Below, piece by piece: positions 1 to 34,246 of a stretch of 34,246 nucleotides of DNA. Made by a program: the position numbers and the translations under genes. Every line of letters starts with the position of its first letter. Positions within the stretch are counted from its first letter, which is position 1. The stretch comes from an uncultured Nitrospirota bacterium (GTDB lineage: Bacteria; Nitrospinota; Nitrospinia; CAJXCL01). The notes beneath the pieces are model-generated. The model did not search any database, was not told the DNA's origin, and was given only the letters and a program-made list of their open reading frames with translations. Location: assembly GCA_913051775.1 (NCBI GenBank), contig CAJXCL010000017.1:1-34246 (forward strand), in the 5' to 3' direction.

Positions 1-1546
1 TAAGCTCAGTGAGATCTTCAAATACAATAACCATCCCAAGATAATCATTTTGTCTATTTCTCAGAACACTAATGCTGGTCAAAAGCGTTAACGTCACTCC
101 TCTCACAGTTACATTAATCTGTTCTTCTATGGAATCAAGACCTTTTTTATTCATTTTTTTTATAAGGGATCTAACAGGTTTTAAGAGTGCTTTTTTAAAA
201 ATTTCTTTATAATATTTTTCACTGAGGTCTTTAGAAGGTATCTTTAAAATATTAACAGCCGCTTTATTAACAGTCGTTATTTTTCCTGCCCGATCAAAAG
301 AGATAACACCGGCTCCTATATTTTCCAATACTGTTTCCATATATTTCCCATGTTTATCCAGCTCTGTGTTTATTTTCTTTAAATTATCCGTTGTTGCTTC
401 AATTTTAATTTTTCCCTGACGAAGATTGTCAGACATTTGGTTGAAAGAATCCACTAATATGCCGATCTCATCATTTGCCTTCACATCTATCTTAATGCTT
501 AAATTTCCAGCGGCAATTGCTTTCGTTCCTTCTGCAAGCTCTTGTATGGGATCTGTAATTCCCCTTGCTAGGTAAAACCCAAACCAAATGGCGGAAAAAA
601 GAATTAATAAAGTAATCATCAAAAAAGTAGTAATGTATCCTGCTTTAACAGGGTACTTTAAAAGCTTTTGCTGCTTATATTCCTCAAAAATTCTTTGAAT
701 TTCATTAATTTTTGAAATCATGCTCTTTGGAATATAATAAGCTGTCAAAACAACCCCCTGAACACTTTGATCTTGAGGTGTCAACACGGGCGATATCCCG
801 GCAATCATATATGCCTGTTGAAAAGATCTCAGTTCTGAAGTTGCATTTTTTTTTAATCCCTCATTAACTAATTCTGAAAAATCATTTAATTGAATTGTCT
901 CCTGAAGTTTAGGATTAAATATTTCTACTACCACGATATCTTTTTTAAATATTTTTATTGCGTCGACACCGTACTCGATTCTTTTATTTCTTACAAAATC
1001 AAAAAGGGTCTTGAGGTTTTCCTCTGCTAAAAGGTTTTTCTCGGTTACAATCTCACTCAGTTTTTCTGAGAAGTAAATAGAATTATTTTCATGGTTCTTG
1101 TAATAACTTTGAGCAACATGCAACGATTCTTTCAAGGAAGTTTCTACCTGCACATTAAACCAATTATCTATACTATATGTGAAAAGCTTGCTGGCTACCA
1201 GAAAAAGCAAAGCTGATGGAACAAGCGCGAGAGTTAGGAAGGCCAGAACAAGTTTTGTCTGAAATTTTGCGCCAATTATGCCGCTTCTTCTTTCAGAGTA
1301 AAGTTTTACCAAGTTTCTGAAAATTAATAAAACAAGAGCGCAAAGCAAAATAATAATAATATTAAATAAAGCAAAAACTATAACATTATTTAAGAGGGGG
1401 GAAGGGGTATGCTGCTGCATGATGAAGGTTTCTATAAAAGTTAAAAGCACCAACAAAATAAAAACAGAAATAGCAATCTTTATAATTCGACGTTTTTTCC
1501 TCCTTAAATATTCTTCAGATGGAAAAGTAGCATGTGGTTTTTGCAT
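1..1546 (-). CDS. NtrY-like sensor histidine kinase, 3'-truncated by window edge
   Basis: I translated 515 codons from the ATG at 1546 to the window edge without a stop. The order seen is: basic N-terminus; hydrophobic segments at about residues 21-43, 54-77 and 97-118; a roughly 180-residue extracytoplasmic region; a fourth membrane segment at about 304-326; a HAMP linker (RGITDPIQELAEGTKAIAAG at 329-348); and a PAS-like domain at about 402-510 (TVLENIGAGVISFDRAGKIT). This is the domain order of NtrY-type nitrogen-related sensor kinases. The DHp and ATPase domains would lie beyond base 1 and are not visible. An AAAGGGA ribosome-binding site lies 5' of the chosen ATG. It follows the DUF4390 gene by 19 bp, a pairing commonly seen in front of ntrY/ntrC-type systems. 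The signal sensed is unknown. Confidence 0.88.
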   Translation of the reverse strand, partial: MQKPHATFPSEEYLRRKKRRIIKIAISVFILLVLLTFIETFIMQQHTPSPLLNNVIVFALFNIIIILLCALVLLIFRNLVKLYSERRSGIIGAKFQTKLVLAFLTLALVPSALLFLVASKLFTYSIDNWFNVQVETSLKESLHVAQSYYKNHENNSIYFSEKLSEIVTEKNLLAEENLKTLFDFVRNKRIEYGVDAIKIFKKDIVVVEIFNPKLQETIQLNDFSELVNEGLKKNATSELRSFQQAYMIAGISPVLTPQDQSVQGVVLTAYYIPKSMISKINEIQRIFEEYKQQKLLKYPVKAGYITTFLMITLLILFSAIWFGFYLARGITDPIQELAEGTKAIAAGNLSIKIDVKANDEIGILVDSFNQMSDNLRQGKIKIEATTDNLKKINTELDKHGKYMETVLENIGAGVISFDRAGKITTVNKAAVNILKIPSKDLSEKYYKEIFKKALLKPVRSLIKKMNKKGLDSIEEQINVTVRGVTLTLLTSISVLRNRQNDYLGMVIVFEDLTEL

Positions 1547-1565
1547 GGCATCCCTTTAAAAGGGT

Positions 1566-2138
1566 TTATTTGAATGTAAAAGGAGAGGAGCTTTTCCAGG
1601 ATGTATCAAAGTTCAAATATGACATAAAAAGTAAAATGTAATTAAATGGAAACCAGGTTTGCTTGGAGTTAAGTTCGGCTTTTACGTTTACATAATATTT
1701 TTCTTTCTTATCTAATTTTTTATTTGAAATTAGGTGAATAGAATCCAGTTGAGCCATCTTTTTAACCACTTCATCAAAATCTTCAGTAATCCTTTTAGTT
1801 ATTTTATTCCCATTATTATCGATAATATTATATTTTTCCTTTAAAGTATCAAACTTCACATATCTTTTAATCGTACGAGTTGCCACCTTTTTGTCATAGA
1901 AAAAAGGAATTTTTCGTTTGAGAACCACAGCATAAGTGATCCCAACTGGCACTCCGGACTTGATAGCTTCTACAACATCTTCTGAAAATCCGTCTTTCAA
2001 AGAAGCGTCTAGTACAAGTCTTTTCCCTGTATTAAAAACTTCTATGTTAGCAATCGAAGCCGCCTTAGCATAAACTGGATTATTTACTAAAAGAATGGCA
2101 AGAGATACAAGGAATATCTTGAAAATTGCTCTAAACAT
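1566..2138 (-). CDS. DUF4390-domain exported protein
   Basis: This 190-residue protein has an N-terminal signal peptide (hydrophobic stretch about 6-20, likely cleavage near YAKA). The body resembles DUF4390, including the characteristic FPFNY block near the C-terminus. I start at ATG 2138 rather than an upstream TTG at 2144, because a GAGGT Shine-Dalgarno sits six bases before that ATG. A strong sigma-70 promoter lies just upstream (TTGACG, 17 bp, TATTAT). The gene is first in an operon with the NtrY-like kinase. The function of DUF4390 is not established; a periplasmic accessory role for the kinase is a guess from the conserved neighbourhood. Confidence 0.85.
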   Translation of the reverse strand: MFRAIFKIFLVSLAILLVNNPVYAKAASIANIEVFNTGKRLVLDASLKDGFSEDVVEAIKSGVPVGITYAVVLKRKIPFFYDKKVATRTIKRYVKFDTLKEKYNIIDNNGNKITKRITEDFDEVVKKMAQLDSIHLISNKKLDKKEKYYVNVKAELNSKQTWFPFNYILLFMSYLNFDTSWKSSSPFTFK

Positions 2139-2173
2139 AAGCAAACCTCAAAATAGTTAAAAATTGAATTGTC

Positions 2174-2202
2174 ATAATACTATCTTCTGCAGCGATCGTC
2201 AA
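2174..2202 (-). promoter_or_regulatory. Sigma-70-like promoter for DUF4390-ntrY operon
   Basis: On the minus strand a -35 TTGACG (2197-2202) and -10 TATTAT (2174-2179) are separated by exactly 17 bp. They lie about 36 bases before the DUF4390 start codon. Confidence 0.65.
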
Positions 2203-2226
2203 ATTTATTTCTATTCGAATATAAAG

Positions 2227-2235
2227 TGCTATAAT
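2227..2235 (+). promoter_or_regulatory. Extended -10 promoter for the ATC-hydrolase-family gene
   Basis: TGC-TATAAT at 2227-2235 is a consensus extended -10 element, 50 bases upstream of the ATG at 2286. No good -35 is visible, as is usual for extended -10 promoters. It is divergent from and close to the DUF4390 promoter. Confidence 0.5.
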
Positions 2236-2285
2236 CACAATGCTGATACTTTAAAATTACTGTTTTTTTTATTTAGGAGACTTTC

Positions 2286-2777
2286 ATGAGCACTGAAATT
2301 GAAAAAGCAAGACTCGAAACACGTGATGCGTTTAAAAATAGGGGACTCCTTTACAGACTATTTTTTGAAGAAATTTCAAAAGAAATAGGGGAAGAAAAAG
2401 CTGCAAATATTATGAAGAAAGCAATTTACAGATGGGGTGGCGCTAAGTCTGACCGATATCATGCGCTTGCCGGTAAAAAGGACTTCAAAGGAATAGCGGA
2501 TGAATTTATCAGAACGTCTGTTTGTAATGGAGAAGTATTCAAACCATCAATTCATAAAGTAGATAACAAATCAACAGTAATTGATATGGAAGGATGTCCA
2601 CTCGTAGAAGCATGGCGGGAAATGGGGCTTTCCGAAGAGGAAATAACAAAAATGTGCGAAATTTCCAATGCTACGGATTATGGAAAATATGAAGGAATGG
2701 GATTTAAGTTAACCATTGAGTCCACATTAGCCAAGGGCGAGGAAAAATGCAGGCTTAAAATAGAGGAGAAAGATTAA
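2286..2777 (+). CDS. L-2-amino-thiazoline-4-carboxylic acid hydrolase family protein
   Basis: This 163-residue soluble protein has no signal peptide. The C-terminal half carries the family pattern: an MEGCPLVEAWREMG block (about 102-115), a second Cys (MCEISNATD, about 124-132) and a final CRLKI. The N-terminal helix contains LLYRLFFEEISKEIGEEKAA. These match the ATC_hydrolase family, named after a Pseudomonas enzyme of L-cysteine production from 2-amino-thiazoline-4-carboxylate. Most members of this broad family are uncharacterised and the true substrate is unknown. An AGGAGA ribosome-binding site is well placed. It is transcribed alone, divergently from the DUF4390-ntrY operon. Confidence 0.7.
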   Translation: MSTEIEKARLETRDAFKNRGLLYRLFFEEISKEIGEEKAANIMKKAIYRWGGAKSDRYHALAGKKDFKGIADEFIRTSVCNGEVFKPSIHKVDNKSTVIDMEGCPLVEAWREMGLSEEEITKMCEISNATDYGKYEGMGFKLTIESTLAKGEEKCRLKIEEKD

Positions 2778-2828
2778 AAAAACAGAAATAACAAAATGTG
2801 TCACGCACTTTAACATAGCGAATACATT

Positions 2829-3260
2829 TCACTTCCACAACCCTCTTTTTCTTATCCTTGCGATTTGTTCGTATCGTCTAAATATTTTCCTATATTTAAA
2901 ATGGAATTTTGTGAATGCGTGGCAGTATCCCTGTTTAATTATCTCCGCATTTAGAAAAGTACCTTCTTCAAGAAAAGCATGGGCTAAGATCCGTTTATAT
3001 TTATCCCTCTGGTTTTGATCAAATTCTAATCTTATCTTTTTACCTTCTACCAAATTGGCAGTAAACATAGATGTTTTTTTGTTAAAGTATTGAACCGGCT
3101 TTTGAAGGCGCTTTGTTTCGGGTGCATCAACAACCATGTTGCATATTGCTGAAACAGGCCTAATATAGCGAATACAAGGCTGTGATTTACTTTCGGCATT
3201 ATAATTCACACCTAAAAGTTATGGCAATAAGTAGAACTATAGATAGAAGTTTTTTTATCT
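2829..3260 (-). pseudogene. Decayed thermonuclease (SNase-like) gene
   Basis: The C-terminal two thirds is clearly a staphylococcal-nuclease-like domain: VVDAPETKR, then LVEGKKIRLEFD, RDKYKRILAHAFLEEGTFLN, QGYCHAF and a terminal RKRGLW. The N-terminal part with the DGDT and RLIG motifs, including catalytic Asp21 and Arg35 equivalents, is missing or scrambled. Further upstream a lipoprotein or signal-peptide-like coding stretch (KKLLSIVLLIAITFRCEL) follows a GAGGAAAG ribosome-binding site, but its initiation codon reads ATA (3258-3260) and it hits a stop in another frame before the nuclease part. An open frame of 126 codons (3209-2829) survives. Start loss, a frameshift and missing catalytic residues point to a pseudogene. 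A near-identical 16-bp direct repeat lies at 2811-2826 and 3161-3176. Confidence 0.75.
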
Positions 3261-3482
3261 TTCCTCTATTCGGTCCAGAACGGTCTATCAGGGAGTTAAG
3301 CAGCGAGGATAATCATTGAAAGAATGAAGAAACTCGTTTGCAGGGAGTCTGAAGAAAAAGAGATGCGTTGCAAAGAACCTACCATGAAAAAAATGGAAGG
3401 AATGCAATTATTTATTTAAAGTTAAATATTGATGGCTAAACCGAATGGAAGCGGGCAAAACAAAAAGTACAATACGTGATTC
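3261..3482. other. Gene-poor spacer
   Basis: No convincing gene is visible. A 32-codon plus-strand frame around 3324-3420, rich in Lys and Glu, has no ribosome-binding site and no recognisable similarity. Confidence 0.4.
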
Positions 3483-4175
3483 TCATTTAATGTCATATAG
3501 TTTAGCGCCGTCTATTACAGCCTGATCCAAACTTTTCCATTTAATCTCATGTTCTTTTTTAGACTCATCTTGGATAATAAATATTTCTTGCTTCCCCTTT
3601 TTAACACATTGATCAAGGGTTTCATTCCCATTAATTCCATCTTCCTCTCTGTCTTTGTAGACGATGTCGTAGCGACCATCTTCATCACGATCCAGAACAT
3701 AGTAAAAGGGATTGTTGTTTAGAAGGTAGTGTTCATACCGCGTTTTTCCATATTCTTCGCGAGATTCAACAACTCCTACAGCCGGGCTTGGAATATAGTC
3801 AGTGTTCTCTTTAAGAACTACATCCACCTTAGTTGAAATTACGATATTCTTAGGGAATCTTTTTTTCATCTCCTCTGGCGTTGTAGAGGGAGTACTATAA
3901 CCATAATCCTGTGGCGACTGTCTATACACTGTTACAAAATCGACTTTCCCATTTTTATCTGTATCATAAAAAAAATTGATAAGACTTCTTCCATCTATCT
4001 CCCATTTTACGCGATTGTCGGTAGAAACCTCAGGTGGACGCCATTCTCTACACTCAGGACCTTCATAGGGAACCCACTCATATTTCGTATTTTCCAGGGC
4101 AAAAGCTGTCGAGGCGAACAGGGTAAGAAATCCAAACAGAGAAATTAATTTTAAACCGGAATTAAATGTCTTCAT
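3483..4175 (-). CDS. Exported hypothetical protein with calcium-loop-like motifs
   Basis: This 230-residue protein has an N-terminal signal peptide (hydrophobic about 9-25, cleavage likely after AFA). I do not recognise a named family. Two Asp-rich loops resemble EF-hand or dockerin calcium loops: DTDKNGKVD at 71-79 and DRDEDGRYD at 162-170, the second followed by a third acidic loop (DREEDGINGNE at 175-185). Each sits in a similar context (hydrophobic strand, loop, then an FV or IV pair followed by Tyr), suggesting an internal duplication. AAAGGA precedes the ATG. A consensus promoter lies about 50 bases upstream and the gene appears monocistronic. It is probably periplasmic or surface-exposed, with unknown role. 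Confidence 0.7.
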   Translation of the reverse strand: MKTFNSGLKLISLFGFLTLFASTAFALENTKYEWVPYEGPECREWRPPEVSTDNRVKWEIDGRSLINFFYDTDKNGKVDFVTVYRQSPQDYGYSTPSTTPEEMKKRFPKNIVISTKVDVVLKENTDYIPSPAVGVVESREEYGKTRYEHYLLNNNPFYYVLDRDEDGRYDIVYKDREEDGINGNETLDQCVKKGKQEIFIIQDESKKEHEIKWKSLDQAVIDGAKLYDIK

Positions 4176-4226
4176 TTTTTAAATCCTTTCATTTAAGCTT
4201 TTAATATTGTTGCAATATGTCTTACC

Positions 4227-4256
4227 ATATTAAGCTACCTTAAAGGTCTATGTCAA
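4227..4256 (-). promoter_or_regulatory. Sigma-70-like promoter for the exported hypothetical gene
   Basis: On the minus strand TTGACA (4251-4256, perfect -35) and TAATAT (4227-4232) are spaced by 18 bp, about 51 bases before the ATG at 4175. Confidence 0.6.
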
Positions 4257-4372
4257 TAGCAGTTTTGTGTTTATTAGTGCAGATCCTTAAATATCCAAAC
4301 ACTCCTTAGAATCCGATAGGTTATCAAGCCATCAGATTCAATGGTTCAACAAAAAACTAATCCGAGATACCC

Positions 4373-5077
4373 TTAAATCAACTTAAAAAAGTTATTATAA
4401 AACTGTTGAGCTGATTTTTTAAGATTTTCTATCTTTTTGGTTGTATCATTTCTCATTTTTTTAGGATCAATATAGTCTTTGAGGCTATTTAGTTCTTCCT
4501 TATATTCTTCCATCCATTCAAAAGCAGCTTCTTCAGTGACTTCCAGATGGAACTGGAGCCCAATAATCTTTTCACCAATTTTAAAAGCCTGGTTTGGAAA
4601 AAGTTCTGATTCAGCCAATCTTTTTGCCCCTGATGGTATGTCAAATGTATCGCCGTGCCATTGAAAAACTGTAATGTCTTTTTCAAAACCAGCAAATAAG
4701 GCATCACTCATTCCATCACAGGTCAAAGATACAGAATACCAGCCGATTTCTTTTTTCTTTCCGGCAAATACCTTTGCCCCTGCTGTTTTAGCTATTAATT
4801 GTGAACCTAAACAAAGGCCGAGAGTCGCGATTTTTTTATTGATTGCTTCATGGATCAGACGTTCCTCATCAAGCAAATAAGGATGTTGTTTTGTTTCATA
4901 CACATTCATAGGACCGCCAAGTATGATAAGCGCGGAATAACCGGAAAGATTTTCAGGAACTTTGTCATTGTTGTACAACTGGATGTAGTGATATTCCATG
5001 TTCCTGTTTTTAATAGCGGCTTCCATTGTCCCAAGGTTTTCACAACCTATATTTTGTAAAACAAGAATTTTTTTCAT
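4373..5077 (-). CDS. Class I glutamine amidotransferase-like protein
   Basis: This 234-residue cytoplasmic protein has the full triad-type glutaminase signature: oxyanion region LGGPMNVYE (53-61), nucleophile Cys89 in LGLCLGSQLIA, and the His/Glu pair in QFHLEVT (H177, E179). It stands alone rather than fused to a synthetase. It resembles the GMP-synthase-like amidotransferases of unknown partner, some of which act as gamma-glutamyl hydrolases or transferases. No synthetase subunit gene is adjacent, so the ammonia acceptor or substrate cannot be named. No Shine-Dalgarno precedes the ATG. Transcription converges on nothing; the next gene downstream on the strand has its own promoter. Confidence 0.85.
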   Translation of the reverse strand: MKKILVLQNIGCENLGTMEAAIKNRNMEYHYIQLYNNDKVPENLSGYSALIILGGPMNVYETKQHPYLLDEERLIHEAINKKIATLGLCLGSQLIAKTAGAKVFAGKKKEIGWYSVSLTCDGMSDALFAGFEKDITVFQWHGDTFDIPSGAKRLAESELFPNQAFKIGEKIIGLQFHLEVTEEAAFEWMEEYKEELNSLKDYIDPKKMRNDTTKKIENLKKSAQQFYNNFFKLI

Positions 5078-5097
5078 TTATTTCAAGCTTGAGATCA

Positions 5098-5250
5098 CAG
5101 CGTGGCTAGACCGCAACAAATTATAACCCTCTGTATCCCCATTTGCTAACGGGGAATGAAGAGAGAATTCCCCTCTAACAGTGTCCCTCTGGGACTGGGG
5201 TGTGTTAAAAAACTTTGCCAAAAAAACACGATGTTGCAAGTTTTTAATAT
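5098..5250 (+). repeat. Dispersed repeat unit, short class (copy c)
   Basis: The unit runs from CAGCGTGGCTAGACCGC to GATGTTGCAAGTTTTTAAT. The left half contains TAACCCTCTGTATCC and an imperfect GGGG/CCCC-rich palindromic stretch. It aligns along its length with the minus-strand copy at 28496-28646: both have the GTGG left end, AAATTA(C/T)AACCC(C/T)CTGTATCC and the AATGTY..AAGTTT right end. It is non-coding. Confidence 0.6.
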
Positions 5251-5460
5251 AAAGCGCAGATCATCATTGTTTTTATTTTGATAAAATACGAGAAAAACTA
5301 TATTATATGAAGTTATTTTTTGCAAGGCGAAATCGGCTGGATAACTGAACCGCAAAGTTCACGAAGAACGCGCAATAGATTCTTTGAACTGTATGGATAT
5401 ATTTTTCTTCATTATTTTCAAGTGATTCATGGTTTATTAAGAATTTAGGAGCAATACAGT
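5251..5460. other. aspS leader region with a repeat-like fragment
   Basis: No gene is visible. At 5351-5375 the string ACCGCAAAGTTCACGAAGAA resembles one arm of the CCGCAGAG-type palindrome found at 13418-13486. The aspS promoter is not clear; a TTGAAC at about 5389 has only a weak -10 downstream. Confidence 0.35.
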
Positions 5461-7245
5461 ATGACAAAAACATCAGCAAAACTAAGAAAGACACATTCTT
5501 GTGGTGTTCTTACAAGTAAAAATGATGGAGAAGAAGTGGTTTTAATGGGATGGGCGGATACGAGAAGAGATCATGGCGGTTTGATATTTGTCGACCTCAG
5601 AGATCGTGAAGGTATAACGCAGGTTGTTCTTAACCCTGAAATAGACCAAATAGCTCACAATGCTGCACAGTCTATCCGCAATGAGTTTGTTATAGCAGTA
5701 AAAGGCAGGGTGCGGAAAAGGCCGGAAGGTATGGCCAACCCGAAACTAAAAACAGGAGAAATCGAAGTTTATACCAGTGATCTGGAAATCCTGAATGAAT
5801 CCAAACCCCTCCCTATTTCTTTTGACAATAGAGAAGAGATTTCCGAAAACAACAGGCTGAAGTATCGTTTTTTGGATTTACGAAGCGCAGATTTACAAAA
5901 TAATCTCAAGTTGCGCCACAAGGTTTGCCGGGTTGTACGCAATTATCTAGACTCAAACGGTTTTATAGATATTGAAACACCTGTCTTAACAAAAAGCACC
6001 CCGGAAGGAGCACGCGATTACCTGGTACCAAGCAGACTCAATCCGGGCCAGTTTTACGCTCTACCTCAGTCTCCGCAACTATTTAAGCAATTGCTGATGG
6101 TTTCCGGTTTTGAACGTTATTACCAGATAGTCAAATGCTTCAGGGATGAAGACCTGAGGGCAGACCGCCAACCGGAGTTTACACAAATTGATATGGAAAT
6201 GGCATTTGTTAATGAAAAAGATGTATTTTCTTTTGTCGAAGGGATGATATCTAATATTTACAAAGAAATCAAAGGTATTGAACTGAAATTACCATTTGAT
6301 ACTTTACCATACCGGGAAGCCATGGACAGGTTCGGAAATGATCATCCCGATGCGCGGTTTGGGTTGGAATTAAGGGACATAACTGATCTTGCCAAACAGT
6401 CTGATTTTAAAGTTTTCACAACGGCAACGGATAAAAAAGGACTGGTAAAGGCTATTAACGCAAAAGGATGCGCGGATTTTTCGCGGAAGGAATTAGATGA
6501 TTTAACAGAAAATGCAAAAGTTTATGGGGCAAAAGGCATGGCGTGGATTAAAATTAACAAAGACGGCCTGCAATCCCCAATAATTAAATTCTTCAGCGAA
6601 GAGTTAATGGATCAAATTGTGAATCGATTAGAAGGAAATGAGGGAGACCTTCTTCTTTTTATGGCTGATACCCCAAAGATAGTGGCTGATACTCTATCAT
6701 ACCTACGGATAACCATAGCAAAACGTTTGAATCTAATTGACGAATCAAAGATTAATTTTGTTTGGGTTACAGATTTCCCGTTAGTGGAATATGATGAGGA
6801 GCAAAAAAAATATAACGCTATGCACCACCCTTTTACATCTCCGAGTGATAGTGATCTCGAATATTTTGAATCAGATCCAGCTAAAATAAAAGCAAAGGCC
6901 TATGATCTTGTTTTGAATGGAACGGAAATTGGTGGGGGAAGCATAAGAATTCACAGGAAAGAAATACAGGATAAGATGTTTAAACTTCTCGGCATATCGA
7001 AAAAAGAGGCTGAAAAACGGTTTGGATTTTTACTCCATGCCTTGGAGCACGGAGCTCCTCCTCATGGCGGCATAGCCTTTGGATTGGATAGAATATTAAT
7101 GATTTTAATCGGCGCCGCGTCAATCAGGGACGTCATTGCGTTCCCAAAAACTCAAAAAGCCACCTGCCTCATGACCGACGCTCCCTCAAATGTGGATGAG
7201 AAACAATTAAAAGAACTTAAACTCAAGCTGAATGTGATCAAATAG
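5461..7245 (+). CDS. aspS: Aspartate--tRNA ligase
   Basis: This 594-residue class II synthetase charges tRNA with aspartate (Asx if tRNA-Asn is also used). An OB-fold anticodon-binding domain is at the N-terminus ([20 protein letters not shown], 30-49). Motif 2 is [14 protein letters not shown] at 227-240. Motif 3 is [12 protein letters not shown] near the C-terminus. The bacterial GAD insertion lies between motifs 2 and 3. Full length and AGGAG ribosome-binding site support the start. I see no gatCAB genes here, so discriminating versus non-discriminating use cannot be settled. It is followed after 127 bp by gltX in the same direction. Confidence 0.97.
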
Positions 7246-7247
7246 GA

Positions 7248-7322
7248 ACCATAGCGCGGCCGTAACCTAAAAATAGAACACAGATTACGCTGATTAAACA
7301 GATTTTTGTTTCACAGATTCTC
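7248..7322. repeat. Dispersed-repeat fragments between aspS and gltX
   Basis: Immediately after the aspS stop, AGCGCGGCCG matches the left end of the 170-bp repeat at 24808. It is followed by AACACAGATTACGCTGATTA and a second AGATT-containing segment (7276-7322), which resembles a CACAGATTA-type intergenic repeat common in several bacterial groups. Confidence 0.4.
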
Positions 7323-7372
7323 CATAAAAGAGTACCTGCAAAACTTGAATTTTCAGATAAACCGAGGAAAAA

Positions 7373-8794
7373 ATGAAAAATAATGCCGTAAGAGTTCGTT
7401 TTGCGCCCTCCCCTACCGGTCATCTGCATATTGGCGGTGTGCGGACAGCGCTCTTTAATTACCTGTTTGCTAAACATAATAACGGAACTTTTTTGCTCCG
7501 TATAGAAGATACCGATACCTCCCGTTCCACCGAAGAGTCCATTCAGCAGATCATCGAAGGTCTCAAATGGATTGGGATAGAGTGGAATGAAGGACCTTTC
7601 AGACAGACTGAAAGAAAAAAAATTTATCAATCTTATCTTAAAAAGCTTTTAAATGAAGGAAAAGCCTATAAGTGTTATTGTTCTTCGGAAAATCTTCGTG
7701 AAATACGGGAAAAGGCGATGGCTGCAGGAGAAAATCCACGATATAACAGAAAATGCCGCGATTTAAGTGAACATCCAAAAGAGAAACCTTTTGTTGTCCG
7801 ATTCCGAACTCCAGTTGACGGCTCGGTCACTATAAAGGATCTGCTCCATGGTGAAGTTACTTTTAATATGTCTGAAATGGACGATATAATCTTAGCCCGA
7901 TCAGACGGTAGCCCAACTTACAATTTTGTAGTTGTTGTGGATGACGTAGAAATGGAAATCACTCATGTGATCCGCGGAGACGATCACCTGTCTAATACTC
8001 CAAAGCAGGCGCTTTTATACCAGGGTCTTAATCTCCCATTCCCTGAATTCATTCACATCCCAATGATTCTCGGCAAGGACAAAAAACGACTGAGCAAGAG
8101 GCACGGAGCCACTTCGATTCTAGCATATAAAGATATGGGATACCTGTCGGAAGCGATGATTAATTATCTCGTTCGCCTCGGCTGGTCTTCCGGGGATCAG
8201 GAAATTTTCTCCAAAAAAGAAATGATCGAGAAGTTTACCTTGGAAAATATAAATAAATCAGCCGGAGTATTCGACACTGATAAATCGCTCTGGCTAAACC
8301 AGCATTATATTAAAGAAAGCAGACCTTCTGATATATCCCCTCTTTTGAAAAAATTCTTAGTACTTGAAAATATAATTTCTACTGAGAACGATTTTGCTGA
8401 TAATGAAATAGAAAAGGTTATCCCTTCATTACAAGAGCGAAGCAAAACTCTAATTGAGATGGCTCATAAAGCGGAGTTTTATTTTAAAGAGGAAATAGTT
8501 TATAACGAAGCTGCGGCTAAGAAATATTTAAAAACTGATATTCTTTTAATATTTAAAGAGTTTGAAGATAAACTTATAGCTATATATGATGCTTTATCCT
8601 ATGAAAATTTAGAACCTATATTTGATGAATTAATGAAAAATCATAATCTCAAATTAGGTAAAATCGCCCAGCCGTTAAGAGTCGCACTAACGGGATTAAA
8701 AGAAAGTCCCGGAATATTTGAAGTAATCGTTTTGTTAGGCAAAGATAAGGTCTTAAAGCGTTTGCAGAAAGCTATTGAATACATCCAACCTTAA
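7373..8794 (+). CDS. gltX: Glutamate--tRNA ligase
   Basis: This 473-residue class I synthetase makes glutamyl-tRNA for translation (and for C5-pathway tetrapyrroles if present). The HIGH-type motif is in HLHIGG (17-22). The KMSKS-equivalent is KRLSK at 238-242. Zinc-binding cysteines are C101, C103 and C128 with Y124 (CYC...YNRKC). The C-terminal helical anticodon-binding region is complete. GAGG precedes the ATG at a good distance. The next gene, DUF2784, begins 41 bp downstream and is probably co-transcribed. Confidence 0.97.
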   Translation: MKNNAVRVRFAPSPTGHLHIGGVRTALFNYLFAKHNNGTFLLRIEDTDTSRSTEESIQQIIEGLKWIGIEWNEGPFRQTERKKIYQSYLKKLLNEGKAYKCYCSSENLREIREKAMAAGENPRYNRKCRDLSEHPKEKPFVVRFRTPVDGSVTIKDLLHGEVTFNMSEMDDIILARSDGSPTYNFVVVVDDVEMEITHVIRGDDHLSNTPKQALLYQGLNLPFPEFIHIPMILGKDKKRLSKRHGATSILAYKDMGYLSEAMINYLVRLGWSSGDQEIFSKKEMIEKFTLENINKSAGVFDTDKSLWLNQHYIKESRPSDISPLLKKFLVLENIISTENDFADNEIEKVIPSLQERSKTLIEMAHKAEFYFKEEIVYNEAAAKKYLKTDILLIFKEFEDKLIAIYDALSYENLEPIFDELMKNHNLKLGKIAQPLRVALTGLKESPGIFEVIVLLGKDKVLKRLQKAIEYIQP

Positions 8795-8835
8795 ATAATT
8801 TAACCTCAGAGTTTGCCAATCTTGCAGAGAGAAAG

Positions 8836-9258
8836 ATGGAATATTCTTTTCTTGCGGAAGTTGTATTAATTACCCATTTCCTATATGCCTTCTTTGTTGT
8901 CGGAGGTCTGCTGCTTATTTGGATAGGAGGATTCATCAAATGGCAGTGGGTAAAGTTATTCTGGTTTCGTGTTATTCATCTTGCTTCAATAGCTTTTGTC
9001 GCTGTTATATCCTTGTTCGGTATTCCCTGCCCTCTTACGATTTTGGAAGGAAATCTTCGCATAGCAGGCGGAGCAGATTTTTATAACCAGAGCTTTATTC
9101 AATACTGGCTTCACAAAATTCTCTTTTATGAGGTACCTGAGGAGATATTTACTGCAATTTACGTGGTTTTTGCAATAGCAGTTACAGGATCATTCTATTT
9201 TGTCCCTGTCCATTTACCAACTTTTTTAATCCAGAAAAACACAAAAAATAGGAATTAA
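8836..9258 (+). CDS. DUF2784 family membrane protein
   Basis: This 140-residue protein has at least three strong membrane helices (about 8-31, 40-62 and 103-123). The conserved segment IPCPLTILEGNLR lies between helices 2 and 3, and LHKILFYEVPE precedes the last helix. This is the DUF2784 pattern. The family has no assigned function. It lies between gltX and dtd in the same direction and may be co-transcribed with gltX. Confidence 0.8.
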   Translation: MEYSFLAEVVLITHFLYAFFVVGGLLLIWIGGFIKWQWVKLFWFRVIHLASIAFVAVISLFGIPCPLTILEGNLRIAGGADFYNQSFIQYWLHKILFYEVPEEIFTAIYVVFAIAVTGSFYFVPVHLPTFLIQKNTKNRN

Positions 9259-9300
9259 CATCCCTCTTTAATCCCCCTTTTTAAAGTGGCATTTTTGGGT
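9259..9300. repeat. CCCCCTTT-type intergenic repeat fragment
   Basis: TAATCCCCCTTTTTAAAG followed by GGCATTTTTGGGTGG resembles the G/C-tract palindromes inside the short-class repeat units at 5098 and 28496. It is short and imperfect. Confidence 0.3.
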
Positions 9301-9364
9301 GGTACCTCTACACAGTGTCTATGATTTGAATTTCATTTGTTATCGCTATATACTTTTCCGATCA

Positions 9365-9805
9365 ATGAAAATTGTTTTACAAAGAGTATCTGAAGCATCT
9401 GTTGAAATTGATGAAGTTGTTGTCGGTAAGATCGGACGTGGGATTATAATCCTGCTTTGTGTTGAAAAAGGAGATTCTATAAAAGATGTTGAGTACCTTT
9501 CTGAGAAGACGATCTACCTTAGAGTCTTTGATGACGAGCAGGGAAAAATGAACCTCTCGCTGCTTGATATCAATGCTGAAATGTTGATTATTTCGCAATT
9601 TAGCCTAGCCGGAGATTGCAGAAAAGGGAGAAGACCGGGATTTGATAAGGCCGCGGAACCTGACCTTGCAAAGAAGCTATACCTTCAATTCATTCGCTCT
9701 GTGCAAAATAAAGGAGTTAAAACTGCAGAAGGGAAGTTTGGAGCGTTAATGAGCGTTAATATCACAAACGATGGACCTGTTACTTTTATTCTGGAAAGTA
9801 AGTAA
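9365..9805 (+). CDS. dtd: D-aminoacyl-tRNA deacylase
   Basis: This 146-residue cytoplasmic enzyme removes D-amino acids mischarged on tRNA. The start at 9365 gives the family N-terminus MKIVLQRVSEASV; an in-frame upstream GTG/ATG extension to 9299 would add 22 non-conserved residues. Catalytic-pocket motifs are SQFSLAGDCRKGRRP (77-91, a variant of SQFTLYAD) and NDGPVT (135-140, the Gly-cisPro loop). No Shine-Dalgarno is evident. The stop overlaps the xerD start by one base, so the two genes are translationally coupled. Confidence 0.93.
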   Translation: MKIVLQRVSEASVEIDEVVVGKIGRGIIILLCVEKGDSIKDVEYLSEKTIYLRVFDDEQGKMNLSLLDINAEMLIISQFSLAGDCRKGRRPGFDKAAEPDLAKKLYLQFIRSVQNKGVKTAEGKFGALMSVNITNDGPVTFILESK

Positions 9806-10713
9806 TGTCCTCTAAAAACCAGACTTTTGATCTTTTATTAGATGAATTTGTTAATTATTTAATTGTAGAGAGGCGTCTGGCAGACAATACAGTTGAATCT
9901 TATCAAAGAGATATTCTCCGTTTTCTTGATTTTGTTTCATCCAAAAGAATTCAAAATATTGAAAATGTAAAAATAGATACCATCCGCTCTCATTTAAAAA
10001 ATCTGATGGAGAGTAATCTGTCTTCTGTTTCATTAGCCCGTCACTTAGCTTCTATTAGAGTCTTTTATCGTTTTTTAGTTAATGAGAGAAAATTGAAAGA
10101 AGACCCAACCACATACCTTGAATCACCAAAACTCTGGAGCCGCATACCTACTGTATTAACTTTAAAAGAAGTCGACTCGCTATTAAATCAGCCTTATACC
10201 AAAACCGCTCTTGGTTTAAGGGATAAGGCTATGCTAGAAATCCTTTATGCAGCTGGTCTTAGAGTGTCTGAACTGGTTTCTTTAAGGACAAACGATATTA
10301 ACCTGCAATCGGGATATCTTGTTTCTACTGGAAAAGGTTCCAAAGAAAGGATCATTCCCATTGGAGAATCAGCCCGTATAAAGACTGAAGAATATTTAAA
10401 CAACGTTCGTCCACAACTGCTCAAAGGAAGCAAGATGCCCGAACTTTTTTTGAGCCGTTTTGGGAGGAAGATGACGAGACAAGCATTTTGGAAAATTATT
10501 AAAAAATACGCCCTGTCTGCCGGAATAAAAACAAATTTAAGTCCTCATTCACTGCGGCATTCTTTTGCCACGCATTTACTGGCAGGAGGAGCTGATCTGC
10601 GGGCTGTTCAACAGATGTTAGGTCACGCAGATATTTCCACCACACAAATTTATACTCATGTTATGAAAGACCGGCTGAGAGAGGTTTACGATAAATTTCA
10701 TCCAAGGAAATAA
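9805..10713 (+). CDS. xerD: Tyrosine recombinase XerD (XerC/XerD family)
   Basis: This 302-residue recombinase has an N-terminal SAM-like core-binding domain (about 7-95) and a C-terminal catalytic domain. The catalytic set is complete: R153 (AAGLRVSEL), K177 (GKGSKER), H248 and R251 (HSLRHSFATHLL), H274 (LGHADISTT) and Y283 (YTHV). Size and lack of flanking integrase features point to the chromosome-dimer resolution enzyme rather than a mobile element. XerD fits better than XerC by overall resemblance, but I cannot exclude XerC. It overlaps dtd by one base (TAATG). Confidence 0.92.
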   Translation: MSSKNQTFDLLLDEFVNYLIVERRLADNTVESYQRDILRFLDFVSSKRIQNIENVKIDTIRSHLKNLMESNLSSVSLARHLASIRVFYRFLVNERKLKEDPTTYLESPKLWSRIPTVLTLKEVDSLLNQPYTKTALGLRDKAMLEILYAAGLRVSELVSLRTNDINLQSGYLVSTGKGSKERIIPIGESARIKTEEYLNNVRPQLLKGSKMPELFLSRFGRKMTRQAFWKIIKKYALSAGIKTNLSPHSLRHSFATHLLAGGADLRAVQQMLGHADISTTQIYTHVMKDRLREVYDKFHPRK

Positions 10714-10722
10714 ATGTACATC

Positions 10723-10749
10723 AAGTTAGGTCATCCTGGCCAACTTTTT
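10723..10749. terminator. Possible bidirectional terminator between xerD and the amidohydrolase
   Basis: AAGTTAGG and CCAACTTTTT form an imperfect short stem around a loop containing TCATCC, followed by T-rich sequence. It lies between two convergent genes. The stem is short and contains a bulge. Confidence 0.3.
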
Positions 10750-10769
10750 CAAAATTCCTGTATATTAAA

Positions 10770-12005
10770 TTAAAAAGGAAATATTGTTTCCCCTTCAACC
10801 ATTGAAAAAGTTATTTCTCCTTTTGATGAGAAAATGGATTTGTATATATCGTCATCTCTATTTATTTTAAGGCCTATAATATCAGCTTTTTTCCCTGTTT
10901 CCAGGCTACCAACTTCTTTTTCAAGCCAGAGCGCCTTGGCTCCGTTTATAGTAACCATTTTAAGCAATGTTTCGTGGTTGATTTCAGGAAATTGCTTTCT
11001 AACTAAAATTAATTCCTCAAACATATTCAATGTTTTGTTGCTGGCAAGACTGTCCGTTCCTATCGCTACATTAATATTGTTTTCCAGGAATTTCGTTAAA
11101 TGATAACTACGGTCTCTTTGAAACCATCGATTGCTGTTCGGACAGCATACAACAGACATATTATTTTTCTTTATGATTTTAAAGTCTTCACCATTAATAT
11201 GGTTCAAATGTATTCCTGTAATGCCGTTTAAATCTCCTGAATTCTCTAAATATTTTATTGGAGATGTTTTTTCTGGTTTCCATTCAGGTTCCCATCTATC
11301 TAAACTTTCCAGCAATTGTCGCAAGTCCCCCTCCCCATTTTCAATAAATTCTAACTCCTCTTTTGTCTCAGCAATATGCATAATTAATGGCAACTTTTTA
11401 ACTTTGGCTAAACTAAAAGATAACTTGATTAATTGTGGTGACACACTATAGGTCGCATGTGGAGACAGTCCACATTTTACCAGGCTATCACCCTTGCAAT
11501 CCCAAAGCAATTCATGAACCCGGTTCATTTGATCTTCTATCATTGATTTTTTAAATCCAATTATTTCTAAGAAAATTACTCCACGCACTCTCATGTTCTG
11601 CATTACTTTTGTTGAAAACCCGCTTCTCGATATATCTCCTATTGTTGTAGTGCCGGTTGCAATTAAGTTTTTGATTCCTTCTTTGCATGCATCCTTTTCA
11701 TCTATTTCAGTCAAAGAATCGTTGTAGGAAATAATTTCTTTAATCCAAGAGTTGAAAGGTATTCCGCTTTTTATTTTGTTCTTTAAACGCGATAGCGATA
11801 GGTGCGTATGGGTATTCACCAGTCCAGGCATTACCAGATGGTCGGGATAATGGGAAACTTGATGATGGGCAATATTGGGACAGTCTTTTTCTCTTCCAAT
11901 AAATTGAATTTTTCCGTTTTTTATTAATATGGACCCATTTTGAATTACAGGAGTAGTAACAGGCAGGATAAATTTTGCGTTTATACGAATCGTGTGATCA
12001 GACAT
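10770..12005 (-). CDS. Amidohydrolase, MTA/SAH- or aminofutalosine-deaminase type
   Basis: This 411-residue cytoplasmic TIM-barrel hydrolase of the TrzN/MtaD group would deaminate an adenosine derivative. Metal and catalytic residues are visible: H66 and H68 in NTHTHLS, H183 in SPHATYS, H210 and E213 in MHIAETKEE, H266/H269 in GIHLNHI, and D318 in GTDSLASN. The CCPNSNRWF segment and TDSLASN are typical of the branch containing aminodeoxyfutalosine deaminases (MqnX) as well as MTA/SAH deaminases. The substrate cannot be fixed from sequence alone. The neighbouring phosphorylase gene, separated only by a dead AsmA remnant, favours an MTA-to-methylthioinosine role. A GAAGG lies upstream of the ATG at long spacing. 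Confidence 0.82.
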   Translation of the reverse strand: MSDHTIRINAKFILPVTTPVIQNGSILIKNGKIQFIGREKDCPNIAHHQVSHYPDHLVMPGLVNTHTHLSLSRLKNKIKSGIPFNSWIKEIISYNDSLTEIDEKDACKEGIKNLIATGTTTIGDISRSGFSTKVMQNMRVRGVIFLEIIGFKKSMIEDQMNRVHELLWDCKGDSLVKCGLSPHATYSVSPQLIKLSFSLAKVKKLPLIMHIAETKEELEFIENGEGDLRQLLESLDRWEPEWKPEKTSPIKYLENSGDLNGITGIHLNHINGEDFKIIKKNNMSVVCCPNSNRWFQRDRSYHLTKFLENNINVAIGTDSLASNKTLNMFEELILVRKQFPEINHETLLKMVTINGAKALWLEKEVGSLETGKKADIIGLKINRDDDIYKSIFSSKGEITFSMVEGETIFPF

Positions 12006-12063
12006 TAAAAAAAGATACCTTCTTCAGGAAATTCTAAAAAGGATTAGTTAAAATAACATATAT

Positions 12064-12440
12064 TTACTTCAATAATCCACCAAGCCCCTTTCCAATACCT
12101 TCTAAAACGTCTCTTTGAGATCATCGACAGGTTTCTTTTCTTTATGTTTCGGCTATGAAGCAGGTTTTGTGGTGCAGTTTTTTTGCCTTGAGACATGGCA
12201 GGTAAACATGAATTTTCATCTCCTGAATGCGTCTGTTACGGTATGTAAGTAAAGGATGAAAGAAAGTTTAACTTTAAATTATCCGTCTCTCTTAAGCTCT
12301 CGACCAGTGGTTTAGGTTACCTTCTGAGCTATCAAGCCGCAATATTTACTAAAATCCATTGACTTCAAAATCAATGCAACAGCCACGACTGCTATTAATA
12401 TAACAGCAACAAAAATAGTAAGTATGGTTTTAATGCGCAT
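12064..12440 (-). pseudogene. Internally deleted AsmA-family remnant
   Basis: On the minus strand an ATG at 12440 opens a typical AsmA start: MRIKTILTIFVAVILIAVVA, a membrane anchor, then DFSKYCGLIAQKVT. An in-frame TAA follows, after which the frame continues TTGRELKRDG, another TAA, and FKVKLSF. This matches the AsmA pattern of a lipid-facing N-terminal anchor followed by ATGREL and a strand-rich segment. The far end (12064-12103) in another frame reads LEGIGKGLGGLLK and stop, a typical AsmA C-terminal tail, preceded by KEKKPVDDLK. Almost the whole periplasmic body is gone. The gene is dead. Confidence 0.72.
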
Positions 12441-12539
12441 GAGATTTCCCTGCCAGGTCTAACAGGCTAAAGCGATGAGAATGCGGAGTTTTTATGATTT
12501 TAAAAATATTCTGGCGGTTTGCAGTCCTGCATAATAAAA

Positions 12540-13409
12540 TTATTGAATCCATGAACGCCAATCTTCTGAAATTATCCCATCCTTTTTGTAGCGATGCATT
12601 GCGTTTTTGCAAGAACAATTTCTTTCTAAATTCTGAATAAGCTCAATGGATTTTCGGATAATCACAGGAAACCTTTTACATGAAAAAGAGGCTTTTTTTT
12701 GTTCATCATTATTTATCATTCCTTCAAAGAGTTCTCCTTTTTTAAAAGGACGATCCGATATTCCTTCCGCAAAATTAGTGAGGTAACAAATTGGCGCATA
12801 GCACATCTCAAGTTCTCGAGCTAGAAAAGTTTCCGGGATAAGGGTCATTCCAACCAAATCTCCGCCTGATATTTTATATTTATTAATTTCAGCAGCCGTT
12901 TCAAGGCGCGGTCCCTGAGTGCAAACATAAACCCCATTATTATGGAATTTTAAATTAAGTTCGTGAAAGGTTTTGATCAGTGCTTCTCTTGTTTCTTTAC
13001 AAAAAGGAGATTTATGTCTGATAAAACCAATACCTTTCTTCTCAAAAAAAGTATATTGACGATTCTTTGTTTCATCAATTATGTCGTGTGGCAGAACAAA
13101 ATCTCCAACGGAAAACCCAATGTTAATAATTCCGGGTCCGGACCATGAAATAATCCTTTCCACTTCACACTCTTTTAAGGCCCAGATATTAGCGCGATAA
13201 TTCACGAAAGGAGCTGATATGGAGTATCTTTCTTCTCCGTGTCTGGAAAGAAAAAGAAAGTTAATGCCGTCTTTAGAAAATCTGTGGATAGGAGCGCTTT
13301 CTCCAAAAGGGGTAGGAATTTTTTTGCATTCCAAGTTTGTTCCAAAATCACCATTACGTAAGATGTCATAACCGCCACTTCCGGCAATAACAGCAAATTT
13401 AGCATCCAT
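12540..13409 (-). CDS. Purine-nucleoside / methylthio-nucleoside phosphorylase (MtnP family)
   Basis: This 289-residue trimeric-type nucleoside phosphorylase has phosphate-binding GSGG (10-13), RHG (56-58), and the family blocks VGDFVLPHDIID (101-112), TQGPRLET (164-171) and GGDLVGMTLIPE (182-193). These identify the MTAP/PNP-II family, which cleaves MTA or 6-oxopurine nucleosides with phosphate. In the base-recognition loop it reads TNFAEGI (N212), like 6-oxopurine PNPs, not the Asp of classical MTA phosphorylases. Together with the adjacent deaminase-type amidohydrolase this suggests methylthioinosine phosphorylase activity (inference). The start is preceded by a palindromic repeat rather than a Shine-Dalgarno. 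Confidence 0.88.
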   Translation of the reverse strand: MDAKFAVIAGSGGYDILRNGDFGTNLECKKIPTPFGESAPIHRFSKDGINFLFLSRHGEERYSISAPFVNYRANIWALKECEVERIISWSGPGIINIGFSVGDFVLPHDIIDETKNRQYTFFEKKGIGFIRHKSPFCKETREALIKTFHELNLKFHNNGVYVCTQGPRLETAAEINKYKISGGDLVGMTLIPETFLARELEMCYAPICYLTNFAEGISDRPFKKGELFEGMINNDEQKKASFSCKRFPVIIRKSIELIQNLERNCSCKNAMHRYKKDGIISEDWRSWIQ

Positions 13410-13417
13410 ATTTTTAA

Positions 13418-13486
13418 ACCGCAGAGTACGCTGAACCCACAGAGACGTATAATTTTGTTATCAGCGTACTTCGCGATCTCTGCGGT
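13418..13486. repeat. Bipartite inverted repeat (CCGCAGAG type)
   Basis: Two perfect 9-bp arm pairs are nested: ACCGCAGAG (13418-13426) with CTCTGCGGT (13478-13486), and GTACGCTGA (13426-13434) with TCAGCGTAC (13461-13469). Half-matches occur at 5351-5375 and 32230-32245. It sits between the dsbA stop and the phosphorylase start and could form a hairpin in the readthrough transcript. Confidence 0.75.
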
Positions 13487-13490
13487 AAAT

Positions 13491-14105
13491 CTATTTATTC
13501 GATAACAATTTAGAAATGATCAAATCCAGGTTTTCAGTCATTTTTTCTACATCGCCTCCCGCTATCCTGGGAGTTACTTTAATCACATCATTTATTATAA
13601 TCGTAGGGGTCTCACTGGCCTTATATTTTGAGGCCAACTCCATGCCTTGTCTTACTTTTGCAATCAAATTATTTTGGTTTCTAACGTCTTCTGCTATTCC
13701 TGACTCGCTTATAATGAAATTCACTACACGCGGATCAAAAATTTGCGCCCCTCCATCAAAATTGGCGTCGAAAATATTCTTTGTCACTTCTTCGGCCATT
13801 CCTTTACTTTGCGCCAAATAAAAAGCGATAGCTGGAAATTGTGTCTGCCTTCCCCAAAAAATTGGAATTTTCACATAAGCAAGTTTATTGCCATATTTGA
13901 GTTCAAGGTTTTTGGAATACGTTAAGAATTTATAACAATGTCCGCAGGAAAAATTGAAAAACTCAACTATCGTAACGCGATCTTTTCCGAAGGCTTTATT
14001 AATATCACCGAGAAGCACATATTTACCAGGTAATGTTTTAAATCCAAAACTTTTAATTGGAAATAACAATATCGCAGCAAACAAAATTATTAAAATCTTT
14101 TTCAT
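13491..14105 (-). CDS. DsbA-like thiol:disulfide oxidoreductase
   Basis: This 204-residue exported protein has a signal peptide (about 3-20) and a thioredoxin fold with the redox motif C54-G-H-C57 in NFSCGHCYKF. A helical insertion follows, and a cis-Pro loop (SETPTIIIN) is present. This matches DsbA-type oxidases, which introduce disulfides in periplasmic proteins. No dsbB is nearby. AGGAGGT precedes the ATG. The gene begins 9 bp after the stop of the cytochrome fusion gene and is almost certainly co-transcribed with it. It could serve general folding, or act specifically on the cysteine-rich partner (inference). Confidence 0.9.
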   Translation of the reverse strand: MKKILIILFAAILLFPIKSFGFKTLPGKYVLLGDINKAFGKDRVTIVEFFNFSCGHCYKFLTYSKNLELKYGNKLAYVKIPIFWGRQTQFPAIAFYLAQSKGMAEEVTKNIFDANFDGGAQIFDPRVVNFIISESGIAEDVRNQNNLIAKVRQGMELASKYKASETPTIIINDVIKVTPRIAGGDVEKMTENLDLIISKLLSNK

Positions 14106-14114
14106 TACGACCTC

Positions 14115-15485
14115 CTAATGTTTTATTTTTTCCCAATAGGTTGAAAATTTATAATTGGGACTGTTTTCCCTAGTATGGCATGGTAAACAAGAATCTTCAG
14201 TAAGTTTTTTATAAAGTATATTAATTTTTTTCTGTCCCGCTTTATGGTCTCGCATTATAAATTTCATATGGTTGCTACCTGCTCCATGACATGCCTCACA
14301 CTGAACATTTATTAATTTAGGTGTTATGCTTTCCGACATAAACCCCCCATTCTGCTTAAATCCCGTAGTATGGCATTTTAGACATTCCGGATCAAAAGAT
14401 TTATTAGACTTTTTTAGTGATTTAAAAGAATGGGAATGGCCGCTTTTCTTCCAGATGGCGTATTCATATCTATGGCACATTTTACATGCAATTTCTGTAA
14501 TGAAAGTTTTTTTTATTGCCCTTTTCTTGTCCTGCAACCATTTCATAAAAAGCTGCTTTGTTTCGTCGTTGTATTTGTCATAAATAGATTGCACCAGTTG
14601 GCTGTCATTAATTTTACTGTTAAGTGGAATATACTCATTGGAAATATTTTGAATCTTTTTTTGATCAGTGGATATAGATATTTTCCCTAAGTACTGCCCT
14701 CGTTCTCGAACATGAACCATTATTTTCTTTCCTGCTATTTCAGGATTAACAATAAGCTCGGTTTCATCCAGGTGCCCATTTATAACAATATCGACATCAT
14801 CTAAATTAAAAAGTTCTTTTGCCTTCTCCTTATCCATGTGCGTCAGCAACAAGATAATATTTGCTTCACCTGCTGCTTTAAGCTTTCTTAATATTTTTTC
14901 TAAACTAATTCCTGGATTCTCTACTTTAACCTTTGTTTGTCCTTTTGCAAAAAAGAGTTCTTGCCCCAAAAGCCCTATAACAGCTATTGTTGTTCCATTA
15001 TTGAATGTTTTTAAAAAGTACTTTATCGTTTTTTCCTGTTTAAGATTATTATTCTCTACATTGCTAAGAACCCAATGATCAAATGATCCTTGGTTTAATA
15101 TTTCCTCACCATAAACAAAATCTTTTTCTCCTAAAAGCGCTGCATCATAACCCATTTTGTTAAAGCCTTCGATCATAGTTTTCGCTTTTAATTTTCCCTG
15201 CTCTGTCGGTTCTTTAAAGGTATCGCCTGCATCCAGCAGCAGGATATTTTTATTAACAGAGCGTTCTTTTTCAATAATAGTTGCCCGTCTAAGAATTCCG
15301 CCTAAATCCTCTTCTTCCGTACAACCGCAAGGTTTTACTTCCCCCAAAACAGAGCCCGTGTAAAGGATGATCAGAGACTCTTCAGCAAAAACAGGAATGG
15401 AAATTAGACAGGAAAACAGGATAAACGCCACCAGAAAACTTGTTCGATATTTTTTTGAACTACTATTGATATTTAACTTATTCAT
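14115..15485 (-). CDS. Metallophosphoesterase-like / tetrahaem c-type cytochrome fusion
   Basis: This 456-residue exported protein has a signal peptide at about 17-34. Residues 38-290 resemble the UshA/SoxB-type calcineurin-like phosphoesterase fold: LLLDAGDTF (82-90) and INGHLDE (235-241) are retained. The first D-x-H is replaced by a GSVLGEVKPCGC stretch (PCGC, 52-55), and the usual GNHE reads LGEKDF (118-123). The C-terminal domain has four CXXCH haem sites: CKMCH 334-338, CLKCH 368-372, CEACH 396-400 and CLPCH 433-437, in an arrangement like cytochrome c554-type domains. It is probably a periplasmic redox protein with a degenerate or altered metal site. Substrate and partners are unknown. 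It is followed directly by the DsbA-like gene. Confidence 0.85.
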   Translation of the reverse strand: MNKLNINSSSKKYRTSFLVAFILFSCLISIPVFAEESLIILYTGSVLGEVKPCGCTEEEDLGGILRRATIIEKERSVNKNILLLDAGDTFKEPTEQGKLKAKTMIEGFNKMGYDAALLGEKDFVYGEEILNQGSFDHWVLSNVENNNLKQEKTIKYFLKTFNNGTTIAVIGLLGQELFFAKGQTKVKVENPGISLEKILRKLKAAGEANIILLLTHMDKEKAKELFNLDDVDIVINGHLDETELIVNPEIAGKKIMVHVRERGQYLGKISISTDQKKIQNISNEYIPLNSKINDSQLVQSIYDKYNDETKQLFMKWLQDKKRAIKKTFITEIACKMCHRYEYAIWKKSGHSHSFKSLKKSNKSFDPECLKCHTTGFKQNGGFMSESITPKLINVQCEACHGAGSNHMKFIMRDHKAGQKKINILYKKLTEDSCLPCHTRENSPNYKFSTYWEKIKH

Positions 15486-15727
15486 AAAGCTGAGAGGCTC
15501 CGCAACCGAATGGAGCTTCCGCTGCGGTAAGCAAACAAAAGAACTTCTTCAAAAAAACAAGCTTTTACATAACAATAGTATAAAGAATTATAGCAGAGGA
15601 AACAAGGTTATTACAAAATATCTCAAGGAGTTTATTCTGAGTTTCTTGAGATTTTTCAATTCACCCAGGATGACAAGAATCGAAGGGTTCAGCTTTTAAC
15701 TGATAACAAATAACTAACAGCGAATAA
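15486..15727. other. Spacer with repeat-like sequence
   Basis: No gene is visible. The stretch 15625-15690 (GAGTTTCTTGAGATTTTTCA then CCCAGGATGACAAGAATCG) resembles the GGATGACA-type intergenic repeat seen in many AT-rich genomes. It is followed by a TAACTGATAACAAATAACTA stretch (15698-15717) of low complexity. Confidence 0.35.
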
Positions 15728-16687
15728 CTATCTGCTCTGCCATCCCATATAGGCGGCTCCTAAGAGTCCGGCGTCATTTCCGCACCTTGCTTTTACTATC
15801 TGAACGCTTTCACCCGGAATTTTATAGGTTCTCAGTTTCATTTGAGAAACAGCTTCCTCAATAAAGAATTCCCACGCTGGAAGTACTCCACCGCCAATAA
15901 TAATCATTTCTAAGTTCAAAATATTAATTAAATCAGCAAATCCTATCCCTAGATATTTACCCATTTCTTTAAAAATGGTTTTTGAAAGATGATCTCCTTT
16001 TTTAGCCAGATCACATAATAGTTCAGATGTTATTTTGTCCGGATTGTCGTCTGCTAATTCCCTTAATTGTTTTGAGTCGTTTCCATCATTAAACTTTTTA
16101 CGTGCCATATCTACAATTCCAGTCGCAGAAGAGTATCTTTCCATGCAACCCCTACCGCCGCATGGGCACGGCAAGCCTTCCGGCTCTACTATAATGTGTC
16201 CTACCTCTCCTGCCATTCCGGTCATACCCCTCCAGACTAATCCGTTTAAAAGTATGCCACCACCAATACCCGTTCCAAGAGTCATGCAACAGAAATGCTT
16301 ATACCCCTTCCCGGCTCCAACCCACCCTTCTCCTAAGGCTGCGGCATTAGCGTCGTTATCAATAACAAAAGGAATATTTGTCTTTTCTTTAAGCGACGCT
16401 TGCAAATCAAAATCTATCCAGTGCGGAAAGTGAGGAGATTTGGTGACAATACCTTTTTCAGAAAAAATAGCTCCGGGGATTCCAAAACCTATCGCTTCAG
16501 GGTCTTTTCCCATCTTCTGTGATAAATCTTCAATCACATCAAACATATTCGCTACCGGTTGGAAATGCCCTTCTTTTGCCGCTGATTCTTTCTTTGCGCG
16601 AAAGATTATATCACCACGTTTGGATACAACACCACCTTTGATAAAGGTTCCGCCAAGATCAATTCCGATAACATATTTTTGAGTCAT
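15728..16687 (-). CDS. ROK-family sugar kinase (glucokinase type)
   Basis: This 319-residue cytoplasmic kinase of the ROK family would phosphorylate glucose or a related hexose with ATP. It shows the N-terminal phosphate loop IDLGGTFIKGG (9-19), catalytic Asp in IDNDANAA (109-116), LGTGIGGG (137-144), the EVGH motif (161-164) and a zinc site CPCGGRGC (C174, C176, C181). There is no N-terminal DNA-binding domain, so it is an enzyme and not a NagC-type repressor. Substrate preference between glucose and other hexoses is not decided by sequence. No clear Shine-Dalgarno is present. It lies 67 bp downstream of the sigma factor gene on the same strand. Confidence 0.9.
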   Translation of the reverse strand: MTQKYVIGIDLGGTFIKGGVVSKRGDIIFRAKKESAAKEGHFQPVANMFDVIEDLSQKMGKDPEAIGFGIPGAIFSEKGIVTKSPHFPHWIDFDLQASLKEKTNIPFVIDNDANAAALGEGWVGAGKGYKHFCCMTLGTGIGGGILLNGLVWRGMTGMAGEVGHIIVEPEGLPCPCGGRGCMERYSSATGIVDMARKKFNDGNDSKQLRELADDNPDKITSELLCDLAKKGDHLSKTIFKEMGKYLGIGFADLINILNLEMIIIGGGVLPAWEFFIEEAVSQMKLRTYKIPGESVQIVKARCGNDAGLLGAAYMGWQSR

Positions 16688-16754
16688 TGTTTTAATACAA
16701 TTTAAAATCCGGAGTTCTAATTTATTTTTGATGTGGCATATCTAAGTCGGTGCT

Positions 16755-17675
16755 TTATTCATTAATTCTCTCTCCTGCATCTACCAAATCCGGGTATTCT
16801 TTTTTTATGAAGCTTTTTAACCTGTCAAAAAGTCTCTGTTCTGCCTGTCGTACAGCTTCTTTTGTGATGCCAGAGCGGTCTGCAATTTTCTGCAGGGTAT
16901 CCGGGTTATTCGACATGATACGGTTTTCCAAAATATCCCTATCGCTCTTTTTCAAATCTGATTTAAAGGTCGAGATACTTTTCCGTAAATCAGAATGAAA
17001 AAGTGTTTCAATGAAATCATCCTCAGCGTTTTCTGTTGGTTCAGGTAAAATATCAATCAATTCGCCCTTTTCATTATCACCTGCCGGTGAATGTAACGAT
17101 ACATCAAAAGCGCCAAGGCTTTTATCCACTTCAACAATTTCTTCAGGGGAAACATTGAAATGAGCGGCTAATAATTTAGGAGTGGGAGAAAACCCTTCAG
17201 CAAGAAGCCGGTCTTTTTCCTTCTGAAGATTATATAATAATTTGCGGCGTGTATTCGTAGTACCAACCTTTACCATGCGCCAGTTGTCCATAATGTATTT
17301 TAGAATATAAGCTTTTATCCACCAGGTGGCATAGGCTGGAAGTCTTACCCCCTTTAAGGGCTCAAACTTTTTCACAGCCTGCATGAGACCTGTATTTCCT
17401 TCCTGAATAAGGTCGAGAAGATTTTGAAACTCTCTTTTGAACTTCATGACAATTCTTACCACTAACATAAGGTTGGAAGTAACCAATTTGTATGCGGCAT
17501 CGGCATCTCCTTCTTTCCAGTATTTGATTGCCAGCGAATATTCTTCTTCTGCTGTCAACTCGGGGTACTGCTTGACCTCGTTGATATAGGCTTGAAGCGG
17601 ATCGCTTACAACCAGTGATTGTTTTTGGTGTTTCTGTTTTTTCTCCAACCAATTTTTTTTCTTCTTTTTGCTCAT
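16755..17675 (-). CDS. rpoH: RNA polymerase sigma-32-type (RpoH-like) factor
   Basis: This 306-residue sigma-70-family factor begins with a Lys-rich tail (1-20). Region 1.2 starts at DPLQAYINEVKQYPELTAEE (25-44). Region 2 includes LLDLIQEGNTGLMQAVKKFE (86-105) and the -10-reading AYATWWIKAYI (114-124). A region 3 linker follows. The region 4.2 helix-turn-helix has DILENRI and ITKEAVRQAEQRLFDRLKSF. Length and sequence resemble heat-shock sigma-32 rather than primary sigma or flagellar sigma. The start codon has no Shine-Dalgarno and lies only 6 bases after a TATAAT box, so the transcript may be leaderless. Confidence 0.88.
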   Translation of the reverse strand: MSKKKKKNWLEKKQKHQKQSLVVSDPLQAYINEVKQYPELTAEEEYSLAIKYWKEGDADAAYKLVTSNLMLVVRIVMKFKREFQNLLDLIQEGNTGLMQAVKKFEPLKGVRLPAYATWWIKAYILKYIMDNWRMVKVGTTNTRRKLLYNLQKEKDRLLAEGFSPTPKLLAAHFNVSPEEIVEVDKSLGAFDVSLHSPAGDNEKGELIDILPEPTENAEDDFIETLFHSDLRKSISTFKSDLKKSDRDILENRIMSNNPDTLQKIADRSGITKEAVRQAEQRLFDRLKSFIKKEYPDLVDAGERINE

Positions 17676-17681
17676 GATTTT

Positions 17682-17709
17682 ATTATACAGTTGACCTCAT
17701 GATTTTCAA
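17682..17709 (-). promoter_or_regulatory. Promoter immediately upstream of rpoH
   Basis: On the minus strand TTGAAA (17704-17709), 16 bp, TATAAT (17682-17687). The expected start point, about seven bases downstream, coincides with the A of the rpoH ATG at 17675. A further TTGACG at about 17755 has no clear -10. Confidence 0.55.
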
Positions 17710-18040
17710 AATAGAAGGTAACAGATTGAAAATTTCGTCAAATATATTATGGAATCAAATAGCAACACAACCGAAACCACAAATTACTTTAATTAATGAC
17801 TTATAGTGCGCGATACTTAAATCCTAACTCTTAAATCATTGTATCTTAGAACTTATTCCCATGTTTCTTTTTCATATAATTTCCGTAAAAACAGTGCTTA
17901 AAAAAACGGTCTTGTAAGTATGTAGTATCAAGCAGTTTATTTTAGATTTTGCTTCGCCCCGCTAAGCGTGGCTTCGAAGATCGCCCTTTTATAAAGTCCA
18001 TCCTTGGCCTCAACTTGAAGCCGAAAAATTTATGTGAACC
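17710..18040. other. Gene-free spacer upstream of PilZ remnant
   Basis: No open frame, RNA or strong repeat is evident. A CGCTAAGCG palindrome at about 17958-17968 resembles the repeat-end GCGTGGC motif but is too short to call. The N-terminal part of the PilZ gene may have decayed here beyond recognition. Confidence 0.3.
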
Positions 18041-18330
18041 GGTACTATTAGAAACATATGCGATGCCAGGCCTTGTTTCACTACTGACGCTGTGTTGCAA
18101 GTAGACAATGAGATAGATTTCTTATCATATTGTCTGTAAAAAATGTAGAAAAGGACTACAGAATACATGGCACTATCCGGTTTAGGAAAACGGTTAAATC
18201 TAAGGACAAAATAATTAACTACGGGATACAATGTGTCAATGACGACAGGAAAGTATTGCTGGAAATCAAGAAGTTTGCGGAAAGCAAAAAGAAGGTACGG
18301 AACATAAAAAAACCAAATAATAGTTTGTGA
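18041..18330 (+). pseudogene. Frameshifted PilZ-domain gene remnant
   Basis: In one frame from 18041 the sequence reads GTIRNICDARPCFTTDAVLQ then VDNEIDF and ends at a TAA near 18138. In the adjacent frame it continues SVKNVEKDYRIHGTIRFRKT, then IINYGIQCVNDDRKVLLEI to a TGA at 18330. The two halves together give the PilZ pattern (G-x-I-R-N-I...A...F, D-x-I, then HG-x-I-R and YGIQFV). No PilZ RxxxR start is visible and no initiation codon remains. A c-di-GMP-binding protein was probably encoded; it is now interrupted by a frameshift near 18120-18135. Confidence 0.6.
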
Positions 18331-18346
18331 TCTATATTGTTTTACT

Positions 18347-19378
18347 TTAAAAAAGCATAATCAATGTCTGTACAAGCTGCGCCATGAAATGGTAATCCAG
18401 TGTTTCAGGCTTGTCTCCATAATCATGGTAATTGGGATTACGCAAAAAAGCGGTATCTGTGACCATGACAGCGGGATATCCATTGTCCCAGAATGCAATG
18501 TGATCGCTCAACCTTGAAATAGGAAGCATCCTCCCTTTTCCCGGTACAACAAGTTGTTCATAAGGTACAGTATTTTTATATTCAGTGAGTGAGATTAATT
18601 GTTTTAAAATAGATGTTGACGCCATGTTAGCCAGAAAGGCGATAAAATCACCAGTCCTAGGATAATTTCTGAAACTCAGCGGAAAAGGTATTTGCTGACT
18701 ATCGGGAGAAATGTTTTTATAACCAACCATTTCAAGACAAACCATCCCTTTTATCTTTACACCTTGCTTTTTAAGTATTTTGACATACTGGCGGCTACCC
18801 ATTTTTTTGGTATAAAAAGCAGGTGGTTCTTCAAGAGTAAACGCTAAAAACTTCAAGTTATTCTTTAACTGTTGTTCCTCTTTTAATCTCTTGGCTTGTC
18901 TTGCGAGTTCCAAAAGTACAGCAATTGCGCTGGCGTTATCGTCTGCCCCGGGAGATGTTGACACCGTGTCATAATGCGCGCCGATAATAAGAATGCTCTC
19001 ATCAGAAGAACCGGAAAATATATCCAGTTCCAGGTTCGCTACTTCAGTTTCCTCATAAATATAGGGGTACTCTTTTACGTCGCCAAATTCTTCTAATCTT
19101 AATTGTATATAATCTTTAGCCTGCTTTAATTTATCCGGGTGGAAAATACTCCGGATGCCAATGCTTCCGGCTAACATTTGGACGTCGTCTTTCATACGTT
19201 TTGCAGAATCTTTAAGGTCTATGACGTATGCGGAAGGCACAGGTCTATCTTTAGGGACGGTTCTATCACTGGGGCTGTTCAGGTAAAATATCTTTCCAAA
19301 ATAATAAATCAGAGCTACAAGAATTATTATCAGGATATAGTGAGTCATGATTTTCCAGAGATTTAGCATTATACGCAA
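18347..19378 (-). CDS. Membrane-anchored M28-family metallopeptidase
   Basis: This 343-residue protein has an N-terminal membrane anchor (about 12-32); the rest is extracytoplasmic. It is a di-zinc aminopeptidase of family M28. Zinc and catalytic residues visible are H135 and D137 (GAHYDTV), bridging D146 (PGADDNAS), E183/E184 (TLEEPPA), E216 (LEMVGY) and a late His in RNPNYHDY. The protein is complete in length. The start may be ATG 19378 or the ATG nine bases downstream; neither has a strong Shine-Dalgarno. The substrate peptide is unknown. Some M28 relatives are glutaminyl cyclases, which cannot be excluded. Confidence 0.88.
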   Translation of the reverse strand: MRIMLNLWKIMTHYILIIILVALIYYFGKIFYLNSPSDRTVPKDRPVPSAYVIDLKDSAKRMKDDVQMLAGSIGIRSIFHPDKLKQAKDYIQLRLEEFGDVKEYPYIYEETEVANLELDIFSGSSDESILIIGAHYDTVSTSPGADDNASAIAVLLELARQAKRLKEEQQLKNNLKFLAFTLEEPPAFYTKKMGSRQYVKILKKQGVKIKGMVCLEMVGYKNISPDSQQIPFPLSFRNYPRTGDFIAFLANMASTSILKQLISLTEYKNTVPYEQLVVPGKGRMLPISRLSDHIAFWDNGYPAVMVTDTAFLRNPNYHDYGDKPETLDYHFMAQLVQTLIMLF

Positions 19379-19695
19379 TACTCCACTAACGTCCTGCCGT
19401 CATGGACATAATCACAATATAATGCTTTTTACTGTTAATACCGGCGTCATAAATAAGAAGAATATTGCTATGACCCAGCATGCGAGTTGTGAATAGAATT
19501 TTTTATGCGATACATGGTTTGAAATGATTTTACTGTTCTGTTATTCTGTTGTGAAAAAATACATAATAGATTTCCGCTTTCGCGGGAATGACAAAGTAGC
19601 CGCGAATCTATGGACGGAAACATGTTAGTAAATTTCCATAGTTTTAGAGACACGCTTTAGCAGTTAAACATCTACCTTAAAACTCCTTATTTAAA
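19379..19695. other. Intergenic region upstream of cobQ
   Basis: This 317-bp spacer between two divergent genes holds a palindromic repeat at 19566-19596 (listed separately). No cobalamin riboswitch box is evident despite the downstream cobQ. No clear promoter is visible. Confidence 0.35.
19566..19596. repeat. Short palindromic dispersed repeat (CGGGAATGACA type)
   Basis: GATTTCCGCTTTCGCGGGAA plus TGACAAAG is an imperfect palindrome (ATTTCCGC / GCGGGAAT). The reverse translation reads CHSRESGNLLC, a hallmark of a widespread short palindromic repeat mis-translated in many genomes. Confidence 0.6.
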
Positions 19696-21165
19696 ATGAC
19701 AAAATCTATCATGTTTCAGGGCACAGGTTCGAATGTCGGAAAATCCATTATTTGTGCCGCCTTTTGCAGGATATTAAAAGATGACGGCTATAAAGTTGCT
19801 CCTTTCAAGGCTCAAAACATGGCCCTTAATTCTGCTGTTACCGGAGAAAATACGGAAATAGGCAGAGCACAGGCGTTTCAAGCAGAGTGCGCCGGAATTT
19901 CTCCTTCTGCATATATGAACCCTATATTGCTTAAACCTACCGGTAATCAGACTTCTCAAGTTATTATTCTTGGAGAGTCTCACGGTCTAATGAGCGCTAA
20001 AGAATATCATAAATATAAAAAAAAAGCATGGAACGCAGTAAAACAGGCTTATCAATATTTAGCAGATGAGTATGATGTGATCGTCATCGAGGGAGCCGGA
20101 AGTCCGGCAGAAATAAATATCAAGGCTCAGGACATCGTTAATATGAAAGTTGCCAAGTACACGAAAGCGCCTGTTATCCTGATTGGGGATATTAATCTGG
20201 GAGGAGTCTTTGCCTGGCTTATTGGGACGTTAAAACTTTTAACCACGGAAGAAAAAAGGATTGTTAAAGGTATAGTGATAAACAAGTTCCGGGGAGATAA
20301 ATCCCTGCTCGATTCTGGCCTGCATTTTTTAGAGGCTAAAACAAAAAAGAAAGTGGTGGGGGTATTACCCTATTTTAATAATTTAATTCTTGATGATGAA
20401 GATAGTCTGGCATTGGAAGAAAAATCTAACTCTAATGCTAATGGTAAGGTAAACATTGAAGTGTTACGACTGCCCCGAATTTCCAATTTTACAGATTTTG
20501 ACCCTTTTAAGCATGATCCGCAGGTTAATTTAAGTTTTGTAGAAAAGCTTTCCGGTAAAGCGGACATTATATTTATTCCTGGATCTAAAAACAGTATCGA
20601 AGACATGGCATTTATAGAAAAAAGGAACCTTAAAAAACAAATTTTAACTCACTTTAAGCAAAAAAAATCTGTATGGGGAATTTGCGGCGGATTACAAATA
20701 TTGGGAAAAACAATTGAAGACCCTCATTTGGTAGAAAGTAAAATGAAAAGCATCTCCGGGTTAGGGCTGCTGGATGTTAAAACGATATATTCAAAGAAAA
20801 AAATAACCAAAAACACTACAGGGAATTTGTTTTTTAATGGAAAAATTATGCCTGTGGAAGGTTATGAGATTCATTATGGAGAGAGCCGATTTGGAAAAAA
20901 AAGCACTCCTTTTATTTTTGGATCAGGGGAAAATGATGTGATTGGAATTTATCAAAACAATGCCTATGGAACGTATCTCCATGGAATTTTTTCTCATGAC
21001 GAATTGAGAAGGAGTCTACTCGACTCTATTTTACAAAGCAAAAAGATATCCGCTTCTCAAAAATTCAGATATAAAATTGAAAAAGAAAAATCTATTCGAC
21101 ACTTAGCTCAACTTGTTAAAGAAAATTTAAACATAAAATATATTTATAAATTGATGGGGTTATGA
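19696..21165 (+). CDS. cobQ: Cobyric acid synthase
   Basis: This 489-residue cytoplasmic enzyme amidates adenosylcobyrinate a,c-diamide at four side chains in cobalamin synthesis. The N-terminal DTBS-like ATPase domain has FQGTGSNVGKS (8-18) and NMALNSAVTG (41-50). The C-terminal class I amidotransferase domain has the nucleophile C330 in WGICGGLQILG, GYEIHYG (389-395) and H429 in YGTYLHGIF. Full length. No other cob genes are next to it in this window. The ATG lacks an evident Shine-Dalgarno. A 23-codon frame overlaps its stop by ATGA. Confidence 0.96.
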   Translation: MTKSIMFQGTGSNVGKSIICAAFCRILKDDGYKVAPFKAQNMALNSAVTGENTEIGRAQAFQAECAGISPSAYMNPILLKPTGNQTSQVIILGESHGLMSAKEYHKYKKKAWNAVKQAYQYLADEYDVIVIEGAGSPAEINIKAQDIVNMKVAKYTKAPVILIGDINLGGVFAWLIGTLKLLTTEEKRIVKGIVINKFRGDKSLLDSGLHFLEAKTKKKVVGVLPYFNNLILDDEDSLALEEKSNSNANGKVNIEVLRLPRISNFTDFDPFKHDPQVNLSFVEKLSGKADIIFIPGSKNSIEDMAFIEKRNLKKQILTHFKQKKSVWGICGGLQILGKTIEDPHLVESKMKSISGLGLLDVKTIYSKKKITKNTTGNLFFNGKIMPVEGYEIHYGESRFGKKSTPFIFGSGENDVIGIYQNNAYGTYLHGIFSHDELRRSLLDSILQSKKISASQKFRYKIEKEKSIRHLAQLVKENLNIKYIYKLMGL

Positions 21166-21233
21166 AACAAAAAGCTCTACATGAGAGCAACGATAAGATC
21201 AATAATATTTATTCTGTATTAGATGCTGTTTAA
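21162..21233 (+). other. Tiny reading frame overlapping cobQ stop
   Basis: ATGA overlap with the cobQ stop opens a 23-codon frame (MKQKALHESNDKINNIYSVL...). Such overlaps usually start a coupled gene, so this may be the surviving head of a lost cobalamin-operon gene or simple chance. No family is recognisable. Confidence 0.2.
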
Positions 21234-21435
21234 TGCGGTTTCTTTGATTTTAATGGTTTTTCCCGTTTCAAGCATCGCTATTTATGAAATAAAGAAAAAC
21301 ATGTTTTCCCAGTAGCACAGGGGTGGTTAAAAAAACTAACCTAACCCCTTTCTTCAACATGATCAGGACAAGCTCTTCGCAAGAAGAAAAGAAGCGCTAA
21401 TCGCGTGGTGATCTAAGAAACTTTTTTATACATTT

Positions 21436-22740
21436 TTAATACCGGTAATATTCTGGTTTATAAGGACCGTGTACTGAAACTCCAAGGTATTTAGCTTGCT
21501 CATCCGTAAGCTTTGTTAATTTGACACCCAATTTATCAAGGTGGAATCTTGCCACCTCTTCATCCAGTTCTTTCGGTAGCATGTATACCCCAACCTCATA
21601 TTTTTTGGTAAATAGTTCAATTTGCGCTAAAACCTGGTTAGTAAAAGAATTTGACATTACAAATGAGGGATGACCGGTCGCGCATCCAAGGTTTACAAGT
21701 CGTCCCTCCGCTAATAAAATAACCGCATGCCCGTCAGGGAAAACGTATTTGTCTACCTGGGGTTTAATCATGACTTTTTTAATACCGGGAAAGCTATTTA
21801 ATTCCGACACCTGGATTTCACAATCAAAATGGCCAATGTTACAGACAATTGAAGCATCTTTCATCATTTTCATGTGTTCAATAGTAACAATGTCTTTACA
21901 TCCGGTAGTGGTTACAAAGATGTCTCCCTGAATCGCCGCGTCTTCCATGTTGGTGACTTCATATCCTTCCATAGCAGCCTGAAGCGCGCATATTGGGTCA
22001 ATTTCCGTTACGATAACCCTGGCGCCAAATCCTTTCATGGAATTAGCGCATCCTTTACCGACGTCTCCATATCCTGCGACAATAACTACTTTTCCTGCGA
22101 CCATAATATCCGTCGCCCTTTTTATCCCATCTGCGAGGGATTCACGGCATCCATAGAGATTATCAAATTTTGATTTTGTAACAGAGTCATTAACATTAAT
22201 AGCAGGAACTTTCAGGGTTTTTTTCTCCAACATTTTTACAAGTGCGTGCACGCCGGTAGTTGTTTCTTCTGTTATTCCCTTAATGTCTTTTAAAAGGTCA
22301 GATTGCTTGTCATGAACAAATGCCGTCAGGTCTCCTCCGTCATCGAGGAGCATATTTGGTCCCTGTCCGTCCGAAAAATTCAAAGTCTGTTCAATACACC
22401 ACCAGTATTCTTCTTCTGTTTCCTCTTTCCAGGCAAATACAGGGATTCCGGCCTCAGCCATAGCTGCGGCAGCATGATCTTGAGTAGAAAATATATTACA
22501 GGACGACCATCTAATTTCCGCGCCTAATTTGATCAATGTTTCCATCAGTACAGCTGTCTGTATTGTCATATGCAAACACCCTGTAATTCTAGCTCCTTTT
22601 AAAGGTTTCGAATCTTTATATTTTTTTCTCACAACCATCAGGCCTGGCATTTCCTTTTCCGCTAATTCAATTTCCTTTCTTCCCCATTTCGCAAGAGTGA
22701 TGTCCTTTACCTTAAAATCAGCCTCTACCGCTACAGTCAT
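21436..22740 (-). CDS. ahcY: Adenosylhomocysteinase
   Basis: This 434-residue NAD-dependent enzyme hydrolyses S-adenosylhomocysteine to homocysteine and adenosine, removing the product inhibitor of methyltransferases. Visible are [11 protein letters not shown] (55-65), STQDHAAAA (85-93), [13 protein letters not shown] (182-194) with the catalytic Lys and Asp, the NAD-binding GYGDVGKG (223-230), and NIGHFDCEI (301-309). The C-terminus is the typical KPEYYRY. AAGGAG precedes the ATG and a TTGACT/TATAAT promoter lies upstream. It diverges from aguB. Confidence 0.97.
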
Positions 22741-22801
22741 TTTTTCTCCTTAAAAAATAGCAATTCGTCAATTATTATCCATTAATTAGTTACTAGTGTT
22801 A

Positions 22802-22831
22802 ATTATAAATAAAATATCTATTTATAGTCAA
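22802..22831 (-). promoter_or_regulatory. Sigma-70-like promoter for ahcY
   Basis: On the minus strand TTGACT (22826-22831), 18 bp, TATAAT (22802-22807), 62 bases before the ahcY ATG. Confidence 0.6.
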
Positions 22832-22835
22832 GGTC

Positions 22836-22844
22836 TGCTATCAT
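22836..22844 (+). promoter_or_regulatory. Extended -10 promoter adjacent to aguB start
   Basis: TGC-TATCAT at 22836-22844 ends six bases before the aguB ATG. The expected transcription start falls on or next to the start codon and no Shine-Dalgarno is present, suggesting a leaderless mRNA. Confidence 0.4.
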
Positions 22845-22850
22845 TACTGC

Positions 22851-23708
22851 ATGAGTAAAAAGAAAATAACATTAGGGCTTATACAGTCATCTGTCACAAA
22901 AGATATTATCAATAACTTTCAAATAACCACAAAAAAAATAGAGGAAGCTGCTGATAAAGGGGCTCAAATTGTATGCCTTCAGGAATTATTTAAAACCACC
23001 TACTTCCCACAGGATAAAAATAGAGACGCGTCAAAATTTGCTGAACCTATCTCAGGCAGTTCGACAAAAACATTATCCAATTTAGCGGCAAATCTTAACA
23101 TTGTAATCATTGCTCCTTTATACGAAAAAGGTTCTAAAGGAAAATATTTTAATACGGCTGTTGTAATTGACGCGGACGGTAGAATATCAGGCAAATATCG
23201 CAAAACCCATATTCCGCATGACCCATTTTTTTATGAAAAAAATTATTTTACCGAGGGAAAATCAGGATATCCGGTTTTTCGCACAAAATACGCCGTAATC
23301 AGCGTGCTAATTTGCTATGACCAGTGGTTTCCTGAAGCCGCGAGAATTTGTGCCCTCAAGGGCGCTGAAATATTAATTTATCCCACTGCAATTGGATGGA
23401 TAAAAAACTATAATCCCTCTGAAGGTGACTGGGAAAAGGCATGGGAATTAATTCAGCGATCCCATGCTATTGCTAATGGGGTGCATGTTGCCTCTGTTAA
23501 TAGAGTGGGAATAGAAAACAAAATTGCATTCTGGGGAGGATCATTTGTTTGTGACTCTTTTGGAAATGTTCTGAAAAAAGCAAATAATAACAAAGAAGAA
23601 GTCCTAATCGCGGAAGTTGATCTTGGTATGAATAAAAAAATCCAGAACGACTGGGGATTTCTAAAAAACAGACGACCGGATTCTTATAAACGGATCTGTG
23701 GTCATTAG
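22851..23708 (+). CDS. aguB: N-carbamoylputrescine amidase
   Basis: This 285-residue nitrilase-superfamily enzyme hydrolyses N-carbamoylputrescine to putrescine, CO2 and ammonia. The catalytic triad is visible: E45 (CLQELF), K118 (KYRKTHIPHD) and C155 (LICYDQWFPEAAR). The HDPFFYEKNYF segment is typical of this subfamily, and the gene sits directly before agmatine deiminase (43 bp). Together they make putrescine from agmatine. It is divergent from ahcY. There is no Shine-Dalgarno; see the adjacent -10 element. Confidence 0.94.
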   Translation: MSKKKITLGLIQSSVTKDIINNFQITTKKIEEAADKGAQIVCLQELFKTTYFPQDKNRDASKFAEPISGSSTKTLSNLAANLNIVIIAPLYEKGSKGKYFNTAVVIDADGRISGKYRKTHIPHDPFFYEKNYFTEGKSGYPVFRTKYAVISVLICYDQWFPEAARICALKGAEILIYPTAIGWIKNYNPSEGDWEKAWELIQRSHAIANGVHVASVNRVGIENKIAFWGGSFVCDSFGNVLKKANNNKEEVLIAEVDLGMNKKIQNDWGFLKNRRPDSYKRICGH

Positions 23709-23751
23709 TTATGTGTCAATGTAATTTAGATTTTGAATTGGTAATTGATAA

Positions 23752-24807
23752 ATGACCTATGACCATTTCAATAAAACTCCTTCCTCATCAGGATACCGGA
23801 TGCCGGCGGAGTGGGAAAAGCATGAAGCTATATGGCTCAGCTGGCCTCATGACCCTACGGACTATCCCAATGGACTCGATAACATCCACAAAACTTACAT
23901 TCAAATCATAAAAGCAATTTTCAATTCCGAAAAGGTAAACCTCATTGTAAAAAACAGCTCTGCTAAAAAAAATGTTGAAGAACTATTAAAAAAAGAAAAC
24001 ATTGATAGAGATAAAATTACTTTTCATTTTTTCAACTATATGGATATCTGGATAAGAGATTACGGCCCAATTTTTATTGTGAATCAAAATAAAAATAAGC
24101 TGGCCATGACCCACTGGATATTTAATGCATGGGGAGAAAAATACGAAGAATTGAAAAATGACACTATTATCCCATCCCTTATAAATCAATCAATGAAAAT
24201 TCCCTGCTTTACACCGGGAATTATATTAGAGGGCGGTTCTGTAGATGCAAACGGGAAAGGGACACTGATAACCACAGAACAATGTCTTTTAAATAAAAAA
24301 CGAAACCCTAATTTATCCAAAAAAGAAATAGAATTCTTCTTAATGGAATACCTTATGGGGGAAAAAATAATATGGCTCAAACAAGGCATAGCAGGAGACG
24401 ACACGGACGGACATGTTGATGATATAGGGCGCTTTGTTAACCCCTTTACTCTGCTTTGCGCTTATGAAGACGACAAAGATGATGAAAATTACACAATTCT
24501 AAAAAACAATTATGATATTTTAAAAAACTCAACCGACCAAGATGGAAACAGATTTAAAATTATAAAACTACCAATGCCCGGATTTGTTGGAGATGGGGGA
24601 AAAAGGTTGCCGGCAAGTTATGCTAATTTTTATATTGGGAACGACGTAGTATTAGTTCCTGTTTTCGACCATGAGAATGATCAAAAAGCTTTGAATGTTG
24701 TACAAGATTGTTTTCCAACCCGCAAGGTAGTCGGTATTCATTGTTTTGATCTTGTCCATGGACTGGGCACAATCCATTGTGTCAGCCAGCAGCAACCGGC
24801 AATATAA
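23752..24807 (+). CDS. aguA: Agmatine deiminase
   Basis: This 351-residue enzyme of the guanidino-group-modifying superfamily converts agmatine to N-carbamoylputrescine and ammonia. Key parts: PAEWEKHEAIWLSWP (18-32), DIWIRDYGP (98-106), DTDGHVDDIGRF (217-228, with H221) and the nucleophile C343 in LGTIHCVSQQQP. Full length. It is downstream of aguB in a two-gene unit. No arginine decarboxylase is present in the window, so the agmatine source lies elsewhere. A dispersed repeat begins at the base right after its stop codon. Confidence 0.95.
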   Translation: MTYDHFNKTPSSSGYRMPAEWEKHEAIWLSWPHDPTDYPNGLDNIHKTYIQIIKAIFNSEKVNLIVKNSSAKKNVEELLKKENIDRDKITFHFFNYMDIWIRDYGPIFIVNQNKNKLAMTHWIFNAWGEKYEELKNDTIIPSLINQSMKIPCFTPGIILEGGSVDANGKGTLITTEQCLLNKKRNPNLSKKEIEFFLMEYLMGEKIIWLKQGIAGDDTDGHVDDIGRFVNPFTLLCAYEDDKDDENYTILKNNYDILKNSTDQDGNRFKIIKLPMPGFVGDGGKRLPASYANFYIGNDVVLVPVFDHENDQKALNVVQDCFPTRKVVGIHCFDLVHGLGTIHCVSQQQPAI

Positions 24808-24978
24808 CAGCGCGGCCGAAGGGCCTCAACCACAAGCCAATAGGAAAGCCGAATTGGACGGCTCTCAAAGGAAGGTCTCGTAGAGGGTTGAGCCAGGGAT
24901 GGTTGAAATTAAATGGGATTCTGCACATTGCCCAACAAAAACTTTATTAAAAAAACGCAATGCTGCAAGTTAGTAATA
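24808..24978 (+). repeat. Dispersed repeat unit, long class (copy a)
   Basis: The unit runs from CAGCGCGGCCGAAGGGCCTC, through CAACCACAA, GGAAAGCC, AAAGGAA, GGGTTGAG and TGAAATTAAATGGG, to CAATGCTGCAAGTTAGTAAT. The same ordered blocks are found on the minus strand at 28649-28818. It starts at the first base after the aguA stop. It is non-coding. Confidence 0.68.
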
Positions 24979-25011
24979 CAGCGGCATTCGGCGGCAACCA
25001 AGTTTGAAGTG

Positions 25012-25095
25012 TCTAAAGTGCCTAAAGTTTAAAAAACTTGCTTTTTTTCTACAAACTTTAGCTCACTTTGACCTTAGGCACTTTTAACTTTTTCT
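25012..25095. repeat. Imperfect inverted repeat between aguA and tsaE
   Basis: AAGTGCCTAAAGTTT and AAACTTTAG..CTTAGGCACTT form an AT-rich stem (AAGTGCCTAA with TTAGGCACTT) around a T-tract. It lies between the convergent aguA and tsaE genes and could terminate either transcript. Confidence 0.45.
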
Positions 25096-25102
25096 AATTC
25101 CT

Positions 25103-25519
25103 TTACCTTAAAAAATTAACTCTCAAGCCTCTTTTCTTCTCACCAAGGATTTTTATTTTGATTTTGCATTGAGCCTGAGGAAGATATTTAACAATTTTTT
25201 CCGGCCACTCGATTAAAGTGACTCCTTCCTTGCCGAAAAACTCCTCAATTCCAAGTTCTTCTATCTCCTTTGTAGCTTCAATCCGATAAAAATCAAGATG
25301 ATATACTGGGCTTTTTCCATCGTATTTGTTAATAATTGGAAACGTGGGACTTCGTACGTATTCATTAGTTAAACCTAAACCATCAACTATCCCTTTCACC
25401 AGGCAGGTCTTTCCTGCTCCCAAGTCACCGTAGATACATACGATATCCTTTTCTTTAAGTTGCTTCGCCAGGTTCCGGCCAAATTCTCTAGTTTCCTTTT
25501 CGCTCTTTGAAACAAACAT
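25103..25519 (-). CDS. tsaE: tRNA threonylcarbamoyladenosine biosynthesis ATPase TsaE
   Basis: This 138-residue ATPase works with TsaB/TsaD/TsaC in making the t6A modification at position 37 of ANN-reading tRNAs. The P-loop is YGDLGAGKTCLVKG (30-43). A switch-like SPTFPI, the HLDFYRIE block and LIEWPEK follow, all standard for TsaE. Length is normal. AGGTAGGGT lies before the ATG. TsaB and TsaD are not in the window. Confidence 0.94.
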   Translation of the reverse strand: MFVSKSEKETREFGRNLAKQLKEKDIVCIYGDLGAGKTCLVKGIVDGLGLTNEYVRSPTFPIINKYDGKSPVYHLDFYRIEATKEIEELGIEEFFGKEGVTLIEWPEKIVKYLPQAQCKIKIKILGEKKRGLRVNFLR

Positions 25520-25829
25520 GTGACACCCTACCTTTTTTATTGCTCTAATATTAAGGTAAACATTTTTCTGAGAAAGTGTTAGAGGGGAATTAGGTTTGTT
25601 TACTTACTTTGAAACTTTGTTTAACGTTATTGCCGATATTGAAAATTCAACCACCAGAGACCCCTCTCCCTAATTCTTCTATATGTAAAATATGCAATAT
25701 TACTGCAAGTTTTACAGTGTTCCCATTATTATTATGCGGATTTACTACAACGTCCAAGTGGGTTAAATTTTTATCTGCTTTAAAGAATTCTAGATCGAGC
25801 AAAGAATTTTTCAATCATAAACCTGAATT
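25520..25829. other. Gene-free spacer between tsaE and the SPOR gene
   Basis: No gene is visible. The G-rich AGAGGGGAATTAGG (25590-25603) and the C-rich CCCCTCTCCCTAATTC (25663-25678) are near-reverse complements of the same consensus and could be a remnant palindromic repeat. A plus-strand open frame here continues into the antisense of the SPOR gene and is not credible. Confidence 0.3.
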
Positions 25830-26477
25830 TTACAGATTACTCGAGCTTTTTAGAAGTGCCGAGATATTGTCTTTATCTTTAATTTTTTTAATCAACTTAA
25901 GCGCTGATTCTCTATCAGAAAAACCTTTCTTTAAGAAAACCCGGTACCATAAACCTCTATTGGAAATTTCAGCAGGTTTAATTGAAACTTGATAACCTTT
26001 TTTATTTAACATAGCTACAAAAGATTCTGCCCGTAAATTCTTTTTAAAAGACCCCATCTGAATAAAATATTTAGGTTCCAGTGGAGATTGTTGAGTTTTA
26101 GGTTCTTTTTTTTCTATTGATTGAGAAGATTCAGGCTTTAAACTACTTTCTTTTTTTTTATTCAAAGATGCCTCAGACACAGTTTTTTCCTGTTCGTCCA
26201 CAGATGAATATTTTTCCGGTTTAGTCAATGTATCAAAAAAAGTAAACTCTACTTCTTCCTGTGTATCTTTTTCTGAATGAACCGCGCCGATATTGGTCTC
26301 CCACTTAATCTCTTCTTCAACTTTTTCGGAATCAGCGACATAGGGTGAAAAAAAAATTTTAAGTCCAGCAATGACAACAATAACTGAAATTAAAGAAATA
26401 ATAAGAATGAACTTTAATGATCTATTGCTGCTTGATGATTTAATTTTACCACTGGGGTAACGTATTCTAGTACTCAT
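25830..26477 (-). CDS. SPOR-domain membrane protein
   Basis: This 215-residue protein has a short cytoplasmic N-terminus (MSTRIRYPSGK), one membrane helix (about 21-41), a low-complexity Glu/Ser/Lys linker and a C-terminal SPOR domain (YFIQMGSFKKNLRAESFVAM to the C-terminus). SPOR domains bind denuded glycan strands at the division septum; the topology matches FtsN-like or DedD-like proteins (inference). I start at ATG 26477. The open frame extends 14 codons upstream, but that extension lies in a dispersed repeat fragment. It is downstream of argS on the same strand. Confidence 0.82.
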   Translation of the reverse strand: MSTRIRYPSGKIKSSSSNRSLKFILIISLISVIVVIAGLKIFFSPYVADSEKVEEEIKWETNIGAVHSEKDTQEEVEFTFFDTLTKPEKYSSVDEQEKTVSEASLNKKKESSLKPESSQSIEKKEPKTQQSPLEPKYFIQMGSFKKNLRAESFVAMLNKKGYQVSIKPAEISNRGLWYRVFLKKGFSDRESALKLIKKIKDKDNISALLKSSSNL

Positions 26478-26530
26478 AGCATAATGCGGCCAAGGAGCCA
26501 CAACCAAAATAAAATACAATGTACAGAAAG
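26478..26530. repeat. Miniature or truncated dispersed repeat copy
   Basis: AATGCGGCCAAGGAGCCACA then ACC matches the left end of the long-class repeat. It is followed after a few bases by ATACAATGTACAGAAAGTT, similar to the right end. The interior appears deleted. It abuts the SPOR gene start. Confidence 0.4.
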
Positions 26531-26549
26531 TTAATTTGTTGAGTCAAGC

Positions 26550-26710
26550 GTTAAAAATCCAAAATTCAAATACCGAATTTCAAAACAAATTCTAATGATG
26601 AAAACACAAATGTTCTAAACAAAAACTCATTACAAACCAAGACATGGTTTAAGCTGTTTCAAATTTTGAACATTTGAATTTCTATATTGTTTCGAATTTC
26701 CTGTTTATGG
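26550..26710. repeat. AT-rich AATTTCAAA-type intergenic repeat
   Basis: Runs such as CCAAAATTCAAATACCGAAT, CAAAACAAATTC and, later, GAACATTTGAATTTC and TTTCGAATTTCC form imperfect complementary halves around a central GACATGGTTTAAGC. This fits a known class of long AT-rich hairpin repeats in intergenic DNA. No coding potential. Confidence 0.45.
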
Positions 26711-26741
26711 TTTCTAGCTTTATTTTTTTAACATGTTAGAG

Positions 26742-26780
26742 AAAAAAACCGCTCTCAAAAAAAGGTTTTTTTTGAGTGGC
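26742..26780 (-). terminator. Intrinsic terminator of argS
   Basis: On the minus strand, GCCACTCAAAAAAA, loop ACC, TTTTTTTGAGAGCGG and then a run of seven T. The stem starts ten bases after the argS stop codon. Confidence 0.65.
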
Positions 26781-26789
26781 ATCCTAAAA

Positions 26790-28460
26790 TTACATACGGT
26801 CCGGGGCATTAATTCCAAGTAATTCCAACGCATTTTTTAAAACAATTTTAACACCGGTTGTCATCGCTAATCTAGCATGAGTTAATTTGATGTCATTAGA
26901 AATAATCCGGTATTTATTATAATAACTATGAAAGAGATAAGCTAATTCCTGAAGATAAAATGGAATGAGATGAGTCTCTAAAGAATTGGCGCTTTTCAGC
27001 ACTACTTCAGGGAATTGAGATAGTGATTTAATTATATTTAGTTCTTCCGGCAAGTCTAACAGGCTCAAATCAACATTTTCTATAACAAAAGCATCTACCC
27101 CTGTCGCTTTTGCCTCTCGTACAACACTGCAAATACGAGCATGGGCATACTGAACATAATAAACAGGATTTTCTGGAGATTGCTTTTTTGCCAGTTCCAG
27201 ATCAAAATCCAAGTGACTGTTTGAGCCTCGCATTAGAAAAAAATATCTTGCCGCATCGCATCCCACTTCATTCAGAACATCGCTTAAAGCAACAAACTTC
27301 CCGCTCCTGGTAGACATAGAAAGTTTTTCATTGCCTCTCCGCAAACTTACTAATTGAACCAGTATAACCTTGAAAAAATCTTTAGAATAACCAAGGGCTC
27401 CTATCATTGCCTCCATTCGAGGCACATACCCATGATGATCCGCACCCCATATATCTATTACTAAATCAAAGTTTCTTGAAAATTTATCGCGATGATAGGC
27501 AATGTCCGACGCAAAATAAGTATGCGCACCATTTTCTTTAATAAGCACTCTGTCTTTATCATCTCCAAACAAACTCGATTTCATCCATGTTGCGCCGTCT
27601 TTTTCATAGACAATCTTTTTCTTATTTAACAGTTCTAATACTTCTTCAACCTTTTTCTCTTCAAAAAGACTTTTTTCACTGAACCAGCAATCAAACTCTA
27701 CTTTAAAGTCAAGAAGATCTGATTTAATTCCATTAAGGATTCTGTTAGCTGAATGATCCGTAAAAAATGAGATTGCTTCCTCTTCTCCTTTTTCAGCTAA
27801 AGTATCCCCTTGTTCTTTTAGAATTTCTGTGGCAATCTTCTTAATATAATCTCCTTGGTAAGATTCTTCTGGAAATTCAACCTTTTCCCCCATAAGCTGC
27901 AAATATCTGAGGTAAGTAGATTTTCCCAAAGTTTGCATCTGGTTTCCCACATCGTTAATATAGTATTCCTTCTTGATGTTAAACCCCACGGCTTTCAATG
28001 TACGTGCAATGGTATCTCCAATAGCGGCTCCCCGCCCGTGTCCCACATGAAGCGGCCCTGTTGGGTTAGCACTAACAAATTCCACCTGTACGTTTTTGCC
28101 TTTTCCATAATCAGAATTTCCGTACTGCGAATTTTTCGAATAGATTTCTTTCATTTCATCGCGCCATGTTGACGGCGTAACAAAAAAATTAATAAAACCG
28201 GGACCCGCCGTCTCCACCTTTTCAATTATAGAGTTATCTTGATTAAGGTTGGAAATAATGAATTCACTGATTTTACGAGGGCTCATCCTGACCTTAGATG
28301 TCAGGCTCATAGCAACGGGTGTAGAAAAATCACCGTTGACCGCATCATTTTTTGGCCGTTCAATGACGATCTCGGGAATGGAATCTAATCGCCAACTTTC
28401 TTTTTTGATGCATGTATTTATGGCTTCTGCGATAGTTTTACGTAATGTATTTGTAATCAT
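26790..28460 (-). CDS. argS: Arginine--tRNA ligase
   Basis: This 556-residue class I synthetase charges tRNA-Arg. The N-terminal Add1 domain covers about 1-110. The HIGH-type motif is PLHVGHGRG (136-144). A KMSKS-like KLSMSTRSGKFV precedes the C-terminal DALR anticodon-binding domain, which ends with the typical ALELLGINAPDRM. Full length. No evident Shine-Dalgarno; AT-rich TTTTATAAAGC precedes the ATG. The right end of a dispersed repeat lies about 36 bases upstream. A terminator follows the stop. Confidence 0.96.
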   Translation of the reverse strand: MITNTLRKTIAEAINTCIKKESWRLDSIPEIVIERPKNDAVNGDFSTPVAMSLTSKVRMSPRKISEFIISNLNQDNSIIEKVETAGPGFINFFVTPSTWRDEMKEIYSKNSQYGNSDYGKGKNVQVEFVSANPTGPLHVGHGRGAAIGDTIARTLKAVGFNIKKEYYINDVGNQMQTLGKSTYLRYLQLMGEKVEFPEESYQGDYIKKIATEILKEQGDTLAEKGEEEAISFFTDHSANRILNGIKSDLLDFKVEFDCWFSEKSLFEEKKVEEVLELLNKKKIVYEKDGATWMKSSLFGDDKDRVLIKENGAHTYFASDIAYHRDKFSRNFDLVIDIWGADHHGYVPRMEAMIGALGYSKDFFKVILVQLVSLRRGNEKLSMSTRSGKFVALSDVLNEVGCDAARYFFLMRGSNSHLDFDLELAKKQSPENPVYYVQYAHARICSVVREAKATGVDAFVIENVDLSLLDLPEELNIIKSLSQFPEVVLKSANSLETHLIPFYLQELAYLFHSYYNKYRIISNDIKLTHARLAMTTGVKIVLKNALELLGINAPDRM

Positions 28461-28495
28461 GCTTTATAAAAAAAATCACAGGTTTTGTTGCTGGG

Positions 28496-28646
28496 CTACA
28501 AACTTGTAAGACATTATTTTTCAGCGAAGCTTTCTAGTGCCCCACCGTAGCCACCCCTTTTTAGGAGAGATTAATGCAAGGAAATTCCACCTCAATAAAG
28601 AGGATACAGGGGGTTGTAATTTTTTGGGTGTGTCCCTACCACTCTG
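28496..28646 (-). repeat. Dispersed repeat unit, short class (copy d)
   Basis: Read on the minus strand it begins CAGAGTGGTAGGGACAC, passes AAATTACAACCCCCTGTATC and ends AATGTCTTACAAGTTTGTAG. It matches copy c at 5098-5250 along its length. It abuts copy b head to tail. Confidence 0.6.
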
Positions 28647-28648
28647 AA

Positions 28649-28818
28649 CTACAAACTTATAACATTGTGTTATTTTAGTACAATTTTCGTTAGCAAATTG
28701 GGCGGAAGCCCATTTGATTTCGGTCAACCCTAGCCTCAACCCTGCAGGCGGATTTCCTTTGGAACGCATGCAATTAGGCTTTCCCATCTAATTGTGGTTG
28801 TGCTCCCTTAGCTACGTT
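28649..28818 (-). repeat. Dispersed repeat unit, long class (copy b)
   Basis: Read on the minus strand it begins AACGTAGCTAAGGGAGCACA, then CAACCACAA, GGAAAGCC, CCAAAGGAA, GGGTTGAGG, GAAATCAAATGGG and ends ACAATGTTATAAGTTTGTAG. The same blocks in the same order occur in copy a at 24808-24978. Its right end adjoins the left end of copy d, giving a tandem pair. Confidence 0.68.
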
Positions 28819-28869
28819 GTGATTTTAGCTAATTAAATGATTTGGAAATTTTTTTTGCCATATTCTGTG

Positions 28870-29549
28870 TCAATTCTTTATATTTTCTGCTTTTTTATTT
28901 ACTCTCAGTGCTCTTTCATAATAATCAATGGCATCTTTGTTTTTTCCAGTCGCCCTGTGCAGAGACACCATATTGTTAAGATTATTGGCGATGCCTTCAT
29001 AATACCCAATCTCTTTATCAATCTCAAGAGCCATTTTGTAATAGTTCATGGACATGTTTAGACTTTCTCTTATTTCCTTAATGACTTCAAGATTCTTAAA
29101 TTACCGACGATTCTCCTTTTGTAATCAATTTTCTTATTTATTTTTAATTATTCATCATAATAAACTGTCACCATTTCAAGATTTCTCATATATTTATTTT
29201 CTAGGCCGATATTATTTAAAATTAGCTCAACTCCTCTTTTATTGCCAAGTTTTCGCTTAATAGAAAGACTTTTTTTAAAATATTGAAGCGCTCTTTCATA
29301 TTATTCAGAAACATATAGGCAGAACTCATGTTAAACAAGTTATAGGTTTTCATTTAAGTTCTCCAAGTATTTCATTTTTTTCTAAAGAATAATGGTAATG
29401 TTTTAAAACCGTGTCAATCCCCTTGCCCGCAAAATATACAATCCCAATGTTTTTCAAATAACCCGCTATCTCATCAGATTATTATTGATAGTGTGAATAT
29501 TTAGTGCCTTTTCAAAGTGCATGAATGCGTTACTGAACTGGCCATCGCA
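28870..29549 (-). pseudogene. Multiply frameshifted TPR-repeat gene remnant
   Basis: Reading the minus strand and shifting frame several times gives consecutive TPR-like segments: GQFSNAFMHFEKALNIHTIN (near 29540), YLKNIGIVYFAGKG (near 29450), ALQYFKKSLSIKRKLGNKRG then LILNNIGL (near 29280-29200), LKINKKIDYKRRIVGNL (near 29140) and MSMNYYKMALEIDKEIGYYE to LRVNKKAENIKN (29055-28870). Each carries the TPR spacing of ALxxYxKAL followed by GxxxxxANxLNNxG. Stops and frame changes separate the segments. Only a 61-codon piece at the 3' end stays open. No start is found. It was probably a tetratricopeptide protein of the signalling type; now dead. Confidence 0.7.
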
Positions 29550-29695
29550 GAAGATGGCAATTAAGGCAGGAACTGGCGCGTAAAAGTAGATGATACTATT
29601 TGACTCTTGTTAGAAATATTTGCAGGGTTCTGTTCTAAACAGATGCAATGATATTTTGGAATTTATACAAGAAGTAAATAGGATAACCCAGAATT

Positions 29696-29914
29696 TTAAT
29701 TTTTCCCTAGCGCATAGGGCTCTACTGTATCTTCTTGCTTATTGCCGCGGGTGCAGGCTTCGCAAAGCCTGTTCCAAATGCCTAGGGAAGTAAAATGTTT
29801 ATCGCACTTCAGGCATCTCCGCCTTTTCACAACAATATCAGGAAGTCCTGATTCTTTTCTAAAATTGTTTAAGGCCTTTAATAATCTTTTGTTTTTATAG
29901 ACTTTATTAGTCAT
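29696..29914 (-). CDS. Small zinc-ribbon-like protein
   Basis: This 72-residue protein has a basic N-terminal half and a four-cysteine ribbon: C34-x2-C37 (RRRCLKCDKHF) and C51-x2-C54 (NRLCEAC). The spacing with FTSLGIWNR between the pairs resembles small zinc-ribbon proteins with a CxxC...F.S.G..NR.C..C signature, found scattered in bacteria and phages. Function is unknown; nucleic-acid binding is plausible from its charge. No Shine-Dalgarno is evident. It stands alone between the TPR pseudogene and a divergent membrane protein gene. Confidence 0.6.
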   Translation of the reverse strand: MTNKVYKNKRLLKALNNFRKESGLPDIVVKRRRCLKCDKHFTSLGIWNRLCEACTRGNKQEDTVEPYALGKN

Positions 29915-30007
29915 AAGCTATTTTTTTTGAAGAAAAAATCTTACAATCTACTCAATCCCTATTACGTGTTAGACTAATTAGATATTATTAGGATTCTTTT
30001 TTTTATT

Positions 30008-31315
30008 ATGATAAACAAGTGCTTCCAAGACGCTATTGGTATTACGGCACTTTTAGTGCTTTTGTGGTCCCAGGCCTGCATGTTTCTTAAGTTGGAACCA
30101 TTCTACACCTGGTTTTATCTTTTTACCTGGTGGTCCTATATCATTTTTATCGACTCAATATTATATAAATTTAAAGGAAATTCCCTGATTCGAAGCCGCG
30201 GGAAAGAGATTTTAATCCTTTCTGCCTGGTCCGCTACATTCTGGTTTATCTTTGAAACTGTAAATTTCTTCGTGAAAAACTGGTATTACATTAACCTTCC
30301 GGCTGATGATTTTCTTAGAATATGCGGCATTATCTTAGCATTTGCTACTGTCCTTCCAGGAATTTTCATAACAAGCGAATTACTTGAAATATCAATGGTT
30401 TATAAATCTATATCGATAAAAAGGTTTAAGTTCAACTATTATGTTCTTTGGATCTTTTTTTTTACGGGAGTTTTGTTTGCGTTACTGGGTGTCACATTCC
30501 CCAAAGTCTTCTTCCCTTTAATATGGGGGAGTTTTACGTTAACACTGGAACCCATTCTCTATTGGCTCGGAGGGCGCTCATTGTTAAAAGACATGGAAAA
30601 CGGTAATCCCCGTAAAGTGTTAATACTTTTTACATCCGGTCTTATTTGCGGCTTTTTGTGGGAATTTTGGAACTATTGGGCTTACAGTAAATGGGTTTAT
30701 ACTATTCCTTATTGGAATACAGGGAAAATTTTTGAAATGCCTGTGGCCGGGTTTTTAGGATTTCCGCCATTTGCGATCGACTGTTACGTAATGTATAACT
30801 TTGTTTGCCTTTTTAGAAAAGATGGTGGGTGGGAAAGAATTCCTCACCAGGTAAGCTACCCCTTACCCAGACCATTAACTACTTTTATTCTTCCACTTGT
30901 AATGATCGTATTCTCTCTTGCTGTTATAAAGAATATGGAAAAATATACAATCGCCTCCCATCAATCATTTGTAAAAAATATCCCTGCTGTTTCATCAGAA
31001 GACTATGCTTACCTTGCAAATAAAGGATTATCGCGTATTCATAAATTCATAAAATCATGTGAAAATCCGGAAAATCTAAAAAAAATTTCAAAAGATTTAA
31101 ACAGAACTTTGCAAACAGTACATAGATGGTGCGACTATGCTCTGCTCATAGACTTTCAGGGTATTGGCGCAGTAAATTTTTTGGTTCTAAAAAAAAACGG
31201 AATAGAAAGCATCTTAGATTTGGGAAAAACCAATCCTGCGATATTACTCGAAAAATTACCCTCCCCCCCAGCCAGAGTAAAACTCTGGATAAACGAAGCA
31301 AAGAAATTAAAATAG
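30008..31315 (+). CDS. Polytopic membrane protein with C-terminal helix-hairpin-helix-like domain
   Basis: This 435-residue protein has about nine predicted membrane helices in residues 8-310. Aromatic-rich conserved-looking blocks are present: FLWEFWNYWAYSKWVYTIPY (about 217-236), then IFEMPVAGFLGFPPFAIDCY. About 120 cytosolic residues follow. Their C-terminal part (FQGIGAVNFLVLKKNGIESI, DLGKTNPAILLEKL) looks like the DUF4332 / helix-hairpin-helix pattern. I do not recognise a named family for the membrane part; a distant likeness to lycopene-cyclase-type membrane domains is only an impression. No Shine-Dalgarno is present. Confidence 0.72.
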   Translation: MINKCFQDAIGITALLVLLWSQACMFLKLEPFYTWFYLFTWWSYIIFIDSILYKFKGNSLIRSRGKEILILSAWSATFWFIFETVNFFVKNWYYINLPADDFLRICGIILAFATVLPGIFITSELLEISMVYKSISIKRFKFNYYVLWIFFFTGVLFALLGVTFPKVFFPLIWGSFTLTLEPILYWLGGRSLLKDMENGNPRKVLILFTSGLICGFLWEFWNYWAYSKWVYTIPYWNTGKIFEMPVAGFLGFPPFAIDCYVMYNFVCLFRKDGGWERIPHQVSYPLPRPLTTFILPLVMIVFSLAVIKNMEKYTIASHQSFVKNIPAVSSEDYAYLANKGLSRIHKFIKSCENPENLKKISKDLNRTLQTVHRWCDYALLIDFQGIGAVNFLVLKKNGIESILDLGKTNPAILLEKLPSPPARVKLWINEAKKLK

Positions 31316-31376
31316 CAATCAGCTCACAGCCTGCTGATCCCTGCATCTTTCAGTTTTTATTTCTAAAAAAACATTT

Positions 31377-31382
31377 TATAAT
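31377..31382 (+). promoter_or_regulatory. Possible -10 box close to an SD-less start
   Basis: TATAAT at 31377-31382 ends 11 bases before the ATG at 31394. No Shine-Dalgarno and no good -35 are visible. It lies only about 60 bases after the preceding gene. Confidence 0.3.
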
Positions 31383-31393
31383 CATTTACTAAT

Positions 31394-32179
31394 ATGCTAA
31401 ATAATTTTGTAAAAAACAAAAAAACGCTTGTCCTCCCCTCTCTCCTTACCATCGTATGCGGTGTATTTACATTCGCTCCCATTGCAGATGCAGGCAAATC
31501 CCGTATAGAGGATAAAATATCAATAGTCTTTGAAATGCTTGCAGACCAAAGGAAAGAGGATGTCAAAGAAATCCTGGCGTCGCATGCTGTATTCCGCGCT
31601 TTTCAAGATATAGAATTTAAAAATAATATCTCCATTTCCCGGTTCATGATGGACCATCCTGTTTTTCTGTCGGTAGCCTTAAAAGTAATGAAGATCAGGG
31701 ATTATTTTGTGAAGTACAGTGATGACGGGATGTACATATTTGATGACAGGAAAGGGATTTTTGCGAAATTTGAGGTAATTTACAGAGCTCACGGAAAAAG
31801 ATATTATTACGGAACCGTAAAACATCAGGGAATATTTCTAAAACTTTTAGGGAGAGGCACTGTGTTTCTGGAGTTCCGGGGAGAACAGGGGAATATGCCA
31901 AAAAGCTATATCACAGCCAATGTCTACGCCAAGATAGATAATGTTCTTATAGAATTACTCCTTAAAATTCTGAAGCCGATTATTAAGCCAATAATAGACA
32001 AAAAGGTTTACAAATTTATTCATGAAGCCCAGAGATTAGCAGTACAGATAAGCACACATCCTGATAAGGTATATGAAGCTATAAAAGAGAGCAATCTGGC
32101 AGATGCAAAAGAGTTGGCAGAATTTCACAAACTGCTGTCAGAAGAAAAACTTCTTTTTACCGCTCAGTTCGCTGAGTAA
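31394..32179 (+). CDS. Exported hypothetical protein
   Basis: This 261-residue protein has a signal peptide (hydrophobic about 11-28, cleavage likely after ADA at about 32-33). The mature part is mixed alpha/beta, with an amphipathic IELLLKILKPIIKPIIDKKV stretch near 195-215 and a helical C-terminus. No cysteines, haem motifs or catalytic signature are seen. I do not recognise the family. It is 78 bp downstream of the membrane protein gene on the same strand. Repeat-like TGACTGCTGATCACTGGCAG follows the stop. Confidence 0.65.
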   Translation: MLNNFVKNKKTLVLPSLLTIVCGVFTFAPIADAGKSRIEDKISIVFEMLADQRKEDVKEILASHAVFRAFQDIEFKNNISISRFMMDHPVFLSVALKVMKIRDYFVKYSDDGMYIFDDRKGIFAKFEVIYRAHGKRYYYGTVKHQGIFLKLLGRGTVFLEFRGEQGNMPKSYITANVYAKIDNVLIELLLKILKPIIKPIIDKKVYKFIHEAQRLAVQISTHPDKVYEAIKESNLADAKELAEFHKLLSEEKLLFTAQFAE

Positions 32180-32270
32180 AATATTCTTTTCTCGCTGACT
32201 GCTGATCACTGGCAGTTAACCATCAATGCGACTCTGCGGTAAAATTGATCAATAGAAAGACTTATTTTCC
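32180..32270. repeat. Repeat-like spacer between convergent genes
   Basis: GCTGACTGCTGATCACTGGC is followed by a half-match (CGACTCTGCGGTAAA, 32229-32243) to the right arm of the 13418-13486 palindrome. Confidence 0.35.
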
Positions 32271-33380
32271 TCAAATCTTCTCAAGTGGAGAATAAAGCAG
32301 GTTTAAGGAGTCTGAAACAGAGGGGTGAGTTATTTCTCCCTTATAGATATTTACCCCTTTTCTTAAGGCGCTGTTTTTTTGAATGGCTTTTTTAAACCCG
32401 TTGTTTGCGAGTTCAAGGGCATAAGGAAATGTGGCATTGGTTAACGCGAATGTAGATGTGCGCGAAACTGCTCCGGGCATATTTGTAACGCAATAATGAA
32501 TCACTCCCTCTTCTATATAGGTAGGATTACTGTGCGTGGTGGGTCGAGATGTCTCCAAAGACCCGCCCTGATCAATACAAACATCGATAATCACTGACCC
32601 CTTTTGCATACGTTTGAGCCTTTTCCGTGTAATAAGTTTTGGCGCTTTTGCGCCGGTTATTAATACAGCGCCGATAACAAGGTCTGCCTTTTCTAACGAC
32701 TCTATAATATTGTGACTGTTGGAACTGAGGGTAGTAATTCTTCCTCCAAAGACATCGTCCAGGTACCGAAGTTTTTTCAGATTTATATCCAAGAGGGTGA
32801 CCTTAGCCCCTGTCCCAATTGCCATTCTAGCTGCATTTGAACCGACTATTCCGCCACCCAGAATAACGACATTTCCCGGCTTGACTCCCGGTACTCCCCC
32901 TAAGAGTATTCCCCTGCCCCCCTTTTCCCGCTCAAGATATTTTGCCCCTTCGTGAATCGCCATTCGACCCGCCACTTCACTCATTGGAATTAAAAGAGGT
33001 AATGAACCGTCTTCAAGCTCAACTGTTTCAAATGCAATAGCAATGATGCCCTGATTTAAAAGGGTTTCTGTGAGTTCCTTTGCAGGCGCTAAGTGGAGGA
33101 AAGCGTACAAAATCTGCCCTTTTCTTAAATATTTGCATTCAGATTGGAGCGGTTCTTTGACCTTCATGATCATTTCCGCCTGACAATAGATGTCCGCGGG
33201 ATTGTTTAATATTTCCGCTCCTTCTATTTTAAATTCCACATCGAAAATCCCGCTTCCTATCCCGGCATTTTTCTCAACGAGCACCCTGTGCCCGTTAGAA
33301 ACAAGGTCTTTTACACCAGCCGGGACTATTCCAACACGGTATTCATCTTCCTTTATTTCTTTTGGAATTCCAATAATCAT
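32271..33380 (-). CDS. ald: Alanine dehydrogenase
   Basis: This 369-residue cytoplasmic enzyme interconverts L-alanine and pyruvate with NAD. The start MIIGIPKEIKEDEYRVG is canonical, with substrate residues R15, K75 (MKVKEP) and H96 (AFLHLAP). The Rossmann motif is VILGGGIVGSNAA (172-184) with D198 at the end of the second strand. The C-terminal VTNMPGAVSRTST is present. It starts three bases after the upstream dGTPase-like gene stop, so the two are co-transcribed. It could assimilate ammonia or use alanine as carbon and nitrogen source. Confidence 0.95.
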   Translation of the reverse strand: MIIGIPKEIKEDEYRVGIVPAGVKDLVSNGHRVLVEKNAGIGSGIFDVEFKIEGAEILNNPADIYCQAEMIMKVKEPLQSECKYLRKGQILYAFLHLAPAKELTETLLNQGIIAIAFETVELEDGSLPLLIPMSEVAGRMAIHEGAKYLEREKGGRGILLGGVPGVKPGNVVILGGGIVGSNAARMAIGTGAKVTLLDINLKKLRYLDDVFGGRITTLSSNSHNIIESLEKADLVIGAVLITGAKAPKLITRKRLKRMQKGSVIIDVCIDQGGSLETSRPTTHSNPTYIEEGVIHYCVTNMPGAVSRTSTFALTNATFPYALELANNGFKKAIQKNSALRKGVNIYKGEITHPSVSDSLNLLYSPLEKI

Positions 33381-33383
33381 CTT

Positions 33384-34246
33384 TCAAACTCTACTGTATG
33401 GATCAAAAAGTTTTTTATACTCATCCATGGCATATCTATCTGTCATACCTGCAACATAATCACAAATCACTCTTTCTTTTGATTCTTGCCCCATTTTTCT
33501 TTGTTCTTTTGGAGGTAAAACCACATGGCGGTTAAGATACGTTTGAAATAGTTCTTTTATTATTTTTTCCGCTTTCAACTCCATTCTAACAACCCTGTGA
33601 TGTTTATAAAGGTTTTTATAAAGAAACGTTTTTAATTCTGAGTTTTTTTCTTCCATTTCAGGGCTGAATGATACTATTGCTGATGAACAGTTTCTGACAT
33701 TCTCTGGTTTTTTAATGTTGTACTTTTTTATATTTTTCAACGTTTGCGAAACCAGGTCTGTGACTAACTGGTTGATAATAGTTCTGATTACCTGGTATTT
33801 TTTAATGGTAAAATCTGCTGATGGATTGCTTTTTTCTATAATATCAACATTATCCCGCCATAACCAGACATCACTCAGCATGTCTTTATTTATTAAGTCA
33901 GATGTAATTCCATCGTCCAAATCGTGACTGTTATAAGCAATGCCGTCTGCAAAGTCCACTATTTGAGATTCTATAAAAGGGAACATATTATTGTCATCAT
34001 CTTTTGCTTGCGGTTTATCATACTCCGTTGAATGCTTGCTCATCCCTTCCAACACCTCTTGAGTAAGGTTTAATCCAGGATATTCGAGGTAGCGTTTTTC
34101 CAGTTTTTTTACGATACGTAAACTTTGCAGGTTGTGTTCAAATCCTCCGTTGTTATTCATTAAATCATTTAAAATATGCTCTCCTGAATGTCCAAAGGGA
34201 GGGTGACCTAAATCATGGGCAAGAGCCACAGCTTCCGCCACATCCT
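33384..34246 (-). CDS. dgt: Deoxyguanosinetriphosphate triphosphohydrolase-like HD protein, 5'-truncated
   Basis: The frame is open to the window edge, so the N-terminus is missing; 287 codons are visible. The HD metal site ALAHDLGHPPFGHSGE is near the visible start. FEHNLQSLRI follows, and the FADGIAYNSHDLDDGI motif is typical of dGTPase-like proteins. These hydrolyse dNTPs to the nucleoside and triphosphate. The name-giving substrate preference is not proven for this branch. The stop is three bases before ald. Confidence 0.92.
   Translation of the reverse strand, partial: DVAEAVALAHDLGHPPFGHSGEHILNDLMNNNGGFEHNLQSLRIVKKLEKRYLEYPGLNLTQEVLEGMSKHSTEYDKPQAKDDDNNMFPFIESQIVDFADGIAYNSHDLDDGITSDLINKDMLSDVWLWRDNVDIIEKSNPSADFTIKKYQVIRTIINQLVTDLVSQTLKNIKKYNIKKPENVRNCSSAIVSFSPEMEEKNSELKTFLYKNLYKHHRVVRMELKAEKIIKELFQTYLNRHVVLPPKEQRKMGQESKERVICDYVAGMTDRYAMDEYKKLFDPYSRV

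Follow-up and report, generated by a model that had tools for sequence, protein, structure and literature searches.

The window analysed here, a stretch of 34,246 nucleotides from an uncultured Nitrospirota bacterium (Nitrospinota in the GTDB lineage; contig CAJXCL010000017.1), carries on its minus strand an uninterrupted open reading frame (14115..15485) for an exported, UshA-like tetrahaem cytochrome of 456 residues with a PCGC motif, followed by a dsbA gene. Residues 1–34 (15384..15485, minus strand) form a signal peptide, recognised by eye (FLVAFILFSCLISIPVFA) and modelled by AlphaFold2 as a helix at residues 10–28. The mature part begins with a domain of the UshA/5'-nucleotidase N-terminal type with a degraded dimetal site (residues 36–290; 14616..15380, minus strand), as judged from NCBIfam, Foldseek and structure alignment, and contains the motif P52-C53-G54-C55 (15321..15332, minus strand), a proposed redox-active pair marked out by its conservation among 75 family members. 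It ends in a tetrahaem domain of the cytochrome c554 type (residues 330–456; 14118..14498, minus strand), recognised through PF13435 and the structures 1bvb and 6i5b, with the haem sites CKMCH (residues 334–338; 14472..14486), CLKCH (368–372; 14370..14384), CEACH (396–400; 14286..14300) and CLPCH (433–437; 14175..14189), all on the minus strand. The four CXXCH sites, together with a Pfam match to Cytochrome_C554 (PF13435) of E 9e-18 and 65.4 bits, above the gathering cut-off of 20.8, place this part among the c554 domains, while the Pfam match to Metallophos is weak and sub-threshold. The best PDB matches of the AlphaFold2 model (pLDDT 89, pTM 0.86) are CD73/UshA 5'-nucleotidases (Foldseek, E 6e-22), and SoxB- and UshA-type models of NCBIfam also match the protein, at 57.9 bits against a cut-off of 550 and 37.9 against 600, respectively. 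In the Pfam scan of the protein, neither a C-terminal 5'-nucleotidase domain nor a membrane domain of DsbB (PF02600) or VKOR (PF07884) was found. The initial annotation, made from the sequence alone, had read this gene as one exported polypeptide joining a UshA/SoxB-like fold to four CXXCH sites, and reading frame, Pfam, NCBIfam, AlphaFold2 and Foldseek all agree with it; the structure prediction that it proposed returned a CD73/UshA-type fold, and both domains lie in one protein in all 75 relatives checked.

The earlier description of this type of protein stands, but it had named no family, and the type is already catalogued in NCBIfam as NF041198 (UshA_like_PCGU, "UshA-like (seleno)protein"), in which the second cysteine of the motif can be selenocysteine. 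The window protein scores 254.3 bits (2e-75), below the cut-off of 275, which is passed by none of the 77 genomes of the window's phylum; nevertheless it shares with NF041198 the two-part architecture, both halves of the 519-position model being matched (positions 15–270 and 342–519, at 14142–15401), and the PCG[C/U] motif, present here as PCGC. In the Caldithrix member (L125) the second cysteine codon is TGA (PCG-TGA), as expected for selenocysteine. It corresponds to the COG0737 CxU selenoprotein of PMC2398784 and appears also among the CxU selenoproteins of PMC9312934 and PMC13188914; none of the three gives it a function. The architecture is thus catalogued with no function attached, and the family assignment by itself is ordinary; neither a DsbA link nor a function for NF041198 was found in the papers searched, which include only a minor part of the subscription literature. 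The family was examined in the best 80 of 473 relatives that a scan of named genomes returned, and 75 members were aligned. These 80 come mostly from Nitrospinota, and also from Nitrospirota, Gammaproteobacteria, SAR324, Planctomycetota including Scalindua, Poribacteria and Calditrichota; the window genome belongs to the same class as the Nitrospinaceae. Among the Nitrospirota, the cytochrome protein occurs in 22 of 296 sampled genomes and is only about 30% identical to the window protein. Since P52, C53 and C55 are present in all 75 aligned members (G54 in 74) and the four CXXCH sites are conserved across several phyla, the motifs of this reading frame cannot be put down to chance.

In the window protein the D-x-H position reads S45-V-L47 and the GNHE position reads GEKD, so that the complete dimetal set (DxH, GDxxD, GNHE, H, GHxx) is absent through loss of DxH and GNH, while D85 (DAGD), H216 (THM) and H238 (NGH) are kept. 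The claim that the metal motifs are partly lost, with DAGD and NGH retained, therefore holds, and the decay is further advanced in relatives; that PCGC stands in place of D-x-H does not hold, as the alignment puts PCGC in a loop 7–10 residues after the lost D-x-H position. The surviving ligands are found in 64 (D85), 57 (H216) and 52 (H238) of the 75 members; all three remain in most Nitrospinota, H216 and H238 are gone in the Nitrospirota members, and no single metal ligand is kept throughout the family, the set having been lost piecemeal. By contrast, the four CXXCH sites and the histidines 350, 406 and 456 are invariant among the 75, and in 73 of them the PCGC pair supplies the only cysteines of the mature part beyond the eight of the haem sites. 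Cytochrome c554 has three bis-His haems and one five-coordinate haem, a ligation pattern that the three invariant extra histidines fit; the window version shares with c554 its four CXXCH sites and a domain match to 1bvb, but is fused to a nucleotidase-type domain. With UshA/CD73 5'-nucleotidase and SoxB it shares the N-terminal fold, but its dimetal site is broken and their C-terminal substrate domain is replaced by the tetrahaem domain; lost ligands and missing domain together rule out an intact nucleotidase or SoxB. A conserved metal–cysteine centre that includes PCGC is unlikely, given that PCGC stays where D85, H216 and H238 do not. As the metal ligands decay while PCGC and the haem ligands are invariant, the selected function appears to lie in the C-X-C pair and the haems, not in hydrolysis. 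The initial annotation had suggested a repurposed fold with PCGC redox chemistry wired to the haems; the loss of the hydrolase site is supported, and the wiring is the best guess that this pattern of conservation offers.

One reading of these features is that a SoxB relative has turned into an oxidase that acts on a small sulfur compound or thiol. PCGC would bind or oxidise this substrate, the haems would carry the electrons away, and the cysteines would be reset by DsbA or TlpA. SoxB is indeed among the better superfamily matches, and D85, H216 and H238 persist in most Nitrospinota. Many of the carriers belong to Nitrospinota, SAR324 or Chromatiales-type lineages for which nitrite or sulfur oxidation is known, and a thioredoxin gene of the TlpA/AhpC type is found close to the paralogue in the window genome. 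Yet no sulfur-oxidation gene was evident by eye among the recurrent neighbours, none of the metal ligands is family-wide, and the C-terminal substrate domain of UshA is missing, so that we regard such an enzyme as improbable.

The cytochrome gene is followed on the same strand, after a gap of 9 bp, by dsbA (13491..14105), which encodes a proposed redox partner of 204 residues and whose class is indicated by PF01323 (44.5 bits against a cut-off of 25.6), by the active site CGHC (C54–C57; 13935..13946, minus strand) and by the cis-Pro loop ETPT. Its ribosome-binding site AGGAGG (14111..14116, minus strand) overlaps the TAG stop of the cytochrome gene, an arrangement which, from the sequence, makes translational coupling of the two genes likely. 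The 9-bp spacing had been reported before and is confirmed, and the link is conserved, in some genomes as a gene fusion. Among 60 genomes of the Nitrospinota class, 48 have both genes, two have DsbA only (one of them at a contig edge), none has the protein only and ten have neither (Fisher p 9e-10, uncorrected for relatedness, the counts being phylogenetically non-independent). The DsbA homologue is on the same contig and directly downstream in 46 of the 48 genomes with the protein, and this window-type DsbA is the only close DsbA found in Nitrospinota genomes. In Nitrospirota of the [E/T]CGC type, DsbA lies directly downstream in at least 15 of 17 genomes, while the RRCGC subgroup of five genomes (L163–L166, L168) is without a dsbA next door. 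Four gammaproteobacterial genomes, all of one clade, encode the protein with DsbA joined to its C-terminus, as seen in sequence for all four and confirmed with PF01323 in the two fusions scanned (L113, L116). The linked DsbAs of these other two phyla score 63–80 bits against the window DsbA, and the best among canonical DsbAs of solved structure reaches 53 bits. Many members of the family, those of SAR324, Planctomycetota, Poribacteria and one gammaproteobacterial group as well as the window genome's paralogue, lack a neighbouring dsbA, which counts against the role proposed below.

Several other neighbours were observed at these loci. A gene for a CtpA-like S41 peptidase follows dsbA in 44 Nitrospinota loci, at a place where the window has a methylthioadenosine phosphorylase-like gene; CtpA was considered as a partner and rejected, as it lies two genes downstream in those 44 loci and not in the window or in Nitrospirota loci. 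A SAM-hydroxide-hydrolase-like gene (LITLTTDFG, by eye) comes after the RRCGC gene in at least three Nitrospirota loci. The second copy in the window genome (L002:1483-2883, G000:C71) is 65% identical to the window protein and has no dsbA beside it; a gene for a TlpA/AhpC-TSA-type thioredoxin lies nearby on the upstream side, and a cytochrome-like reading frame (CTDCH) on the downstream side. In Planctomycetota and Poribacteria, DUF1573 (HYDIN-like Ig, with an SCGCT motif) is fused or adjacent to PCGC or PCTC tetrahaem proteins (L117:6249-9302, L120:9242-10279 and L128:6760-7818), with a C-x-C motif in both partners.

Adjacency and fusion would also be expected if DsbA were a dedicated maturation factor, oxidising or guarding the PCGC or haem cysteines of a cytochrome that does something else once mature, and DsbL/DsbI, encoded next to assT, is a known precedent, DsbL serving arylsulfate sulfotransferase. 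A single-client role is nevertheless unlikely for what is the only close DsbA of a Nitrospinota genome; moreover, the only pair that could be its client, C-G-C, would make a poor structural disulfide, and the loss of DsbB and VKOR would be left unexplained. For these reasons we consider a dedicated maturation factor unlikely.

The distribution of the known DsbA oxidases bears directly on the role of the pair. Among the 60 Nitrospinota-class genomes, DsbB was detected in one and VKOR in two, with positive controls that worked, and all of these matches fall in two genomes of family f4, which has neither the PCGC protein nor the window-type DsbA and in which VKOR and a DsbA-like domain form one protein. 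Of eight genomes outside Nitrospinota with linked or fused genes, none has VKOR and a single one has DsbB, encoded beside a separate DsbA-like gene. VKOR occurs in five of 13 genomes outside Nitrospinota in which the genes are unlinked. Most carriers with a linked DsbA are therefore without detectable DsbB or VKOR, although they may possess other, unrecognised DsbA oxidases. Within the order to which one of the fused gammaproteobacteria belongs, DsbB was present in seven and missing in 33 of 40 genomes (VKOR in 0 of 40). Because it is missing there with or without the PCGC protein, its absence is uninformative in this order, and the use of DsbB absence as proof in Gammaproteobacteria was abandoned when this control failed.

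From these comparisons of sequence, we propose that the window protein is a periplasmic re-oxidant of DsbA, a role that we hold to be just on the probable side. Reduced DsbA, from the next gene or from a fused domain, would give two electrons to the PCGC disulfide, a shuttle disulfide carried on a catalytically dead nucleotidase-type scaffold, which would pass them singly to the four c-type haems and from there to the respiratory chain; the role of DsbB or VKOR would thus be filled without a membrane quinone step, and other thioredoxin-fold proteins may be the partners of those family members that have no linked DsbA. The redox activity of PCGC, the flow of electrons to haem, its direction and the final acceptor are all points that we infer. 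DsbA linkage alone is compatible with either direction of flow. The initial annotation had suggested that DsbA handles the PCGC cysteines; the link with dsbA is real, but the opposite direction, with PCGC acting on DsbA, fits the distribution better, because the window-type DsbA is the only close one in Nitrospinota and DsbB and VKOR are absent there. Electrons could also run in reverse, the haems reducing PCGC so that DsbA- or TlpA-like partners are kept reduced, as DsbD does, and the selenocysteine variants and TlpA-type neighbours would fit this too. However, its CGHC site and TPT cis-Pro loop mark the partner as a DsbA and not a DsbC or CcmG, and the absence of DsbB and VKOR fits an oxidase, which makes a reductase very unlikely.

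The proposed re-oxidant would share with DsbB and VKOR its task, and VKOR is likewise joined to a DsbA-like domain in family f4, but it is a soluble haem protein of unrelated sequence, without quinone-binding membrane helices. Thiol relays through C-X-C pairs are known from Mia40 (CPC) and Erv2 (CXC), and cytochrome c receives electrons from Erv1 (PMC4019985). As in the mitochondrial Mia40–Erv1–cytochrome c relay, a C-X-C pair would stand upstream of a c-type haem (PMC4019985), although Erv1 uses FAD and the proteins of that relay are unrelated to the window protein, so that the likeness is one of analogy and not homology. It is quite possible, even if we lean slightly against it, that the family as a whole is a further disulfide-generating class, a soluble, haem-wired and quinone-independent oxidase of DsbA-type proteins that would be the main disulfide source of Nitrospinota and of some Nitrospirota and would have selenocysteine versions in other lineages. 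The functional lead is of interest because the fusion or operon with DsbA extends across three phyla and DsbB and VKOR are missing in Nitrospinota. The family has been on selenoprotein lists since at least 2008 without a role, and the DsbA linkage gives it a specific one to test. It also offers an explanation of how DsbA may be re-oxidised in bacteria in which neither DsbB nor VKOR can be detected. If the proposal is true, multihaem electron transfer and periplasmic protein folding would be directly linked in marine nitrite oxidisers and in other organisms.

Elsewhere in the window, an imperfect inverted repeat (ACCGCAGAG...TACGCTGA / TCAGCGTACTCTGCGGT; 13419–13487) lies between dsbA and the methylthioadenosine phosphorylase-like gene. 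Degenerate matches to it occur at 7278 and 32160, and a terminator and an interspersed repeat are both possible readings of it. That phosphorylase-like gene stands beside one for an amidohydrolase of the aminofutalosine deaminase family (10770–13409), both below their NCBIfam cut-offs, and a role of the pair in nucleoside salvage or a menaquinone-related process is possible. At 16755–17675 there is a gene for an RpoH-like sigma factor, which scores 243 bits against the RpoH cut-off of 323.
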